DNA from: an uncultured Pelagibacteraceae bacterium
GTDB taxonomy: Bacteria; Pseudomonadota; Alphaproteobacteria; Pelagibacterales; Pelagibacteraceae
Assembly (NCBI GenBank): GCA_902516425.1
Contig: CABXYE010000002.1
Span: 62,001 to 126,000 of the forward strand
Reading direction: 5' to 3'
Length of the DNA stretch: 64,000 nt
Of the stretch, positions 1 to 64,000 are shown piece after piece. Below the pieces are notes generated by a model that saw only the letters and a program-made list of their open reading frames with translations, ran no database searches and was not told the origin of the DNA. A program made the position numbers and the translations under genes. Within the stretch, counting starts at the first letter, position 1. Each line of letters begins with the position of its first letter.

Positions 1-53
1 TTGGTGAGACAACTGAAGATTTAATTTACGAAGCATTAAAAGCTTCAATCTAA
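1..53 (+). CDS. 3' end of a truncated gene (C-terminus ...LIYEALKASI)
   Basis: Only the last 16 codons of a plus-strand gene lie in the window, in the frame starting at base 3 and ending with TAA at 51-53. The tail is acidic then helical (GETTEDLIYEALKASI). It ends 1 bp before the stop of the convergent hydrolase gene at 55. Too little is visible to assign a family. Confidence 0.5.
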   Translation, partial: GETTEDLIYEALKASI

Positions 54-54
54 A

Positions 55-735
55 CTAAGCACCCAAATTAATATTTTTTTCAACATTAAAATCTATTTCG
101 TTAGGTTTTTTTAAGTTTAGATTATTCATTATCTCAATGTATTCATCCACACTACCTACTTGTAACCTTGGATTTTGTTTTTTTTCTTTACCAATAGTAC
201 TCACTTTTTCTCCTTTATAATCGTGAGCAGGATATAAAAAAGTTTCATCAGGAAGTTTTAATAGTTTATTAAAAATTGAGTTATATGCATCTTTCGAATC
301 TCCATTTTGAAAATCTGTTCGACCTGTCCCATTTATCAGCAATGTATCACCGGAAAAAAGATAATTATCCATCAAAAAACTATAACTATCCGAGGTATGA
401 CCCGGAGTATACATAGCTCTGATTTTTAAATTTTCTAAATTTATATATTCATCATCTTTCACTTTAATTTCGACAGCATCAGCTGGAGTATGATCACCCA
501 TTATCGTGGAGCATTTCGTAATATCTTTTAATTTTGATGCACCTGTCACATGATCAGCGTGTATATGTGTGTCAATTACTTTCACTAATCTTAAATCTAA
601 TTCTTTTAATAAAATTATGTAATCACTTACGTTTTCTAAAACTGGATCAATTATTAAAGCTTCTTTTCCTTTAGATGAGGCAATTAAGTATGTGTATGTG
701 CTAGATTTTTGGTCAAATAGTTGTTTAAAAATCAT
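55..735 (-). CDS. MBL-fold persulfide dioxygenase-like protein (ETHE1/Blh type)
   Basis: A 226-aa metallo-beta-lactamase fold protein. The metal-binding signature HIHADH lies at residues 57-62, a second His follows in YTPGHTSDS near 113, GDTLL lies near 129 and the last metal His is in PAHDY near 171. This motif order, the compact size and the single iron-type site match ETHE1-like persulfide dioxygenases, which oxidise glutathione persulfide to sulfite. A glyoxalase-II-like thioesterase is the main alternative; the short C-terminus and the GRTDFQNGD segment favour the dioxygenase. There is no signal peptide, so it should be cytoplasmic. It is divergent from the DUF4396 gene 22 bp away, which suggests shared regulation. 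Sulfite from it could feed the AprBA/TauE system further along this window. Confidence 0.8.
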   Translation of the reverse strand: MIFKQLFDQKSSTYTYLIASSKGKEALIIDPVLENVSDYIILLKELDLRLVKVIDTHIHADHVTGASKLKDITKCSTIMGDHTPADAVEIKVKDDEYINLENLKIRAMYTPGHTSDSYSFLMDNYLFSGDTLLINGTGRTDFQNGDSKDAYNSIFNKLLKLPDETFLYPAHDYKGEKVSTIGKEKKQNPRLQVGSVDEYIEIMNNLNLKKPNEIDFNVEKNINLGA

Positions 736-757
736 AACTAAATATTATCATATTATA

Positions 758-1195
758 ATGGAATCCACTAGAATTGATTGGTCTTGTTCACACACATGGA
801 AACAAAGTGCTAAAAATACCGCATGGTGTTTACTTGGATGTTCAATTGGAGACTTCGGAACTATTTTATTTTTTCAATTAACTAAAATACCTTTTCCTGT
901 TTTAGCCATTATGATATTGGCAATCATAAATGGGCTGATTACAAGTATACTTTTAGAAACACTTATTTTAATCCGTCAAAATTTAAAATTTAATAATGCT
1001 CTAAAAACTGCATTAGGCATGAGCTTTATTTCTATGATAAGCATGGAAACTACAATGAATTTAACAGATTACTTCTTAACTGGTGGAGCAATATTAAACT
1101 GGTGGGTTGTGCCTTTGATGCTTATGGTTGGTTTTTTAACACCATGGCCATATAATTATTGGAGGTTAAAAAAATATGGCATCAACTGTCATTAA
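758..1195 (+). CDS. DUF4396 family membrane protein
   Basis: A 145-aa integral membrane protein. It carries the DUF4396 signature: a Trp/His/Cys-containing N-terminus (SCSHTWKQSAKNTAWCLLGCSIGDFGT), then three or four hydrophobic segments, with METTMN and a Trp-rich C-terminus (LTPWPYNYWRLKKYG). An in-frame ATG lies upstream at 692, but the family begins close to the ATG at 758, so that start is preferred. Conserved His/Cys/Met residues in the membrane region would suit metal handling, but no function is established for the family. It overlaps the following methyltransferase gene by 20 bp and is divergent from the persulfide dioxygenase-like gene. Confidence 0.75.
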   Translation: MESTRIDWSCSHTWKQSAKNTAWCLLGCSIGDFGTILFFQLTKIPFPVLAIMILAIINGLITSILLETLILIRQNLKFNNALKTALGMSFISMISMETTMNLTDYFLTGGAILNWWVVPLMLMVGFLTPWPYNYWRLKKYGINCH

Positions 1196-1886
1196 AAATT
1201 GGGATAATAAAACTTGGTTATCTTCACAAAATTACATTAGTTCATTTAATAATTTTTTAATCAAAAATACTAACATTGATTCAAATTTTAAAATTTTAGA
1301 TATTGGTTGTGGTAGAGGAAAAATTTTAGGTTCATTAAGTTCAAGATTAAAACTTAAAAATAAACCTTTAGGTATAGATATTATAAATCACAAAGATAGA
1401 GATAAAAGAATTAATTTTAAAAGAGCAAATATTTTAGATCTTTCTTTGAGAAAAAGTCAAAAATTTGATTTAATTTTGGTTAAACAAACAATTCATTTAA
1501 TAAAATTAAATGAAGTAAAAAAATTACTAAAATCGTTAGAAAAAATTTTAAATACAAAAGGTAAAATTTTAATTTTTACTCTGGATACGATAAACAATGA
1601 AATTCCAACTTTTAAATTAATGAAACTTAAACTTAGCAGATCTCTTATGCGAGATAAAAAAATATTGAAGATTATTACAAATTTATATCCTCAAAGTATT
1701 CAAAAAAGATTTATTTTTAAAGTGAAAATAAGTAAAAAGAAATATTTAGATATGGTTAAGAATAGATATATTTCAACTTTAATACCTCTATCCAAAAAAC
1801 AAATTAATCAAGGAATTCAAGAAATTGATTACTGCTATAAAAATAAATTAAAATTTAAAGACAAATTAAATTGTATTATTCTATAA
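1176..1886 (+). CDS. Class I SAM-dependent methyltransferase
   Basis: A 236-aa protein with a Rossmann-type methyltransferase core. Motif I is LDIGCGRG at residues 41-48, an acidic motif II follows in GIDIINHKD, and the post-motif region is FDLILVKQTIHLI. The C-terminal third is very Lys-rich and has no recognisable substrate domain, so the substrate cannot be named. The start overlaps the DUF4396 gene by 20 bp, implying translational coupling. The 3' end overlaps the convergent cytochrome b561 gene by 6 bp. A small-molecule or lipid methyltransferase (UbiE/Tam-like) is the likely class. Confidence 0.75.
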   Translation: MASTVIKNWDNKTWLSSQNYISSFNNFLIKNTNIDSNFKILDIGCGRGKILGSLSSRLKLKNKPLGIDIINHKDRDKRINFKRANILDLSLRKSQKFDLILVKQTIHLIKLNEVKKLLKSLEKILNTKGKILIFTLDTINNEIPTFKLMKLKLSRSLMRDKKILKIITNLYPQSIQKRFIFKVKISKKKYLDMVKNRYISTLIPLSKKQINQGIQEIDYCYKNKLKFKDKLNCIIL

Positions 1887-2408
1887 AATTCTTTTAAGCA
1901 AATTTTCTTTAAAAAATATTTTATGAATTATAACAGCAGAAATATGTAAAGATATTAACGCGATAAGTGTATAATTACCCAGGATATGAATTTCGTAAAA
2001 TATTTCTGCTAAATTAAAATTATCTGGAATTTCAAGATTAAAAAAAAACATATTAAGCTCTTCACCGTTATATAATTTTTTTAGAGCACCTGAGATTGTA
2101 ATCATTAAAATTGAAATATATAAAAACACATGATTTAGTTTTGCGATTATTTTCTGTCCAGTAAAAATACTATTATTTAAGTTTGGAGTTGGATTAAAAG
2201 TTTTATAAATAAGCCTTAGTATAGTTAAATAAAATATACTAATACCGACAGCAACGTGAATATTTTCTATGGTTAATCTTTCCTCACTGAAATCCATGTC
2301 TACTAGATACATACCTAAAGGAATTTGAATTATTAATACTGCGGCACTTATCCAATGAAATATTTTTGAAATAGCCCCATATTCTGTTAGAGTATTCTTT
2401 AGTTTCAT
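1881..2408 (-). CDS. Cytochrome b561 family protein
   Basis: A 175-aa four-helix membrane cytochrome. It starts with GAISKIFHWISAAVLI (His 18), has a His at about 51 in ENIHVAVG, and C-terminal His residues at about 141, 155 and 162 in the last helix. These are the positions expected for axial ligands of two b-type hemes in the bacterial cytochrome b561/YceJ family. Such proteins move electrons between quinol and periplasmic c-type cytochromes or superoxide. The adjoining divergent gene encodes a cytochrome c', a common partner, which supports a small periplasmic electron-transfer module. The two start codons abut with no base between them. Confidence 0.85.
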   Translation of the reverse strand: MKLKNTLTEYGAISKIFHWISAAVLIIQIPLGMYLVDMDFSEERLTIENIHVAVGISIFYLTILRLIYKTFNPTPNLNNSIFTGQKIIAKLNHVFLYISILMITISGALKKLYNGEELNMFFFNLEIPDNFNLAEIFYEIHILGNYTLIALISLHISAVIIHKIFFKENLLKRIL

Positions 2409-2870
2409 ATGTTACTTAACTATACCATAAATGTACTTAAATATTTTTTCTGCATTTTAATTTTCGTATTATTGTCGCTATCAGCTAATTCTGAAATGTC
2501 TGTTGAGGAGATAATAAAAGGAAGAAAAGCCCTGTTCAGCAAGAATTATAGTACTGCAAAAAGAGTACAAGCTTTGGCTAGTAAAGGAGAATTCGATAAG
2601 GCAAAATCTTTAATGATAGAAATGAGTGAAAATTACAAAATTTTAGTTGAATATTTTCCAGATAATTCAAGAGAGGGTTTTAAAACCGAGGCCCTTCCTT
2701 TGATTTGGGAAAATAAAAAAGAGTTCAATGATTTAATGAAAAAATCATCAGATGATATGATCAAATTAACATCATTAATAGAGGACACTGATGATATTAG
2801 GGCTACTTTAACTCAAATGATGTGGAGCAATTGTAAAGCCTGTCATAGTAAATTTAGAGCGCCACATTAA
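2409..2870 (+). CDS. Cytochrome c' family protein, exported
   Basis: A 153-aa protein with an N-terminal hydrophobic export signal (about residues 8-28), a helical middle and a single heme-binding CKACH motif at residues 142-146, eight residues from the C-terminus. A C-terminal CxxCH in a four-helix-bundle protein of this size is diagnostic of cytochrome c'. The family binds a five-coordinate heme and is linked to NO/CO binding or electron transfer in the periplasm. The partner is probably the divergent cytochrome b561. The ATG at 2409 directly follows the b561 start codon, so no conventional 5' leader fits between them. Confidence 0.85.
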   Translation: MLLNYTINVLKYFFCILIFVLLSLSANSEMSVEEIIKGRKALFSKNYSTAKRVQALASKGEFDKAKSLMIEMSENYKILVEYFPDNSREGFKTEALPLIWENKKEFNDLMKKSSDDMIKLTSLIEDTDDIRATLTQMMWSNCKACHSKFRAPH

Positions 2871-2884
2871 CTTTAATATTGACG

Positions 2885-2926
2885 AAGGGTTTGCTTTTTA
2901 GTTATTCGACCGAAAAAGCATCCCTT
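2885..2926. other. Imperfect long hairpin
   Basis: The left arm AAGGGTTTGCTTTTT (2885-2899) pairs with AAAAAGCATCCCTT (2913-2926), leaving a 13-nt loop. Thirteen base pairs form with one small internal mismatch/bulge. It lies 15 bp after the cytochrome c' stop codon and lacks an immediate T-run, so it is not a textbook terminator for that strand. Confidence 0.55.
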
Positions 2927-2945
2927 AGTCACTTTTTTGGCACTC

Positions 2946-2971
2946 AAGTCTAATTAGACTTTTATTTTTTT
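2946..2971 (+). terminator. Palindrome plus T-rich tract, terminator-like
   Basis: AAGTCTAATTAGACTT (2946-2961) is a perfect palindrome that can fold as a 6-bp stem with an AATT loop. It is followed on the plus strand by an almost uninterrupted T tract to about 2971. This fits a factor-independent terminator for cytochrome c' transcripts, although the stem is AT-rich and weak. It could instead be a protein-binding palindrome. Confidence 0.4.
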
Positions 2972-3005
2972 TGTTTTCGTTTTTATGAAATATTAAGCTA
3001 GCCAG

Positions 3006-3032
3006 CTAAGTATCAGGTGGCATCTTATTCAT
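3006..3032 (-). CDS. 8-aa ORF (MNKMPPDT) with consensus ribosome-binding site
   Basis: On the minus strand AAGGAGG (3041-3047) sits exactly 8 nt before an ATG at 3030-3032, which opens an eight-codon frame ending in TAG. Such a perfect Shine-Dalgarno is unusual in this window, where most genes have weak sites. The peptide is flanked by inverted repeats at 3075-3129 and 2946-2961, so it may be a leader peptide in a regulatory RNA. No minus-strand gene lies immediately downstream: the next gene in that direction is convergent. The function is unknown, and the site could be fortuitous. Confidence 0.35.
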   Translation of the reverse strand: MNKMPPDT

Positions 3033-3074
3033 AGAAACTACCTCCTTATGTAAAAAAGATTAAATCTTAGTTAA

Positions 3075-3129
3075 GTTGTATTCAACTAATTAATTTTAAT
3101 TTAAATAAAATATATTTCTTGAATACAAC
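3075..3129. repeat. 11-bp perfect inverted repeat
   Basis: GTTGTATTCAA at 3075-3085 and its exact complement TTGAATACAAC at 3119-3129 are separated by 33 very AT-rich bases. On the minus strand it lies just upstream of the strong-SD mini-ORF, where an RNA stem or a dimeric operator would make sense. Confidence 0.5.
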
Positions 3130-3222
3130 CTGACCAGTTTGTAGTATTCAGCCTTCATAAAAAATTCACTTTAGAATAGAAATATAATTTGCATTAACAT
3201 TAATTCTGGTTAAGATAAAATT

Positions 3223-3402
3223 ATGAACTATGTAAGCGGGCTTATAAATCTTGTCATAAGTTTGGTTATTTCGACAATAATTATTTATGCAATAAATTTT
3301 GCTGCTGGTTTTGCTGGAGCGGATTATTCTTTTACAAATGGTGAAGTTTTTGTGATGTGGATTTTAATGGCAATCTTAGTAAATAATTGTTTCAAAAAAT
3401 AA
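3223..3402 (+). CDS. 59-aa two-span membrane protein, unknown
   Basis: A short ORF (ATG 3223, TAA 3400-3402) encoding MNYVSGLINLVISLVISTII... with two hydrophobic segments at about residues 5-30 and 43-54, separated by a small polar loop (AGADYSFTNGE), and ending NNCFKK. The composition and the absence of stop codons in an AT-rich stretch support a genuine small membrane protein. It ends 10 bp before the next ORF, so the two could be co-transcribed. I do not recognise a family. Confidence 0.5.
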   Translation: MNYVSGLINLVISLVISTIIIYAINFAAGFAGADYSFTNGEVFVMWILMAILVNNCFKK

Positions 3403-3412
3403 TATTCCTTTA

Positions 3413-3700
3413 ATGAATAACTCAGTAAAGACAGACGATGTTATTTTTAACTTTTTTAAACAAATCTGCGATGAAAAAGATGATAAAAAGTGTGTTAAGC
3501 TAGGAAACAGTTGGATAAGAGCCATGGAGACAAATTTAGCAAACATGGAAGCAAATTTAGATGAAAAAGATAAGATTAAACATAAAGAAAATATTCAAAA
3601 TAATCGTGATCATTTAAATAGTCTAAAAGGTAAAAATTCAGCTGAGTGGAAAGAATATGCAACCAAATGTATGGTTGAAATTATGGATGATAAACTATAA
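3413..3700 (+). CDS. 95-aa soluble helical protein, unknown
   Basis: A small, highly charged protein with predicted helices throughout (for example METNLANMEANLDEKDKIKHKENIQ). Three Cys residues occur at about 19, 28 and 87. There is no signal peptide or membrane segment. It sits between the 59-aa membrane ORF and the TPP riboswitch that opens thiV, so it is probably outside the riboswitch-controlled unit. The length and codon usage look real, but no function can be assigned. Confidence 0.55.
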   Translation: MNNSVKTDDVIFNFFKQICDEKDDKKCVKLGNSWIRAMETNLANMEANLDEKDKIKHKENIQNNRDHLNSLKGKNSAEWKEYATKCMVEIMDDKL

Positions 3701-3710
3701 TATATATTTT

Positions 3711-3774
3711 AAAGGGGTGTCTTAACAGACTGAGATTAAACCCTAAGAACCTGTCCGGTAATTCAGAAAGGGAT
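3711..3774 (+). promoter_or_regulatory. TPP riboswitch (THI box)
   Basis: The region carries the THI-box landmarks in order: GGGGTGT (3714-3720), CTGAGAT (3730-3736), ACCCTAAGAACCTG (3740-3753), then CCGGTAATTC and GAAAGGGAT ending at 3774. The purine-rich 3' end lies 4 nt before the ATG at 3779, so it doubles as the ribosome-binding site. Ligand binding should therefore mask translation initiation rather than end transcription. It controls the downstream symporter gene and so predicts that this transporter supplies thiamin or a thiamin precursor. Confidence 0.93.
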
Positions 3775-3778
3775 ACAA

Positions 3779-5221
3779 ATGGATAAAACATTTTTTTTAA
3801 GCCAATCAACTTCACTAACTTTAGTTATTATTATAAGTTTGATGTTTGTCTTTTTAGGCTTATATAACTCGAGAAACTATCAAGGTTTAAACAACTATTT
3901 AACTGCAAATAGAAATATTGGATTATTTTCTTTAACAACAAGTTTAACTGCTTCAGCTTTAGGAGCTTGGATTTTATTTGGCCCAGCATCAGCATCAACA
4001 TGGGGAGGAATAGGAGCTATTATAGGATATTCACTTGGAACTGCCTTTCCAATGTTTTTTTTAATTTATCTTGGAAAAAAAATTAGAAAAGACTTTCCTA
4101 AAGGGTCCTCTTTGATTGAGTTTATGCGTAAAAAGTTTGGAAAAAGTTTGTTTAAATTAATTTTATTAATGACAATTTTTTATATGTTTATATTTTTGTG
4201 TGCTGAAGTTACTGCTGTAGCTGTTTTGATTAATTATATTTCAGGTACAGAGCTTTGGATAACTGCTTTAATTGTGCTTATATCCACACTTGCATATACT
4301 TTGTATGGGGGTTTAAGAGCATCAATATTTACTGATAATATTCAGATGGTTGTTATTGTAATTCTTTTGTTAATTTCTCTAGTTTACATAAACTCTTTTA
4401 CAGGATCAGAATTTTCTTTTGATTTTATAAAAGAAAAAAATCCTCAACTATTAAGCTCCTCTTATGTACCAAGTTATACAGCTGGTTTGACTTTTTTTAT
4501 TGCAGTAGCAGCAACTAATTTATTTCATCAGGGTAACTGGCAAAGAGTGTATGCTGCAAAGAATTTTGAAACTCTTAGAAAAAGCTTAATTATATCTTTT
4601 TTTATAATTATACCTATCGTATTTTATATGGGATTTTCAGGAATGGTTGCTTTCTCAATAGATCCAACTACGAGACCAGACCTTGGCTTTTTTACATTAT
4701 TACTAAAAGATCAAACAGAACTAATTTCTATTGTAGTAATTATATTAGGTTTGGCATTAACCATCTCAACTGTAGATACTTTGGTAAATGCTATATCAAG
4801 CTTGATTGTTGTAGATGGTAAAGTAACATTTAATCTAGATAAAAAAATAAATTATTTAAATTTATCTAAATATGTAATATTATTTTTATCTCTTATCTCC
4901 TTTATAGTTGCATCCAAAGGTTTTGATATTTTATATTTATTTTTATTAGCTGATTTATTCTGTTGTGCTTTTGTGATTACTGTTTTTTACAGTTTTTATA
5001 ATAAAAACATTAAAGAAAAAAATGCGTATATTTCAATTATAATTGGACTGATCGGAGGTTTTTTAATGTTTCCTGCTCCTGATTTTTCTAAAAGTTTATT
5101 AGTTGGTATCCTTTTACCTAAAGAATTGTTTACACCTATTGTGTCACAGTCATTATTATTTTTATCTTTTGTAATTGCAACTTTTTTACCATTATTAGTT
5201 TTAAAAGCTAAAAGGTTTTAA
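3779..5221 (+). CDS. thiV: Sodium:solute symporter under TPP control (ThiV-type)
   Basis: A 480-aa inner-membrane carrier with 12-13 hydrophobic segments and the SSS-family architecture, including the typical N-terminal repeat region [20 protein letters not shown] and the loop [18 protein letters not shown] with its QR..AA signature. The gene is preceded directly by a TPP riboswitch. In SAR11 bacteria a riboswitch-linked SSS transporter named ThiV is the proposed importer of the thiamin pyrimidine precursor HMP, because the lineage lacks HMP synthesis. The substrate assignment therefore comes from context and lineage knowledge, not from residues seen here. No other thi gene is adjacent. Confidence 0.85.
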
Positions 5222-5268
5222 TATTAGTCGATTGCATTAGAAAAATTTATGTCTATAAATCTGACACG

Positions 5269-6204
5269 ATGTCAGTTAACCAAATAGTAATTAATAGTCT
5301 TTCCAAAGTTTATGATAATGGTTTTAATGCATTAAAAAAAGTTAATCTTGAAGTTAAACAAGGTGAAATTCTTGCAATGCTTGGACCGAATGGTGCAGGA
5401 AAGACAACTTTAATAAGTATTATTTGTGGCATTGTTACACCCTCGTCTGGCACAGTTATGGTTGACGGTTTTGATATAATCAAAGATTATAGGGAGACAA
5501 GATCCAGAATTGGAATGGTACCTCAAGAATTAAGTTTAGAATCTTTCGAAACAGTTTTTGATACTGTGTCATATTCGAGAGGTTTATATGGCAAATCCCC
5601 AAAACCTGAACACATAGAAAAAATTTTAAAAGATCTAAGTTTATGGGATAAAAAAGATCAAAGATTAAGACAATTATCTGGTGGGATGAAAAGAAGAGTT
5701 TTAATTGCTAAATCTTTATCTCATGAACCAAAGATATTATTTTTAGATGAGCCTACAGCAGGAGTAGATGTAGAACTAAGAAAAGAAATGTGGGAAGTAG
5801 TAGATACTTTAAGAAAAACAGGAGTGACAATTATTTTAACAACTCATTATATTGAAGAAGCAGAGGCAATTGCAGATAGGGTTGGTGTAATCAATCAGGG
5901 CGAAATAATACTTGTTGAAGAAAAAAAAGAATTGTTAAAAAAGATGGGTCAAAAAACGCTCACAATTGAATTACAAGAAAGCATCAACGAAATACCAAAA
6001 TCGTTAGAAAAATATAATTTAAATATTGGAGACAATAAAATGTATTTAAATTATACTTACAGTCTACAAGAAAAACAAACAGGCATAACTAACTTATTGC
6101 AGGATTTAAAAGATACTGGCTTAAAGTTAAGAGATTTAAAAACAGAACAAAGCAATTTAGAAAAAATATTTGTTAATTTAGTTAAGGAAAATAATGAAAT
6201 TTAA
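5269..6204 (+). CDS. ABC-2 exporter ATP-binding protein (YadG-like)
   Basis: A 311-aa ABC ATPase. Walker A is GPNGAGKTT at residues 39-47, the Q-loop follows in VPQE, the signature is LSGGMKRR, Walker B is [10 protein letters not shown] and the H-loop is TTHY. The long C-terminal extension after about residue 215 is typical of drug/polysaccharide exporter ATPases of the DrrA/YadG kind. Size and pairing with a 255-aa ABC-2 permease match E. coli YadG/YadH, whose substrate is unknown. The ATG overlaps a perfect 6-bp inverted repeat (5261-5275). The stop overlaps the permease start by 11 bp, so the two genes form an operon. Confidence 0.88.
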
Positions 6205-6961
6205 TTATTACGGTTTTAAAGCCATATATGTTCATGAGATGAATAGATTTTTAAGAACTGTAGGTCAATCAATTCTCTCACCAGTGATATCTACATCATT
6301 ATATTTTGTTGTATTTGGATCAGTAATCGGAGGATATATTCAAAAAATTGATGGTGTTAGTTATGGTTCGTATATAGTTCCGGGTTTATTAATGCTTACA
6401 CTACTCACTCAGTCAATTAGTAACACTTCTTTTGGAATCTTTTTTCCTAAATTTAATGGGACCATTAACGAGATTTTAGCAGCACCTATTTCAACAATTG
6501 AAACAGTTTTAGCTTTTGTGGGAGCAGGGGCCACTAAAACTTTAATAGTTGGTGCTGTTATTTTTACCACAGCCACATTTTTTGCTGAAGTAACAGTTGA
6601 ACATCCAGCGTTAATGATATTCTTGTTGGTTTTAGTCTCTTTTACTTTTGCTCTATTTGGTTTCTTAATTGGCGTTGTAAGTAAAAACTTCGAACAAATG
6701 TCAATCATTCCATCATTAGTTATTACTCCAATGGTGTTTTTAGGTGGTAGTTTATATAGTCTGGATATGTTGCCACCATTCTGGCAAACTGTTTCTTACT
6801 TTAATCCAGTAGTTTATTTAATTGATGGTTTAAGATTTTCATTTTATGGAATATCAGATTTTAATATTTGGATAAGTGTAGGTTCCATGGTCTCATTTTT
6901 AGTGACATGTGTGATCGCTGTATCAATATTATTGAAAAAAGGTTATAATATTAAATCTTAA
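6194..6961 (+). CDS. ABC-2 type transporter permease (YadH-like)
   Basis: A 255-aa permease with six hydrophobic segments. It has the ABC-2 landmarks: an N-terminal amphipathic helix ([17 protein letters not shown]), the segment [11 protein letters not shown], and the conserved loop [33 protein letters not shown] near residue 190-220. It pairs with the ATPase encoded 11 bp upstream in overlap and presumably works as a homodimer in the inner membrane to export a lipid, glycan or drug. The substrate is unknown. The gene ends in a short convergent spacer with aceA that holds a weak 5-bp GC hairpin at 6964-6977. Confidence 0.87.
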
Positions 6962-7014
6962 CAACCCATTTCTGGGTAAATTATTTAATAATATATTAAG
7001 AGGAATTATATTGG

Positions 7015-8289
7015 TTAGAATTGTTCAGACTCTGTTGAGCCTTCCATTGCTGTAGTTGAACTTTTACCACTACTTATTGTATTAGAAACTGCATCAAAAT
7101 AAGATGTACCAACTTCTCTTTGATGTTTTACACTAGTGTAACCATCTTTTTCGCGAGCAAATTCTTGTTCTTGAATTTTTGAATAAGCAGACATACCTTC
7201 TTTTTTGTATTTTTCGGCAAGCTCGAAAATTGCAATATTCTGTGTATGAAATCCAGCAAGGGTAATAAATTGAAATTTATAACCCATAGCACTTATCTCT
7301 TTTTGAAAAGAAGCTATTTCAGTATCTGATAAATGCTTTTTCCAGTTAAAGGATGGTGAGCAATTGTAAGCTAAAAGTTTTCCAGGAAATTTTTCATGGA
7401 TTGCATCAGCGAATTTTTTTGCTTCTTCTAGATTTGGTGTTGCAGTTTCGCACCAAATTAAATCTGAATAAGGTGCATATGCCAAACCTCTAGATATAGC
7501 CTGATCAATTCCAGCTTTTACGTAGTAAAAACCCTCTGGTGATCTTTCACCAGTTAAGAAAGGTCTATCGTTATCGTCATGATCATTTGTAATTAATTTT
7601 GCTGCATTCGCATCTGTTCTGGCTAAAATTATTAAAGGTACATCAGCGATATCAGCCGCTAACCTAGCAGCTTTTAAGTTTTTAATCATAGTGCCTGTTG
7701 GAACTAATACTTTACCACCCATATGCCCACATTTTTTTTCACTTGCTAGTTGATCTTCAAAATGAACACCGGCAGCGCCTGCTTTAATAAATTTTTTAGC
7801 AAGCTCGAATACGTTTAAAGGTCCACCAAATCCAGCCTCACCGTCAGCTATAATTGGTAGCATATAATCAATTCTTTTTTCTTTTTTCATATCACCATCT
7901 TTTAGTTCCATATGTTGTATCTGATCTGCTCTAATCAGTGCATTATTCATAGATTCTACTAATTTTGGAGCACTATCGTAGGGATATAAAGATTGATCAG
8001 GATACATTTCTCCAGCACTATTTGCATCAGCAGCTACTTGCCAACCACTTAAGTATATTGCCTTTAGACCTGCTTTAGCATGTTGGACTGCATGGTTACC
8101 TGACAAAGACCCAAGAGTATTTACATAATTTTCAGTATTTAGCAATTTCCATAGTTTTGTGGATTGTTGTTTACAAAGTGAATATTCAATTTTAATAGAA
8201 CCTCTAAGTCTCTCAACTTCTTCTGGAGTATAATCTCTTTTAATCCCTGCAAATCTTTTTAAGTCGTATGAGATGTTTTCAGCACTCAT
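7015..8289 (-). CDS. aceA: Isocitrate lyase
   Basis: A 424-aa enzyme that cleaves isocitrate to glyoxylate and succinate, the first step of the glyoxylate bypass. The catalytic loop KKCGHMGGK is present near residue 190, as are the Mg-binding region (ADGEAGFGG near 145), LARTDANA and the C-terminal substrate segment NCSPSFNW. The length is normal for the bacterial family. It lies 63 bp downstream of a 53-aa gene on the same strand. Opposite is an ScfR/RamB-type regulator, with TTTACAAA boxes in the divergent region, so acetate/fatty-acid responsive control is likely. No glycine riboswitch was seen in its leader. Confidence 0.96.
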
Positions 8290-8352
8290 TATCGTTTCCT
8301 TTGGTTTTAAAAGCTATTATTGAAAAATGAAATTTAGTAGAAATTATAAGAT

Positions 8353-8514
8353 TTAGTTTGAGTCTCTAGGTGTCTCAATTAAATCGTTCATTCCACTAGA
8401 ACCCCAGTCACAATGATCATCTCTCATGTAAATACCTCTGCTGTTGTGTCTAGCTAGATCTTCATGTTTGATGATTTGAGCTTCGTTTTCAGTGTTTTTT
8501 AATTTTTCGTCCAT
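8353..8514 (-). CDS. 53-aa conserved-looking protein upstream of aceA
   Basis: The ATG at 8512-8514 is preferred over an in-frame start at 8550, because the region between overlaps the regulatory boxes and codes for low-complexity FVNFVNYK. The product is soluble and very charged: MDEKLKNTENEAQIIKHEDLARH, then NSRGIYMRDDHCDWGSSGMND. The HCDWGSSG segment, with one Cys and clustered Asp/His, looks like a conserved short motif rather than random sequence. It is the first gene after the TTTACAAA operators on the aceA side, so it should be co-transcribed with aceA. The function is unknown; a regulator or accessory peptide of the glyoxylate route is only a guess. Confidence 0.6.
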   Translation of the reverse strand: MDEKLKNTENEAQIIKHEDLARHNSRGIYMRDDHCDWGSSGMNDLIETPRDSN

Positions 8515-8527
8515 GTAAATCTTATAA

Positions 8528-8617
8528 TTTACAAAATTTACAAAATCCACTGAAAAGTAAAAAAGTCTTGTAAATCAAAGAAAAATTTTGTAAAAATAAA
8601 TTTACAAAATTTACAAA
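8528..8617. promoter_or_regulatory. Repeated TTTACAAA operator region between aceA unit and regulator
   Basis: The 111-bp divergent spacer carries TTTACAAAATTTACAAA twice, at 8528-8544 and 8601-8617. Each copy is a direct repeat of TTTACAAA with a 9-bp period. Reverse-orientation boxes occur between them (TTTTGTAAA at 8586-8594 and CTTGTAAAT at 8568-8576). This resembles the TTTGCAAA-type sites bound by RamB/ScfR-family regulators at isocitrate lyase promoters. The right copy ends 8 bp before the regulator ATG, consistent with autoregulation. Confidence 0.7.
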
Positions 8618-8625
8618 TAGAAAAT

Positions 8626-10059
8626 ATGAGTCAATTAGATTTAAAAATTGGTCCAAAAATCAAGGCTTTTAGACGACAATTAGGTCTTCAAGCCAATAAA
8701 TTAGCTGAGGAATTAAATATTTCACCTAGTTATTTAAACTTAATAGAGGGTGGAAAAAGAAAAATAGATGGAGATTTACTTTTAAAAGTTTGTGAAAAAC
8801 TGAATATTGAGCTTTCTCAATTAACCTCAAAAACTGATATTAACTTAGAAAATACTTTGTCAGAAATTCTTGATGATAAACTCTTTGAAGATTTAGATAT
8901 TTTGGGTCCAGAAGTTAAAGATCTTGTCGGCACAAATCCAAAAATTGGTAGAGCAATTGTAAGACTGGGTGATATCTTAAAAAAGAAAGATCATGAAATG
9001 ATCAATAAAATTGAGACAATTTCTGGTAAAATCGTTGATAATAGAAAAAATTCATTTCCAGGCGAAGTTATTTCAGATTTTTTACAAGAGCATAAAAATT
9101 ATTTTCCAAAATTAGAAGATTTTGCAAACAAAGTTTTTGAAAAAGTTCAAAAAAATAACCGAACAAGATATATATCTCTATGTGATTATTTAAAATCAGA
9201 ATATGATATAACTGTAAAAGATGTTATACCTGAAGAAAAAAAACCTTTTTCTAAAATCTACCGAAAAAATAAAAAAGAACTATTATTAAGTGATTATAGT
9301 TCTTTAGAAACTAAAAAACTTCATGCTGCAGCCCAAATTGCTCAAGAAGGTTCTGATAAAGTAATTGAGGAATATTTAAGTAAATTTAAGTTTCCTTCAG
9401 ACGAATCTAAAAAATTAACTAAAGTTGCATTATTGAATTATTGTGGAGCAGCAATACTGATGCCTTATAAATTATTTCACACAGAATGTAAAAAACTAAA
9501 ATATGATTTAGAGTTATTACAGAATACCTTTGCAACATCTTTTGAACAGGTAGCTCACAGAGTAACTTGTTTACAAGATCCAAAATTACCAGGAATACCA
9601 TTTCATTTTTTAAGAGTGGATATGGCTGGAAATATTTCTAAAAGATTTTCATTATCTGGAATAGAAATCCCAAGATATGGTGGCGCTTGTCCACGTTGGA
9701 ATGTCTACTCAGCTTTGACGAGACCTGGCGTTATTCAAGCTGCAGTAAGTAAAATGTCTAATGGTGAAAAGTATGTATGTATTGCTAGAACTGTTGAAAA
9801 AGGAATTGGAAGATTTGGACAATCAAAAAGCATTTTATCTATTGGATTGGGATGCGAAGCAAAATATGCTAAGGAGTTCATTTACTCTGAAAATTTAAAC
9901 ATTAACGATAAATCTACAGAAATACCAATAGGTGTGTCATGTAGGACATGTGATAGATTAGACTGTTCTCAAAGAGCTTTTCCTCCATTACACAAAAAAT
10001 TTGATGTAGATATTAATTCTAGAGGTGTTTCAGTATATGTTGGAGACAAAAATTCTTAA
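8626..10059 (+). CDS. XRE-family short-chain fatty acyl regulator (ScfR/RamB type)
   Basis: A 477-aa regulator. Residues 10-65 form a helix-turn-helix (FRRQLGLQANKLAEELNISPSYLNLIEGG). The middle has the ImmA/IrrE-like region without a HExxH zinc motif (HAAAQIAQEG), so no protease activity is expected. The C-terminus is DUF2083-like with a Cys cluster, GVSCRTCDRLDCSQRAFPPLH, typical of acyl-CoA-sensing ScfR/RamB/PrpR proteins. Such regulators control glyoxylate and propionate genes. Its position, divergent from the aceA unit with repeated TTTACAAA boxes between, strongly suggests that it regulates aceA and itself. Confidence 0.88.
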   Translation: MSQLDLKIGPKIKAFRRQLGLQANKLAEELNISPSYLNLIEGGKRKIDGDLLLKVCEKLNIELSQLTSKTDINLENTLSEILDDKLFEDLDILGPEVKDLVGTNPKIGRAIVRLGDILKKKDHEMINKIETISGKIVDNRKNSFPGEVISDFLQEHKNYFPKLEDFANKVFEKVQKNNRTRYISLCDYLKSEYDITVKDVIPEEKKPFSKIYRKNKKELLLSDYSSLETKKLHAAAQIAQEGSDKVIEEYLSKFKFPSDESKKLTKVALLNYCGAAILMPYKLFHTECKKLKYDLELLQNTFATSFEQVAHRVTCLQDPKLPGIPFHFLRVDMAGNISKRFSLSGIEIPRYGGACPRWNVYSALTRPGVIQAAVSKMSNGEKYVCIARTVEKGIGRFGQSKSILSIGLGCEAKYAKEFIYSENLNINDKSTEIPIGVSCRTCDRLDCSQRAFPPLHKKFDVDINSRGVSVYVGDKNS

Positions 10060-10070
10060 TTTAAAGATTT

Positions 10071-10235
10071 ATGATTAAATTTATTATACCTGCAATTATT
10101 GTTTTCTTAATAGTTCTTTTTTGGGAAAATATAAATGAATTAGTCTATAAGAAATTTAATATTAAAATAAATTACATTGTTGCAATAATTATTGTTGCAA
10201 TTTTAGGAGCAATTTTTACTTTATTGTATTTTTAA
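10071..10235 (+). CDS. 54-aa two-span membrane protein, unknown
   Basis: A short ORF 11 bp after the regulator gene. It encodes a hydrophobic segment at about residues 2-18, a polar loop (WENINELVYKKFNIKI) and a second hydrophobic segment at 34-54. It has no Cys or recognisable motif. The clean hydrophobic-polar-hydrophobic pattern and the tight spacing on the same strand support a real small membrane protein. The role is unknown. Confidence 0.5.
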   Translation: MIKFIIPAIIVFLIVLFWENINELVYKKFNIKINYIVAIIIVAILGAIFTLLYF

Positions 10236-10259
10236 TTAGTTGCTAATGAAAGATTAAAT

Positions 10260-10958
10260 ATGAAAGAGATATTTAAAAATGTAAAAAAAAAATTAACATC
10301 CAAATATTTGGATAACAATAGTATAAAAAGCGGCAATATACTCAAAAATTTGAGAGATCAATTAACTGTCAAATACCTTGAAACAAAAGGATTAAAAAGT
10401 ACCAAAAAATTTAAACCAAGAATAAAAGCTAGGTTAAGGAAAAATAAGCAAATAATTAATAAAAATATTGATAATTTTTTTGGCTGGGTCAAAGGAGCTG
10501 AATTGGTTGAGCTTAAAGAATGTAATACAGCTGAAGATCCAGTAAGACCAGAGTTAGATGTATCTTTTAGAACAACCAATGGAAGGAAAATTTATGGTGT
10601 AAAATACAAAAAAGAAATTCATGCTGTTATGTGTTTTGCTTTTACAAATAAAGTTCCTAAGAATGTTGAGGAATTAGATAAATTCAGCCAGGATGCGCAC
10701 TTACAAAGTACTCTTCGAGGGCAAAATGTTGGTCAAATTGCTATTGCATACACTGTTTGGTCTAAAAAAAAAGGGGGGGGAAAATTAATCGTAAATGAAG
10801 TTTTTAAAAAAATTAAAAAATCAAATCACTTAAATAGACTAGTAACACTCTCTCCTCTTACAAAAATGGCTACAAAATTTCACAGTAAAAATGGTGCAAA
10901 ACTTCTACAAGTAAACGAAAATTCTCAAAATTTTGAGTATGAAATCATAAAAAAATAA
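10260..10958 (+). CDS. Unassigned protein with GNAT / malonyl-CoA decarboxylase-like C-terminus
   Basis: A 232-aa soluble protein in two parts. Residues 1-60 are basic and contain a loose duplication (KLTSKYLDNNSIKS and QLTVKYLETKGLKS). Residues 80-232 read like a GNAT-type fold: strands around IYGVKYKKEIHAVMCFAF, a probable cofactor-loop region (STLRGQNVGQIAIAYTVWS) and LVTLSPLTKMATKFHSKNGAKLL. The last segment resembles the catalytic Ser and His region of malonyl-CoA decarboxylase (SPxxx...FHxxNGA). Decarboxylase activity is only a suggestion, because the protein is much shorter than that enzyme. An A9G8 run at 10764-10780 inside the gene could allow slippage. Confidence 0.5.
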   Translation: MKEIFKNVKKKLTSKYLDNNSIKSGNILKNLRDQLTVKYLETKGLKSTKKFKPRIKARLRKNKQIINKNIDNFFGWVKGAELVELKECNTAEDPVRPELDVSFRTTNGRKIYGVKYKKEIHAVMCFAFTNKVPKNVEELDKFSQDAHLQSTLRGQNVGQIAIAYTVWSKKKGGGKLIVNEVFKKIKKSNHLNRLVTLSPLTKMATKFHSKNGAKLLQVNENSQNFEYEIIKK

Positions 10959-11023
10959 AAAAATTTTTTAACTTAAGTTAAAAAGAAAATTTTATATTTT
11001 AAACTTTATTTTAGGTGATTTAA

Positions 11024-13528
11024 TTATTGGTTTCTTATAAGTGGGTAAACTTTAGGATTTAAATATTTTAAATTAGTTAATAAAATTAAAATTAAAGTGG
11101 TTAATCCAATAGAAATACATAAGTATATTAAAACTTTAAAATCAAATTGCCATGTTAACTCAAATATTTTTTCAATAATAAATTTTGAGCCAAAAATCGA
11201 AAAAAATACTGCAATTAATATTACTGATTTAAAAATGATTAAAAATTCAATTAACGATGAAAAAACAATCTCTTTTTTTGAAAATCCTAAAATTTTAAAT
11301 ATTAAATTTTGATATTCTTTAATTTTGCCTTGTACAATTATCGCACTTGAGATTACTATTAAACCAATAACGATTGTTACTGCTGAAATTAATATAACAG
11401 ATATAAAAACTTTATTTAAAATAGAAGTTACTTTATTCAAATAATCTGCGATTTTTATCATCGACAAACTTGGAAGAACTTTAAGCATTTCTATTTCGTT
11501 AAATTTATCTAAATTTTTAAACTTTGTAGTTGCCAAGTACTCATGTGGAATTTTAATTGCAAACTCAGGATTAAATAGCATCGCAAAATTTATATTAAGA
11601 TCTCTATAATCAACCTCTCTAAAATTTATTACTTCACCATCTATTTCTCTGCCATAAATATTTAAAGTGAATATATCGCCCAAATTAATATTAAAATCTT
11701 TTGCAACTTTTGCGTCTAATGATATTTGAAGTTGATTAGGTCTAGATAAGTCCCACCACTCACCTTTTACAATAAGATTGTCCTCAGGTACTTTTTCTGA
11801 CCACGATGATCTTCTTTCGCTTTCAATTACCCAGTAACTATCATTATCACCATCAATATATGTATTTGGATTTATTCCGTTAATTTTGATAATGCCTGAA
11901 GAAACCATCGGTACGATTTCAATATCTGCACCAGGATCCATTAACAAAATACTTTTTTCAAATTTCTCTCTATCTCCATTTTGGATACCTACAAAGAAAT
12001 AATCTGGGGCAATATCAGGAATTGATTTAGCTATTTCTCTTTGAAAGTTTGTTCCAACTAGCGCTAAAGTTAATAGTAAAGTAACACCTAAACCTAGAGA
12101 CATAATTGTAATAGGTGTAATACTTTTTGTTTGAGTTATATTTTTGATAGATAACTTTAAAGAAATACCTGAGTTTACTTTTAATTTTTTGAGTGTAAAA
12201 ATTATAAATTTTGATAGCAAAAAAAACACAATCAAACACACAAAAAATGCTCCGAAATAACTCAGGCTATAACTAGGATTTTCAGATCTAAAAGTGAATA
12301 ACGAAATTAAGATTGATAGGAGAAAAATGCTTAAAACAACTAATTTTTTTGAATAATAAAATTGTAAATTTTGAAAAACATTTCTAAATAAATTTGAAGC
12401 TTTGACTTGATCAATGGAGCTAATAGTTGGAATAGAAAAAATGATTAATATTAATAAACCTATCAAAAATATTTTAATAAAGTTAATATAAGAAATAGCT
12501 GGATAAATATTTAATCCAATGCCATCAGATAAATATTTATTTGCAATAGGTACAGTAACAAAACTAGTGGCATATGCACAAATGCTTATGACGAGTAATA
12601 ATATAAATAACTGAAGATAATAAAGTTTTTTAATATTTCCAGAATAAAAACCGACAGCCTTTCTTACTGCTATAGACATGTTGTTTTGGTTAATGAAAGA
12701 TAAAAAAGTATTAGAAATTCCAATCCCGGCAATTAACATTGCGCTAATTGATACCAGCGACAAAAACTGTGAAAAATTATTAATAATTCGCTTCAATCCA
12801 CTGGCAGAGTTTTCAGGATATCTAAGTTTAACTTTTTGATCGTTTTTAAAAATTTTTTCAATTTTTTTTTCAAAAATATCCGAGTCTTTAATTTGATTAA
12901 ATTTTACTTTGTACTCATAATTTAAGAAACTACCAATACCATTTAATTTTAAAATATCCAAAGTTTGATCGCTTGCCAAAGCCCAATCACCGAAAGCTAC
13001 AAACCCACTGACATCTGGAACAGACTTTACTTTACCAATAACTGTAAATTCTTGATCTTGAATATTTACAATTTCATTAATTTTAATTTTAAGAGTTTTT
13101 GATAAGCTTTCATTAATTAAAATTGTTTTTGGTTCATTGTGCATCCGTTCAAAAGCTCCTGCAGGCTCATAAACAATCTCACCATAAAGAGGATATTTTT
13201 TATCAACTGTTTTAATTCTAGTAAATAAAGATTCATTTTTTTCACGAACGGTTGTTGAAAGCATTGTACTAAACTCAATCATCTGGGAGACAGTAGCGAA
13301 TTCTTCGACTTTATTAATTAAGTCTAAATTTCCTTGATTACGATTGTAATCAATTTCAAAATCTCCTCCAAGCAATACTCTAGCATTATTATTTAATTCT
13401 TTTTTTAAACTGTCCTCGATTGTAAAAATTGCACTTAACACAAAAAGACTAATAAATAGTGTTACAATAATACTTGAAATTTTTTTATAATTCCTTCTCA
13501 AGTCTCTTAAGGCATATTTAAATATCAT
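11024..13528 (-). CDS. FtsX-like ABC transporter permease (YbbP type)
   Basis: A protein of about 834 aa with two FtsX-type permease halves. A transmembrane helix near residues 15-35 is followed by a large periplasmic domain, three helices near 250-360, further helices, a second extracytoplasmic domain (roughly 500-700) and three C-terminal helices. The start at 13528 (MIFKYALRDLRRNYKK) matches family N-termini; ATGs at 13561 and 13609 would extend it into the ATPase gene. It follows the YbbA-like ATPase by 16 bp, and tesA is divergent from both, the same neighbourhood as E. coli tesA-ybbA-ybbP. Export of lipid-related or other substrates is inferred only. Confidence 0.82.
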   Translation of the reverse strand: MIFKYALRDLRRNYKKISSIIVTLFISLFVLSAIFTIEDSLKKELNNNARVLLGGDFEIDYNRNQGNLDLINKVEEFATVSQMIEFSTMLSTTVREKNESLFTRIKTVDKKYPLYGEIVYEPAGAFERMHNEPKTILINESLSKTLKIKINEIVNIQDQEFTVIGKVKSVPDVSGFVAFGDWALASDQTLDILKLNGIGSFLNYEYKVKFNQIKDSDIFEKKIEKIFKNDQKVKLRYPENSASGLKRIINNFSQFLSLVSISAMLIAGIGISNTFLSFINQNNMSIAVRKAVGFYSGNIKKLYYLQLFILLLVISICAYATSFVTVPIANKYLSDGIGLNIYPAISYINFIKIFLIGLLILIIFSIPTISSIDQVKASNLFRNVFQNLQFYYSKKLVVLSIFLLSILISLFTFRSENPSYSLSYFGAFFVCLIVFFLLSKFIIFTLKKLKVNSGISLKLSIKNITQTKSITPITIMSLGLGVTLLLTLALVGTNFQREIAKSIPDIAPDYFFVGIQNGDREKFEKSILLMDPGADIEIVPMVSSGIIKINGINPNTYIDGDNDSYWVIESERRSSWSEKVPEDNLIVKGEWWDLSRPNQLQISLDAKVAKDFNINLGDIFTLNIYGREIDGEVINFREVDYRDLNINFAMLFNPEFAIKIPHEYLATTKFKNLDKFNEIEMLKVLPSLSMIKIADYLNKVTSILNKVFISVILISAVTIVIGLIVISSAIIVQGKIKEYQNLIFKILGFSKKEIVFSSLIEFLIIFKSVILIAVFFSIFGSKFIIEKIFELTWQFDFKVLIYLCISIGLTTLILILLTNLKYLNPKVYPLIRNQ

Positions 13529-13544
13529 ATTAATTTCAGATAAA

Positions 13545-14210
13545 TTACTTAATTTTTCCATCTTTAATTTTAATTTTTCTGTCAGTTTTATTTGCAAGTT
13601 TTGAGTCATGGGTAACTATTATTAATGACGAACCCTCCTCTTTGACATAATTGAATAATATCTTAGAGATCATAATAGAATTTTCTGTATCTAAATTTCC
13701 TGTTGGTTCGTCAGCTAAAATTAATTCAGGTTTCATGGCAATTGCTCTTGCTATGGCTACTCTTTGCTGTTCACCTCCCGATAATTGGCTTGGTAAGTTA
13801 TTTAATCGATGTTTTAGTCCAAATCTATCCAATAATTCTTTTGCATTCCTCTCAGGATTTTTAAATTTATTAAGTTCAAGAGTTAGAGCAACATTTTCAA
13901 CGGCTGTATAATTAGGAATTAAATAAAAAGACTGAAAAATTATACCAATACTTTTCTTTCTAATCTTTGATACTTGGTCCTCATTCAATTTAGTTATATC
14001 CTGATCTTGAAAAAATATTTTACCTGATGTTGCACGTTCTAACCCTCCCACCAGCATTATTAGACTTGTTTTTCCTGAGCCACTTTCACCTACTATTGAA
14101 ACAGTCTCTTTTTTTTTGGTAATTAAGTTAATATTATTCAATACACTTATATTATCCTTGCCAGTTTTATATTTAAGATTTACTTTTTTTAATTTAAGAA
14201 GAACGCTCAT
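13545..14210 (-). CDS. ABC transporter ATP-binding protein (YbbA/LolD type)
   Basis: A 221-aa ATPase of the MacB/LolD/YbbA class. Walker A is GESGSGKTS, the signature is LSGGEQQRVAIARA, Walker B is LILADEPTGNLD and the H-loop is VTHD. The ATG at 14208-14210 (MSVLLKLKKVNLKYKTG) is chosen because an earlier start would run through the whole opposite tesA start region. It pairs with the FtsX-like permease just downstream. Its start codon overlaps that of the divergent esterase gene (CATG at 14208-14211). Confidence 0.87.
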   Translation of the reverse strand: MSVLLKLKKVNLKYKTGKDNISVLNNINLITKKKETVSIVGESGSGKTSLIMLVGGLERATSGKIFFQDQDITKLNEDQVSKIRKKSIGIIFQSFYLIPNYTAVENVALTLELNKFKNPERNAKELLDRFGLKHRLNNLPSQLSGGEQQRVAIARAIAMKPELILADEPTGNLDTENSIMISKILFNYVKEEGSSLIIVTHDSKLANKTDRKIKIKDGKIK

Positions 14211-14829
14211 GTATAAAAGTTTTATTATTAAAATAATTGTTCTCTGTCTACTAACCATAAACTCGTATGCAATTGAAAAAATTGTGTTGTTTGGTGACAG
14301 CTTAATGGCAGGTTATGGCTTACCTAATGAGCACCATTTGTCATTCATTTTGCAAGAAAGCTTAAAATCTAAGGGTTACAACATAGAAGTAATTAATGGA
14401 AGTGTATCAGGTAGCACTTCATCAGGAGGACTAAATAGAGCAGAATGGACATTATCAGAGCCTGGAGTAAATTTAATGATTTTAGGTCTAGGCGCTAATG
14501 ACATGCTGAGAGGCATTGAACCCAGCGAAACCAAAAATAATTTAGAAAAAATAATTCAAATTTCATTAAAGATGAATATTGATGTCATTTTAGCTGGTAT
14601 GATCGCCCCAAATTCGCATGGATCAAAATATAAAAAAAAATTTGATAAGATTTTTTCAGATTTATCAAAAGAATATAAGTTAGAACTTATTCCTTTTTTA
14701 CTCGATGGAGTAGCCATGAATGCTGAGCTTAATTTAAGCGATGGTATGCATCCAAATTATAAAGGAGTAATGATTATTAGCAAAAAATTAGAAAAGATAA
14801 TTTTAAAAAAAGGTATAAAAAATTACTGA
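14209..14829 (+). CDS. tesA: SGNH-family arylesterase / lysophospholipase (TesA-like)
   Basis: A 206-aa exported hydrolase. An N-terminal signal peptide (residues 1-21, ending NSYA) is followed by the SGNH blocks: block I FGDSLMAGYGL with the nucleophile Ser near residue 31, block II with the oxyanion Gly in NGSVSGSTSSGG, block III GLGANDMLRG and block V DGMHPN with the catalytic Asp/His. It should hydrolyse acyl esters, thioesters or lysophospholipids in the periplasm. It is divergent from ybbA-ybbP as in other proteobacteria. It shares an ATGA stop/start overlap with the next gene. Confidence 0.9.
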   Translation: MYKSFIIKIIVLCLLTINSYAIEKIVLFGDSLMAGYGLPNEHHLSFILQESLKSKGYNIEVINGSVSGSTSSGGLNRAEWTLSEPGVNLMILGLGANDMLRGIEPSETKNNLEKIIQISLKMNIDVILAGMIAPNSHGSKYKKKFDKIFSDLSKEYKLELIPFLLDGVAMNAELNLSDGMHPNYKGVMIISKKLEKIILKKGIKNY

Positions 14830-15833
14830 TGATGGGAAAAAAACCTTACCACCATCTTCCTGATGGAACGTTTAGAAATCCTGAAGGCTCACCTCAAAGA
14901 GATCCTAATGTAAAGTGGTCTTATAAAATATTTAATAAAGAAAAAAAAAAATTAGATATGACAATAACTGATGGCCACGTTTTAAGTAAAGATCAAGTAT
15001 TGAGAGATCTAGAAAAATTAAAAGATGATGATTATATTGGTTGGATTGGTCACGCAACGTTTATTATTAAATTAGGAAATAATACAATAATTACAGATCC
15101 TATTTTTTCTAAAAATGCAGGACCACTTATATTTGGACCTAAAAGATTTACAGATCCAGCTTTAAAATTGAACCAATTACCTGAAATTGATCTGTTTCTT
15201 CTTACTCATAATCATTATGATCATCAAGATATGATGACCATAAAAAGATTTCCTTTCAAAGATGCAAAAGTATTAGTTCCTTTAAAGCTTAGTAAATATT
15301 TCAAAACTAATGGATATAATGATATTAATGAAATGGACTGGTATGATGAGATAAATATTAATGAAAATTTAAAAATTACATTTCTTCCAGCTGTGCACTG
15401 GTCAAAAAGAACCTTAACCGACACTAATAAAACTTTGTGGGGAAATTTTTTAATAGAGTATAATAAAAAAAAAATACTATTTGCATGCGATACTGGACTT
15501 GGAAATATTTATAAATATTTAGGCAATAAGTATGGACCGATTGACCTTACAATTATAAATATAGGTGCGTATAATTTTTTTCCAATAATGCCTTACAAAG
15601 ATAGGTCTATTTATCACACAAATCCCGAAGAGGCTTTAAGTATTGGACGAGAACTAAAAAGTAAAAAAATTTTAGGTATGCATTGGGGAACATTTGTTCT
15701 GTCATTAGAACCAATAATGGAACCTCCTATAAGGTTCAAAGATAATGCTGAAAAATATGGATTTAAAAAAAAGGATGCGATAATTTTTAGTATTGGACAA
15801 ATTTCGAAAATGTCTGATATTATAGAATACTGA
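14829..15833 (+). CDS. MBL-fold hydrolase, NAPE-PLD/UlaG-like
   Basis: A 334-aa metallo-beta-lactamase superfamily protein. It contains the strand segment GWIGHATFIIKLGNNTIITDPIF, the metal site THNHYDHQD near residues 125-133, a further His in LPAVHWSKR, the Asp of FACDTG and a C-terminal His in LGMHWGTF. This pattern matches NAPE-phospholipase-D-like proteins, which cut N-acyl phosphatidylethanolamine or related phosphodiesters. The position directly after a lysophospholipase-like esterase supports a lipid substrate. The start codon overlaps the tesA stop (ATGA), and a second ATG at 14832 is possible. Confidence 0.82.
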   Translation: MMGKKPYHHLPDGTFRNPEGSPQRDPNVKWSYKIFNKEKKKLDMTITDGHVLSKDQVLRDLEKLKDDDYIGWIGHATFIIKLGNNTIITDPIFSKNAGPLIFGPKRFTDPALKLNQLPEIDLFLLTHNHYDHQDMMTIKRFPFKDAKVLVPLKLSKYFKTNGYNDINEMDWYDEININENLKITFLPAVHWSKRTLTDTNKTLWGNFLIEYNKKKILFACDTGLGNIYKYLGNKYGPIDLTIINIGAYNFFPIMPYKDRSIYHTNPEEALSIGRELKSKKILGMHWGTFVLSLEPIMEPPIRFKDNAEKYGFKKKDAIIFSIGQISKMSDIIEY

Positions 15834-15834
15834 T

Positions 15835-16947
15835 ATGTTAAATTTTATATTACCTTTTATTGTTCTCATTTTAGTTGTGGTATTTATACATGAATATGGT
15901 CATTACTATTTTGCAAAAAAATATGGTGTTGGAGTTACAGACTTTTCTGTAGGATTTGGTAAAGAAATTTTTGGTTGGAATGACAAATCAGGTACAAGGT
16001 GGAAAATATGTTGGATTCCTCTTGGTGGTTACGTAAAGTTTTTTGGAGATAGGAACGTATATTCTCAAGCTGATCATAAAGAGATTTTGGAAAAATATAA
16101 TAAAGAGGAACGAAAAAAATTATTTACCTTAAAACCTTTGTATCAAAGAGCCTTGATTGTATTTGGTGGTCCTCTAGCCAATTTTCTATTAGCATTAATA
16201 ATATTCTTTTCGATTTATACATTTGTTGGAAAAGATTTTACACCAGCTGTAATTAATGAAGTTCAAAAAGATAGTCCAGCTATGGCAGGGGGTTTGAGAC
16301 AAAACGATATTGTTTTAGAGATAGATGGTAATAAAGTTGAGAGTATTATGGATGTCTCTAAATTTATTACAATGTCTACAGATGAAATTATTGATTTTAA
16401 AGTTAAACGGTCTTACGACGAATTAATTTTTAAAGTTAAACCAAAAATGGTCTTAGGTGAGGATAATTTAGGTAATAAATTAAATAAAAGGATAGTGGGA
16501 ATAAAATTAGGAGTCTATAATAATGAAATTAATAATGTAAAATTAGGCCCTGTTCAATCGATTTATCATGCAGCTAATGAGGTTTATTATGTGAGTATTT
16601 CTTCTCTTAAATATATTGGTGCAATGATTTTTGGTAAAGCGGATACTTCTCAGCTTGGAGGACCTATAAGAATAGCAAAAATTTCAGGACAGGTCGCAGA
16701 ATTTGGTGTTTTGGCATTTATCAGCATGATGGCATATATCTCAATTAGTCTTGGTTTAGTTAATTTGTTTCCAATCCCTATGTTAGATGGAGGACATTTA
16801 ATGTTTTATGCATTTGAAAAAGTTTTAGGTCGTCCATTGTCGCAAAAAACACAAGAAGGTTTTTTTCGAATCGGATTATTTTTATTGATATCTTTGATGT
16901 TTTTTACCACCTTTAATGACCTTAAGGACCTTGGATTATTCAAATAA
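15835..16947 (+). CDS. rseP: RIP-family site-2 protease RseP
   Basis: A 370-aa intramembrane zinc protease. The first helix carries HEYGH at residues 19-23, a PDZ domain lies at about 120-205 (NEVQKDSPAMAGGLRQNDIVLEIDG) and the C-terminal helix contains the metal-binding NLFPIPMLDGGHL near 308-320. In proteobacteria RseP cleaves anti-sigma factors and remnant signal peptides. It carries a single PDZ domain, the short alphaproteobacterial form. It begins 1 bp after the MBL hydrolase stop. The usual neighbours (bamA, lpx genes) are not here. Confidence 0.93.
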   Translation: MLNFILPFIVLILVVVFIHEYGHYYFAKKYGVGVTDFSVGFGKEIFGWNDKSGTRWKICWIPLGGYVKFFGDRNVYSQADHKEILEKYNKEERKKLFTLKPLYQRALIVFGGPLANFLLALIIFFSIYTFVGKDFTPAVINEVQKDSPAMAGGLRQNDIVLEIDGNKVESIMDVSKFITMSTDEIIDFKVKRSYDELIFKVKPKMVLGEDNLGNKLNKRIVGIKLGVYNNEINNVKLGPVQSIYHAANEVYYVSISSLKYIGAMIFGKADTSQLGGPIRIAKISGQVAEFGVLAFISMMAYISISLGLVNLFPIPMLDGGHLMFYAFEKVLGRPLSQKTQEGFFRIGLFLLISLMFFTTFNDLKDLGLFK

Positions 16948-17101
16948 AAATTTTTAAGAAACATGAAAAATTCAATAAAATCAACATTTTTTCGATATTT
17001 ACAACATGTTGTGTATAACTTTTTTATGTATACTAAAAAAAGTCTTGATTTATCAACACTTTTGATAACAATGAGATCAACCTTATAAAACCGGAGCTAA
17101 A

Positions 17102-17377
17102 ATGAACAAAAAACAATTAATAGTCAAACTTTCAGGAGCATTAAACCTAAGTAAAGCTGATGCCGAAAGAACTTTTGATACAATTACCAATACAATTCTA
17201 GATGCCTTAAAAGGTGACGATTCAGTTAAAATTGCTGGTTTTGGTACCTATAAAGTTGCAAAAAGAAAAGCTAGAGTTGGAAGAAATCCAAGAACTGGTG
17301 AGCAGATTCAAATTGCTGCATCACAAAAAGTTAAGTTCTTACCTGCTAAAGCATTAAAAGAAGTATTTAACAAATAG
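17102..17377 (+). CDS. hup: HU-family nucleoid protein
   Basis: A 91-aa DNA-bending protein with the full HU/IHF fold: an N-terminal helix pair (MNKKQLIVKLSGALNLSKADAERTFD), the signature VKIAGFGTYKVAKRKARVGRNPRTGE and the proline-tipped arm ending in FLPAKALKEVF. It acts as a dimer in nucleoid organisation. The 154-bp upstream spacer contains a 12-bp palindrome (ACAACATGTTGT, 17001-17012), a plausible TATACT -10 box at 17029 and a GGAG ribosome-binding site. A strong hairpin follows the gene. HU is more likely than IHF because the gene stands alone. Confidence 0.95.
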   Translation: MNKKQLIVKLSGALNLSKADAERTFDTITNTILDALKGDDSVKIAGFGTYKVAKRKARVGRNPRTGEQIQIAASQKVKFLPAKALKEVFNK

Positions 17378-17385
17378 ACGTTTTA

Positions 17386-17419
17386 AAACAGCCTTAACAA
17401 ATTCGCGTTAGGGCTGTTT
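17386..17419 (+). terminator. Terminator-like hairpin after hup
   Basis: AAACAGCCTTAAC (17386-17398) pairs with GTTAGGGCTGTTT (17407-17419) through 13 bp with one G-T wobble and an 8-nt loop. The T-run is only three bases, but the stem strength and location 9 bp after the hup stop support transcription termination. Confidence 0.75.
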
Positions 17420-17513
17420 CTATATGCAAATTCTGCATACCAAATTTACACAATCAGCGTTAGATATTCATATCGATTAAAATAAAAGTATTCTTTTAAC
17501 AGAAGGGGTCTTT

Positions 17514-18815
17514 ATGACAAAATTAATTAATAAAATAAGTGTACCGCTTGTCAGTTTAATTTTACTATTAAACATGAGTGGTGCAGCTATGGCAGAAACA
17601 ACAGTCTCTGCTGAAATAGGTTTTATATTTAATACCTTGCTATTTTTAATTTGTGGATTTCTAGTCTTTTTTATGGCTTGTGGATTTGCAATGTTAGAAT
17701 CAGGTATGGTTACATCTAAAAGTGTATCTGTTATCTGTGCAAAAAATATAGGTTTAATATCAATTGCTGGAATAATGTTCTGGATGTTCGGCTATAATTT
17801 AGCTTATGGAATACCAGAAGGTGGTTACATTGGTAGTTTTATTCCATGGTCAGATTCTAGTGCAGTTGATACTGGTTATGCAGATGCATCAGACTGGTAT
17901 TTCCAAATGGTATTCTGTGCAACAACAGTATCTATTGTATCAGGAACATTAGCTGAAAGAATTAAGTTATGGCCATTCTTTTTATTTGCAGCTATTTTAT
18001 CAGGAATTATTTATCCAATCGTAATGGGTTGGCAGTGGGGCGGAGGCTGGTTAGCTTCTGCTGGATTCTCAGACTTTGCAGGATCAACACTTGTTCACTC
18101 AACTGGTGGAGCAGCAGCTCTAGCCGGTGCTTTAATGTTAGGTCCTAGACTTGGAAGATTTACTAAGTCCGGATCTCCTGCACCGCTTAAACCATTTGCA
18201 GCATCTTCAATCCCATTAGTAACCGTTGGAGTATTCATTCTATGGTTAGGTTGGTTTGGATTTAACGGTGGTTCTCAATTAGCTATAGGTACAGCTGATG
18301 ACGCAATTGCTGTTTCGACAATATTTCTAAATACTTTCTTAGCAGGGGCTGGTGGTGTAATGGCTGCAGCGACTGTCACAAGATTGAATTTTGGAAAAAC
18401 TGATGTTGTTCAAATGTTAAACGGATGTATTGGTGGATTAGTTGCAATTACAGCTGAACCATTGATGCCTTCACCTTTAGCTGCAATTTTAATTGGTGCA
18501 GTTGGTGGTATAATCGTAGTTTATGGTACTAAACTTCTATTCTCATTAAAAATTGATGACGTTGTAGGAGCAATACCGGCTCACTTATTTGCTGGTATTT
18601 GGGGTACATTAGCAGTGCCGATTACAAATCCAGATACTTCATTTGGAACTCAATTATTAGGCGTGATTTCAATTAACGTTTTTGTTTTCGTAGTAGCTTT
18701 AATTGTTTGGAGCATTATGAAAGCAACTATTGGTATCAGATTAAGTAAAGAAGCTGAAACTAAAGGTACTGACGTTACTGAAACAGGAGTGATTGCATAC
18801 GCAATTCGCGACTAG
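17514..18815 (+). CDS. amtB: Ammonium transporter AmtB
   Basis: A 433-aa channel with a cleavable signal peptide (about residues 1-27, ending AAMA) and eleven membrane helices. It carries the paired pore histidines in STLVHSTGGAAAL and GAIPAHLFAGIWG, the family region DWYFQMVFCATTVSIVSGTLAER and aromatic gate residues. It imports ammonium/ammonia through the inner membrane. A purine-rich ribosome site (AGAAGGGG) precedes the ATG. No glnK lies beside it, which is common in SAR11. Two hairpins follow the gene. Confidence 0.96.
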   Translation: MTKLINKISVPLVSLILLLNMSGAAMAETTVSAEIGFIFNTLLFLICGFLVFFMACGFAMLESGMVTSKSVSVICAKNIGLISIAGIMFWMFGYNLAYGIPEGGYIGSFIPWSDSSAVDTGYADASDWYFQMVFCATTVSIVSGTLAERIKLWPFFLFAAILSGIIYPIVMGWQWGGGWLASAGFSDFAGSTLVHSTGGAAALAGALMLGPRLGRFTKSGSPAPLKPFAASSIPLVTVGVFILWLGWFGFNGGSQLAIGTADDAIAVSTIFLNTFLAGAGGVMAAATVTRLNFGKTDVVQMLNGCIGGLVAITAEPLMPSPLAAILIGAVGGIIVVYGTKLLFSLKIDDVVGAIPAHLFAGIWGTLAVPITNPDTSFGTQLLGVISINVFVFVVALIVWSIMKATIGIRLSKEAETKGTDVTETGVIAYAIRD

Positions 18816-18828
18816 TTGTTAATAAAGA

Positions 18829-18875
18829 AAGGGATCCTTCATATCTCCCTGTATATTTTAAAAGAAGGATCCCTT
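18829..18875 (+). terminator. 12-bp perfect inverted repeat after amtB
   Basis: AAGGGATCCTTC (18829-18840) and GAAGGATCCCTT (18864-18875) are exact complements separated by 23 nt. It starts 13 bp after the amtB stop codon. There is no T-run, so it may stabilise the mRNA end or act with the next hairpin rather than terminate by itself. Confidence 0.5.
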
Positions 18876-18900
18876 CAACTCTCTCTTAGTTAGTTAACAT

Positions 18901-18923
18901 AAAGCCCCTACTCAGGGGCTTTT
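18901..18923. terminator. Bidirectional terminator between amtB and bcp
   Basis: AAAGCCCCT (18901-18909) pairs with AGGGGCTTT (18914-18922) through 9 bp with a 4-nt loop. It has a T-tract on the plus strand and, by symmetry, on the minus strand. It lies between convergent genes, and its right arm touches the bcp stop codon, so it can serve both. Confidence 0.85.
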
Positions 18924-19392
18924 AACTTCTGGGCATTTCTTCTAAAGTTTTTAATACTTCCTCAGCATGACCTTTGACTTTAACATTTTTCCAAACTTTT
19001 AAAATCTTACCTTTTTTATCAATTAAAAATGTTGATCTAATTATTCCCATAAACTCACGACCCATAAATTTTTTTTTACCCCATACCTTGTATTTTTTTA
19101 AAATTTTCTTGTCTAAGTCGGACAAAAGGTTGAATTTTATTTTGTATTTTTTTTTAAATTTATTGTGACTTTCTAAATTATCTTTTGAAATACCATATAT
19201 CTCGCAATTTAACTTTTTAAAATTTGGAAAAAGTTTATTAAAATCATTTGTTTCCAAAGTACAACCAGGAGTATCATTTTTGGGATAAAAATATATTACC
19301 ACATAATTACCGATCGATTTCTTGAGTGAATACTCTAAGTTATTAGTAGAGGGTAATCTGATATCAGGAGCTTTGATACTCTCCTTAACCAT
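18922..19392 (-). CDS. bcp: Thioredoxin-dependent peroxiredoxin, BCP/PrxQ type
   Basis: A 156-aa peroxiredoxin. The start at 19392 (MVKESIKAPDIRLPS) is chosen because family proteins begin here and the longer frame runs into the upstream gene. The peroxidatic Cys lies in FYPKNDTPGCTLETNDF. The Asn five residues later replaces the resolving Cys seen in E. coli BCP, and another Cys occurs near LNCEIYGIS. It should reduce hydroperoxides in the cytoplasm. It overlaps the upstream glycosyltransferase-like gene by 8 bp. A terminator hairpin covers its stop codon. Confidence 0.9.
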   Translation of the reverse strand: MVKESIKAPDIRLPSTNNLEYSLKKSIGNYVVIYFYPKNDTPGCTLETNDFNKLFPNFKKLNCEIYGISKDNLESHNKFKKKYKIKFNLLSDLDKKILKKYKVWGKKKFMGREFMGIIRSTFLIDKKGKILKVWKNVKVKGHAEEVLKTLEEMPRS

Positions 19393-20362
19393 TAAATTTA
19401 TTCTCATCCCACAATTTTTTATAATCAATAAATGGTGACAGACCATAACTTGAATTAATATTTGTTAGATGCACAGATAAACTTTTTAAAGGAGATATAC
19501 AAAACTCATCTTTATAAATCTCATTAATGTACTTCTCAAAAGGATCATGACGGTCTTCACAATTTTTTGAAAAATTTTGCCAGTACAAATCTAATAATTT
19601 TTTGCTAGTCAAAAAAGTGCATAAAGTCTTATTAATTGTTCTCCAATGTCTTTTATCTCCGATTAGAATATTTGTTTTTTCATTATCCATATATAGATAG
19701 GGATAATCTGAGGGACACATAAAAATATCTTTACCTAATTGAGATGACACTCTTTCATATGTAGCAATCATCTCTGATAACATAGTGTCAAAATGAAGAT
19801 AATCATCTTCAATAAAGAAAATTAAGTCTTCCCCAATATCTTTACCAATCTCAAAGCACTGAAATAAACTCGCTAAATTTGAAAAAGTTTCCTGTGTTTT
19901 TTGTTTTTTAATTTTAGTTTCAAATTTTTTCGTGTTTAGGGTAATTATTTCTACATCTAAATCTTTTATTACTTTTTTTATTTTGTCTAAATTTTCGTTT
20001 TTTGAAGAATCATCAAGGATTATTGTTTTTATTTTTAAATCTGAATATTTTTTTTGACAAAGGTTAATTGATTTTATTAAAGATTTTATTGATCGAATTG
20101 AATATTCTACTTTCGGTTTTTCGAATAATCTTCTTTTATTTTGATCCCAAACTTCAATTTCTGTATTAACTCTAATAATTAAAAGTATTGAATTTACTTT
20201 TCTAGTAATTTTTACCTCTCCTAAAGGCAGGACTATTGATTTTTGGTTAAAAATTGAAAGATCTTCATTCAGTTCCTTATTTAATGTAGGAGAAGTAAAT
20301 TCATTTTGATCAATAATTTCGAAGCCAAAAAATTTACAAATCTTTATGAAAAACTTTTTCAT
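19385..20362 (-). CDS. Glycosyltransferase-like protein (GT-A fold)
   Basis: A 325-aa soluble protein that reads like a family-2-type glycosyltransferase. A strand ending in IKTIILDDSS (near residue 118) is followed by a second acidic motif, FFIEDDYLHFDTMLS (near 195), in the place of the metal-binding DxD. It then has W-containing segments (KRHWRTINKTLCTFL). The N-terminal 60 residues form a separate basic/hydrophobic start without an obvious signal peptide. The sugar donor and acceptor are unknown. It lies directly upstream of the peroxiredoxin gene with an 8-bp overlap, and no other glycan genes are adjacent. Confidence 0.6.
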   Translation of the reverse strand: MKKFFIKICKFFGFEIIDQNEFTSPTLNKELNEDLSIFNQKSIVLPLGEVKITRKVNSILLIIRVNTEIEVWDQNKRRLFEKPKVEYSIRSIKSLIKSINLCQKKYSDLKIKTIILDDSSKNENLDKIKKVIKDLDVEIITLNTKKFETKIKKQKTQETFSNLASLFQCFEIGKDIGEDLIFFIEDDYLHFDTMLSEMIATYERVSSQLGKDIFMCPSDYPYLYMDNEKTNILIGDKRHWRTINKTLCTFLTSKKLLDLYWQNFSKNCEDRHDPFEKYINEIYKDEFCISPLKSLSVHLTNINSSYGLSPFIDYKKLWDENKFNG

Positions 20363-20397
20363 ATCTTTTTATTTATGATATAAATATTTACAATATA

Positions 20398-20781
20398 ATG
20401 ACAATTAAATCATCCCAAACTCTTGTAGCAGAAGCTTTGAAAGAGATTAAGACTATATCTACTGACGAAGCTTTTGAGAAATTTAGTAAAAATGAGTGTA
20501 ACTTAATTGATATAAGAGATGTAAGAGAATTGGAAAGAGAAGGAAGAATTGATGACTCAAATCATGTTCCTAGAGGGATGTTGGAGTTTTGGCTTGATCC
20601 AGAGAGTGCATATTTTAAGCAAGGCAAACTAGATTTAAATAAAGAAATGGTTTTATTTTGTGCTGGTGGAATGAGATCAGCTCTCGCAGCAAAATCTTTA
20701 AAAGATATGGGATTTAAAAAAGTCTCTCATATTGATGGAGGATTTGGAGCATTAAAACAAAGTAAATTTAAAATAACTTAA
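20398..20781 (+). CDS. Rhodanese-like sulfurtransferase domain protein
   Basis: A 127-aa single-domain rhodanese. The conserved CH2A-type segment NLIDIRDVRELEREGRI lies at residues 39-55, and the active loop with the catalytic Cys is FCAGGMRSALAAKSL near 88-102. GFKKVSHIDGGFGALK closes the domain. It should carry persulfide sulfur in the cytoplasm. The stop overlaps the convergent isomerase gene by 4 bp. It could serve sulfur trafficking, for example with the tRNA thiolase MnmA encoded nearby, but no direct link is visible. Confidence 0.9.
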   Translation: MTIKSSQTLVAEALKEIKTISTDEAFEKFSKNECNLIDIRDVRELEREGRIDDSNHVPRGMLEFWLDPESAYFKQGKLDLNKEMVLFCAGGMRSALAAKSLKDMGFKKVSHIDGGFGALKQSKFKIT

Positions 20782-21356
20782 TTATTCAATTCATCTAAAG
20801 CATACTTAAGTCTATCTTGTCCCCAATATAAATTATTATTTATAACAAAAGTTGGGGCACCAAAGATGTCATTATTGAAAGCAATATTTGTCAAATTTTT
20901 TAGCTCATCCTTAATCTTTTGATCTTTAATACCTGTTTCAAAATCATTATGATTTATCTCACATTTCGATAAAATATTTTTTATAGTTTCTTCATTTGAA
21001 ATATCTTCGTTATTTTTCCAATAAGCATCAAAACAGAGATCAAAATACTTATCTTTTTTATTATTATTTACAAAAAGATATCCTCTCATCAGATGTAATG
21101 AATTAATCGGAAATCTGTCATTCCAAATAAAGTCAATCTTATTTTTTTCAGCAATTAAAGTGCAATCATTTTTCATATTTTTCATTTTTCTCTCATTAAA
21201 CGCGGGGGCAGTAATGCCCCCTAAATTATGAAGTCCACCAAGCAGAATTGCTTTATAGTTAAATTTAATCCTATCATTAGAGTTAACAATTTTTTTATGT
21301 GCTAAAAATGAATAAGGACTAATAAAATCAAAATAAAAATCGATTTTTTTAGTCAT
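20778..21356 (-). CDS. 2-hydroxychromene-2-carboxylate isomerase family (DsbA/kappa-GST fold)
   Basis: A 192-aa thioredoxin-fold protein opening with KIDFYFDFISPYSFLAHKKI, where the SPYS serine replaces the DsbA Cys. The C-terminal NDIFGAPTFVINNNLYWGQDRL carries the cis-Pro (GAPTF). These are the hallmarks of HCCA isomerase/kappa-class glutathione transferases. The true substrate in a non-aromatic-degrading organism is uncertain and glutathione conjugation is likely. It overlaps the upstream ABA4-like gene by 8 bp, forming a two-gene minus-strand unit. Confidence 0.88.
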   Translation of the reverse strand: MTKKIDFYFDFISPYSFLAHKKIVNSNDRIKFNYKAILLGGLHNLGGITAPAFNERKMKNMKNDCTLIAEKNKIDFIWNDRFPINSLHLMRGYLFVNNNKKDKYFDLCFDAYWKNNEDISNEETIKNILSKCEINHNDFETGIKDQKIKDELKNLTNIAFNNDIFGAPTFVINNNLYWGQDRLKYALDELNN

Positions 21357-21822
21357 ATAAGCTTATATTTTTGGCATAGAAAATTCTTATTAACCAATAA
21401 GTTAATAAACCCAATGGTCCGATTAGATAAGTAATGATGAGTGGTATTGAAATTAAGAATTTATTAATGACAAACTTTTGTGAGTCTTTTACAATCCAAC
21501 CTCCGGTAAATAAATTAATCGATATAAAATGTATCCAGAACATCATAAGAAAATTTTTGTTGGAAAATAAATCCGTCGTGTCATCAATACCCATATAGAG
21601 GCTAAAATTACTATTAAAATCATAAGAGTTTAAATAAGACTTATATAATAAAAATATGTACGCACCGCTCAATATAAAAATTGGTAATATTGAAGTCACA
21701 AAATACCGACAAAGATTAGACGTTGGAAAAAAAATTAGAATCAACCAAAATGGGAGAACTCCTAGATTTACCCAATAGTAGAGCATATCTATTGAAAAAT
21801 AATTATAAATTTGTTCGATCAT
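21349..21822 (-). CDS. ABA4-like membrane protein (DUF4281)
   Basis: A 157-aa protein with four hydrophobic segments. The conserved ABA4-like features are visible: a Trp/Leu-rich first helix (VNLGVLPFWLILIFFPTS), the loop with DLFSNKNFLMMFWIHFISINLFTGGWIVKD and GPLGLLTYWLIR near the end. Plant ABA4 takes part in neoxanthin formation; bacterial members have no settled function, though carotenoid or terpenoid links are possible. It is probably co-transcribed with the downstream thioredoxin-fold isomerase. Confidence 0.75.
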   Translation of the reverse strand: MIEQIYNYFSIDMLYYWVNLGVLPFWLILIFFPTSNLCRYFVTSILPIFILSGAYIFLLYKSYLNSYDFNSNFSLYMGIDDTTDLFSNKNFLMMFWIHFISINLFTGGWIVKDSQKFVINKFLISIPLIITYLIGPLGLLTYWLIRIFYAKNISLYD

Positions 21823-21850
21823 TTTAGAATATATTATATTAAATCTTTCT

Positions 21851-22414
21851 ATGATTCCTATAAGAAATAAAAAAAAAACTTTAAAAGTTACTGTTGAGGA
21901 GATGAGAAATTTTGCATTTTCTTATGTGGAAAAATATGCACCATCAAAACAACAGCTTAAAACTTACTTATTAAAAAAATACTTAAAAACTTCAGTGCCA
22001 AATGTGAAAAAACAAGACGTTACCAATTTGATTGATATTGTTTTGTTGGACTTAGAAAAGAATAAGTTTATTAATGATAAATTTTACTCTGAAAGCAAAG
22101 CTAAAAGCATGATTCAAAGAGGTAGTTCAATAAACAAAATTAGAAATTACTTAATAGGCAAAGGTATCAACAGTAAATATATTAAAGAAACTGTTAATAA
22201 AATTCATGATGACAATTCAGACCAAGATTTTTTTTCAGCAATTAAACTATGTAAAAAAAAAAGAATTGGTCCCGCGAGGACTGAAGATAATAGATCTTTA
22301 TTTTATAAGAAAGATATATCTTTATTAGCAAGAAATGGCTTTGATTTTGAAACCTCAAAAAAAGTGATGGAAATTGAAAAAGATGACTATATTAAAATAG
22401 TAAAATTACTTTGA
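21851..22414 (+). CDS. recX: RecX-family regulator of RecA
   Basis: A 187-aa, strongly basic, all-helical protein with three tandem three-helix modules. The first is RNFAFSYVEKYAPSKQQLKTYLLKKY, followed by LEKNKFINDKFYSESKAKSMIQRGSSINKIRNYL and KDISLLARNGFDFETSKKVM. This is the RecX fold, which binds in the groove of RecA filaments and limits their activity. recA is not in the window. The last codons overlap the convergent 47-aa gene by 9 bp. Confidence 0.83.
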   Translation: MIPIRNKKKTLKVTVEEMRNFAFSYVEKYAPSKQQLKTYLLKKYLKTSVPNVKKQDVTNLIDIVLLDLEKNKFINDKFYSESKAKSMIQRGSSINKIRNYLIGKGINSKYIKETVNKIHDDNSDQDFFSAIKLCKKKRIGPARTEDNRSLFYKKDISLLARNGFDFETSKKVMEIEKDDYIKIVKLL

Positions 22415-22549
22415 TTTGTTTTTTTTATTTTCTTTTACTAAAAAATTAATTTTATTTTTAATATAATTTTTTACAAAGACAAAAACAAGTAAACCAAAAA
22501 TTGAAACTGAAACAATTATAACTAAAATAATTCTTAGCTGCTCATCCAT
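22406..22549 (-). CDS. 47-aa single-span membrane protein, unknown
   Basis: A short ORF starting at 22549, whose ATG shares one base with the stop codon of cysQ (TAATG). It encodes MDEQLRIILVIIVSVSIFGLLVFVFV then a basic Lys/Asn tail, the pattern of a small N-out single-helix membrane protein. The translational coupling to cysQ is the main support. No family is recognised. Confidence 0.55.
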   Translation of the reverse strand: MDEQLRIILVIIVSVSIFGLLVFVFVKNYIKNKINFLVKENKKNKSK

Positions 22550-23322
22550 TATTGAATATTTTTGCTTTTTAAGATTAAACTCGGATTTTTAAAATCTTTT
22601 TTTCCATAAAGAATTTCTTGTCCATTAAAATCAGTTACACTTCCACCAGAATGTTTTAAAATTGCATGACCTGCAGCTATATCCCACTCCGATGCTCTTG
22701 GCTCTGCAACATAACCATCATATTCTCCAGCAGCAATTACACAAAATTTTAAAGAACTTTTCATTCTTACATATTTTTTAACATTAAGTTTTTTATATAT
22801 TTCATCTATTTCTGGTTTAATTTTATTTGAGTAGGATACAAATTTGATCTCGTTTTTATTAAAATTTTTTGAATGATCTAATTTAATTGGTTCTCCATTT
22901 ATTAACTCAAAGGATAAACCATCTCCATAAGAATAAAACATCCTATTTTTTGCTGGAGCATAAATTAATCCAGCAACAGGTTTTTTTTGAATTATTAATC
23001 CTGCATTAATTGTAAATTCATCGAGATCATTAATATAGTCATAGGTACCATCGATTGGATCAATTAACCAAAAATTTTCAAGGTTTTTTAGTGTTTTATT
23101 TTCTGATGCTTCCTCAGACACTATTAAGATATTAGGTGTTAAATCTAATATTTTTTTGGTCAAAATTTTGTTGACCTCTAAGTCACCATTACTCACAGGT
23201 GTATTATCGGATTTTATTTCTTTAGTAAGGCCTTTTCTTCTAAGATTTAAAGAAATTTTTCCTGCATCTAAAAAAGTTTGAACTAAGTCTTCAACAATTT
23301 TTTTTATATTACTTTGAATCAT
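22549..23322 (-). CDS. cysQ: 3'(2'),5'-bisphosphate nucleotidase / inositol-phosphatase family (CysQ)
   Basis: A 257-aa Mg-dependent phosphatase of the inositol monophosphatase superfamily. It carries the metal/substrate motifs DNTPVSNGD near residue 40, VSEEAS near 70, FWLIDPIDGTYDYIN near 85-99 and ASEWDIAAGHAIL near 212. The DPIDGT...WDxAAG pairing and length match CysQ, which removes the 3'-phosphate from PAP/PAPS. An IMPase role is the alternative. It overlaps the DUF3553 gene upstream by 14 bp and couples to a 47-aa gene downstream. Confidence 0.88.
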   Translation of the reverse strand: MIQSNIKKIVEDLVQTFLDAGKISLNLRRKGLTKEIKSDNTPVSNGDLEVNKILTKKILDLTPNILIVSEEASENKTLKNLENFWLIDPIDGTYDYINDLDEFTINAGLIIQKKPVAGLIYAPAKNRMFYSYGDGLSFELINGEPIKLDHSKNFNKNEIKFVSYSNKIKPEIDEIYKKLNVKKYVRMKSSLKFCVIAAGEYDGYVAEPRASEWDIAAGHAILKHSGGSVTDFNGQEILYGKKDFKNPSLILKSKNIQ

Positions 23323-23485
23323 TTATTTTTTTTAATTCTATATTTTCAGAGTTAATGACTTTTTTACCAACATTTTGAAAATTTACAGTAACTTTGCCTT
23401 TAATTATTGATTGGACTTGTCCTATTCCCCAATCTTTATTAGCTGGATTGAAAACTTTGTCACCTGGTTCAAAATCAAAAATCAT
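23309..23485 (-). CDS. DUF3553 domain protein, 58 aa
   Basis: A small protein that begins [20 protein letters not shown] and continues with [23 protein letters not shown]. The PGDxVxxPxxxxWGxGQVQS...VTVNFxxxGK pattern is that of DUF3553, a CarD/Tudor-like beta-barrel found alone or in helicases. The start is at 23485 and the last 14 bp overlap cysQ. It probably contacts nucleic acid or RNA polymerase, but this is inference from the fold. Confidence 0.75.
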
Positions 23486-23526
23486 TTAATTTAATTTATA
23501 TTAGAAATAAGTATAAATACCACGAA

Positions 23527-24645
23527 ATGAATAATAATTTAAACTCTATTGGATTAAAAAAAAGTCCCTCAGAAACAATAGTCGTTGTAGCAATGTCTGG
23601 TGGCGTAGACTCATCTACTGTTGCTGGGATGATGAAAAAAGAGGGTTATAAGGTTATTGGTGTAACTTTAAAGCTTTATGATGATGGTAAAGAGGTCGCT
23701 GCATCAAAACAATGCTGTTCAGGACAGGATATAATGGATGCAAAAAGGGTTGCTCAAAAATTAGATATTGAACACAAAATTCTTTATTATCAGAACAAGT
23801 TTAAGGAGGGAGTAATTGATAATTTTGTTGATAGTTATTTAAAAGGGGAAACACCTATTCCGTGTGTGCAGTGTAATAAGACTGTTAAATTTAAAGATTT
23901 ATTTGAAGTCGCAAAAGATTTAAAAGCGGATGCATTAATTACTGGTCATTACGTAAAAAGTATTACCACTGATAATCAAACAAATATGTATCGAGCTATT
24001 GATGAAAATAGAGATCAAAGTTATTTTTTATTTAATACCTCAAGAGAACAATTAAATTATTTAAGATTTCCACTAGGAGGTATGCTTAAAGATGAAACAA
24101 GATCTATAGCAAAAAAACTAAATCTTAATGTAGCAGATAAGCCAGATAGTCAGGATATTTGTTTTGTGCCCAACGGTGATTATGCATCTGTAATTCAAAA
24201 GTTTAGGCCTGACTCTTTTAAAAAAGGAAATATAAAAAACTTAGAGGGAAAGGTGATTGGAGTGCACGATGGAATTATTAATTTTACAGTTGGTCAAAGA
24301 AAAGGAATAAAAGTTTCAGATAAAGAGGCATTGTATGTCATTAAAATAAATGCAAATAAAAATGAGATTATTGTAGGTCCAAGAGAAGAACTTGGAAAAA
24401 AAACTATTCAACTTAATAATTTAAACATACTTGTTGACAATAAGGAATTTGATAATGAAATTTTTGTAAAAGTAAGATCGACTGGAAAACTTCTCAAAGG
24501 AAAAGTTAACTTAAAACAGGAAAAAACTGCTCAAGTCAATTTAGAGAATTATGAAGATGGAATTTCCCCAGGTCAAGCATGTGTATTCTATAATAAGGAT
24601 AAGTTTGGTTTCAAAGTGTTAGGGGGTGGATGGATAAAGCGTTAA
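23527..24645 (+). CDS. mnmA: tRNA-specific 2-thiouridylase MnmA
   Basis: A 372-aa PP-loop enzyme that thiolates U34 of Lys, Glu and Gln tRNAs. The ATP pyrophosphatase motif is [16 protein letters not shown] (residues about 22-37). The catalytic cysteines lie in the PCVQCN region (near 117) and in [13 protein letters not shown] (near 218). The C-terminal beta-barrel ends [22 protein letters not shown]. It would take sulfur from a persulfide relay, to which the nearby rhodanese might contribute. The stop codon overlaps the convergent membrane-protein gene by 4 bp. Confidence 0.95.
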
Positions 24646-25349
24646 ATTTTTTTCCACATTAAAAATGTTAATAAATAAAAAGTAATTACCCCAAGAAAGT
24701 AATCCCATTCCAATGCATGTTTGAAGAATTTAAGATTCATACCAAAAAAATCATCACCAGGAAGACTAATGATCGGTATGCTTATAATTGCAATTAATAT
24801 TAATAATGAAACTAAAATAATTTTAAGGTACAAAATTGTAGGATTTATGTAACTTTTTATCTTTTCTTTAAATGAAAAAAAAGTAGCTACCAAATAAGCT
24901 TGCGCAACTATTTCAAAAACAATAAATGACAACATTACTATTCTTCTAAAAAGTTTATATAAATCATTATCAAACTTAATACCTAAAAAAATTGAATGAA
25001 TAGTTAAAGCAATTGCAGAAGCAATACCAAAAAAAACTATTCTTTTTGTATTTTTATGATTATTTTCAAAATGTTGAATTATATCTTTATTGAACAACCA
25101 ATATCTAACTAATAAGAAAGATGTCAAAAACATAGCTGGTTTAAATACTAACCAAGAAGGATATGGTCTTGCAGTCCTACTTATAGATGCACCACCATCG
25201 ATGTAAGGAATTGTATTAAATAATTTGTCAGCTTGACTTTCAAAAAGTCCGTGAAATTGGGTAACTAAAATTAGACATGTGTTTACTGCTACAAATGGAA
25301 CTATAAAGATCCAAATACTTATGAATCTTGCCTTTTCAATTGATTTCAT
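24642..25349 (-). CDS. Multi-pass membrane protein, possibly Frag1/DRAM-like
   Basis: A 235-aa protein with about six hydrophobic segments and no signal peptide. The large first loop has [31 protein letters not shown]. The order of that loop, its [12 protein letters not shown] segment before the second helix, and the C-terminal [14 protein letters not shown] region resemble the Frag1/DRAM/Sfk1 superfamily of eukaryotic-like membrane proteins. The match is by eye and not secure. It precedes a 27-aa basic ORF on the same strand. Confidence 0.5.
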
Positions 25350-25355
25350 TGAGAA

Positions 25356-25439
25356 CTATTTCTTTTTATTTTTTTTTCTAGCTCTTCTTTTTTTTGAGCC
25401 CATTTTTCTTCGGCCTCGATGTTTTTTTGGATAACCCAT
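25356..25439 (-). CDS. 27-aa extremely basic peptide, unknown
   Basis: The ORF starts ATG at 25439 after a good AAAGGAAAT ribosome site (SD near 25443-25451). It encodes MGYPKKHRGRRKMGSKKRRA followed by RKKNKKK: 17 of 27 residues are Lys or Arg and one is His. Size and charge are typical of tiny ribosome-associated proteins (for example bS22/AURKAIP1-like or THX-like), but I cannot match it to one. It lies in the gap upstream of the Frag1/DRAM-like gene. Confidence 0.45.
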   Translation of the reverse strand: MGYPKKHRGRRKMGSKKRRARKKNKKK

Positions 25440-25514
25440 TATTTCCTTTGGTTATAATTTAATTGAAATTATTGGTGGGATATAGCATTGTCCTTCAAGG
25501 TTATCAATTTTTTT

Positions 25515-26690
25515 ATGGTTAGATCCTTTAAAACATTTTTAAAACACACTGCTAAAGATTTCCAAAATCAGTCTGTAAATCCGCCAGTTGTAAGGGCTTC
25601 AACTATTATATTCAAATCAATGCAAGATATTCGGAATACGCAAAATAAAGCAATTAAAAATCCTACAGGAGGATACTTTGATTATGCAAGACAAGGTACC
25701 TCAACTACTTATGTTCTACAAAAAATTCTAACGAAACTCGAGGAAAGTTATCATGTTTTTACAACTCAAACAGGTTTTGGCTCAGTATTCTTAGCTATAT
25801 TTAGTGTGGTGAGACCTGGCGATGAAATTTTGGTGGCTGATCCTGTGTATAGTCCAACTAGAGCTTTAACTGAAAACTATTTAAAAGAATTTCAAATTAA
25901 AACTATTTTTTATGATCCTCATAATCTAAGAACATTACAAAATAATATTACTTCAAAGACTAAATTAATTTTTGTTGAAAATCCTGGTAGTAATACTTTT
26001 GATTTTCAAGATTTGAGTAAAATAATCTCTATTGCAAAAAAAAATAAAGTTTATACCGCAATTGATAATACCTGGGGAACACCCTATTATCTTAAACCTA
26101 TTAAACTAGGTTTTGATATGTCAATTGTTTCTGCAACCAAGTATTATTCAGGTCACTCAGATGTAATGGGAGGTAGTTTAGCAGTGAATAAAAAAGTATT
26201 CCCTAAAGTCAAATTTGCTGAAAAAATTACAGGTCAAAGATTAGGACCGGATGATGCTTATTTAATTATAAGAGGTTTAAGAACTCTTGATGTTAGATTA
26301 GATAAGCATAGTGATAACGCAAAAAAAGTAGCAGCTTTCTTATCAAAAAATAAAAAAATTAAACTTCTGTATCCATTTAAAAAGAATTCACAAAATTTTA
26401 AAATGTGGAAGAAATATTATTCAGGAGCATCTGGTTTAATGGGGTTAAAAATTAAATCTAAAAGCGTAATTTCAGTAAGAAAATTTGTTAATTCTCTTAA
26501 GCTTTTTGGATACGGATATAGTTGGGGTGGTTTTGAAAGTTTAGTGCTACATCAAGAGAATAGAGAGATTGGAAAAAGAAAATATATGTATTTAGCTAAA
26601 GATGAGCATCTTGTTAGGTTACATATTGGGCTTGAGGATTCTAGCGACCTTATCGCTGATATTAAACAAGCCTTAAGACACATAAAGTAA
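25515..26690 (+). CDS. metC: PLP-dependent cystathionine beta-lyase-like enzyme
   Basis: A 391-aa Cys/Met metabolism PLP enzyme. The family landmarks are NPPVVRASTIIF near the start, TQTGFGSVFLAIFSVVRPGDEIL, the Asp of IDNTWGTPYYLKP and the Schiff-base Lys in SATKYYSGHSDVMGG near residue 202-212. The Trp/Gly-rich SWGGFESL is typical of the C-domain. It should cleave cystathionine or a related C-S bond in the cytoplasm. The ATG at 25515 (MVRSFKTF) is taken instead of an upstream in-frame start. It is followed 6 bp later by an MFS gene. Confidence 0.85.
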   Translation: MVRSFKTFLKHTAKDFQNQSVNPPVVRASTIIFKSMQDIRNTQNKAIKNPTGGYFDYARQGTSTTYVLQKILTKLEESYHVFTTQTGFGSVFLAIFSVVRPGDEILVADPVYSPTRALTENYLKEFQIKTIFYDPHNLRTLQNNITSKTKLIFVENPGSNTFDFQDLSKIISIAKKNKVYTAIDNTWGTPYYLKPIKLGFDMSIVSATKYYSGHSDVMGGSLAVNKKVFPKVKFAEKITGQRLGPDDAYLIIRGLRTLDVRLDKHSDNAKKVAAFLSKNKKIKLLYPFKKNSQNFKMWKKYYSGASGLMGLKIKSKSVISVRKFVNSLKLFGYGYSWGGFESLVLHQENREIGKRKYMYLAKDEHLVRLHIGLEDSSDLIADIKQALRHIK

Positions 26691-26696
26691 TATTCC

Positions 26697-27917
26697 ATGA
26701 AATCAGAAAAATTTATAAGAAACAGAACTGCTTTAATTACTTTGATAGCTGCAAGTTTAGTAGTTTTAATTTCATTAGGTGTTAGGCAAACTTTTGGAAT
26801 GTTCTTCATGGATTTCAGAGAAGACCTAGGGATCTCTTTAACTCAATCGGGATTATCCGTTGGACTTCAAATGTTAATGTGGGGGTTGACAGGACCCATA
26901 TTTGGGACAATTGCTGACAAATATGGTGGCCATAAAGCAATAGCGTTGGCATTTATTTTTTTTATTGCTGGTATTTATTTTTTATACGCAGGTCCAAATA
27001 CCGGGATCTTTTTTCAGATTGATTTAGGAGTATTAGTAGGAATTGGATTAGGTGGTACTGCAATTAGTATTCCAATGGCAGTTGTTGGCAAACATTTTCC
27101 ATTATCAAATAGAACGATTGCGATGAGCATAGTTACTGCAGTTGGATCCTTTGGATACTTTTTGTCTCCAATATTAACAGAGTACTCCCTTACTGAAAAT
27201 GGATGGCAAAACACTTTAATAGCATTTTTGATAGCTTTATCAGTTGGTCTAATTATATCATTTTTTGTAAGATCTCCATCTTTAGAGCAAACTATTGAAC
27301 AACCTAGCACTCAAACTACAACAGAGGCTGTTAAAGAAGCTTTTGGATCTAAAAGTTATATTCTTTTGGTTTCAGGTTTTTTTGTGTGCGGTTTTCATAT
27401 AACTTTAGTTGGTACTCACGTTCCTACTTATGTAATTGATAGAGGATTAGAAAGTTGGACTGCAGCTGCAATTTTATCATTAATAGGGTTATTTAATATC
27501 TTTGGATCACTTACTAGCGGTTATCTTTCCACTAAAATGAGCAAGAAAATAATATTAAGTGCGATCTATAGCTTGAGGGGTCTATCTATAATTTTATTCA
27601 TATTTCTACCAGCGAGCAATATTAACGCCTTTATTTTTGGAGCGACTTTTGGTTTTCTTTGGTTATCAACAGTACCCGCAACAAGTGGAATCGTTGCACA
27701 CATGTTTGGTACTAAATACCTAGGCCTTTTGTATGGCATTGTGTTTCTAAGTCATCAAATAGGTTCATTTTTTGGTGCTTATTTAGGAGGCTTGTTCCAT
27801 GATCTTTATGGGTCATATGATTACGCGTGGTATTTAGCAATTGCTTTATCAGTTTTTGCAGCGATAATTCATTTACCTATTAAGGAGCAACAAGTACTAA
27901 GATTAAAAATAGAATAA
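26697..27917 (+). CDS. MFS transporter
   Basis: A 406-aa major-facilitator carrier with twelve hydrophobic segments. The motif-A-like loop GPIFGTIADKYGGHKAIAL follows helix 2, and a repeat occurs in the second half (GYLSTKMSKKIILS). A charged cytoplasmic loop near residue 198-215 separates the halves. The N-terminus GVRQTFGMFFMDFREDLGIS resembles the oxalate/formate and monocarboxylate branch. The substrate is unknown. It is sandwiched between metC and the pabB gene, 6 and 1 bp apart, so it is likely co-transcribed. Confidence 0.85.
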   Translation: MKSEKFIRNRTALITLIAASLVVLISLGVRQTFGMFFMDFREDLGISLTQSGLSVGLQMLMWGLTGPIFGTIADKYGGHKAIALAFIFFIAGIYFLYAGPNTGIFFQIDLGVLVGIGLGGTAISIPMAVVGKHFPLSNRTIAMSIVTAVGSFGYFLSPILTEYSLTENGWQNTLIAFLIALSVGLIISFFVRSPSLEQTIEQPSTQTTTEAVKEAFGSKSYILLVSGFFVCGFHITLVGTHVPTYVIDRGLESWTAAAILSLIGLFNIFGSLTSGYLSTKMSKKIILSAIYSLRGLSIILFIFLPASNINAFIFGATFGFLWLSTVPATSGIVAHMFGTKYLGLLYGIVFLSHQIGSFFGAYLGGLFHDLYGSYDYAWYLAIALSVFAAIIHLPIKEQQVLRLKIE

Positions 27918-27918
27918 A

Positions 27919-29079
27919 TTGAGTAGAACAAATCAACTTCAGGATATTAATAAATCAAAAAAATCATATATTATATACAAATCTACTAAGGGATTTGATC
28001 TATATACTGATTTTTCTAAAAAAATTGTTCTTAATAAAAAAAATATTTTTCGTTTTTTAAACAAAAAAATGCCCACTAAAGGATTTAAAGAAACAGATTT
28101 ATTTATTGGTTTTTTTGGTTACGAATTATTAAACAGTCTTATTGGTGTTAAAGTTCCACAGCAAAGAAATATTAACTTTCCAAAAGGTATATTTTATAAA
28201 CCTGAGAAAAAAATAAGTTTAAATAATAAATTAATTTACAATCCAAAAATTAAAATGAATTTTAAAAAAAAGTTTAAAATAAACATAGATGGTCAGCACT
28301 ATAGAAAAATTTTTGATAAATTTAAAAAAAAAATAAAAAGTGGTGAAACTTATCAAATAAAAATTTGTACCAAATATAAGATGAAATCGAAAATTGATCC
28401 TTTGGATTTATTTTGTAGATTATCCCATACTAATTTAGCGCCAGAGGCTTTCATGATTAAAGATGAAAATTATTCTATAATTAGTTGCTCGCCTGAGAAT
28501 TTAATTACTAAAATTGGATCAGTGGTGACTACCAAACCTATTGCAGGGACAGTAAAGAAAAACAAAAAAATGACCAAAAATAAAGCATTAAAATACTTTA
28601 GAAATAATCTTAAAGAAACAAAAGAACATAATATGATTGTAGATATGGAAAGAAGTGATATCTCGCGCATATGTAGGGTTGGGTCAGTGCGACTAATTAA
28701 GGAAAAGGTTGTAGAGGAGTATAAAGATCTTTTTCATTACGTAAGTTTAATTAAAGGTGAACTTAAAAAAAGAATTAAAAATATCGACATCATTAGAGCT
28801 ATGATGCCTGGGGGATCAGTTATAGGTTGTCCAAAAATTAGTACCTTAAACCTTTTAAACAACCAAGAAAGAGAGAATAGAAATATCTATACCGGAAGTT
28901 TTGGATATATAAAATTTAATGGGGATTTAAAATTTAATATTATAATTAGATCTATTTTAAATTTTAAAAATATTTCTGAAATTTCTGTAGCCTCAGGCGT
29001 AGTTGTTGATAGTAATTCGAGACACGAGTTTAATGAAAATTATATAAAAGCAAAAGCGCTAATTGATCTTTTTAAATGA
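27919..29079 (+). CDS. pabB: Aminodeoxychorismate/anthranilate synthase component I (PabB)
   Basis: A 386-aa chorismate-utilising enzyme beginning with a TTG codon at 27919. The C-terminal chorismate-binding domain contains SGETYQIKICTKY, IISCSPENLI, TKPIAGTVKK, EHNMIVDMERSDISRICRVGSV and RAMMPGGSVIGCPK near residue 293-308. It should convert chorismate to aminodeoxychorismate with PabA for folate synthesis. The immediate pabA and pabC-like partners argue for p-aminobenzoate rather than tryptophan synthesis. The stop overlaps pabA by 4 bp (ATGA). Confidence 0.88.
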   Translation: MSRTNQLQDINKSKKSYIIYKSTKGFDLYTDFSKKIVLNKKNIFRFLNKKMPTKGFKETDLFIGFFGYELLNSLIGVKVPQQRNINFPKGIFYKPEKKISLNNKLIYNPKIKMNFKKKFKINIDGQHYRKIFDKFKKKIKSGETYQIKICTKYKMKSKIDPLDLFCRLSHTNLAPEAFMIKDENYSIISCSPENLITKIGSVVTTKPIAGTVKKNKKMTKNKALKYFRNNLKETKEHNMIVDMERSDISRICRVGSVRLIKEKVVEEYKDLFHYVSLIKGELKKRIKNIDIIRAMMPGGSVIGCPKISTLNLLNNQERENRNIYTGSFGYIKFNGDLKFNIIIRSILNFKNISEISVASGVVVDSNSRHEFNENYIKAKALIDLFK

Positions 29080-29633
29080 TATACGTTATAGATCATAACG
29101 ACTCGTTTACACATAATGTGGTTCATCAATTTTCATTATTTGATAAAGTTGAATGTGACAATTACAATAATATAAATAGATTAAAACTTAGACAGGCCAA
29201 AGTAATTATTTTCTCTCCAGGACCAGGAAATCCAAAAAATTACCCTTCAACATCCGAAATATACAAGCAACACAAAGGTAAAAAAAAAATTATAGGAATA
29301 TGTTTAGGATTTCAACAAATACTATTTTGTGAAGGAGCAAAAATTATAGAACAAAATAAAATTTACCATGGTTACCAATCACCCGTAAAAGTTATAAACA
29401 AAAATTCAATATTTAAAAAAAACCAAATATTTAAAGTTGGACGCTATCATTCTTTAAAATTAAAAGAGCCTTTTAAAATTAACAATTTTGATATAACTAT
29501 GAGGTGTTTAGAGTCAAAAGTCGCTATGGCTTTTGAAAATAAAAAAGATAACATTTATGGTTTTCAATTTCACCCAGAGTCATTTTTAACAAATAATGGT
29601 AACTTACTTATTAAAAAAATCTTATCAGCTTAA
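29076..29633 (+). CDS. pabA: Glutamine amidotransferase component II (PabA)
   Basis: A 185-aa class I amidotransferase. The oxyanion segment FSPGPGNP is at about residues 47-54, the nucleophile Cys is in KIIGICLGFQQILF near 77, and the catalytic His/Glu are in YGFQFHPESFL near 165-173. It supplies ammonia to PabB. The ATG overlaps the pabB stop. The 3' end overlaps the pabC-like gene by 38 bp, which is long even for this genome. Confidence 0.9.
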   Translation: MIYVIDHNDSFTHNVVHQFSLFDKVECDNYNNINRLKLRQAKVIIFSPGPGNPKNYPSTSEIYKQHKGKKKIIGICLGFQQILFCEGAKIIEQNKIYHGYQSPVKVINKNSIFKKNQIFKVGRYHSLKLKEPFKINNFDITMRCLESKVAMAFENKKDNIYGFQFHPESFLTNNGNLLIKKILSA

Positions 29634-30366
29634 AGATCTTAAAGAAATTAATTTTAAAGATTTATGGGGTGACTATGGAATTTTCACAACAATGTGGGTT
29701 TATGGAAAACCCCCTAAAATTTTATTTTTTAAAGAACACATTCAAAATCTAATAAGGTCTCTAAAAAGTTATAATATCAATAAAAGAAATCTTAAAAACG
29801 ATATCTTAAAAACTATTAATAAAAATTTATCAAAAAAAAAAAATTACAATCATCTTTTGAGAGTTGCCTTAAATAAAAATGTTTTATCAATTTCTTTGAG
29901 AAAGAGATTAAAGCCAAAATTAGATTTTAGCTTAAAACTTGTTAATTTAAAAAGAGAAAAACCTAGGTACAAAAATCTCAAATATAAAAAAATTTTATCT
30001 TATTTATCTAAAATGGATAATTCTAAATCAGATATTGGACTTGTTCATAGAAACAGACTTTTTGAAACTGGCACATCAAATCTCTTATTTGTTTGTAAAA
30101 GTGATATATTTTCTCCTTCAAAAAATTTTTATAAGGGAATAACTTATAATTTCTTTAAATCAAAAAAAAAAATATTAAAAAAAGAAATTTTTTTAAGTGA
30201 ACTAAATAATTATGAAGAAATATTATTAATCGGCTCTGGTAAAGGTGTTGCCTCTGTTAAGAATATAAAACAATTAGGTTGGAAAAGAAAAAAGTTAGAT
30301 CAATACAAAATATTTTGTAAATATTATAATTCAGCTATAAGCAGAAATAGTTTATATAAATTTTGA
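29596..30366 (+). CDS. pabC: Aminodeoxychorismate lyase-like (class IV aminotransferase fold)
   Basis: A 256-aa protein that completes the pab cluster. A beta-strand region with YGIFTTMWVYGKPPKILFFKEHI matches the class-IV N-terminal domain. KILSYLSKMDNSKSDIGLVHRNRLFETGTSNLLFV carries the lysine region and the E-TGTSN phosphate-binding turn near residue 160. PabC eliminates pyruvate from aminodeoxychorismate to give p-aminobenzoate. The protein is Lys-rich and divergent, so the assignment leans on context. The start lies 38 bp inside pabA, and a later start would remove the first strand. Confidence 0.72.
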   Translation: MVTYLLKKSYQLKDLKEINFKDLWGDYGIFTTMWVYGKPPKILFFKEHIQNLIRSLKSYNINKRNLKNDILKTINKNLSKKKNYNHLLRVALNKNVLSISLRKRLKPKLDFSLKLVNLKREKPRYKNLKYKKILSYLSKMDNSKSDIGLVHRNRLFETGTSNLLFVCKSDIFSPSKNFYKGITYNFFKSKKKILKKEIFLSELNNYEEILLIGSGKGVASVKNIKQLGWKRKKLDQYKIFCKYYNSAISRNSLYKF

Positions 30367-30369
30367 CTT

Positions 30370-30768
30370 ATGAGAGATCCAAATGATCCATGTTTATTTT
30401 GTAATTGCAAAGAAAGCGGTGTTATAATTAAAAATCATTTAGCTTACGCAAGTTACGACACTTACCCAGTTTCAAAATATCATTGTTTAATAATACCTAA
30501 GAGACACATGAAGAATTTTTTTGATTTAACAAATGAAGAACTTGTTGCTTGTAATGATCTCATAAAGGCTGTTAAAAAAGATATTCTAAATAAGGACCCA
30601 GATGTAGAAGGTTTTAATTTAGGAACTAATATTGGTAAAGTTTCAGGTCAATCGATCCTACATTGTCATTTTCATTTAATACCTAGAAGACCTGGAGATG
30701 TAGAGAATCCACAAGGAGGAGTTAGATCAGTTATTCCAAGCAAGCAACACTATAAAAGAAAAAAATAG
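30370..30768 (+). CDS. HIT-family nucleotide hydrolase
   Basis: A 132-aa histidine-triad protein. An N-terminal CLFCNCKESG, the lid segment YDTYPVSKYHCLIIPKRHMKNFFDL and the triad HCHFHLIPRR near residue 96-105 are visible. Members hydrolyse AMP-lysine, AMP-phosphoramidates or diadenosine polyphosphates; the Cys pair near the N-terminus may bind zinc. It follows pabC by 3 bp and is probably the last gene of that unit, since a 100-bp gap precedes aprM. Confidence 0.9.
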   Translation: MRDPNDPCLFCNCKESGVIIKNHLAYASYDTYPVSKYHCLIIPKRHMKNFFDLTNEELVACNDLIKAVKKDILNKDPDVEGFNLGTNIGKVSGQSILHCHFHLIPRRPGDVENPQGGVRSVIPSKQHYKRKK

Positions 30769-30868
30769 GCTTATTATAAAGACAAATTGCCATTAGTTTG
30801 AGGTTGATCTCTTTTTTTAAGTAGATTAGATATTTACCTTTAAAAAAAATAATTAACATTAGGCGGAC

Positions 30869-31663
30869 ATGTTACAAACAAACCCATTTTCAATATTAGC
30901 AGAGACTATCTCTCCTTTAGCTATGCAGGGTTTTATTTTTGCAATGGTAATTCTAATTGCTGCTGGAACAGTTATTCAAATGATACACCATAAAAATTTG
31001 ACCTACTTTTTTAATAATGCAAAAAAAGCAAAATTAGCTGCTACTAAAAAATTGGGAATTGGTGAAAAGACTTCAATAATTGCAAAAACAACTGTTGTAG
31101 ATATTGGAACAACTTCAGAATTGGGTTTTGGAAAAAGAAGATTAGCTCATGTTTTGGGTATGTACGGCACAATTTTATTTTGGGTATCCTCATCCGTATT
31201 AGTATTTGGTTATACGGGTATAGGTAAATCTAACTCTGAGTTTTGGTCTTTGCTTTGGCACATAGGGGCAATACTCACGTGCTTAGGTGGTTACTGGTTT
31301 TGGTTTTTTTTAAGAGTTGATGTATCGGCAGAGGCTCATCCTTGGTATAGAATTATTAAAGCAGATTTATTTGTTCTTACTTTATTAGCCTGTGCAACTT
31401 TCGGGTTAGCATGGTCTTATGCTCAATATAATGGTCAAGTTGGTTTATCTTTTTTATTTCTTACATTATTTGTTTTAGCGAATCTGGCTTTATTTGGAGG
31501 TGTGTACTGGTCTAAATTTGCACACATGTTTTATAAACCTGGTGCAGCAATTCAAAAAAATTTAGCAGAAGCAGATGGTTCTAGAGATAATTTACCACCA
31601 CCAGCAGATGCACCTGAGCAATTTGGCCTAGGTATAAAAAGAGAAGAGCCAAAACACTATTAA
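30869..31663 (+). CDS. aprM: Adenylylsulfate reductase membrane anchor (AprM)
   Basis: A 264-aa membrane protein with five or six hydrophobic segments. The His residues in RRLAHVLGMYG, SLLWHIGAILT and AEAHPWYR are suitable heme or quinone ligands, and the C-terminus is polar (DNLPPPADAPEQFG). Its place directly ahead of aprB and aprA identifies it as AprM, the proposed quinone-linked anchor of AprBA in sulfur-oxidising bacteria of the lineage without QmoABC. The length and helices fit. It starts the apr operon after a 100-bp spacer; 32 bp separate it from aprB. Confidence 0.88.
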   Translation: MLQTNPFSILAETISPLAMQGFIFAMVILIAAGTVIQMIHHKNLTYFFNNAKKAKLAATKKLGIGEKTSIIAKTTVVDIGTTSELGFGKRRLAHVLGMYGTILFWVSSSVLVFGYTGIGKSNSEFWSLLWHIGAILTCLGGYWFWFFLRVDVSAEAHPWYRIIKADLFVLTLLACATFGLAWSYAQYNGQVGLSFLFLTLFVLANLALFGGVYWSKFAHMFYKPGAAIQKNLAEADGSRDNLPPPADAPEQFGLGIKREEPKHY

Positions 31664-31695
31664 TATGATATTAAAATTTAGTAAAAAATAAAATT

Positions 31696-32166
31696 ATGTC
31701 GACTTTTGTATATATGACAAGATGTGATGGTTGTGGGCATTGTGTAGATATTTGTCCCTCAGATATTATGCACATTGATGAAAATATTAGACGTGCAAAA
31801 AATATAGAACCAAATTTTTGTTGGGAGTGTTATTCATGCGTTAAGGCTTGTCCTAATCATGCAATAGATGTCCGTGGTTATGCCGACTTTGCCCCCATGG
31901 GACATAGTGTAAGAGTTAGAAGAGAGGAAGAGAAGGGTACCATTTCATGGAAAATCAAATTTAGAAATGGAACAGAAAAAAACTTTGTTTCCCCAATAAC
32001 AACCAAACCATGGGGTAAATTTATTCCTAAACTTGCTGAAGGTGATAAACCCAATCAAGGTGAGATTAACTCTCAAAGACTTTATTCCGAACCAGAGGGA
32101 CTAAATACAGACCAAGAACTACCAACTGTTCCAAAAGAATCTTTTAAAAAAGGTGTTTACTATTAA
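31696..32166 (+). CDS. aprB: Adenylylsulfate reductase beta subunit (AprB)
   Basis: A 156-aa ferredoxin-type subunit with two [4Fe-4S] sites, CDGCGHCVDICP (residues 10-21) and CWECYSCVKACP (near 42-53), followed by the beta-extension typical of AprB. It relays electrons between the AprA flavin and the membrane partner. Its stop overlaps aprA by one base (TAATG). Confidence 0.95.
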   Translation: MSTFVYMTRCDGCGHCVDICPSDIMHIDENIRRAKNIEPNFCWECYSCVKACPNHAIDVRGYADFAPMGHSVRVRREEEKGTISWKIKFRNGTEKNFVSPITTKPWGKFIPKLAEGDKPNQGEINSQRLYSEPEGLNTDQELPTVPKESFKKGVYY

Positions 32167-34025
32167 TGGCTAAACATAAAACACATTATGAAGAGTGTGA
32201 TGTATTAGTTGTTGGTGGTGGAATGGCTGGAACTGGTGCCACTTTTGAAGCAAGGCATTGGGGAAGAGATTTAAAAATAATTTGTGTAGAAAAAGCAAAT
32301 ATCGACCGGAGTGGGGCAGTCGCTCAAGGTCTTTATGCGATTAACTGTTATATGGGTATGCAATGGGACGAAAATCAACCTGAGGATCATGTAAGATATG
32401 CACGAAACGATCTTATGGGATTGGTTCGGGAAGATTTAGGTTATGATATGGCAAGACACGTCGACTCCACTGTCCATATGTTTGATGAATGGGGTCTTCC
32501 AATGATGAAGAATGAAAAGACAGGTAGATACCTAAGAGAAGGTAAATGGCAAATCATGATCCATGGTGAAAGTTATAAACCTATCGTTGCAGAGGCTGCA
32601 AAAAAATCAGCAGACAAAATTTATAATAGAATAATAGTTACGCATTTATTGATGGACGAGTCTCAAGAAAATAGAATCGGTGGTGCAGTTGGATTCAATA
32701 TGAGAACAGGGGATTTTCATGTTTTTAGATCAAAAACAGTTATAGTTGCAGCTGGAGGAGCATCACATATCTTTAAACCGAGAGCTGTTGGAGAAGGAAT
32801 GGGAAGAACTTGGTATGCTCCATGGAGCAATGGTTCAGCTTACGCATTACCTATAGCTGCAGGTGCTAAAATGACTCAAATGGAAAATAGAATTGTTCTA
32901 TGTAGATTTAAAGATGGTTACGGACCAGTTGGAGCATATTTTTTACATTTAAAAACTTATACTCAAAATGCTAATGGAGAGAATTACGAGAAGAAGTGGT
33001 ATGATCAAACTAAAGAATTAGTTGGAGAATATATTGATCATCATCCAACCCCAACATGTTTAAGAAATCATGCATTTATTCAAGAAGTAGCTTCAGGTAA
33101 CGGTCCGATTCAAATGGTTACAACAGAGGCTTTTCAAGATCCACATTTAGAAACAGTTGGTTGGGAAAACTTTTTAGGAATGACTGTCGGTCAAGCAGTT
33201 GTTTGGGCGTCGCAAAATATAGATCCTAAGTATACAAATCCAGAATTAACTACATCAGAACCATATGTAATGGGTTCACACGCAACTTGTTCTGGAGCTT
33301 GGGTAAGTGGACCAGAAGATCTTTCCCCTCCAGAATATTTTTGGGGCTATAATAGAATGTTAACTATAGACGGTCTGTTTGGTGCGGGAGACACTGTTGG
33401 AGGAAGTGCACATAAATTTTCATCTGGATCATTTACAGAAGGAAGATTGGCTGCAAAAGCTGCAGTGAAATATATTGAAGATCAAAAAGCCACTGGTATT
33501 CAAGTTTCAGATCAACAATGTGATAATTTTAAAAAAGAGGTTTATAAACCGCTTGATAATTATACTGTAGCTCAAAACGAAATTACTGGAGGAACAGTAT
33601 CTCCAAGTTATATTTCTCCAATACAAGGTTTACAAAGACTTCAAAAAATTATGGATGAGTATGTTGGTGGAATAACTGCAAATTACATGACGAATGGCAA
33701 CATGCTCAAAAGAGCCCTAGAGTTACTAGTGTGGCTTCAAGAAGATTTGGAAAATGTTGGTGCAGAGGATTATCATCAATTGATGAGAGCTTGGGAGTTA
33801 AAGCATAGAACTCTTACATCTCAATGTGTTACAGAACATACACTTTTTAGAGAAGAAACTCGTTGGCCAGGTTATTATTATAGAGGAGATCATATGAAAC
33901 TAGACGATGAAAACTGGCACTGTTTAACTGTTTCAAGAAGAGATCCTAAAACTGGAAAATTTTCAATGGAGAAAGTTCCAGTTTATCATATTGTGGATGA
34001 AAAAGAGAAGAAGAAAGCCTCATAA
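32166..34025 (+). CDS. aprA: Adenylylsulfate reductase alpha subunit (AprA)
   Basis: A 619-aa flavoprotein. The FAD-binding Rossmann motif is VLVVGGGMAGTGAT at about residues 14-27, GAVAQGLYAINCYMG follows, and VIVAAGGASHIFKPR lies near 200. RNHAFIQEVASGNGPIQM and GYYYRGDHMKLD are AprA-type active-site segments. It interconverts sulfite plus AMP and APS. In SAR11, which lacks dissimilatory sulfite reductase, the oxidative direction (sulfite detoxification/energy) is likely. ATP sulfurylase is not in this window. Confidence 0.96.
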   Translation: MAKHKTHYEECDVLVVGGGMAGTGATFEARHWGRDLKIICVEKANIDRSGAVAQGLYAINCYMGMQWDENQPEDHVRYARNDLMGLVREDLGYDMARHVDSTVHMFDEWGLPMMKNEKTGRYLREGKWQIMIHGESYKPIVAEAAKKSADKIYNRIIVTHLLMDESQENRIGGAVGFNMRTGDFHVFRSKTVIVAAGGASHIFKPRAVGEGMGRTWYAPWSNGSAYALPIAAGAKMTQMENRIVLCRFKDGYGPVGAYFLHLKTYTQNANGENYEKKWYDQTKELVGEYIDHHPTPTCLRNHAFIQEVASGNGPIQMVTTEAFQDPHLETVGWENFLGMTVGQAVVWASQNIDPKYTNPELTTSEPYVMGSHATCSGAWVSGPEDLSPPEYFWGYNRMLTIDGLFGAGDTVGGSAHKFSSGSFTEGRLAAKAAVKYIEDQKATGIQVSDQQCDNFKKEVYKPLDNYTVAQNEITGGTVSPSYISPIQGLQRLQKIMDEYVGGITANYMTNGNMLKRALELLVWLQEDLENVGAEDYHQLMRAWELKHRTLTSQCVTEHTLFREETRWPGYYYRGDHMKLDDENWHCLTVSRRDPKTGKFSMEKVPVYHIVDEKEKKKAS

Positions 34026-34043
34026 TTAGTTTTAATTAAATTT

Positions 34044-34394
34044 ATGGATCTTTTATCAAAGTCGGATGAAGAGATTTTCACGATTGCTAAACCTTTCTGG
34101 GAAAATTTAGTGCGGGCTTCTAATATGAAGGATTATGGAGGCTTCACCAAAGATTTTTCAACACAAATGCTATTTGGAGCTAATGAAGTAGAGCTTGGTA
34201 AACAGTGGGCTAATAATAAGATTATCACAAATTTAAACGAAACTTATGAACCTTTTGGAACTTTAAGACGAGGTGAGCACATAACAGTTCTTATCAAGCA
34301 GACTAATAAGGAAATACCTGGAGAATTTTTAGGAAGACTAGTACTTGGTGTTGAGGATAGTCAGGTCAAGATTTTTGGTGCAACAATTTATTAA
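34044..34394 (+). CDS. 116-aa protein attached to the apr operon, unknown
   Basis: A soluble 116-aa protein 18 bp after aprA. It looks like an alpha+beta (NTF2/SnoaL-like) fold: an N-terminal helix pair (EEIFTIAKPFWENLVRASNMKDY), then strands in LRRGEHITVLIKQTNK, GEFLGRLVLGVEDSQVKIFGATIY. No catalytic residues are evident and it has no Cys. The spacing makes it an operon member, so it may help the Apr reaction or assembly. I cannot name it. Confidence 0.65.
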   Translation: MDLLSKSDEEIFTIAKPFWENLVRASNMKDYGGFTKDFSTQMLFGANEVELGKQWANNKIITNLNETYEPFGTLRRGEHITVLIKQTNKEIPGEFLGRLVLGVEDSQVKIFGATIY

Positions 34395-34438
34395 TTAAAG
34401 TTTGACAATTTTTTTACTAGGTGTATTCAAGGAATTAA

Positions 34439-34573
34439 ATGCATCTTTCAAACTTAAAAATTTTAAATAAAATAATAAACAAAAAGTCAACTTTTATTAA
34501 AACTGGAATTTTTTCTGTTATTGCCGCTTGTTGGAGCGTCATAATAGTTGGAACTTTTATTACTTTTAATTAA
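34439..34573 (+). CDS. 44-aa membrane peptide between apr genes and tauE
   Basis: A short ORF preceded by AAGGAATTA before the ATG at 34439. It encodes a basic N-terminus (MHLSNLKILNKIINKKSTF) and a single hydrophobic helix from about residue 23 to 43 with AACWSVIIVG. It sits between the 116-aa apr-linked gene and tauE. Size and layout fit a small subunit of a membrane complex. Expression is untested and the family unknown. Confidence 0.5.
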   Translation: MHLSNLKILNKIINKKSTFIKTGIFSVIAACWSVIIVGTFITFN

Positions 34574-34597
34574 GTAATAGCAAAATTTTTTTATTAG

Positions 34598-35692
34598 ATG
34601 GAAGTTTTTTTACCCATAGCTCAAGTCTTTATTAATCCAGTCGAAATACTTTTATTAAGCGCTATTGTTGGTGTTCTTTCAGGTTTGTTTGGAGTAGGAG
34701 GTGGTTTTTTAATGACACCTTTTTTAATTTTTATGGGTGTCCCACCAGCTTATGCAGTTGCTAACGAGGCTAACAATATTTTGGCAACTTCCGTATCTGG
34801 ATCTACCACCCATTGGTTAAAAAATACCTTAGATTACAAAATGGGTTTGATTATTGTCATTGGCGGATCTATAGGAACAGCTTTAGGTATTTTTACTTTT
34901 ACTTATTTTAAAGGTATTGGAAAAATAGATACAGTAATTTCTCTAGCATACATGTATATTCTTGCAATAATTGGAACATTAATGTTGGTCGAAAGTCTTG
35001 GGGAAATTGACAAAGCCAAAAAAAATATTGTAGAGAAAAAAAAATTACACGTTCATTATTGGATACATGGACTTCCTTTAAGGATGAGATTTCCTAAATC
35101 TAAATTATACGAAAGTATATTTACTCCTATAATTATTGGTTTAGCTGTTGGCTTTATAGCAGCTATTATGGGTATCGGTGGTGCATTTATATTAGTACCG
35201 GCTATGATTTATATTATAAAAATGCCAACAAAATTAGTTCCTGGAACTTCTTTATTTGTGACTATTTTTGTGAGTGTGATAGTCACATTTCTTCATTCGA
35301 TTAACTATGGATCTATAGATTTAATGCTCGTGTTAATGCTAGTTGTAGGATCAATAATAGGAGTTCAAGTAGGACAAAAACTTGGAGAGCAAATAGACAG
35401 TTCAGGATTAAAAGCTTTATTAGCAATTTTATTATTAATCGTTGGGATTGTTATAGCTTATGATACTTTTTTTGCTGAAAATATTCAGAATGAAATTAAA
35501 TCAGTAGATTCAATAGATTTAAATTTTTTTTCAAGATTTATTAAAGAGTTTTCTGAAGATATGCCATTTTTTTACGGACTATTTTCAATTTTGTTTGCTG
35601 TTATTTTAGGGATTGCCGCCGCATTTATCAGAAGATCAATTTCAAAGTTTAGAGAAAAATATTTTAAGAAAGCGGTAAAACAATCTAAGTAA
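34598..35692 (+). CDS. tauE: TauE/SafE-family sulfite/organosulfur anion exporter
   Basis: A 364-aa membrane carrier with about eight to nine helices and the duplicated TauE core: the first repeat SGLFGVGGGFLMTPFLIFMGVPPAYA (near residue 29-54) and the second AAIMGIGGAFILVPAMIYIIKMP (near 186-208). A long cytoplasmic loop with MRFPKS separates the repeats, and an extra C-terminal helix ends in a basic tail. Position after aprMBA and opposite suyZ-suyB-suyA suggests sulfite export. The name TauE rests on family and context. Confidence 0.85.
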   Translation: MEVFLPIAQVFINPVEILLLSAIVGVLSGLFGVGGGFLMTPFLIFMGVPPAYAVANEANNILATSVSGSTTHWLKNTLDYKMGLIIVIGGSIGTALGIFTFTYFKGIGKIDTVISLAYMYILAIIGTLMLVESLGEIDKAKKNIVEKKKLHVHYWIHGLPLRMRFPKSKLYESIFTPIIIGLAVGFIAAIMGIGGAFILVPAMIYIIKMPTKLVPGTSLFVTIFVSVIVTFLHSINYGSIDLMLVLMLVVGSIIGVQVGQKLGEQIDSSGLKALLAILLLIVGIVIAYDTFFAENIQNEIKSVDSIDLNFFSRFIKEFSEDMPFFYGLFSILFAVILGIAAAFIRRSISKFREKYFKKAVKQSK

Positions 35693-36758
35693 ATAATTTT
35701 AGATATATTTCAATAGTAAGGATACTAACAATTCCCACAGTTAACATTGAAACAAATCCAACAATAAATGGTTTATGCCCCATATTCTTGATGTCTTTTA
35801 AATTTGTTGATAGGCCTATTGCTGCCATAGCCATAGTTAAGAATATTTTAGAACATGTTTTTATAAAATTTATCATTTCATTCCAATTACTGGTGTTATC
35901 AATTAAGAAAATTTGATCACCTACATTCCTTACAATTATCATTCCAACAAAACCTAATACAAAATAAGGAAATATATTCAAAATAGAATAATTTTTCTCA
36001 TTTGTATGACCTCTATTATAAAGGAAAGCGAAAAGTGGAATCATTATTATCAGCGATGTATTTCTTATAAGTTTAGTTATAGTTGCTATATTTAATGTTT
36101 CAGGACTATTAAATTGTTGATCGTAAATAAGACCAGCTGCAGCCACCTGAGAAGTTTCGTGTATTGCAGTACCTAAAAATAGACCGGCAAATAGAGAGTT
36201 GCCCTCAAAATAAAAATTTGCAAAGTATGGGTATAACAGCATAGACAATATCCCAAACAAAGTAATATTAGCAATCGCATAAGACACCTCACTTTTATTT
36301 GCTCTTATTACTGGTGCTGTAGCCATTATTGCAGTGGTTCCACAAACAGTGCTACCTATTGATATTAGATAAGCCATTCTAGTAGGTATTTTGAGTTTTT
36401 TTATTAAAAGCTTAATGACTACTAATACACTTATTATACAAATTAATATTAATGGGATAGCAATTTTTCCAAAATCTAAAAATTCAAAAGGCTTTAATTG
36501 TATACCTAAACAAATAATTCCAAGTTTTAATAAATAGTCTCTTGTAAAATCTAAGCCCTTCTGGAAAGTGTCTCGGATTTTAAAAAAATTACCAAAAAAT
36601 ATTCCTAATAAAATTGCTATCATAGCTGTAGATATTGGACTTTTGTTATATTCTAAAAGCTCGATGCCAATTATATTATTAAATCCTTGAGAAAGAGAAT
36701 AAAGAACAAATGCAAGGATAATACCTGGCACTACCACCAAGTATTTTTTGTATACCAT
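35685..36758 (-). CDS. suyZ: YeiH/PSE-family putative sulfate/sulfite exporter (SuyZ-like)
   Basis: A 357-aa membrane protein with ten or so hydrophobic segments. The conserved KLGIICLGIQLKPFEFLDFGK, STVCGTTAIMATAPVIRANKSEVSYA and GTAIHETSQVAAAGLIYDQ segments identify the YeiH/PSE family. Homologues next to sulfolactate sulfo-lyase genes were named SuyZ and assumed to export the sulfite or sulfate released by SuyAB. It overlaps the convergent tauE end by 8 bp and lies 14 bp after suyB. Confidence 0.82.
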   Translation of the reverse strand: MVYKKYLVVVPGIILAFVLYSLSQGFNNIIGIELLEYNKSPISTAMIAILLGIFFGNFFKIRDTFQKGLDFTRDYLLKLGIICLGIQLKPFEFLDFGKIAIPLILICIISVLVVIKLLIKKLKIPTRMAYLISIGSTVCGTTAIMATAPVIRANKSEVSYAIANITLFGILSMLLYPYFANFYFEGNSLFAGLFLGTAIHETSQVAAAGLIYDQQFNSPETLNIATITKLIRNTSLIIMIPLFAFLYNRGHTNEKNYSILNIFPYFVLGFVGMIIVRNVGDQIFLIDNTSNWNEMINFIKTCSKIFLTMAMAAIGLSTNLKDIKNMGHKPFIVGFVSMLTVGIVSILTIEIYLKLFT

Positions 36759-36772
36759 TTTAAATAAAATAA

Positions 36773-37939
36773 TTATGCACTTCTATAAAGTTTAGTCATA
36801 ACAAACTCTTTATGACCTAAAGCTTCAGCACAGGTTAATCTTCCATTAGCAACTCTTAAAGTTGTTTCAATAAGTTTATCTCCCGCCTCTGATAAATTCA
36901 TTTCTCTTGAAAGAATTTTTGAAACATCACAATCTACATGTTCACTCATACTGTTTGCAGTTAACGGATTTGCTGTTAACTTAACAACAGGTTCTATTGG
37001 GTTTCCTACAATATTACCTTGACCGGTTGGAAATAAATGAATATTAAACCCCGCTGCAGCTTGTAGCGTTACACATTCAGCTGCTGCTGAGGATGTATCC
37101 ATAAAATATAATCCTTTACCTTTTTTAGGCTCTTCTGCTGGTTCTAGTACATCTACAAATTTACAACTTCCAATTTTTTGAAAGTTTCCAAAAGCTTTTT
37201 CTTCAATAGTTGTCAAACCCCCAGCAATGTTACCTGCTGTTGGTTGACTTTCAGAAAGATCATCTGTCGCCTCTTTTAAAATAAAATCATTATATGCACT
37301 CCAAGTTTTCATAAATTTATCTGAAGCTTCTTTTGTAGCTCCTCTTGTTGCACAAACTTTTTCTGCTCCAGTAAGTTCCGATGTTTCGCCAAAACATAAG
37401 TGGACACCTAGCGGTTCTAGTTTGTCCATTAAGTTTCCAACTGTTGGATTAGATGCTAACCCTGATGTTGTATCAGACTCTCCACATTTGACTGAAATCC
37501 ATAAATCGCTTATTGGACATTCTTCCCTTTGTTTTTCAGAAGCCCACATTACAAATTCTTGAGCTTTCTTTGAAGCTTTCATAACTGTTCCAATATCTCC
37601 AGTTCTTTCAATATGAAAACCTTCGACTGGTTTGCCAGTTTTTGCAATTCCATCAACAATTTTTTTTGTCCACTTTGGCTCTATGCCAATTACAATCACT
37701 GCTGCAACATTTGGATTACTCCCAGTTCCAATCATTGTTCTAAAATGTAACTCTAAATCTGCTCCAAATTGCAGTCGTCCGTAAGAATGAGGTAGCGCAA
37801 TTGTTCCTTTTATATTATTAGAAACTGCCTCTGCACACGCATTAGAGATATCATCAACTGGAAGTATTATTACGTGATTTCTTGTTCCAGCTCTTCCATT
37901 TTCTCTTTTGTAACCTAAAAAACTTTTTGGAATTTCCAT
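36773..37939 (-). CDS. suyB: (R)-sulfolactate sulfo-lyase large subunit (SuyB)
   Basis: A 388-aa protein of the altronate-dehydratase (UxaA C-domain) family. [19 protein letters not shown] lies near the start, then [29 protein letters not shown] (Cys/Fe region, near 152) and [22 protein letters not shown]. The length is that of stand-alone SuyB, not of fused UxaA. With SuyA it splits sulfolactate to pyruvate and sulfite. An altronate/galactarate role is the alternative, but suyA, suyZ and xsc next door favour sulfolactate. The ATG at 37939 is taken over a TTG one codon upstream. Confidence 0.87.
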
Positions 37940-37942
37940 CAA

Positions 37943-38227
37943 TTACCACTTTTTTGTTTTTACATTGTGAACATGAACATGTTCACCTTTTTTGATAGGT
38001 TTAACCACTTTGCCAATATCATGCCCATATTTAAGAATCGTATCACCCTCATTTAGGTCATTCATTGCTATCTTGTGTCCCAAAGGAATTTCATCCTTTG
38101 ATTGAATACTTATTGAGCTATCATTCTCCATAATCCAGCAGGTGCACTCTTGTTTAGGGGTAATTTTTTCAATTACCACAACGCCTACATTGTCTTTTTG
38201 GTCGTGGATTATAATTTCAGTAGCCAT
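37943..38227 (-). CDS. suyA: (R)-sulfolactate sulfo-lyase small subunit (SuyA, SAF domain)
   Basis: A 94-aa SAF-domain protein (IIIHDQKDNVGVVVIEKITP, then IPLGHKIAMNDLNEGDTILKYGHDIGK with the conserved His). The C-terminal KPIKKGEHVHVHNVKTKKW, with its HVHVHN metal/substrate motif, matches the UxaA N-domain/SuyA. It forms the active lyase with SuyB, encoded 3 bp downstream. It begins a minus-strand suyA-suyB-suyZ operon divergent from xsc across 112 bp. Confidence 0.87.
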   Translation of the reverse strand: MATEIIIHDQKDNVGVVVIEKITPKQECTCWIMENDSSISIQSKDEIPLGHKIAMNDLNEGDTILKYGHDIGKVVKPIKKGEHVHVHNVKTKKW

Positions 38228-38339
38228 ATCGTGTCGAATTGTTTATTTGAAATTTCCAAAATCTTATATATTAATCGCAAAAATTAACAATTAAATTTTA
38301 TATATATTAATAAAGACGCTGATTAAGAAAGGTTAAACC

Positions 38340-40124
38340 ATGACTAAAATGACAACAGAGGAAGCTTTTGTTAAAGTTTTACAAATGCATGGTATTGAAC
38401 ATGCTTTTGGAATTATTGGTTCAGCGTTTATGCCAATCTCGGATATTTTCCCTGATGCAGGAATAACTTTTTGGGATGTTGCACATGAAACAAATGGTGG
38501 ATTAATTGCAGATGGTTATACTAGATCTACTGGAAAAATGTCCATGGTCATTGCACAAAATGGGCCTGGTATTACTGGTTTAGTAACACCAATCAAAACA
38601 GCTTACTGGAACCACACTCCATTATTATTAGTTACACCACAAGCCGCAAATAAAACTATGGGTCAAGGTGGTTTTCAAGAAGTTGAGCAAATGAATTTAT
38701 TCAAAGATATGGTTTGTTATCAAGAGGAAGTAAGAGATCCATCAAGAATGGCTGAAGTTCTTAACAGGGTAATTGAAAAAGCAATAAGAGGTTCCGCACC
38801 AGCTCAAATAAACGTTCCAAGAGATTATTGGACACAAGTTATCGATATTGAACTTCCACCAATTGTAAGATTAGAAAGACAAGCTGGAGGTGCAGATGCA
38901 ATTGCAAAAGCAGCTGATCTTTTATCAAAAGCTAAATTTCCAGTTATTTTATCAGGAGCAGGAGTTGTTATCGGTGGTGCCATTGAAGAAACTAAAAAGC
39001 TTGCAGAAAAATTAGACTCACCAGTTTGTTCTGGTTATCAGCATAACGATAGTTTTCCAGGAAGCCATCCACTAGCGGTTGGGCCTTTGGGATATAATGG
39101 ATCAAAAGCAGCAATGGAATTAATTTCTAAAGCTGATGTAGTTTTAGCGTTAGGTACTAGATTGAATCCTTTTTCCACTTTACCAGGTTATGGCATTGAT
39201 TATTGGCCAAAAAATGCAAACATAATTCAGGTTGATATTAATCCAGATAGAATTGGTTTAACAAAGAAAGTTACTGTAGGAATAAGTGGTGATGCAAAAT
39301 TAGTTGCTCAACAAATTTTTGAAAAATTATCTTCTAATGCTGGGGATAAAGATAGACAAGAGAGAAAGGATTTAATTCATCAAACTAAATCTGCTTGGTT
39401 ACAAAAATTATCAAGTTTAGATCATGAAGAGGATGACGAAGGGACTGTTTGGAATAAAGAGGCTAGAGAAAGAGATAAAAACAGAATGTCACCAAGACAA
39501 GCATGGAGAGCGATACAAGCTGGAATGCCAGAGGATGTAATAATCTCAAGTGATATTGGAAATAATTGTGCGATTGGAAATGCTTATCCTACTTTTGAGA
39601 AACCAAGAAAATATTTAGCTCCCGGTTTGTTTGGACCTTGTGGTTATGGTTTTCCCTCAATCTTAGGTGCTAAAATTGGATGCCCCGATACACCGGTAAT
39701 AGGCTTTGCAGGAGATGGTGCATTTGGAATTAGCATGAATGAGATGAGCTCTTGTGCTAGAGAAGAGTGGCCGGCAATCACTATGGTGATTTTCAGAAAT
39801 TATCAATGGGGAGCAGAAAAAAGAAATACTACACTTTGGTTCGATAATAATTTCATCGGAACTGAGCTAGATCCTGAATTAAGTTATGCGAAAGTAGCGA
39901 ATGCATGTGGATTAAAAGGTGTACCAGTAAAAACAATGGATGAAACCACAGCTGCTATAAAACAATCTTGTGAAGATCAAAAAAAGGGAATTACGACTTT
40001 TATTGAAGTAATATTAAATCAAGAATTAGGCGAACCATTTAGAAGAGATGCAATGAAAAAACCAGTAAGAGTTGCTGGTATAAAAAAAGAGGATATGAAA
40101 AAGCAACCTTCTTTAATTTCTTAA
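38340..40124 (+). CDS. xsc: Sulfoacetaldehyde acetyltransferase (Xsc)
   Basis: A 594-aa thiamin-diphosphate enzyme. The N-domain has MHGIEHAFGIIGSAFMPISDIFPDAGI and the catalytic-Glu region FWDVAHETNGG. The TPP-binding motif is GFAGDGAFGISMNEMSSCAREEWPAITMVIFRN near 457-487. GPGITGLVTPIKTAYWNHTPL distinguishes Xsc from acetolactate synthase. It converts sulfoacetaldehyde and phosphate into acetyl phosphate and sulfite. A strong AAGAAAGG site (38325-38332) precedes the ATG. It needs TPP, which links it to the thiamin uptake locus. Confidence 0.94.
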   Translation: MTKMTTEEAFVKVLQMHGIEHAFGIIGSAFMPISDIFPDAGITFWDVAHETNGGLIADGYTRSTGKMSMVIAQNGPGITGLVTPIKTAYWNHTPLLLVTPQAANKTMGQGGFQEVEQMNLFKDMVCYQEEVRDPSRMAEVLNRVIEKAIRGSAPAQINVPRDYWTQVIDIELPPIVRLERQAGGADAIAKAADLLSKAKFPVILSGAGVVIGGAIEETKKLAEKLDSPVCSGYQHNDSFPGSHPLAVGPLGYNGSKAAMELISKADVVLALGTRLNPFSTLPGYGIDYWPKNANIIQVDINPDRIGLTKKVTVGISGDAKLVAQQIFEKLSSNAGDKDRQERKDLIHQTKSAWLQKLSSLDHEEDDEGTVWNKEARERDKNRMSPRQAWRAIQAGMPEDVIISSDIGNNCAIGNAYPTFEKPRKYLAPGLFGPCGYGFPSILGAKIGCPDTPVIGFAGDGAFGISMNEMSSCAREEWPAITMVIFRNYQWGAEKRNTTLWFDNNFIGTELDPELSYAKVANACGLKGVPVKTMDETTAAIKQSCEDQKKGITTFIEVILNQELGEPFRRDAMKKPVRVAGIKKEDMKKQPSLIS

Positions 40125-40259
40125 AATTAAGTTTTGGGAAAGGGTTCTTTGGTATTCGCTTATATCAACAAGTATAGTCCAAGGTTTTTGCTTTATATTT
40201 AAATACTAGCGTCATTATAATCATTTAAAAAAAGATAATTATTAATTATACGGTTAACA

Positions 40260-40853
40260 ATGATATTTGAATTACCAAAATTAGACTATTCAAAAACTGC
40301 TTTATCTCCAATAATGTCTGAAGAAACTCTTGATTTACATCATGGAAAACATCACCAAACTTACATAACAAATTTAAATAATCTAATAAAAGATACCGAA
40401 ATGTCCAAAATGTCTTTAGAGGAAATTATTATTAACTCCTCAAAAGATAAAGCTAAAGCTGGAATATTTAATAATGCCAGTCAACACTGGAACCATATTA
40501 TGTTTTGGAAGTGCATGAAACCAAAAGGTGGAGGTTTAATGCCGGAAAAGTTAAAAAAAAGAATTGAAGTAGATTTCGGTAGCACTGATGAGTTTAAAAA
40601 ACAATTTATACAGGCAGGTCTTACTCAGTTTGGATCTGGATGGTGCTGGTTATCAATCAACAGTGGTAAATTGGTAATAAGTAAAACACCTAATGCTGAG
40701 AATACATTAATTCAAAACATGAAACCTATTTTGGGATGTGATGTATGGGAGCATTCTTATTATGTAGATTACAGAAATAGAAGACCTGAATACTTAGAAA
40801 ACTTTTACGAGAAATTGATCAATTGGGAATTTGTTGAGTCTCAATTAGATTAA
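40260..40853 (+). CDS. sodB: Iron superoxide dismutase
   Basis: A 197-aa superoxide dismutase. Metal ligands are in LDLHHGKHHQTYI, NASQHWNHIMFW, and LGCDVWEHSYYVDYRNRR. The Gln in NNASQHWNH and GSGWCWL favours the Fe-type (SodB) over Mn-type. It removes superoxide in the cytoplasm. Upstream lies a 135-bp spacer after xsc. The TAA stop at 40851-40853 is followed at once by the first copy of the 27-bp direct repeat that bounds the inserted element. Confidence 0.94.
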   Translation: MIFELPKLDYSKTALSPIMSEETLDLHHGKHHQTYITNLNNLIKDTEMSKMSLEEIIINSSKDKAKAGIFNNASQHWNHIMFWKCMKPKGGGLMPEKLKKRIEVDFGSTDEFKKQFIQAGLTQFGSGWCWLSINSGKLVISKTPNAENTLIQNMKPILGCDVWEHSYYVDYRNRRPEYLENFYEKLINWEFVESQLD

Positions 40854-40880
40854 TAGGGGCGTTCTGTTGCCAGGTGCCCC
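40854..40880 (+). repeat. 27-bp direct repeat, left copy (hairpin-forming)
   Basis: The copy begins directly after the sodB stop codon: TAGGGGCGTTC... to ...CAGGTGCCCC. Inside it GGGGC pairs with GCCCC and TCTG with CAGG around a TTGC loop, giving a compact 25-nt hairpin. It is identical to 42513-42539. It could act as the sodB terminator, as a recombination core, or both. Confidence 0.8.
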
Positions 40881-40934
40881 GAACTTTACTTGATTATAGC
40901 CAATTAATTTTCCAAAAACATGAAAATTTTACGT

Positions 40935-40972
40935 ATTAGGACGAGTAAATGACGAGTAAAATTCACTCGTCC
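40935..40972 (+). repeat. Left inner repeats: tandem GACGAGT plus inverted ACTCGTCC
   Basis: GACGAGT occurs at 40940-40946 and 40951-40957 (11-bp period). Its complement ACTCGTCC at 40965-40972 can pair with GGACGAGT at 40939-40946. The first 13 bases (ATTAGGACGAGTA, 40935-40947) recur exactly at 42434-42446. The arrangement resembles arm-type recombinase binding sites. Confidence 0.65.
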
Positions 40973-41062
40973 AATTAATTAAAAACTGTTAGATTGTAGT
41001 GTGTTGGAAGTTTTGATAGTTCTAGAATTAACTTTTTTAACTTATAAGCTTTTGGTTGATCA

Positions 41063-41719
41063 ATGAATTGGATTATTAGGCTAATAGCAAGATTTACCTT
41101 ATTAGGAAAATTAGTTGAAAAATTAGGACCAAAGGTTCCAATAATATTTATTCTTTTGTCACTTATTTTTTTGGCTTTCTATATTCCTTACGAATACGAA
41201 AATATTTTAGAGTTTAGACAAAAATATCCTAATGATGTTATTGGCCTATCTTTGAATTTAGCTAGACCATCAATAATAATTTTAATTTTATTAATATTGA
41301 TCTTTTCAGCATTCTCTGCAGTCAACGAAAGAAAAAGACAATTAGAGAGAGAAGAATTAGATCAAAAGCAAAAAGAAGCTGAATCATTGGCAAGAAGACA
41401 AGAAGCTTTAAGAAAACTTGAAGAATTAAAAAAATCTCCTGTTGCAAAAACAGCTGAGGCTGTTGTTACTAAAAAAAGTATTGGAACTTTGGGTGGTGCA
41501 GCTATTGGTGCTACGTTAGGAGGATCTTTGGGAATAGCAGGCAAGTTTTTAGGAGCAATGGTATTTATAAATGGTGCATGGGTATTAGCTCCTGTTGGAG
41601 GAATCTTAGGATATTACGCTGCAAAGAAATTAGCAAAAAATAAGGAACAAAAATTAGAGCAAGAAAAAATTAAGGAATATGGAGAGAAAATTAATCAAGA
41701 AACTAGAAATAAGAAATAA
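41063..41719 (+). CDS. Membrane protein with coiled coil and glycine-zipper, insert cargo
   Basis: A 218-aa protein. Two hydrophobic segments lie at about residues 28-45 and 68-88. A charged coiled coil follows (VNERKRQLEREELDQKQKEA...RKLEELKK, about 92-130), then a Gly-rich hydrophobic stretch with glycine-zipper character (GTLGGAAIGATLGGSLGIAG and APVGGILGYYAAKK, about 142-200), ending in a basic tail. The zipper could insert into membranes. It lies within the repeat-bounded insert, 5 bp upstream of a zinc-ribbon gene, so they form a two-gene unit. The function is unknown. Confidence 0.7.
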   Translation: MNWIIRLIARFTLLGKLVEKLGPKVPIIFILLSLIFLAFYIPYEYENILEFRQKYPNDVIGLSLNLARPSIIILILLILIFSAFSAVNERKRQLEREELDQKQKEAESLARRQEALRKLEELKKSPVAKTAEAVVTKKSIGTLGGAAIGATLGGSLGIAGKFLGAMVFINGAWVLAPVGGILGYYAAKKLAKNKEQKLEQEKIKEYGEKINQETRNKK

Positions 41720-41724
41720 TTTTA

Positions 41725-42420
41725 ATGTTGGATTGTAGTATTATCGAGATAGGTTGCGAGTGTGGACATAATCAAAAAATTGACAGAGATTTTCAAAAAA
41801 AAATATTTGGTGGTGAAGTAAAGATTTCAGATTTAACTAATTTCTATAAAAAATTTAAATGCACTAAATGTGATAAAAAAAATCCAGATGTTTTTGATTC
41901 TAATAAAAACCAACTATTTGATAAAAGTAATTTGATTGAATGTGAAACGTGTAAAGGTTTCATATCTATACCTAGGCAGAAAGCTAAAGAGGGAACTACT
42001 TTTTGCACCCCAATGTGTGAATTTGGGCTTCCTCCTTCAACCCCAGAGGAAAGAGCTCTAGAGCAAAAAAAAAGAAAAGAATTTGTTCAAAAAAATAATG
42101 CCTTAGGAAGATACCATGATCTACAAAGAAGATTAGAGTCAAAAATGTATACTATGGTTGATGCAATTAATGAATTTAAAGAAAAAACAATTTCCAAATC
42201 AGAATATGAAACAAAATTTAAACGTTTTACTTGGTGGATAAAAACTGAAATTGAAAAAGAGGGTGGAAAATTAATTGATAATCCAACTAGATACATAGAC
42301 TGTCCTGATTGTGGTCATTTAACTTTGGTAATATGGTCACCAAAAAATCAAAGATATTTTTTAGGGTGTTCAGAATTTCACAATGGTTGTGCTTGGGCTA
42401 AATCTATTTGGAAATATTAG
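41725..42420 (+). CDS. Multi-zinc-ribbon protein with topoisomerase-type C4 finger, insert cargo
   Basis: A 231-aa soluble protein rich in CxxC-type pairs: IGCECGHNQ near 8-16, CTKCDKK near 49, LIECETCKGFISIP near 72 with a Cys pair CTPMC near 93, and a C-terminal module CPDCGHLTLVIWSPKNQ...FLGCSEFHNGC near 193-225. The last matches the C4 zinc finger found at the end of topoisomerase I. A helical middle (about 107-180) joins them. It probably binds nucleic acid. Together with the upstream membrane protein it makes up the whole coding content of the insert. Confidence 0.7.
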   Translation: MLDCSIIEIGCECGHNQKIDRDFQKKIFGGEVKISDLTNFYKKFKCTKCDKKNPDVFDSNKNQLFDKSNLIECETCKGFISIPRQKAKEGTTFCTPMCEFGLPPSTPEERALEQKKRKEFVQKNNALGRYHDLQRRLESKMYTMVDAINEFKEKTISKSEYETKFKRFTWWIKTEIEKEGGKLIDNPTRYIDCPDCGHLTLVIWSPKNQRYFLGCSEFHNGCAWAKSIWKY

Positions 42421-42433
42421 TTCAAAAAATTTC

Positions 42434-42457
42434 ATTAGGACGAGTATAGGACGAGTC
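42434..42457 (+). repeat. Right inner repeats: tandem GGACGAGT
   Basis: GGACGAGT occurs at 42438-42445 and again at 42449-42456, with the same 11-bp period as the left inner repeats. The block ATTAGGACGAGTA is shared with 40935-40947. It lies 14 bp after the zinc-ribbon gene and 56 bp before the right 27-bp repeat. Confidence 0.65.
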
Positions 42458-42512
42458 ACTCAGTTGTATTTTTTAAATAACGCTGATATTGCAAACTAAA
42501 TTAACAAATGAG

Positions 42513-42539
42513 TAGGGGCGTTCTGTTGCCAGGTGCCCC
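42513..42539 (+). repeat. 27-bp direct repeat, right copy (hairpin-forming)
   Basis: An exact copy of 40854-40880 in the same orientation, 1,659 bp away. It is followed by ATACCCCAGTG and lies 14 bp beyond the stop codon of the minus-strand 63-aa gene. The pre-insertion locus would therefore have been a hairpin between two convergent genes, sodB and the 63-aa gene. Confidence 0.8.
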
Positions 42540-42553
42540 ATACCCCAGTGAAC

Positions 42554-42745
42554 TTAAATAACTTTAGACCGACTTCTTATGTGTCCAAGGACTTTTCCGC
42601 TATTTTTTCCTGCCTTTACCAAATAACCACTTGTACCATTGTCGTTGGCACTTACGGTTTTTGCATTTCGAAACATAAGTTGATTTAGCCTTGCATTTTT
42701 TGAGCCTCGGCTAAACAAACTTAGTACTCTGTGCATTCTTTTCAT
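42554..42745 (-). CDS. 63-aa basic protein, unknown
   Basis: The ATG at 42743-42745 follows an excellent AAGGAG site (42751-42756, 5-nt spacing), rare in this window. The protein is basic and soluble: MKRMHRVLSLFSRGSKNARL, then NQLMFRNAKTVSANDNGTSGY and a KAGKNSGKVLGHIRSRSK end. A small 5-bp hairpin (CCGAT/ATCGG, 42783-42797) lies in its upstream region. The ANDN string recalls tmRNA tags, but the frame does not end in a tag-like tail. A small nucleic-acid-binding or ribosome-related protein is possible; no family is recognised. Confidence 0.55.
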   Translation of the reverse strand: MKRMHRVLSLFSRGSKNARLNQLMFRNAKTVSANDNGTSGYLVKAGKNSGKVLGHIRSRSKVI

Positions 42746-42866
42746 ACACTCTCCTTGTTAGTTTTCCAAAACTCGCTTTTAACCGATGCGATATCGGCCT
42801 CTTTTTCACCATGAGATATGGTATTAAGAATTTACTTTAAAAATAAATATTAAGCAATCAATTTTG

Positions 42867-42989
42867 TTATAAATCAAAGTTTGGTCTATTATCTTTATTA
42901 TTATATCTATCAATTTCTTTTTGAGTAATAGGTCTGAATAGTACCCATACAACAACAAACATCAAAACCAAAAGTATAAATGTTTTCAC
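42867..42989 (-). CDS. 40-aa membrane peptide, GTG start, unknown
   Basis: It begins with GTG at 42989, 3 bp after the hydratase gene's stop codon. It encodes MKTFILLVLMFVVVWVLFRP, one hydrophobic helix, then a polar tail (ITQKEIDRYNNKDNRPNFDL). The close spacing on the same strand and the clean helix-plus-tail layout support a genuine small gene at the end of this unit. Confidence 0.5.
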   Translation of the reverse strand: MKTFILLVLMFVVVWVLFRPITQKEIDRYNNKDNRPNFDL

Positions 42990-42992
42990 TTT

Positions 42993-43763
42993 TTATCTAA
43001 TTATAGTTTTGACAGATCCTAATTTATCTATCTTACCTGTATAGAGGCCTTTACCAATTGGAACGACCCCAACAGTAGATCCCGTAAATACATAAAAATT
43101 TTTATTTAAATTTAATTTATCTTTTTTAATTTTATTTAAAACAAATCTTAATGAGTTTAATGGATTAATAAAAACCGCACTAGTATTACCGTTTATATTT
43201 TGTTTAGTTTTTTTGTTTGAAATATTAGTTTTTAAATTTCCGATATTTATTTTTTTATACTTTTTTTTTTGGCCGATTAAAAACTTAACATTAGCTCCAA
43301 AATCACTACTTAAATCTCCAAATGAGTTAATTCCTTTTTTTCTCTGCCTATAACCCACAATCTCAATACAAGGGGCCATATGAGATATAAATTTCGAGAT
43401 ATTTTTCGTAGTTATTACTCCTTTAGAATTAAAAAAAGATTTTTTAATTAAATAGCAAACTTCCAGTTCAATGCCAAAAGTGGTTTTACTGATCTTTACA
43501 CTTCTACCGCTTTTTAAAAAATTATCTTTATAAACTGATGCGTAAAATGGTTCTTTTTCTTTTAATTTTTTCATCACTGGAATTCCGGTCCCTCCAGCTT
43601 TGTAACCAATGATTGGTTTTTTAACCTTACTTTCACAGAGCATTCTAAATTTATTTGCTTCAGTAAGTTTTTTTGTAAATTTTCTAGGTAATGGTGCAAT
43701 AATCTTATTTTTAAGAAAAGCTTTAACTAACTTATTTGATGTTTTTTCTATTAATGAGCTCAT
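42993..43763 (-). CDS. 2-keto-4-pentenoate hydratase-like (FAH superfamily, MhpD type)
   Basis: A 256-aa protein of the fumarylacetoacetate-hydrolase fold. It has IGYKAGGTGIPVMKKL near residue 50, the metal-binding Glu of GIELEVCYLI near 97, APCIEIVGYR near 130 and NKNFYVFTGSTVGVVPIGKG near 219, and it ends KLGSVKTII. This order is typical of MhpD hydratases, which add water to 2-oxopent-4-enoate-type acids. No aromatic ring-cleavage genes are nearby, so the physiological substrate is open (a decarboxylase is an alternative). Confidence 0.8.
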   Translation of the reverse strand: MSSLIEKTSNKLVKAFLKNKIIAPLPRKFTKKLTEANKFRMLCESKVKKPIIGYKAGGTGIPVMKKLKEKEPFYASVYKDNFLKSGRSVKISKTTFGIELEVCYLIKKSFFNSKGVITTKNISKFISHMAPCIEIVGYRQRKKGINSFGDLSSDFGANVKFLIGQKKKYKKINIGNLKTNISNKKTKQNINGNTSAVFINPLNSLRFVLNKIKKDKLNLNKNFYVFTGSTVGVVPIGKGLYTGKIDKLGSVKTIIR

Positions 43764-43797
43764 AATGTTTAATTTAATGTTTTTTATAAACTATATT

Positions 43798-43947
43798 TTA
43801 CGATCCAAGATTTATCAAACTAAAACCAGCAATAAGGAAAACTATTAACCAAACTAAACCTTTAATCAAAAAAAAAGTAAATCCTCCAACCAGAATGTAT
43901 TTACCCCATTTACTTTCTGATAATAAATTTTTAAGCTTTTTCCTCAT
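43798..43947 (-). CDS. 49-aa single-span membrane protein, unknown
   Basis: The ORF starts at 43947 and ends with TAA at 43798. It encodes a basic N-terminus (MRKKLKNLLSESKWGKY) and a long hydrophobic region ILVGGFTFFLIKGLVWLIVF to the C-terminus. It lies 14 bp after the M23 peptidase gene stop on the same strand, which favours co-transcription. No family is recognised. Confidence 0.5.
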   Translation of the reverse strand: MRKKLKNLLSESKWGKYILVGGFTFFLIKGLVWLIVFLIAGFSLINLGS

Positions 43948-43961
43948 TTTAATAAACTCTG

Positions 43962-44765
43962 TCAGTTTAACAAAGACATTGGATCAAGCCTAGTTTGAAA
44001 CCAATTTACTCTGAAATCTAAGTGTGGACCAGTTGATCTCCCAGTGGATCCAACTGTTCCTATGATATCTCCTTGATTGATTTGGTCACCAACAGATACC
44101 ATCACATTTTCAAGATGTGAATAAATTGTAGAAATTCCATGTCCATGATCCATTATAATTGTACCACCAGTGTAATAAAGATCATCTTCTGCCATTGTTA
44201 CAATACCAGTTGCTGATGACTTAATCATTGTTCCTTTTTTTGCAGCAATATCAATTCCATAGTGAGGCCACTTTGGTTTACCATTTAAAATTCTCTGGCT
44301 TCCATAAACGCCACTCATTATTCCCTTAACAGGCATAATGAATTGATTTTTAAAAAAGGGTAAATCAGAATTTATTGCTCGTGCTTTTCCAATTCTACTG
44401 TTTTCCTCTCTAATTCTTTTGTAAACCGACTCAGGGGGCGTGACTTTACTTTCCTCTAAGCCGTCTATTCTTTGAATATTATATTTTCTTTTAAGAACTT
44501 TTTTTATTATTTTTTCGCTTTTTCCATTTGTTAATTTAGTGATTGTTAGATCAAATTTTCTATCTCGATCAATCCCGAAAACAAAATAACCATCTTTCGA
44601 AACTCTAACTTTTTTTTTATCTATAATTATTTGAGAAGATGGATCGGTTTTTCCTAATATATAATGACCTTGTAAAAATTTCCCTTTAAATTCGATTGCA
44701 ATTAAATTAGTTGGTAAAAAAATAATTATTAAAAAAAATAATCTAGCTGTTATCTTGCTGTCCAT
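43962..44765 (-). CDS. M23-family metallopeptidase (LytM domain), exported
   Basis: A 267-aa periplasmic protein. The signal peptide covers about residues 1-23 (ending LIAIEF). A beta-rich N-domain runs to about 95, then the LytM domain: WPHYGIDIAAKKGTMI with the first His/Asp zinc ligands, MDHGHGISTIYSHL, and TGPHLDFRVNW with the final ligand. The typical HxH is HLD here, as in many members. It may cut peptidoglycan cross-links. Its start overlaps the SDR gene by 16 bp. Confidence 0.88.
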   Translation of the reverse strand: MDSKITARLFFLIIIFLPTNLIAIEFKGKFLQGHYILGKTDPSSQIIIDKKKVRVSKDGYFVFGIDRDRKFDLTITKLTNGKSEKIIKKVLKRKYNIQRIDGLEESKVTPPESVYKRIREENSRIGKARAINSDLPFFKNQFIMPVKGIMSGVYGSQRILNGKPKWPHYGIDIAAKKGTMIKSSATGIVTMAEDDLYYTGGTIIMDHGHGISTIYSHLENVMVSVGDQINQGDIIGTVGSTGRSTGPHLDFRVNWFQTRLDPMSLLN

Positions 44766-45520
44766 CCGCCGTCTACTAATAAAGAAGTTCCAGTAATCAT
44801 TGATGCTGCATCAGAGGCAAGAAATACAGCTGCACTTGCTACATCTGATAGATCAGCAAATTTGCCTAAAGGAATATTCCCTAGAACCTCTTTTTTAAAC
44901 TTTTTACTTTTCAAAAACTTACTTGTCATAGGAGTTACAACAAATGTTGGACAAACAGTATTTACTCTAATGTTATATTTAGCAAGGTCAATTGACATTC
45001 CTTTTGTAAGACCTTCTAAACCAAATTTAGTCATGTTGTACACACTTCTTATAGGGCCTCCAACGTGGCCCATTTGGGATGACATATTAACAATAACACC
45101 ACCTACTTTTTTTCTATTTCTAGACTTCATCATTTTAAGCGCACATAACTGAGCTAAATTGAAAGTTGCCATTGTATTTATCTTAACCATATATTCCATA
45201 TTTTTAGTTTTAACTTTTGTGAAGTGTTCCGGAATATTATTTCCTGCATTATTTATTAGAATATCTATTTTAGATTGTTTACTTATGATATTTTTAATTT
45301 CATTGTATTTCGTAATGTCACAAACATAAGATTTACATTTACGCTTAATTTTCTTAATCTTTTTTGAAACCTCATCCAAATCTTTCTTAGTTCTACTTAT
45401 TATAATTAGGTTTGCACCAGCTTCAGCAAGCGCAATAGCACACGCTCTACCAATTCCCTTACCAGCTCCTGTTACAACTGCAGTTTTATTTTTTAAATTA
45501 TAGTTTTTTAAGTACATCAT
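44750..45520 (-). CDS. Short-chain dehydrogenase/reductase
   Basis: A 256-aa SDR of the classical type. The NAD(P) loop is VVTGAGKGIGRACA near residues 15-28, the structural motif is LINNAGNN near 88, the catalytic Ser is in VNMSSQMGHVGG and the active YxxxK is in SVYNMTKFGLEG near 159-171. It ends with SLLVDGGWTAR, so the C-terminus is full length. The substrate, probably a sugar or hydroxy acid, is not defined by the sequence. It overlaps terC by 4 bp (ATGA). Confidence 0.88.
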   Translation of the reverse strand: MMYLKNYNLKNKTAVVTGAGKGIGRACAIALAEAGANLIIISRTKKDLDEVSKKIKKIKRKCKSYVCDITKYNEIKNIISKQSKIDILINNAGNNIPEHFTKVKTKNMEYMVKINTMATFNLAQLCALKMMKSRNRKKVGGVIVNMSSQMGHVGGPIRSVYNMTKFGLEGLTKGMSIDLAKYNIRVNTVCPTFVVTPMTSKFLKSKKFKKEVLGNIPLGKFADLSDVASAAVFLASDAASMITGTSLLVDGGWTAR

Positions 45521-46110
45521 AAAAACAATATTTTAATATCAGTATAAATCAATTCAATAGCAACAATCAAAATAGCTATTAAACCTGCCCATGCAATCCA
45601 TTTGTATTTTTTAATCCAATTAGATATTAAAGTTGCTGCTGTTGCCATCAGCACAATTGACAAAATAAGACCAAAAATTAATAGATAATAATGATCTCCA
45701 GCTGCTCCAGCTACTCCTAAAACATTGTCTAAACTCATAGTAAAATCAGCTAATAGAATTGTCCAAATAGCCTTTAAAAAACCTGAATTATCAACTTTGA
45801 TATCACTTTCTTTCTCAAAGCCTTTTACGACATCGACATAAAGTTTATAAACTATGTACAATAAAAGTAGACCTCCGATTAATCTTAAACCAGTAATTTG
45901 TAATAAATATGCGGTCAAAAGAGTTAATATAATCCTCAAGACAACAGCCCCACCTATCCCCCAAAAGATTATTTTTTTTCTCTGTTCTAATGGAAATTTG
46001 GATGCAACCATTCCAATTATAATTGCATTATCCCCTGCTAAAACTAGGTCAATTAAGATGATTTGTGTTAAAATTGCAATTTGTTCTGGAGTGATAAGAT
46101 CAGCGAACAT
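45517..46110 (-). CDS. TerC/YkoY-family membrane protein
   Basis: A 197-aa protein with seven hydrophobic segments. It carries the TerC-family acidic/Asn membrane motifs LVLAGDNAIIIGMVASKFP (near residue 20-38) and ADFTMSLDNVLGVAGAAGDHYY (near 121-142), which suit metal binding. Members are implicated in manganese efflux or metalation of exported proteins. The ATG at 46110 is used; a TTG one codon earlier was not. It overlaps the GMC oxidoreductase stop by one base. Confidence 0.88.
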   Translation of the reverse strand: MFADLITPEQIAILTQIILIDLVLAGDNAIIIGMVASKFPLEQRKKIIFWGIGGAVVLRIILTLLTAYLLQITGLRLIGGLLLLYIVYKLYVDVVKGFEKESDIKVDNSGFLKAIWTILLADFTMSLDNVLGVAGAAGDHYYLLIFGLILSIVLMATAATLISNWIKKYKWIAWAGLIAILIVAIELIYTDIKILFL

Positions 46111-47705
46111 CAACCTCTCAGTATCATATCAGCACCTTTTTCTGCAATCATTATTGTTGGTGCATTAGTGTTGCCAGAAGTAATGTTAGGCATTATTGAT
46201 GCATCAATTACTCTTAAGTTATTTAAACCTCTTACTTTAAGAGTTTCATCAACAACTGCCATATCATCTTGTCCCATTTTGCATGTACCAACAGGATGAA
46301 AAATTGTCTGTGCGTAATCTGATCCTGCTTTTACAAGTTCTTCATCATCATTTATATTAATACCAGGCCTATATTCCTCTGGTTTATATTTTTTAAAAGT
46401 TTCAGACTCCATTACAATTTTCCTTGTCAGTTTCAAACCTTTTGCAGCAATCATACGATCGTGTTCAGTCGAAAGATAATTAAGTTTTACTTTTGCATAA
46501 ATTCTTGTGTCTTTATTAGTGATTTTGACGTGACCTCTACTAGTTGGTCTTATATTTGAAACAGTAGGTGTGAATGCATGAAAATCATGATTCTTTGTAG
46601 CACCTAAAGTATCCATACTCATGGGTTGAACGTGCCACTGTAGGTCAGGTAATTCTAAAGAGGGGTCACTTTTAGCAAACATACACATTTGACTAGCACC
46701 CATCGTCATTGGTCCACTCCTATTAAAAACATATTCAAGACCAATCATTAAATTTCCAAACAAACTATTAATCTTTTTATTTAATGACTTAAGTCCATGA
46801 ACTTTATAAATTGGTCGAAACATTAAATGATCTTGTAAATTTTCTCCAACACCTTTTAAATCATGCACCATATCTATTCCTAAATCTTTTAAATTTTTGG
46901 AATTACCTATTCCAGATGTTTGTAAAATTTGCGGAGACCCAATAGATCCTGATGAAAGTATAATTTCTTTAATAGCTGAAACCTTTTTAAGTTCATTCTC
47001 TATCCAATATTCTACATTTTTAGCCGTTTTATTTTCAAAGTTTATTTTTTTTACATGTGCATTCGTTATAATTTTTAAGTTATCTCTTTTTTTTATTGGA
47101 TTAAGATAACCAACAGCAGTACTACATCTGAAACCATCTTTCTCGGTTACTTGAAAATACCCACATCCGTGATTGTTACCAGTATTAAAATCTTTTGTTT
47201 TAGGAATACCAAATTCTTCAGCTGCACTTTGAAATTTATCTAATAATGGTAATCGAATTCTTTGGTCAGAAACAGATAAAGGACCACCAACTCCGTGATA
47301 ATCGTCTTTTCCACGCTCTTGGTTTTCTGCTTTAATAAAATAGGGAAGAACATCATCCCAGCCCCAACCAGTGTTACCTGATTGACGCCAAACATCGTAA
47401 TCTCTACTTTGTCCTCTTATATATAATAAACCATTAATAGCAGAGCTACCACCAAGAGTTTTGCCTCGTGGATATCGGATTGACCGATTATTCATTGTTT
47501 CATCTGGCTCAGTTTTGTAACACCAATCAACTGAAGGGTTGTGCATGGTTTTAAAATAACCAACTGGAATATGTATCCATGGATAATTATCTTTACCACC
47601 AGCTTCCATTAATAGAACTTTATTTTTTGGATTCTCTGATAGTCTATTAGCTAGAACACATCCAGCAGATCCAGCGCCAATAATTATAAAATCAAAATTT
47701 TCCAT
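46110..47705 (-). CDS. GMC-family oxidoreductase (choline dehydrogenase-like)
   Basis: A 531-aa flavoenzyme. The FAD dinucleotide motif FIIIGAGSAGCVLANRLSE is at residues 6-24, GMC signature 1 is GKTLGGSSAINGLLYIRGQ near 80-98, signature 2 includes LSSGSIGSPQILQTSG near 253, and the catalytic His pair is in FHPVGTCKMGQ and GNTNAPTIMIAEK. It resembles BetA choline/alcohol dehydrogenases; the alcohol substrate cannot be fixed. It heads a minus-strand run (gmc-terC-SDR-M23), divergent from the TRAP operon across 134 bp. Confidence 0.9.
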   Translation of the reverse strand: MENFDFIIIGAGSAGCVLANRLSENPKNKVLLMEAGGKDNYPWIHIPVGYFKTMHNPSVDWCYKTEPDETMNNRSIRYPRGKTLGGSSAINGLLYIRGQSRDYDVWRQSGNTGWGWDDVLPYFIKAENQERGKDDYHGVGGPLSVSDQRIRLPLLDKFQSAAEEFGIPKTKDFNTGNNHGCGYFQVTEKDGFRCSTAVGYLNPIKKRDNLKIITNAHVKKINFENKTAKNVEYWIENELKKVSAIKEIILSSGSIGSPQILQTSGIGNSKNLKDLGIDMVHDLKGVGENLQDHLMFRPIYKVHGLKSLNKKINSLFGNLMIGLEYVFNRSGPMTMGASQMCMFAKSDPSLELPDLQWHVQPMSMDTLGATKNHDFHAFTPTVSNIRPTSRGHVKITNKDTRIYAKVKLNYLSTEHDRMIAAKGLKLTRKIVMESETFKKYKPEEYRPGININDDEELVKAGSDYAQTIFHPVGTCKMGQDDMAVVDETLKVRGLNNLRVIDASIMPNITSGNTNAPTIMIAEKGADMILRG

Positions 47706-47839
47706 CTATAGTTGAATAGTTTTTTTTTATAAATCTTATTTAATCATCTTTACACTCATATTAATCAATTGTCACTTGTATCGACTTTGTTTTTCTGATT
47801 GAATGTTTGGGTTAAATTTAACTAACAAGAGGAATAATA

Positions 47840-48934
47840 ATGAAAAAAATCATTTCAATGTTGTTTGCAACTATTTTAGTGCTTGGATTTACATCGAGCG
47901 CTAATGCTGCAAAAACACTAAAATGTCAGACGGTTCTTAACACTAAAGCTGATGAAGTTAAGATGTTAAAGGACTTTACTGATACTGTTACAGAATTAAC
48001 AGCGGGCTCGTTAAAATTTGAAATTTTACCTGCAGGTGCTGTTGTGGGAGTTAAAGAAACTCTTGATGCTGTTGATAAAGGTTTGATCGATTGTGGTTTC
48101 GCATGGACTCACTATTGGTCAGGTGACCATCCTGCTGCTATGTTATTTGGTTCGCCGGTAGCTGGTGGTGGAGTTGGTATTGACAACTTAGCATTCTTAT
48201 CATGGTTCCAATATGGTGGTGGTAAAGAATTGTATGACCAATTATGGAAAGAAATGGGAAGAGACATTAAAGGATTTATGCTTCAACCTGTTGGACCAGA
48301 GGCTTTAGGTTGGTTTCCAAAACCAATTAAAGATATGGCTGACTTTAGAAAATATAAATTCAGAACACCTCCAGGAATTCCAGGACAAACTTATAAAGAC
48401 ATTGGTATAGCATCTGTTGCAATGGGTGGAGGAGATATTCTTCCAGCTCTTGAAGCAGGTACAATTGATGCTGCTGAGTGGTGTTGTCCAAAACCAGATT
48501 TAACATTTGGTTTCCAAAAAGTGTTAAAACACTACTATCTACAAGGTTTACACCAAGTAGTCGTAAATGCTGACTTTTATATTACTGGAAAAACTTATAA
48601 AGCTATGAGTGATCATGAGAAGAAGTCTCTTGAAGTTGCAGCTAATGCTTCATTAGCTAAATCTTTAAGTTACAGAATCTATGAAAATGGAAAAGCTTTA
48701 CAAGAACTTACTACTAAACATGGGGTTAAATTAGAAGATACTCCCTCAGACTACTTTACAGAATATATGGCAGCTGCAAAAGCTACATTGAACAAAAACG
48801 CAGCGAAGAATAAATTCTTCAATGAGGTTTATACTTCAATGAAAAATTTTGCTGATGTTGCTGTTCCTTTCTGGAGTGGTGCTCAGATGTCTAATGCGAA
48901 GCTAGGAATGGCTCACGCTGCAACATTAAAGTAA
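47840..48934 (+). CDS. TRAP transporter solute-binding protein (TakP/DctP type)
   Basis: A 364-aa periplasmic binding protein. The signal peptide is residues 1-23 (ending ANA). The mature part shows the DctP-family segments AVVGVKETLDAVDKGLIDCGFAWTHYW and DMADFRKYKFRTPPGIPGQTYKDIG (with the carboxylate-binding Arg) and LEAGTIDAAEWCCPKPDLTFG near residue 215. The last resembles TakP-like binders of 2-oxo acids or similar carboxylates. A hairpin terminator separates it from the permease genes, probably raising the ratio of binder to permease. Confidence 0.9.
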   Translation: MKKIISMLFATILVLGFTSSANAAKTLKCQTVLNTKADEVKMLKDFTDTVTELTAGSLKFEILPAGAVVGVKETLDAVDKGLIDCGFAWTHYWSGDHPAAMLFGSPVAGGGVGIDNLAFLSWFQYGGGKELYDQLWKEMGRDIKGFMLQPVGPEALGWFPKPIKDMADFRKYKFRTPPGIPGQTYKDIGIASVAMGGGDILPALEAGTIDAAEWCCPKPDLTFGFQKVLKHYYLQGLHQVVVNADFYITGKTYKAMSDHEKKSLEVAANASLAKSLSYRIYENGKALQELTTKHGVKLEDTPSDYFTEYMAAAKATLNKNAAKNKFFNEVYTSMKNFADVAVPFWSGAQMSNAKLGMAHAATLK

Positions 48935-48956
48935 TCAATAATTATCTTGATTTATT

Positions 48957-48989
48957 AGAGCGGACTTTCACAGTCCGCTCTAATTTTTT
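48957..48989 (+). terminator. Terminator/attenuator between TRAP binder and permease
   Basis: AGAGCGGACT (48957-48966) pairs exactly with AGTCCGCTCT (48972-48981) around TTCAC, followed by AATTTTTT. This strong factor-independent signal lies 22 bp after the binding-protein stop and only 12 bp before the DctQ start, so partial read-through is expected. Confidence 0.88.
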
Positions 48990-49001
48990 AACTAAAATTT
49001 T

Positions 49002-49616
49002 ATGGCAGAAGAACCTGGTAAACTAGATATTTCAGATGAAATGATTGCCGAAAGGCGAGGTGGTTCAAGTAAAATGCCAGATGATATGCCATCATGGATG
49101 GCAAAATCTATAGTAAATATCGATAAATTTAGTAGATGGATAGGTAACATTGTTTGTTGGATATTGATGCCATTAATCTTTGCAATGACTTATGAAGTTC
49201 TTGCAAGAAAATTATTTTTAGCTCCAACTATTTGGGCTTATGACATAAGCCGTTTTCTTTATGGAGCTTTATTTATGTTAGGTGCTGGATATGCACTTTC
49301 CAGAGGTGTACATATAAGGGCAGATTTTTTATATAGAAATTTTAAGACTAAGACCCAAGGAATAATAGATTTTTGGCTTTATTTAATATTTTATTTTCCA
49401 GGTCTCATAGTTTTTCTCTACATGACAATTGGATTTGTACAAGAGTCTATTATGAGAGGCGAAAGAGGTATGGATACTACGTGGATGCCTTTTATGTGGC
49501 CTATAAAAACTTGTTTATTAGTTGGTATTATATTTTTGCTTATTCAAGGCTTCTCAGAATTACTTAAAAGCTATTGGGCAGCTAAAAAAGGTGAGTGGCC
49601 AGGAGAAAATAAGTAA
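49002..49616 (+). CDS. dctQ: TRAP transporter small membrane subunit (DctQ)
   Basis: A 204-aa protein with a 35-residue polar N-terminal extension and four hydrophobic segments (from about 45). The DctQ core MTYEVLARKLFLAPTIWAYDISRFLYGALFMLGAGYAL lies near 63-100 and SRGVHIRADFL near 101-111. It forms the inner-membrane complex with DctM. It ends in one-base overlap with dctM (TAATG). Confidence 0.9.
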   Translation: MAEEPGKLDISDEMIAERRGGSSKMPDDMPSWMAKSIVNIDKFSRWIGNIVCWILMPLIFAMTYEVLARKLFLAPTIWAYDISRFLYGALFMLGAGYALSRGVHIRADFLYRNFKTKTQGIIDFWLYLIFYFPGLIVFLYMTIGFVQESIMRGERGMDTTWMPFMWPIKTCLLVGIIFLLIQGFSELLKSYWAAKKGEWPGENK

Positions 49617-50950
49617 TGTTAGCTGAGATAATAGATCCAGCGATTTTAGGTTTTATTCTTGTAGGTGTAATGCTTTTTGCAATCTTTGTAGGATTTCCTA
49701 TTTCATTTACTTTAATATTTTTAGGATTTGTATTTGGCTATCTTGGTTTTGGAAAATTAGTTTTTTACTTAATGACATTACAGTTTTCGATGGTAATGAC
49801 CGAGCAAACCTTAGCAGCTGTGCCACTCTTTGTATTTATGGGAATAATGATGGAACAAGCGGGATTAATGGAAAGATTATTTTCGGCTTTTCAATTAATG
49901 TTGGCGAAGGTCAAAGGCTCATTATATTACGCAGTTTTATTTGTCTCAGTAATTTTTGCTGCAGCAACAGGTATTGTTGGAGCATCAGTAACTATATTGG
50001 GGATCATGGCTGCAAAATCAATGAATAGATCCGGTTATGACGTAAGGCTTGCTGCAGGTACAATTACAGCGGGAGGAACTTTAGGGATTTTAATTCCTCC
50101 GAGTATTATGCTTGTTGTCATGGGGCCTATAATGGAGATCCCAGTAATAGATTTATTTGCGGCAGCAATATTACCTGGAATTCTTCTTGCAAGTTTATAT
50201 GCCGCTTACACAACAATTAGATGCATAATTAATCCTAAATTAGGACCAGTATTACCTGAGGAGATGAGAGCTGCAAGTATGAAAGAGGTTTGGATTGAAT
50301 TTTTTTTAGGTCTAGTTCCTCCTGCAGCTTTAGTTTTTGCAGCTTTAGGAAGTATCTTATTTGGATTTGCAACTCCTACAGAAGCAGCAGGATGTGGTGC
50401 GATGGGTGCATTACTTTTATCGTTAGCTTACAAAAAATTATCATTATCAAAGTTACAAGAAGCATTAGTAAAAACTTTAGAGATAACTGCGTTGATTATG
50501 GTTTTAGTTGCAGCATCAAATTTTTTTGGTGCAGTTTTTGCAAGATTAGGAACTCCGACTTTGCTTACTGAATTTTTATTAGGATTAGAAATGAACAAGT
50601 ATCTAATTCTTGCAATGATAATGGTTATGATCTTTCTTTTAGGATGGCCTTTAGAATGGGTTCCAATTGTTATGATAATAGTTCCAATTATCTTACCTTT
50701 AGTTGAGGCATTAGGATTTAATTTAACTTGGTTTGCAATATTAGTCGCAGTGAATCTACAAACCGCCTGGTTATCACCTCCAGTAGCTTTATCTGCATAT
50801 TTTTTAAAAGGAGTTGTTCCAGAGTGGGATCTTAAAGATATTTATTATGGAATGATGCAATTTATGGTCTTACAAGTCATTGGGTTAGTATTAATTATAA
50901 TATTTCCTAAAATTGCTCTTTGGTTACCAACTCTCTTATATGGACAGTAG
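49616..50950 (+). CDS. dctM: TRAP transporter large permease (DctM)
   Basis: A 444-aa twelve-helix sodium-coupled permease. Typical DctM segments: FVGFPISFTLIFLGFVFGYL, AVPLFVFMGIMMEQAGLMERLF, GIVGASVTILGIMAAKSM, GGTLGILIPPSIMLVVMG and FATPTEAAGCGAMGAL. It transports the ligand presented by the upstream TakP-like binder. The gene is 25 bp ahead of a GTG-started NCS1 permease, which may belong to the same transcript. Confidence 0.93.
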   Translation: MLAEIIDPAILGFILVGVMLFAIFVGFPISFTLIFLGFVFGYLGFGKLVFYLMTLQFSMVMTEQTLAAVPLFVFMGIMMEQAGLMERLFSAFQLMLAKVKGSLYYAVLFVSVIFAAATGIVGASVTILGIMAAKSMNRSGYDVRLAAGTITAGGTLGILIPPSIMLVVMGPIMEIPVIDLFAAAILPGILLASLYAAYTTIRCIINPKLGPVLPEEMRAASMKEVWIEFFLGLVPPAALVFAALGSILFGFATPTEAAGCGAMGALLLSLAYKKLSLSKLQEALVKTLEITALIMVLVAASNFFGAVFARLGTPTLLTEFLLGLEMNKYLILAMIMVMIFLLGWPLEWVPIVMIIVPIILPLVEALGFNLTWFAILVAVNLQTAWLSPPVALSAYFLKGVVPEWDLKDIYYGMMQFMVLQVIGLVLIIIFPKIALWLPTLLYGQ

Positions 50951-50975
50951 AAACTTTAAGTTTTATATTGTCTAA

Positions 50976-52433
50976 GTGAGTCCTCAAAATTTAAAAAAAA
51001 ACCTTACTAATTGGGATTTAGTTTCAGTTAATCCAAATGATAAAAATTGGGATTGGAAAGTTCTATTCTGTTTTTGGGGGGTAAATATTCAGAGTATTAT
51101 AGGTTTTTCATTAATTACTTCTTTATATATAATCTATAACCTAAATACTTTTGTTGTATTTTTTGGAACAATATTAGGATCACTACTAGTTTATCTTTTT
51201 TCAAACTTGATAGGGAAACCATCTCAAAAACATGGATTACCTTTTGTTGTTTTGTTAAGATCCTCATTGGGTGTTATTGGAGCAAAATACTTCGGTTTAA
51301 TAAGATTTTTAGTTGGTGTCTTTTTATTTGGTATTCAAACATACTTTTTGTCAAAAGCGTTTGGCTATTTGATAAGAATAGCAATTTTTTCTGTAGACCC
51401 CACAATACTTGATCAACAAATATTTCTCGTATTCTTTTTAGGAATGAATTTAATTGATTGGGTTGCAATCGTTACATCAATAATTTTTCAAGGATTCTTA
51501 TTTAGCGCTGGAATGAATATGAATAAAAAGATTATTATTTTTTCAGCTATTACTGTTTATCTTGGAATTTTATTATTTTCTTTATCTGTATTACTTAATG
51601 ATGTAAAATTAACTTCGCAAGCATTTTTAAATTTATTAGATACAGAAAATTTTATAGATAAAAATAATTTTGGGCCATTAATAACTGTGACCAGTACAAT
51701 GTTTGCGTATTTTTCAATTGTAATTTTGAGTTTTGGTGATTATTCAAGATATGTAAAGAATGAAAGCCAACTTAAAAAAGGAAATCTAAGTTTAATATTA
51801 AATTTAATAATTTTTTCTCTCTCTTCTTTATTTATAGTTTCAGGTATGGATGCTTTTTTAAAAGAAGATCCAGAAAATCTAAATAGAATACTTACGAATC
51901 CTACGGATATTCTTGGAAAATTAGATAATTTATTCCTAATTGTTTTAGCTTTAATATTTATAATTGTTGCATCTGCTTCAACAAATTTAATAGTCAACTT
52001 TATTCCATCTCAATACACTTTGATTAATTTTTTACCTTTTTCTTTATCTGTTAAAAGTGCAGGTTTCATAATCACTATTATAGGTTTTATAGTAGGAATA
52101 TTTTGGTTAACATTTCTAAGTCAAGTTGGTGCCTTATCTTTTATTGATACGTTTGGAGCTTTTTTTGGACCTCTTTTTGGAATAATGATTATTGATTTTT
52201 ATTATATTCAAAAGGGTAAATTAAATAACAAAGATATCTATTCTTTAGAAAATAGCGGAATTTATTATTATAGTGGAGGATGGCATATAAAAGCAGTTTA
52301 CTCTGTAATTTTGGGTTTTATTTTTTCAGCCTCAACTATTTGGAATACAAATTTGATGTTTCTTCAATCCTTTTCCTGGATTATAGGAGCTTTAATAGCT
52401 GCTATTACTTATTATTTACTAGCTAGAGAGTAA
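50976..52433 (+). CDS. NCS1-family permease (cytosine/purine/allantoin type)
   Basis: A 485-aa carrier with twelve hydrophobic segments and a GTG start. It shows the NCS1 layout: polar start MSPQNLKKNLTNWDLVSVNP, then CFWGVNIQSIIGFSLITS, the loop GKPSQKHGLPFVVLLRSSLGVIGAKY (near 75-100), ILSFGDYSRYVKNES (near 250) and AFFGPLFGIMIIDFYYIQKG near the end. These motifs suit hydantoin/allantoin/nucleobase permeases; the ligand is uncertain. An SDR follows 4 bp later. Confidence 0.82.
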   Translation: MSPQNLKKNLTNWDLVSVNPNDKNWDWKVLFCFWGVNIQSIIGFSLITSLYIIYNLNTFVVFFGTILGSLLVYLFSNLIGKPSQKHGLPFVVLLRSSLGVIGAKYFGLIRFLVGVFLFGIQTYFLSKAFGYLIRIAIFSVDPTILDQQIFLVFFLGMNLIDWVAIVTSIIFQGFLFSAGMNMNKKIIIFSAITVYLGILLFSLSVLLNDVKLTSQAFLNLLDTENFIDKNNFGPLITVTSTMFAYFSIVILSFGDYSRYVKNESQLKKGNLSLILNLIIFSLSSLFIVSGMDAFLKEDPENLNRILTNPTDILGKLDNLFLIVLALIFIIVASASTNLIVNFIPSQYTLINFLPFSLSVKSAGFIITIIGFIVGIFWLTFLSQVGALSFIDTFGAFFGPLFGIMIIDFYYIQKGKLNNKDIYSLENSGIYYYSGGWHIKAVYSVILGFIFSASTIWNTNLMFLQSFSWIIGALIAAITYYLLARE

Positions 52434-52437
52434 AACA

Positions 52438-53190
52438 ATGAAAAAAATTACCTTTGATTTTAAAAGTAGAACTGCAATTGTCACCGGTGGTGCACAGGGA
52501 TTTGGCTTTGATATAACTAAACGTTTTTTAAAATCTGGTGCAAAAGTGATAATATGGGATAGTGACTCTAAAGCTATAGAGTTAGCTCAAAAAAATATAA
52601 ATAACCCAAACTTGAGTTCCAATGTTGTGGATGTATCAAATTACGAGGAAGTTGAAAAAAAAGTAAAGGAAATCACAAAAGATTCAAATATCGATATTTT
52701 AATAAATAATGCAGGTATAACTGGTCCCACTGCCACTTTGTGGGAATATGACATAGAGATGTGGAAAAAAGTTGTAGAAATCAATCAAATGGGAACATTT
52801 AATTGTTGCAGGTCAGTAGTACCAAATATGATAAAAAATAATTATGGAAGGATTGTAAATGTAGCCTCTGTAGCTGGAAAGGATGGAAATGCTAACGCTA
52901 GCGCATATAGTGTTGGAAAAGCTGGAGCGATAGCTTTAACAAAATCTTTAGGTAAAGAGCTTGCAGATAAGAATATAGCTGTCAATGCAGTCACTCCAGC
53001 GGGAGCAAAAACTCGAATTTTGGACCAAATGACTAAGGAGCACGTTCAAAGAATGCTATCCATGGTACCTAGAGGGAGATTTTTAGAAGTTGAGGAATTT
53101 ACCTCTTTAATCTGTTGGCTTTCATCTGAGGAAAATACTTTCTCTACAGCAGCTGTATTTGATATAAGTGGTGGTCGCTCAACTTATTAA
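52438..53190 (+). CDS. Short-chain dehydrogenase/reductase (FabG-like)
   Basis: A 250-aa SDR. The cofactor loop is AIVTGGAQGFGFDITKR (residues about 13-29), the structural motif is LINNAGITGP near 88, the catalytic Ser is in VNVASVAGKDGNANASAYSVGK with YxxxK at about 159-163, and it ends AVFDISGGRSTY. It lies 4 bp after the NCS1 permease, suggesting that it acts on the imported compound. The particular substrate cannot be read from the sequence. Confidence 0.87.
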   Translation: MKKITFDFKSRTAIVTGGAQGFGFDITKRFLKSGAKVIIWDSDSKAIELAQKNINNPNLSSNVVDVSNYEEVEKKVKEITKDSNIDILINNAGITGPTATLWEYDIEMWKKVVEINQMGTFNCCRSVVPNMIKNNYGRIVNVASVAGKDGNANASAYSVGKAGAIALTKSLGKELADKNIAVNAVTPAGAKTRILDQMTKEHVQRMLSMVPRGRFLEVEEFTSLICWLSSEENTFSTAAVFDISGGRSTY

Positions 53191-53324
53191 CTCTTGGGTT
53201 TTTGATCAATTATCTTTAAATTATTAATCTTAGCTCTACTAAACTTGATATCTTTAGACATAACTGGCGCAAAAATCATTATTGACCAATAAATAAGTAG
53301 TAAAAAAATTGAAATTGTCCTCAT
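53187..53324 (-). CDS. 45-aa small exported or membrane peptide, unknown
   Basis: The ATG at 53324 opens a frame ending in TAA at 53187. An N-terminal hydrophobic stretch (MRTISIFLLLIYWSIMIFAP) is followed by a basic tail (VMSKDIKFSRAKINNLKI). It overlaps the convergent SDR stop by 4 bp. Start and frame are plausible but unconfirmed. Confidence 0.4.
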   Translation of the reverse strand: MRTISIFLLLIYWSIMIFAPVMSKDIKFSRAKINNLKIIDQKPKS

Positions 53325-53408
53325 ATTTTTAATATAAAAATGAATATTGAATTTTGGATGTTTAAATTTTGTCTAAATAATGTATTAACAAATTATTTTA
53401 ATTTATTG

Positions 53409-54059
53409 ATGAAACTTTTATTTTTTACTCTAACAACTCTTCTAATAACCACTAACATTTTATTAGCCGAGAAATTAAATGTATTCGATTTTACTGAGGT
53501 TGAGCTTTCTGAACTACAAGTTAGGAAGGTAAGGGGTGCAGACAATAAAACAATTTATAGTGTTGGTTCTAATGAAAATGGTAATTTTTTAAAATCGGAA
53601 GCTGATAATGCTGCCTCAGGTTTAGGTAAAGAAATCAAAATAGATTTAAACAAAACACCATTTATCAATATTACCTGGAAAGTAGAGAAAGACCTGTCTG
53701 GTATTAAAGAAAATTCAAAAAAAGGACATGATTTTGCAGCTAGAGTTTTTGTAATAAAGAAAACAGGAGCAACACCTCTTTCAAACAGAGCAATTAACTA
53801 TGTTTTTTCAAGTAATAATAATATTGGAGTAAATTTCCCTAGCCCATATACAAAAAAATCTATTGATAATGTTTTAGCAAGTACCAAGAGTAATTTAAAT
53901 GAATGGGTAACAGTTAAAGCCAATGTAAAGGAGGACTTTAAAAGGTTACACGATCTGGATGTCAATGAGCTTGATGGTCTTGCTATTATGTCTGATACTG
54001 ATAATTCAAAGATGAAATCTATAGCTTATTTCCAAAATATTTATTTTTCATCTCAATAA
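53409..54059 (+). CDS. DUF3047 family exported protein
   Basis: The start is placed at 53409 (MKLLFFTLTTLLITTNILLA), where a signal peptide begins, rather than at the longer ATG 53340. The 216-aa product matches DUF3047: FTEVELSELQVRKVRGADNKT, a central strand region INITWKVEKDLSG with HDFAARVFVIKK, YVFSSNN, and a C-terminal DGLAIMSDTDNSK...YFQNIYF. The family is predicted as a periplasmic beta-sandwich (possible carbohydrate-binding-like fold); the function is unknown. Confidence 0.75.
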   Translation: MKLLFFTLTTLLITTNILLAEKLNVFDFTEVELSELQVRKVRGADNKTIYSVGSNENGNFLKSEADNAASGLGKEIKIDLNKTPFINITWKVEKDLSGIKENSKKGHDFAARVFVIKKTGATPLSNRAINYVFSSNNNIGVNFPSPYTKKSIDNVLASTKSNLNEWVTVKANVKEDFKRLHDLDVNELDGLAIMSDTDNSKMKSIAYFQNIYFSSQ

Positions 54060-54200
54060 TTAGAATTTGAGATATTTTTTTAAATAAATATTAAACAGAG
54101 ACAGAATAACAGCCACTAAAACATCTTCTAAAGGACTAGCTTGTGGATAGCCAAAGTTCCATGCGGTAACCATCACTAACCAAATCACAAATATATTCAT
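54060..54200 (-). CDS. 46-aa membrane peptide, unknown
   Basis: The ORF from ATG 54200 to TAA 54060 directly abuts the convergent DUF3047 stop. It encodes MNIFVIWLVMVTAWNFGYPQ, a short polar turn and a second hydrophobic part (DVLVAVILSLFNIYLKKY). The Trp-rich first helix and the Pro/Gly turn look non-random. No family is recognised. Confidence 0.45.
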   Translation of the reverse strand: MNIFVIWLVMVTAWNFGYPQASPLEDVLVAVILSLFNIYLKKYLKF

Positions 54201-54257
54201 TAAATACTTATACCTTAGTTTCTATTAAATAGTTTACTTTTTTGCTATGATTATATT

Positions 54258-54680
54258 ATGCACGAAAATTTTATTCATACTTTAAAAGTTTATTATGAAG
54301 ATACTGATGCCGGAGGCGTCGTATATTATGCTAATTATTTAAAGTTTTTAGAAAGAGCAAGAACAGAAGCTCTCCACTCAATTGGTTATAGTAATCAAAA
54401 ATTGAAAAAAGATTTTGATTCATTAATTATAGTAAAAGCTTGCAACATTGAATATAAAAAACCCGCAAGTCTTGAAGATGAACTAACTATAAGATCTTTT
54501 GTTAAATCTATCACCAAAACATCTTTTTTTATGAATCAAATAATCACAAAGGGTGATGACACTATTGTTGAGGCACAAGTTCATTTAGTTTTTGTTAATG
54601 ATTTAGTTAAACCAGTAAAAATACCTGACGAAATTTACTCACGATTTAAACCCTATTTTTGTGACACTATTAAAACTTAG
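54258..54680 (+). CDS. ybgC: Tol-Pal-associated acyl-CoA thioesterase YbgC
   Basis: A 140-aa hotdog-fold thioesterase with the 4-hydroxybenzoyl-CoA thioesterase active-site motif YYEDTDAGGVVYYANYLKFLERARTE at residues 11-36 (the catalytic Asp in DTDAGG). It hydrolyses short acyl-CoA or acyl-ACP and is usually encoded by tol-pal operons, but no tol genes are adjacent here. It overlaps the convergent uracil-DNA glycosylase gene by 11 bp. Confidence 0.92.
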   Translation: MHENFIHTLKVYYEDTDAGGVVYYANYLKFLERARTEALHSIGYSNQKLKKDFDSLIIVKACNIEYKKPASLEDELTIRSFVKSITKTSFFMNQIITKGDDTIVEAQVHLVFVNDLVKPVKIPDEIYSRFKPYFCDTIKT

Positions 54681-55350
54681 CTATTTTCTTTGCTTTAATA
54701 AGTAATTGGTTAATCATAGTAGTTGTCACTAGTTTTGTATTTACATTTCTTGGACTTGGGTGATAACAAGCAATCAAAACTTTATTATCAGGCAATAAAT
54801 ATTTGTTTCCGTGTTTAAATTCAAATTTTTTGTGAAGCATAAACTTTTTTTTATAAATTTTTAAACAATTATCAAATGCAACTTTTCCTAGAGTAACGAT
54901 CACTTTAAGGTTTTTTAAATTTTTAATTTCATTTTCAAAATAATTTGAACAGCGAATTAATTCTTTATTTTCTGGTTTATCACCTGGAGGAACACATTTA
55001 AGAATATTAGTTATGTAAGTATTATTTAATTTTAAATTATCATTTGCTTTTTCTGAAAAATCTTGATTTGAAATTCCTGTTAAAAATAAACTTTTGAATA
55101 AAAAATTCCCTGATTTATCTCCTGTAAATGCCCTTCCTGTTCTTGTTCCACCATGAGCAGCAGGAGCAAGTCCCAAGATCATCAATTTTGCTTTACTATC
55201 CCCAAAGCCTGGGACTGGTTTTCCCCAGTATTTCTCATTCATACTTTGTTTTCTTTTTTGTATTGAAATTTTTTGGATAAAACTAATAAGTCTTGGACAT
55301 TTTTTACATTTAATAATTGTATTATTTATTTTTTTTAATTTAATAGTCAT
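54670..55350 (-). CDS. Uracil-DNA glycosylase, family 5 type
   Basis: A 226-aa repair enzyme. Its Cys ligands for an iron-sulfur cluster include KCKKCPRL near 15-20 plus later Cys residues (KCVPPGD, IRCSNYF). The water-activation loop is ILGLAPAAHGGTRTGRAFTGD near residue 59-79, and the C-terminal leucine-loop segment is CYHPSPRNVNT near 197. GLAPAAHGG with HPSPRN is typical of UDGb (family 5) rather than family 4 (GEAPG). It removes uracil or deaminated bases. Its start codon lies 2 bp from the divergent phosphatase start. Confidence 0.9.
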   Translation of the reverse strand: MTIKLKKINNTIIKCKKCPRLISFIQKISIQKRKQSMNEKYWGKPVPGFGDSKAKLMILGLAPAAHGGTRTGRAFTGDKSGNFLFKSLFLTGISNQDFSEKANDNLKLNNTYITNILKCVPPGDKPENKELIRCSNYFENEIKNLKNLKVIVTLGKVAFDNCLKIYKKKFMLHKKFEFKHGNKYLLPDNKVLIACYHPSPRNVNTKLVTTTMINQLLIKAKKIAKF

Positions 55351-55352
55351 TT

Positions 55353-55910
55353 ATGAAACTTATAAAATATTTTTTTATTATTTTTATAACTTTCCCCTCA
55401 ACGATTAAAGCAGATTTAAATCAAGAATTATCTTTAGAACTAAAAAAAGGTGGTAAACTAATATTTATCAGGCACGCATATGCACCAGGTGGTGGAGATC
55501 CTGAAAATTTTGATATTAATAACTGTGATACCCAAAGAAATTTGAGTAAGGAAGGAAGAGATCAAGCTAAAAAAATCGGAAATTTTTTTAAGGAAAATGA
55601 TGTCCCAATTTTCAAAGTTTTTTCAAGTGAATGGTGTCGCTGCAAAGAAACTGCCGAATTGGCTTTTACAAATTTTATAACAAAAGATTTTTTGAATTCC
55701 TTTTTTAGTAAAAAGTTTGCTAATAATAGAAATAAACAAATGTTTGATTTGAAAAATTATGTTGAAAAATTTAAAGATAATGAAAATTTAATTTTTGTAA
55801 CACATTATGTAGTAATATCTGAAGCTTTAGATTATGCTCCTTCCTCAGGTGAAATAGTTATTTCAGATAAAAATTTTAATAAAATTGGTAGTATAGAAAT
55901 AAATTTTTAA
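55353..55910 (+). CDS. Exported histidine phosphatase-family protein
   Basis: A 185-aa protein with a signal peptide (about 1-20, ending IKA) and the branch-2-like phosphohistidine motif KLIFIRHAYAPGGGDP near residue 34, then SSEWCRCKETAELAF near 90 and a second His in FVTHYVVISEAL near 146. It is likely a periplasmic phosphatase or a sugar-phosphate-like hydrolase. The substrate is unknown. It shares a near-overlapping divergent start with the glycosylase gene. Confidence 0.83.
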   Translation: MKLIKYFFIIFITFPSTIKADLNQELSLELKKGGKLIFIRHAYAPGGGDPENFDINNCDTQRNLSKEGRDQAKKIGNFFKENDVPIFKVFSSEWCRCKETAELAFTNFITKDFLNSFFSKKFANNRNKQMFDLKNYVEKFKDNENLIFVTHYVVISEALDYAPSSGEIVISDKNFNKIGSIEINF

Positions 55911-55914
55911 TATT

Positions 55915-56040
55915 ATGTCATCAAAGCGAGCAATGAAACAAGCCCAAAAACAAGCTTATGCAAAACATAGAAGTAATATTACAAATAACAGATTTGGAAA
56001 TAGAAAAAAAAATTTTTCCAAGAGGAATAAAAAAAATTAA
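55915..56040 (+). CDS. 41-aa strongly basic peptide, unknown
   Basis: It starts 5 bp after the phosphatase stop. It encodes MSSKRAMKQAQKQAYAKHRS then NITNNRFGNRKKNFSKRNKKN: 15 of 41 residues are Lys or Arg, with no Cys. It is probably a nucleic-acid- or ribosome-associated peptide if expressed. The end overlaps the convergent 140-aa gene by 4 bp. Confidence 0.45.
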   Translation: MSSKRAMKQAQKQAYAKHRSNITNNRFGNRKKNFSKRNKKN

Positions 56041-56459
56041 CTCTCTTTTTTAAATTTTTCTATTTTTTTACAAGTAGAAATTTTTGATATTCCTTCCTCG
56101 TCATTAAGAACAGTTTTCATAAAAATTTCTTGTCTGTCTTTCTCAAAAAGGATTTGAGTATAAAATTGAGGATATCCATGTTTATGGGTAAGTATTTTAC
56201 CATTTTCTTCATAAATATTTCTTACGTAAGAATTAGATCTTTTAATACTTAAGTCGGTCAATCGATATTTTTGATATGTTTTTTCCTTATAAACATAATT
56301 TCTAATCATGATTAATTCATTAAGATTTAAAATATATTCATTTTTTAAAAATTCATCTTGTTTATCATCACATTTACTCATAATGATTATTTCTGATTTG
56401 AGTTGCTGTAAGGGTAAAATTATCAATAAAAGAAAAATTAAAAATTTAATTTCTTTCAT
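56037..56459 (-). CDS. Exported 140-aa protein, unknown
   Basis: The start at 56459 (MKEIKFLIFLLLIILPLQQL) gives a clear signal peptide, unlike the longer frame at 56483. The mature part carries two Cys residues (SKCDDKQ, STCKKIEKF) that could form a disulfide, and a beta-rich middle (KILTHKHGYPQFYTQILFEKDRQ). No family is recognised. It lies in a minus-strand run with two tiny genes and is the last gene of it. Confidence 0.6.
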   Translation of the reverse strand: MKEIKFLIFLLLIILPLQQLKSEIIIMSKCDDKQDEFLKNEYILNLNELIMIRNYVYKEKTYQKYRLTDLSIKRSNSYVRNIYEENGKILTHKHGYPQFYTQILFEKDRQEIFMKTVLNDEEGISKISTCKKIEKFKKES

Positions 56460-56619
56460 TTTTTTCAGCAAAAAATAAACCAATTAAAAGTAAAGCTGTC
56501 CAACCGAGCCCCACTAATCCCTTGATAATATTAGTGTCAGCACTCCATAAATCAAGAAATAAAGCCCCCAAAATAAGACCCAGAACATATACAACAATTA
56601 CAATTGTAGTTTTACTCAT
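56446..56619 (-). CDS. 57-aa two-span membrane protein, unknown
   Basis: It runs from ATG 56619 to TAA 56446, overlapping the gene before it (DUF1289) by 8 bp and the exported-protein gene after it by 14 bp. It encodes MSKTTIVIVVYVLGLILGAL, an acidic turn (DLWSADTN) and a second helix GLVGLGWTALLLIGLFFAEK. The overlapping arrangement with both neighbours supports a true translationally coupled gene. Confidence 0.55.
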   Translation of the reverse strand: MSKTTIVIVVYVLGLILGALFLDLWSADTNIIKGLVGLGWTALLLIGLFFAEKNERN

Positions 56620-56866
56620 TTAATAATTTTTTTTTAAAAAGAGAGATACCATTTTCAATTTTATAAGTATAGGACTCTTTAAAACTTTCTAATTGCCAAC
56701 CAGTTAATCTCTTTTGAATAATTTCAAGATTTTGTTTTTTCCACTCATCAGTTGTATCTTCAGCTTTCCAGGTTTTTTTTTCCTGATTATTTCTTCCACA
56801 ACCATAGCAATATCCAGTTTTTGGATCAGTTTTACAAATGCTTATACAGGGAGAAACAATCATCAT
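56612..56866 (-). CDS. DUF1289 family protein, Cys-rich
   Basis: The start at 56866 (MMIVSPCISICKTD) is preferred to the ATG at 56881 because family members start just before the SPC motif. The 84-aa product has CISICKTDPKTGYCYGCGR, the DUF1289 four-Cys zinc-like motif, followed by a helix with W and a basic tail. It is usually a small metal-binding protein of unknown function. Confidence 0.8.
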   Translation of the reverse strand: MMIVSPCISICKTDPKTGYCYGCGRNNQEKKTWKAEDTTDEWKKQNLEIIQKRLTGWQLESFKESYTYKIENGISLFKKKLLNE

Positions 56867-56953
56867 ATTATTATAGAGCATAAATAATATAATTTACAAT
56901 AATTGTCGTTGGACAAATAGTTTCAATAATATATAAAACCACTTGAATTTGTT

Positions 56954-57037
56954 GGGCGAGTGGTGGAATGGCAGACACGCCAGTCTTAGGAACTGGTCTC
57001 GCAAGAGGTGAAGGTTCGAGTCCTTTCTCGCCTACCA
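56954..57037 (+). tRNA. tRNA-Leu (anticodon UAG)
   Basis: A class II tRNA with all elements. The acceptor GGGCGAG pairs with CTCGCCT (one G-U at the end), and the D-arm region is GTGGTGGAATGGCAGACAC. The anticodon stem CCAGT/ACTGG has loop CTTAGGA, whose middle triplet TAG reads CUA Leu codons. A variable arm (TCTCGCAAGAG) and a T-arm GGTTCGAGTCC follow. CCA is encoded at 57035-57037. It stands 10 bp before the trigger factor gene. Confidence 0.97.
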
Positions 57038-57047
57038 TAAATATATT

Positions 57048-58472
57048 ATGAAAGTTACTGTAGAAAATAAAAAAGGTCTGAATAAAGATATAAAAGTTTT
57101 CATCGATAAAAAGACAATGAACTCTTATATGGATGAAAAATATGAAGAAATAAAAGGTACAGTAAATTTAAAAGGTTTTAGACCAGGAAAAGTTCCTGTA
57201 GAAGTTTTAAAAAGGCAGTTTGGTAAAGCAGTATTTAGCGAAGTTTTAGATAAAGTTTTAAAAGACACAACCACAAAGGCTTTAGAAGAAAACAAAATAA
57301 AACCAGCAGGACAACCAAAATTGGATCTTAAAACTTATGGTGAAGATAAGGATCTAGAATATATTATATCTGTAACAGAGTTTCCTAAGGTTGAATTGAA
57401 ATCTATAGAAAATATTAAATTTGATGAGTATACTGTTAAAATTGACGAAAAAGAAACCGAAAAAAGAATTAAAGAGATAGCTAAAAATACACCAAGCTTT
57501 AAAGATGCTCCACCCGAAACAAAAGCAAAAGAGGGTGATTTAGTATCCTTTGATTATACAGCTACAGTTGATGAAAAATCATTTAAAGGAGGTGAGGGAA
57601 AAAATACTCAATTAACTTTAGGTAAAGATTTATTTTTAAAAGGTTTTGACAAACAATTGGTAGGTGTTAAAAAAGATGATCAAAAAATTGTTGAAGCTAT
57701 TCTACCTGAAAATTTTCCTGAAAAAGAATTGGTAAATAAAAAAGCTATATTTAATTGTAAAATATTATCAGTCAAAATTTCAGAGGAAGTAAAAATCGAT
57801 GACAAATTTGCCAAAAATTTGGGTGCAAAAGATTTAAAAGATTTAAAGGCTCTTATATCAAAACAAATTGATGATGAATATAAAAATTCATTAGATAGAT
57901 TGTCAAAAAACCAAATTCTTAAAGAACTAGAAAAATTCAAAGTTGATGAAATTCCACAAAATTTAGTTGAAGAAGAAGTAAAAGCTCTTTCTCAAGGTAT
58001 GACAGAAGAAGATAAAAAAAACAGTAAAGATAATTTTGAGGAGATAGCAAAAAAAAGAATTAAAGTTGGACTGATATTAAATGAGTTTGGTGAAAAGAAT
58101 CAAATTAAAGTAACAGAGCAAGAATTACAGGCTGAGGTCCAAAAACAAATAAGAATGATGCCAGGCCAAGAAAAAATGGTAATGGACTTTTATCAAAAAA
58201 ATCAATCAGCACTTGCTAGCTTGAGAGGTACTGTATACGAAGAAAAAATTTTAAGTCTTGTCAAACAAAAGGCCAAACCTAATAAAAAGGAAGTTTCAAA
58301 AGATGAGGCTGAAAAGATATTAAAACAATCTCAAAATCAAGATCTGAATCTCGAAAACGAGGTTAAAAAATATTCAAAGAAAAAAGTGGAAACTAAAAAA
58401 AAAGAAGTAAAAAAAATCACTCCAAAAATGAAGTCTCCTCCTAAAAAAATAAAAAAAGTTAGCAAAAAGTAA
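57048..58472 (+). CDS. tig: Trigger factor (ribosome-bound chaperone and prolyl isomerase)
   Basis: A 474-aa chaperone in three parts. The ribosome-binding N-domain has LKGFRPGKVPVEVLKRQFG near 42-60. The FKBP-type PPIase domain has KEGDLVSFDYTATVDEKSFKGG near 163 and GFDKQLVGVKKDD. The helical C-domain runs from about 245. The last 60 residues form a Lys-rich tail (KKKVETKKKEVKKITPKMKS...) that E. coli Tig lacks. It assists nascent chains and feeds the following clpP, clpX and lon genes. Confidence 0.95.
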   Translation: MKVTVENKKGLNKDIKVFIDKKTMNSYMDEKYEEIKGTVNLKGFRPGKVPVEVLKRQFGKAVFSEVLDKVLKDTTTKALEENKIKPAGQPKLDLKTYGEDKDLEYIISVTEFPKVELKSIENIKFDEYTVKIDEKETEKRIKEIAKNTPSFKDAPPETKAKEGDLVSFDYTATVDEKSFKGGEGKNTQLTLGKDLFLKGFDKQLVGVKKDDQKIVEAILPENFPEKELVNKKAIFNCKILSVKISEEVKIDDKFAKNLGAKDLKDLKALISKQIDDEYKNSLDRLSKNQILKELEKFKVDEIPQNLVEEEVKALSQGMTEEDKKNSKDNFEEIAKKRIKVGLILNEFGEKNQIKVTEQELQAEVQKQIRMMPGQEKMVMDFYQKNQSALASLRGTVYEEKILSLVKQKAKPNKKEVSKDEAEKILKQSQNQDLNLENEVKKYSKKKVETKKKEVKKITPKMKSPPKKIKKVSKK

Positions 58473-58506
58473 TCCCAAGTTGTATAAGTAATACGAATCA
58501 ATTTTT

Positions 58507-59118
58507 ATGAATAATAAACTGTCAGAACATATGAGTAACTTAATTCCAATGGTTGTCGAGCAATCAAATAAAGGTGAAAGGGCTTATGATATTTATTCAA
58601 GGCTATTAAAGGAAAGAATAATCTTCTTAACTGGTCAAATAAATGACAATGTAGCATCACTTGTTACTGCTCAATTGTTATTTTTAGAAGCAGAGGATCC
58701 AAAAAAAGAAATATTTTTATACATTAATAGTCCAGGTGGACTCGTAACTGCTGGGTTAGGCATTTACGATACTATGCAATATGTAAAACCTGATATTTCA
58801 ACTTTATGCATCGGGCAAGCAGCTTCAATGGGATCTTTCTTGTTATCTGCCGGAACAAAAGGAAAAAGATTCTCACTCCCAAACTCAAGAATTATGGTAC
58901 ACCAACCATCAGCAGGCTTTCAAGGACAAGCCACCGATATTGAAATTCATGCAAATGAAGTACTTTCTTTAAAAAAAAGATTGAACGAAATTTACTCTAA
59001 ACACACCGGTAAGTCTGTAGATGAAATTAAAACTGCTTTAGAAAGAGATAATTTTATGACCGCAGAATCAGCCAAGTCTTTTGGACTAATAGACTCTGTG
59101 GTAGAAAAAAGATCTTAG
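58507..59118 (+). CDS. clpP: ATP-dependent Clp protease proteolytic subunit
   Basis: A 203-aa serine protease. The active Ser is in [20 protein letters not shown] near residue 100, the His in [14 protein letters not shown] near 125, and the Asp in [20 protein letters not shown] near 174. [19 protein letters not shown] is the typical substrate-binding segment. It forms the ClpP tetradecamer that works with ClpX, encoded next. It starts 34 bp after tig. Confidence 0.97.
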
Positions 59119-59205
59119 AACACAATATATAGGTTATACAATCCAAAACTTGATTAATAGGAGTTATCTATATTAAAGTGATAATATTGATTCGTTAAAA
59201 ATTTT

Positions 59206-60474
59206 ATGAACACAAATAACAAAAATATTCTTTACTGTTCTTTCTGTGGCAAAAGTCAACACGAGGTTAGAAAGTTAATTGCAGGCCCAACAGTTTTTAT
59301 CTGTGATGAGTGTGTTGAACTTTGTATGGACATTATTAAAGAAGAGAGCAAAGATACTTTTGTCAAACATCAAGATGGTTTACCTTCTCCAAAAGAAATT
59401 TGCACAGTTTTAGATGACTACGTTATTGGACAATCTCATGCAAAAAAAGTTTTATCAGTAGCCGTTCATAATCATTATAAGAGATTAAATTATGAAAATA
59501 AAACAAGTAAAAATGTAGAGCTTGCAAAATCTAATATTCTTTTAGTCGGCCCAACTGGATGTGGAAAAACATTATTAGCACAAACGCTTGCAAGAATTTT
59601 AGATGTTCCTTTTACAATGGCTGATGCAACAACTTTAACTGAAGCAGGTTACGTTGGAGAAGATGTAGAAAACATTATTTTAAAATTGTTACAAGCTGCA
59701 GATTATAATGTGGAAAAAGCTCAAAGGGGAATCGTGTACATTGATGAGGTTGATAAGATTAGTAGAAAATCAGAAAATCCTTCTATCACAAGAGATGTCT
59801 CAGGTGAGGGTGTTCAACAAGCTTTATTAAAGATAATGGAGGGGACTATTGCAAGTGTACCTCCACAAGGTGGTAGAAAACATCCGCAACAAGAATTCTT
59901 ACAAGTAGATACTACAAATATTTTATTTATTTGTGGAGGAGCTTTTGCAGGACTTGATAAAATTATTTCTCAAAGAGACAAAGGGACATCTATTGGGTTT
60001 GGCGCAGATGTTAAGAATTTACAAGATAAAAAAACTGGTGAATGGATGAAGAATTTAGAGCCAGAGGATTTATTAAAATATGGATTAATACCTGAGTTTA
60101 TAGGGAGGTTGCCTATGATTGCCACTCTTGAGGATTTAGATGAAAAATCTTTAATTAAGATACTACAAGAGCCAAAGAATTCTTTAACCAAACAGTATCA
60201 AGAATTATTCAAGTTGGATGGAGCTAAATTAATATTTAAAGATACAGCCTTAAAAGAAATTGCAATTAAAGCAATAAGCAAGAAAACAGGCGCCAGAGGT
60301 TTAAGATCTATTTTAGAAAATATTCTTCTTAAAACGATGTATGATTTACCGAGTCAAGAAAATATTGAGGAAGTAATTGTTGACGCATCTGCAGCAAAAG
60401 GTCAGTCTCAGCCTATTATCGTTCATTCAAAAAAGGATAGTAAATCCAAAACAAACAAGACAACAGCGGCTTAA
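59206..60474 (+). CDS. clpX: ATP-dependent Clp protease ATP-binding subunit ClpX
   Basis: A 422-aa AAA+ unfoldase. The N-terminal zinc domain has [30 protein letters not shown] (residues 9-39). Walker A is [15 protein letters not shown] near 113, Walker B is [11 protein letters not shown] near 180, and the pore loop is GYVGEDV. IGFGADV and sensor-2 [11 protein letters not shown] follow. It selects ssrA-tagged and other substrates for ClpP. An 87-bp spacer separates it from clpP. Confidence 0.97.
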
Positions 60475-60534
60475 TAGCCCTAATAACTTGTAAAAAGGTA
60501 TTGCAAAAATAATTTTAATATCCATATTTACAAA

Positions 60535-62913
60535 ATGGACGTAAAAACTTCTTCACCACTACTACCACTTAGAGACATTGTGGTTTTTCCTAGCATGGTA
60601 ATTCCTCTATTTGTAGGAAGAGATAAATCAATTTCAGCATTAAACGAAGTGATGAAAAAAGAAAAAAAGATAATTTTGGTAACTCAAAAAAATTCAGAAA
60701 TTGATGATCCAAAAAAAACGGATATTTTTATGTATGGCTGTGAGTGTAGTATTTTACAACTTTTAAAACTTCCAGATGGAACAGTTAAAGTTCTTGTAGA
60801 AGGTGTTCGAAGAGTAAAAATTATTGATTTTAAAGACAATGAAAAATTTATAACTTGTGATTTTACAACTTACAATGATGTGATTGAAGGTGAAGATGAT
60901 TTGTATCCATTGGCTGTTACAGCAATAAGACGAATGGAAAAACTGACATCAATAAATAAAAAAGTTTCAAGTGAAACAATCAATACAATCAAACAACTTA
61001 AAGATCCTTCTCAGATTGCAGATAATATCGCTTCCCACATCACGGCAACGATCTCAGAAAAACAACAGATTTTTGAAACTATAGATGTCAAAAAAAGATT
61101 AAATGCAATTATCAAAATAATGGAAAATGAGACAAGTATTATTGGAGTTGAAAAGAGAATTAGGGGAAGAGTTAAAACTCAAATGGAAAAAACTCAAAGA
61201 GAGTACTATTTAAATGAACAGTTAAAAGCGATACAAAAAGAATTAGGTGAGATTGAAGATGGTAAAGATGAAAATACAAGTTTAAACAAAGCAATTCTTA
61301 AATCTAAAATGCCAAAAGACGTTGAAAAGAAGTGTCTTCAGGAATTAAAGAAATTAAAAAATATGAGTCCTATGTCAGCAGAAGCAACTGTTGTTAGAAA
61401 TTACTTAGACTGGATGATAGACCTCCCATGGCATAAAAAAAGTGATGTAGCAATAGATTTAAAAAAAGCTCTAGAAGTTCTCGATAAAGATCATTTTGGA
61501 TTAGAAAAAGTTAAAGAGAGAATCATTGAATTTTTAGCTGTTCAAAAAAGAATGGAGAAAATAAAAGGTCCAATTCTTTGTTTAGTTGGTCCCCCAGGTG
61601 TTGGAAAAACATCTTTGGGCAAATCAATTGCAAAAGCAACGAACAGAGAATTTGTAAGAATGTCAGTTGGTGGTATGAGAGATGAAGCAGAAATAAGAGG
61701 CCATAGAAGAACTTACATTGGTTCATTACCTGGTAAAATTATTCAAATGATGAAAAAAGCAGGAACAAAAAATCCACTTATTTTGTTAGATGAAATTGAT
61801 AAAGTTGGCAACGACTACAGAGGTGATCCTTCATCGGCTTTATTAGAAGCTTTAGATCCAGAACAAAATACTACATTTAATGATCATTATCTTGAAGTTG
61901 ATTATGATTTATCTGATGTAATGTTTGTAACAACAGCAAATACACTTAATATTTTGCCACCATTGTTAGACAGAATGGAGGTAATAAGATTAGCAGGTTA
62001 TACTGAAGATGAAAAAATCAACATTGCTAATAAGTATCTTCTTCCAAAACAAATTAAAGACAACGGTGTAAAAGAAAATGAGATGAATTTAAGTAATGAT
62101 ATTATTAAAGAAGTAATAAGAAGTTATACTAGGGAGTCTGGTGTTAGAAACCTTGAAAGAGAGATTTCCAAAATTGCGAGAAAAGTAGTCAAAAAGGTTG
62201 TCTCAGGAGAAAAAAAAGAAATAGATATTGATACAAAAAACTTATCAGATTTTTTAGGTGTACCTAAATTTAAATCTAGTGAATTAGAAACTGAAAGTAG
62301 AATAGGTGTAGTTACAGGATTAGCTTGGACAGAATATGGTGGAGAGATTCTAAAAATTGAGACTGTTACTATGCCAGGCAAAGGTCGTATGCAAATAACA
62401 GGTAAACTTGGTGATGTTATGCAAGAGTCTGTTAAAGCAGCAAAATCATTTGTAAGATCAAAATGTTTAGAATATGGAATAATCCCTCCACTATTTGAAA
62501 AAAAAGATTTTCACATTCATGTTCCTGAGGGGGCAACACCAAAAGATGGTCCATCAGCAGGAGTAGGTATGGTGACTTCAATAGTTTCTTCAATAACTAA
62601 TATTCCTGTTAGGAAGGACGTAGCTATGACCGGTGAAGTTACTTTAACTGGTCAAGTATTACAAATCGGTGGCCTAAAAGAAAAATTATTAGCGGCTCAT
62701 AGAGCGGGAATTAAAGAAGTCCTAATACCAAAGGAAAATGAAAAAGATCTAGTTGATATACCAAAAAAAATTATAGACGCTATTAAAATTACCCCTGTTG
62801 AGTTTGCTGACGAAGTTCTTAAAATTGCTTTAACAAAGGAATTAAAAAAAACCGAGTGGGTTGAGGTCGATTTGTCTAAAAAAGATGACAAATCACAAGC
62901 AAGTATTCAATAA
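60535..62913 (+). CDS. lon: ATP-dependent Lon protease
   Basis: A 792-aa protease of the LonA type. The N-domain begins LPLRDIVVFPSMVIPLFVGR. The AAA+ Walker A is LVGPPGVGKTSLGKSIA near residue 352-368, and the proteolytic domain has the catalytic Ser in PEGATPKDGPSAGVGMVTS near 676-690 and the catalytic Lys in GGLKEKLLAAHRAGIK near 720. It degrades misfolded and regulatory proteins. It follows clpX by 60 bp, completing a tig-clpP-clpX-lon cluster as in many proteobacteria. Confidence 0.97.
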   Translation: MDVKTSSPLLPLRDIVVFPSMVIPLFVGRDKSISALNEVMKKEKKIILVTQKNSEIDDPKKTDIFMYGCECSILQLLKLPDGTVKVLVEGVRRVKIIDFKDNEKFITCDFTTYNDVIEGEDDLYPLAVTAIRRMEKLTSINKKVSSETINTIKQLKDPSQIADNIASHITATISEKQQIFETIDVKKRLNAIIKIMENETSIIGVEKRIRGRVKTQMEKTQREYYLNEQLKAIQKELGEIEDGKDENTSLNKAILKSKMPKDVEKKCLQELKKLKNMSPMSAEATVVRNYLDWMIDLPWHKKSDVAIDLKKALEVLDKDHFGLEKVKERIIEFLAVQKRMEKIKGPILCLVGPPGVGKTSLGKSIAKATNREFVRMSVGGMRDEAEIRGHRRTYIGSLPGKIIQMMKKAGTKNPLILLDEIDKVGNDYRGDPSSALLEALDPEQNTTFNDHYLEVDYDLSDVMFVTTANTLNILPPLLDRMEVIRLAGYTEDEKINIANKYLLPKQIKDNGVKENEMNLSNDIIKEVIRSYTRESGVRNLEREISKIARKVVKKVVSGEKKEIDIDTKNLSDFLGVPKFKSSELETESRIGVVTGLAWTEYGGEILKIETVTMPGKGRMQITGKLGDVMQESVKAAKSFVRSKCLEYGIIPPLFEKKDFHIHVPEGATPKDGPSAGVGMVTSIVSSITNIPVRKDVAMTGEVTLTGQVLQIGGLKEKLLAAHRAGIKEVLIPKENEKDLVDIPKKIIDAIKITPVEFADEVLKIALTKELKKTEWVEVDLSKKDDKSQASIQ

Positions 62914-63032
62914 GCATAGATTTCATCTAATTTTTCTATAATTATTTTTTAGCTAAGCTAATTTATTCACTAGAACTATATTCATATTTTAGGTAACCTA
63001 TTTTAAATAAATAATAACTAGAGGGAAATAAT

Positions 63033-64000
63033 ATGAATAAATTAAGTAAAATAATCGTTGTATTGTTCTCATCTTTATTTTTGAGTTTTGCTGCAAATTC
63101 AGTGGAAGTGAAATTTGGACACGTAGGTAAACCAGGGTCTCTATTTTCTGCTTCAGTTGATGAATTTGCTAAACTTGCAAATAAGAGATTAGGAAACAAA
63201 GGTAAAGTAACTGTTTTTGGTTCATCGCAACTTGGAAAAGATAAACAAGGTATGCAAAAACTAAAATTAGGTACAGTTAATATGTGGTTACCTTCATCAG
63301 TAATGGCTTCTATTCATGATGAGTTTGGTGTTTTTGATATGCCTTTTATTATTAAAGATAGAAAACACATGGCTAAAGTTGAAAAAAATGTTTTACCAGG
63401 AATGTTTAAAAATCTTGAGGACAAAACAGGTTACAAAGTTATTGCTGTATGGGAAAATGGTTTTAGACATATAACAAATAATACTAGACCAATTAATACT
63501 CCAGGTGATTTAAAAGGAATTAAATTAAGAACTCCTAAATCAAAATGGAGAGTTAAAATGTTCCAATCATATGGTGCAAACCCAACTCCAATGTCATTTT
63601 CTGAAGTTTTTACTGCTTTAAAAACTGGTACAATGGACGGACAAGAAAATCCATATGCTCAAATAGCTAGTGCTAAATTTCAAGAAGTTCAAAAATACTT
63701 ATCGATTACAGGTCACGTTTATACTCCTGCTTATGTAACTGTTCATAAGGATCACTGGAATAAACTTCCTGCTGATGTTCAAGATATTTTAGAAAAAGCT
63801 GCTAAAGATACGCAAAAGTTTGTCTATAAAGAAGCTGCTAAACTTGAAAAATCTTTATTAAAAGTAATTAAAGATGCTGGTGTCCAAGTTAATAATGCGG
63901 ACAAAGGTGCTTTTATTGCTGCTAGCAAAGGGATCTATGATCAATTTGGATCAGAAGTTCCTACCGGTGGTGCCTTAGTTAAAAAAGTATCATCTTTAGC
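63033..64000 (+). CDS. TRAP transporter solute-binding protein (DctP family), 3'-truncated by window end
   Basis: The gene starts ATG 63033, preceded by AGAGGGAAATAAT, and runs off the window. The visible part (about 322 aa) has a signal peptide of about 20 residues (ending AANS) and a DctP fold: VEVKFGHVGKPGSLFSASVDEFAKLANKRLGNKGKVTVF, GTPM-type loop KLRTPKSKWRVKMFQSYGANPTPMSFSEVFTALKTGTMDGQENPYAQ near residues 165-210. The Arg in KLRTP is the usual carboxylate-binding residue. It binds a small carboxylate such as a C4-dicarboxylate or sugar acid; permease genes should follow. Confidence 0.88.
   Translation, partial: MNKLSKIIVVLFSSLFLSFAANSVEVKFGHVGKPGSLFSASVDEFAKLANKRLGNKGKVTVFGSSQLGKDKQGMQKLKLGTVNMWLPSSVMASIHDEFGVFDMPFIIKDRKHMAKVEKNVLPGMFKNLEDKTGYKVIAVWENGFRHITNNTRPINTPGDLKGIKLRTPKSKWRVKMFQSYGANPTPMSFSEVFTALKTGTMDGQENPYAQIASAKFQEVQKYLSITGHVYTPAYVTVHKDHWNKLPADVQDILEKAAKDTQKFVYKEAAKLEKSLLKVIKDAGVQVNNADKGAFIAASKGIYDQFGSEVPTGGALVKKVSSL

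Follow-up and report, generated by a model that had tools for sequence, protein, structure and literature searches.

A conserved microprotein gene between aceA and a ScfR-type regulator gene in SAR11 bacteria encodes a candidate partner of isocitrate lyase

In the window analyzed here, a 64,000-nucleotide stretch of DNA, a 53-residue open reading frame (ORF) lies between aceA, the gene of isocitrate lyase (ICL), and a divergently transcribed regulator gene. The pattern of codon change among relatives marks the frame as a real gene. In the leading reading, to which we give a probability of roughly 0.4, the locus is a divergent control module in which the small protein is co-produced with isocitrate lyase and adjusts the enzyme by binding to it. 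The earlier note had suggested, among other roles, that the protein tunes isocitrate lyase flux, and the data fit this.

The aceA gene (7015–8289, reverse strand) matches NF011645 with 729 bits against a cut-off of 562; the microprotein gene (8353–8514, reverse strand) precedes it by 63 nt. As the earlier note had proposed, the microprotein gene is the first gene on the aceA side, and its 53-residue product carries the motif DDHCDWGSSG. The ORF starts with the ATG at 8514; an in-frame GTG at 8550 is also present. A divergent interval of 111 bp (8515–8625) separates it from the regulator gene (8626–10059, forward strand), whose product contains HTH_3, M78-like, and ScfR C-terminal domains and a C-x2-C-x4-C motif.

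Selection on the frame acts strongly at the amino-acid level. Among 97 distinct 53-codon coding sequences, one of which (GAT for ATG) comes from the loci with wrongly extrapolated starts, L025 and L027–L030, pN/pS is 0.207 overall, 0.022 in the core (residues 27–42, GIYMRDDHCDWGSSGM), 0.217 in the N-terminal part, and 0.363 in the C-terminal part. The core also shows slightly less synonymous change (pS 0.318 versus 0.46–0.47), and the other two frames of the same strand are closed. The microprotein is found by tblastn in 110 of 110 loci examined first. Thirty of these were fetched with the microprotein itself and 80 with the regulator alone; all of the latter, the best 80 of 445 candidates and hence close relatives (91–99% in the regulator), carry it. 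In each of fifteen more distant loci (L111–L125; four from genus g1 and eleven from five others, g3, g6, g8, g10, and g12), it lies between scfR and aceA. In g3, g6, g8, and g12, the protein has 42–64 residues and the core reads [RKN][DE]DDQDWGxxG, indicating that the cysteine is not universal. The residues invariant after M1 in a 19-row alignment (A4) are D33, D36, W37, G38, and G41. The frame is not broken in relatives, an outcome on which the earlier note had made its proposal depend: none of 65 matches contains an internal stop. A longer-reaching search gives one stop in 10 of 67 matches, all in genus g3, and the six g3 stops that were opened are the ends of shorter ORFs. For N, I, Y, F, H, and D, the microprotein gene uses a C-ending codon in 12 of 20 cases, compared with 25 of 108 in aceA and 22 of 126 in scfR. 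For N, I, Y, and F the count is 8 of 10, and the highest fraction among 56 long ORFs of the window is 0.31. This bias may reflect high expression, although it comes from 20 codons and the D and H codons mostly end in T.

The gene follows aceA across the family. Our survey covers 197 SAR11 genomes of 14 genera, many of them incomplete, so that single absences carry little weight. The microprotein described above (type A) occurs in 67 genomes and seven genera, aceA in 80 genomes, and scfR in 74. Restricting the count to the 77 genomes with a completeness of 90% or more gives 48, 50, and 49. All 67 type A genomes contain aceA. Both aceA and scfR are present in 73 genomes, 65 of which have type A and the other eight a short ORF of a second type; one or other small ORF is thus found in 73 of 73. 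Seven genomes have aceA and no scfR match. In three of them (G168, G170, and G082) a contig end is near the gene, and G168 still has type A. G034 (78% complete) keeps type A and aceA, with a tRNA-Gly gene upstream. The remaining three, G002, G050, and G108 (86, 75, and 64% complete), lack both small ORFs, their aceA genes stand in three distinct contexts, and no change at otherwise invariant positions is common to their isocitrate lyases. G188 gives a partial scfR match, and no aceA was found in it. At the order level, alignment A1 matches 164 of 297 genomes (98 of the 150 good ones). A class-level search of 385 genomes with alignment A2 gives four SAR11 genomes and one 13-residue match (E 0.024). 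A tRNA-Gly(gcc) gene lies just upstream of a scfR-less aceA in two g3 genomes (L249:428–502 and L248:2564–2638), once with and once without the microprotein, and the site may be a recombination spot.

The linkage to aceA, the retention of the microprotein in G034, and an overlap of 8 nt between the small-ORF stop and the aceA start favor isocitrate lyase as the partner. Both g12 loci inspected (type A) and five of five g5 loci (second type) show the overlap, which suggests translational coupling. Binding to the enzyme is also supported by the strong amino-acid selection and by the location of the gene beside aceA, from which no terminator-like site separates it. AlphaFold2 predicts the single chain with a pLDDT of 59.6 and a pTM of 0.15 from the 19-row alignment. 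The microprotein may be disordered or its fold not resolved by the model, and the low pLDDT may reflect the shallowness of that alignment; the unconfident fold is in keeping with a peptide that acquires its structure on a partner. Other observations speak against the enzyme as partner. The enzyme can do without the microprotein, as G002, G050, and G108 keep aceA alone and the loss tracks scfR; these three enzymes share no change that would go with the loss; and the microprotein has no sequence similarity to ICL (no alignment at E up to 100). AcnSP of Synechocystis, a 44-residue protein, is described as changing the kinetics of a TCA-cycle enzyme (PMC7336809), and CP12 and PirC are further short proteins described as adjusting central carbon enzymes, the role proposed here. 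Unlike the SAR11 protein, AcnSP is reported to resemble the N terminus of its target (PMC7336809).

The product could instead act on a target outside the locus while sharing the operon. It might, for example, regulate isocitrate dehydrogenase or aconitase, or serve as an assembly factor or protease adaptor. Its lack of useful similarity to ICL or ScfR would fit such a role, as would the searches for known families: none is named for it in Pfam or NCBIfam (E 0.1) or in PADLOC (E 1). The closest results are single-member matches of a 15-row alignment to Pfam and PHROGs (best E 0.036 and 0.096, respectively) and a solved structure at E 0.59. A search of phage records with P0001 gives no match, and no match was obtained in plasmid records with a blended query, which makes that test weaker. 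No such protein is named in the titles and abstract openings of open-licence PubMed Central papers among the matches listed, and the microprotein is apparently undescribed. However, the tight linkage to aceA and the absence of the gene where aceA stands elsewhere make a partner within the locus likelier, and we regard an outside target as doubtful.

Within the locus, the regulator is the other possible partner. The microprotein would then bind ScfR or its CoA lid as an anti- or co-regulator and provide feedback on the shared promoter region. A small ORF accompanies every aceA–scfR pair in the survey, its gene adjoins the operator-like boxes described below, and the joint absence of microprotein and scfR in the three genomes G002, G050, and G108 favors the regulator. 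On the other hand, G034 keeps the microprotein with no scfR match, and the aceA overlap in two genera points to the enzyme. Among non-SAR11 regulator loci (27 of 30 fetched), aceA lies divergently beside the regulator in 18. Searching all 27 with both microprotein models gives no match at E 0.1, indicating that ScfR regulators do not generally need such a protein. Two of the 18 pairs (L178 and L179) have an unrelated 82-residue ORF in the small-ORF position. We consider the regulator a rather unlikely target, though the chief alternative to the enzyme. The scfR–aceA module is already known, and the microproteins seem to be a SAR11 addition to it.

The second small-ORF type has 39–79 residues and a core of [DN]DxC, and occupies the same place in five g5 genomes and in one genome each of g2, g13, and g14. 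Both types occur in genus g9 (two genomes) in the order scfR, type A, second type, aceA (L156:202–366 and 369–539; L157:210–374 and 376–546; reverse strand numbering). The ancestor may have had both small ORFs, with one or other lost in different lineages. A common origin of the two types is unproven (hhalign E 0.036, 0.005, and 0.15); searched against a small local set, the type A model picks up L151, a locus with the second type, at E 8e-4. Within the second type, the g5/g9 and g2/g13/g14 groups are weakly joined (E 0.011); a stronger joining value is circular, as the rows of alignment A5 are inside A3. The A3 model is built from eight of the ten loci that it finds, and its matches arise partly by construction. 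In 250 genomes of the class, the second type gives four weak matches besides G009 (E 0.01–0.04), one in a SAR11 genome and three with internal stops. The isocitrate lyase (L234) of G014, the g14 genome with a second-type ORF, groups within the g1 clade of a tree (10 rows, support 99/90, with less support at the inner forks), and this locus may have moved between genera. Tentatively, the small proteins can be seen as a SAR11-specific microprotein family dedicated to the regulation of ICL, in which two short proteins (DDxxDWGxxG and [DN]DxC) would interchange at one place and be co-produced with the enzyme under the control of a regulator sensing Fe-S and acyl-CoA status.

By its domains, the regulator belongs to the ScfR/IsaR (PrpR) family, in agreement with the earlier note. 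It matches PF09856 (E 1.2e-58), HTH_3 (E 5.1e-11), and Peptidase_M78 (E 2e-9), all above curated cut-offs, and aligns with the PrpR structure 6cz6 at E 8.9e-63. The RamB equivalog NF038139 gives 360.6 bits against a curated cut-off of 700; we therefore call the protein ScfR/IsaR-type, not RamB. In the alignment with 6cz6, the C-x2-C-x4-C motif and a fourth cysteine of the GAF-like domain, the [4Fe-4S] ligands described for PrpR/IsaR (PMC6765138; 6cyj, 6cyy, and 6cz6), align with the regulator. The aligned cysteine pair is 84 residues apart in the regulator chain, the same spacing as Cys363/Cys447 (PMC6765138). The solved PrpR chains cover residues 66–467 of the SAR11 regulator, with the HTH outside. 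In contrast to the regulator studied here, PrpR is described as controlling methylcitrate genes (PMC6765138). RamB of Paracoccus denitrificans is likewise reported as a ScfR-family protein encoded divergently from glyoxylate-cycle genes with paired near-identical boxes upstream, but its operon begins with malate synthase and its boxes are 18 bp apart, compared with 1 bp in SAR11; the parts of that report consulted name no microprotein for the operon (PMC10370305). In some Pelagibacter strains, ScfR carries an additional HTH in tandem at its N terminus, ahead of similar doublets, as at L122:142–1833 (reverse strand; two HTH_3 stretches in 563 residues) and, read by eye, at L006:2–1393 (reverse strand).

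The earlier note had also described duplicated boxes flanking the divergent starts with reverse boxes between them, and this arrangement is borne out in the aligned intergenic regions of SAR11 relatives. The 17-bp doublet TTTACAAAATTTACAAA, that is, TTTACAAA-A-TTTACAAA, occurs exactly at 8528–8544 and 8601–8617 (forward strand), 13 bp upstream of the microprotein ATG and 8 bp upstream of the scfR ATG, respectively. On the reverse strand, an exact half-site TTTGTAAA with a conserved TTGTAAA core lies at 8587–8594 and a TTGTAAA half-site at 8568–8574. The alignment contains 89 distinct 111-bp intervals out of 124 measured, which come from 124 of 125 loci (L019, at a contig end, has no scfR). Wrongly extrapolated starts shorten or lengthen some of the intervals from distant genera, and those of 371–379 nt belong to scfR variants with an extra N-terminal HTH. 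Box 1 has zero, one, or two mismatches in 40, 28, and 21 of the 89 intervals, and box 2 has zero, one, two, or eight in 56, 27, 5, and 1. Mean column identity is 0.962 in the direct boxes, 0.938 in the reverse boxes, and 0.885 elsewhere, a modest gap because the adjoining A/T runs are also conserved. Identity approaches 1.0 in the TTTAC and TTGTAAA columns (0.99–1.00 in columns 53–59, the half-site at 8568–8574). The boxes are conserved in Pelagibacter; their conservation and position suggest that they are operators. By eye, both doublets are seen in g9, the scfR-side one is imperfect in g5, and the half-sites are fewer or differently placed in g2, g13, and g14. In the window, the doublet with up to two mismatches has four matches (two exact) against 0.56 expected, and the 8-mer TTTACAAA by itself shows no enrichment (22 observed versus 17.8 expected). 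The exact copies in the genome of origin (884 kb, 71% complete) are these two only. A wider regulon is unsupported: with up to two mismatches, this genome contains 16 doublet matches compared with 12 for the reversed control, and the 14 beyond the exact pair all have two mismatches.

The locus appears to respond to iron. In iron-limited Ca. P. ubique, aceA (SAR11_1240) is reported as up 1.58-fold (P 0.091) and the transcription regulator SAR11_1242 as up 1.60-fold (P 0.054) (PMC2864753, Table 1), a joint rise of about 1.6-fold with weak P values. In iron-limited water, SAR11 isocitrate lyase expression is also described as exceeding that in iron-fertilised water (cited in PMC6618146), and SAR11_1242 is described as raised in light (PMC3090418). 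By the gene numbering alone, the microprotein is probably SAR11_1241, a gene not found in the main text of PMC2864753 or in the open-licence papers searched. Another regulator, for example of the Fur or Irr type, might bind the boxes instead of ScfR. The iron response is consistent with this, and a relaxed Fur-box variant search reported motifs, possibly different boxes, upstream of SAR11_1242, the Ca. P. ubique regulator gene beside aceA (PMC3090418). However, the restriction of the exact doublets to this locus is unlike the sites of a global regulator, and duplicated boxes are described as common among ScfR-type sites (PMC10370305), making binding by such a regulator unlikely.

A -10-like TATAAG (8521–8526, reverse strand), read from the sequence and conserved, lies 6 nt before the microprotein ATG; it is not listed by a consensus promoter scan. 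In g1, TATAAG or TATAAA stands 6 nt before the microprotein ATG and no Shine–Dalgarno sequence is seen, suggesting that the transcript is leaderless and that box 1 occupies its promoter spacer. A GGAG/AGGA-like site is seen by eye ahead of the small ORF in g5 and g9. The earlier note had called the gene a leader, and in the attenuation sense this name does not hold. Control of aceA by translation of the frame through attenuation or stalling, and not by its product, is highly improbable: the frame is short and precedes aceA, but the 63-nt spacer (8290–8352, reverse strand) has no terminator-like site and folds worse than shuffles (z +1.6), two longer stretches fold ordinarily (z −0.9 each), the region has no Rfam match above threshold (one sub-threshold CRISPR-repeat row, 8774–8800, lies inside scfR), and the protein-level conservation is internal with a variable C terminus.

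In the preferred reading, with isocitrate lyase as the partner, the regulator would sense acyl-CoA status through a [4Fe-4S]-dependent pocket, bind the TTTACAA doublets at both divergent starts, and control its own gene and the microprotein–aceA operon. By analogy with PrpR, iron would enter through the [4Fe-4S] cluster. The microprotein, short and perhaps disordered, would be produced together with isocitrate lyase and bind it through the DDxxDWGxxG core, adjusting its activity or stability, and the isocitrate branch point would thereby be fine-tuned after transcription.

SAR11 cells have few regulators. The conserved microprotein between aceA and the regulator gene provides a concrete target for the study of glyoxylate-branch control in SAR11. 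If the preferred reading is true, the most abundant heterotrophs of the ocean would have post-translational control of the glyoxylate branch, and the microprotein is a candidate dedicated controller of carbon use in these bacteria.
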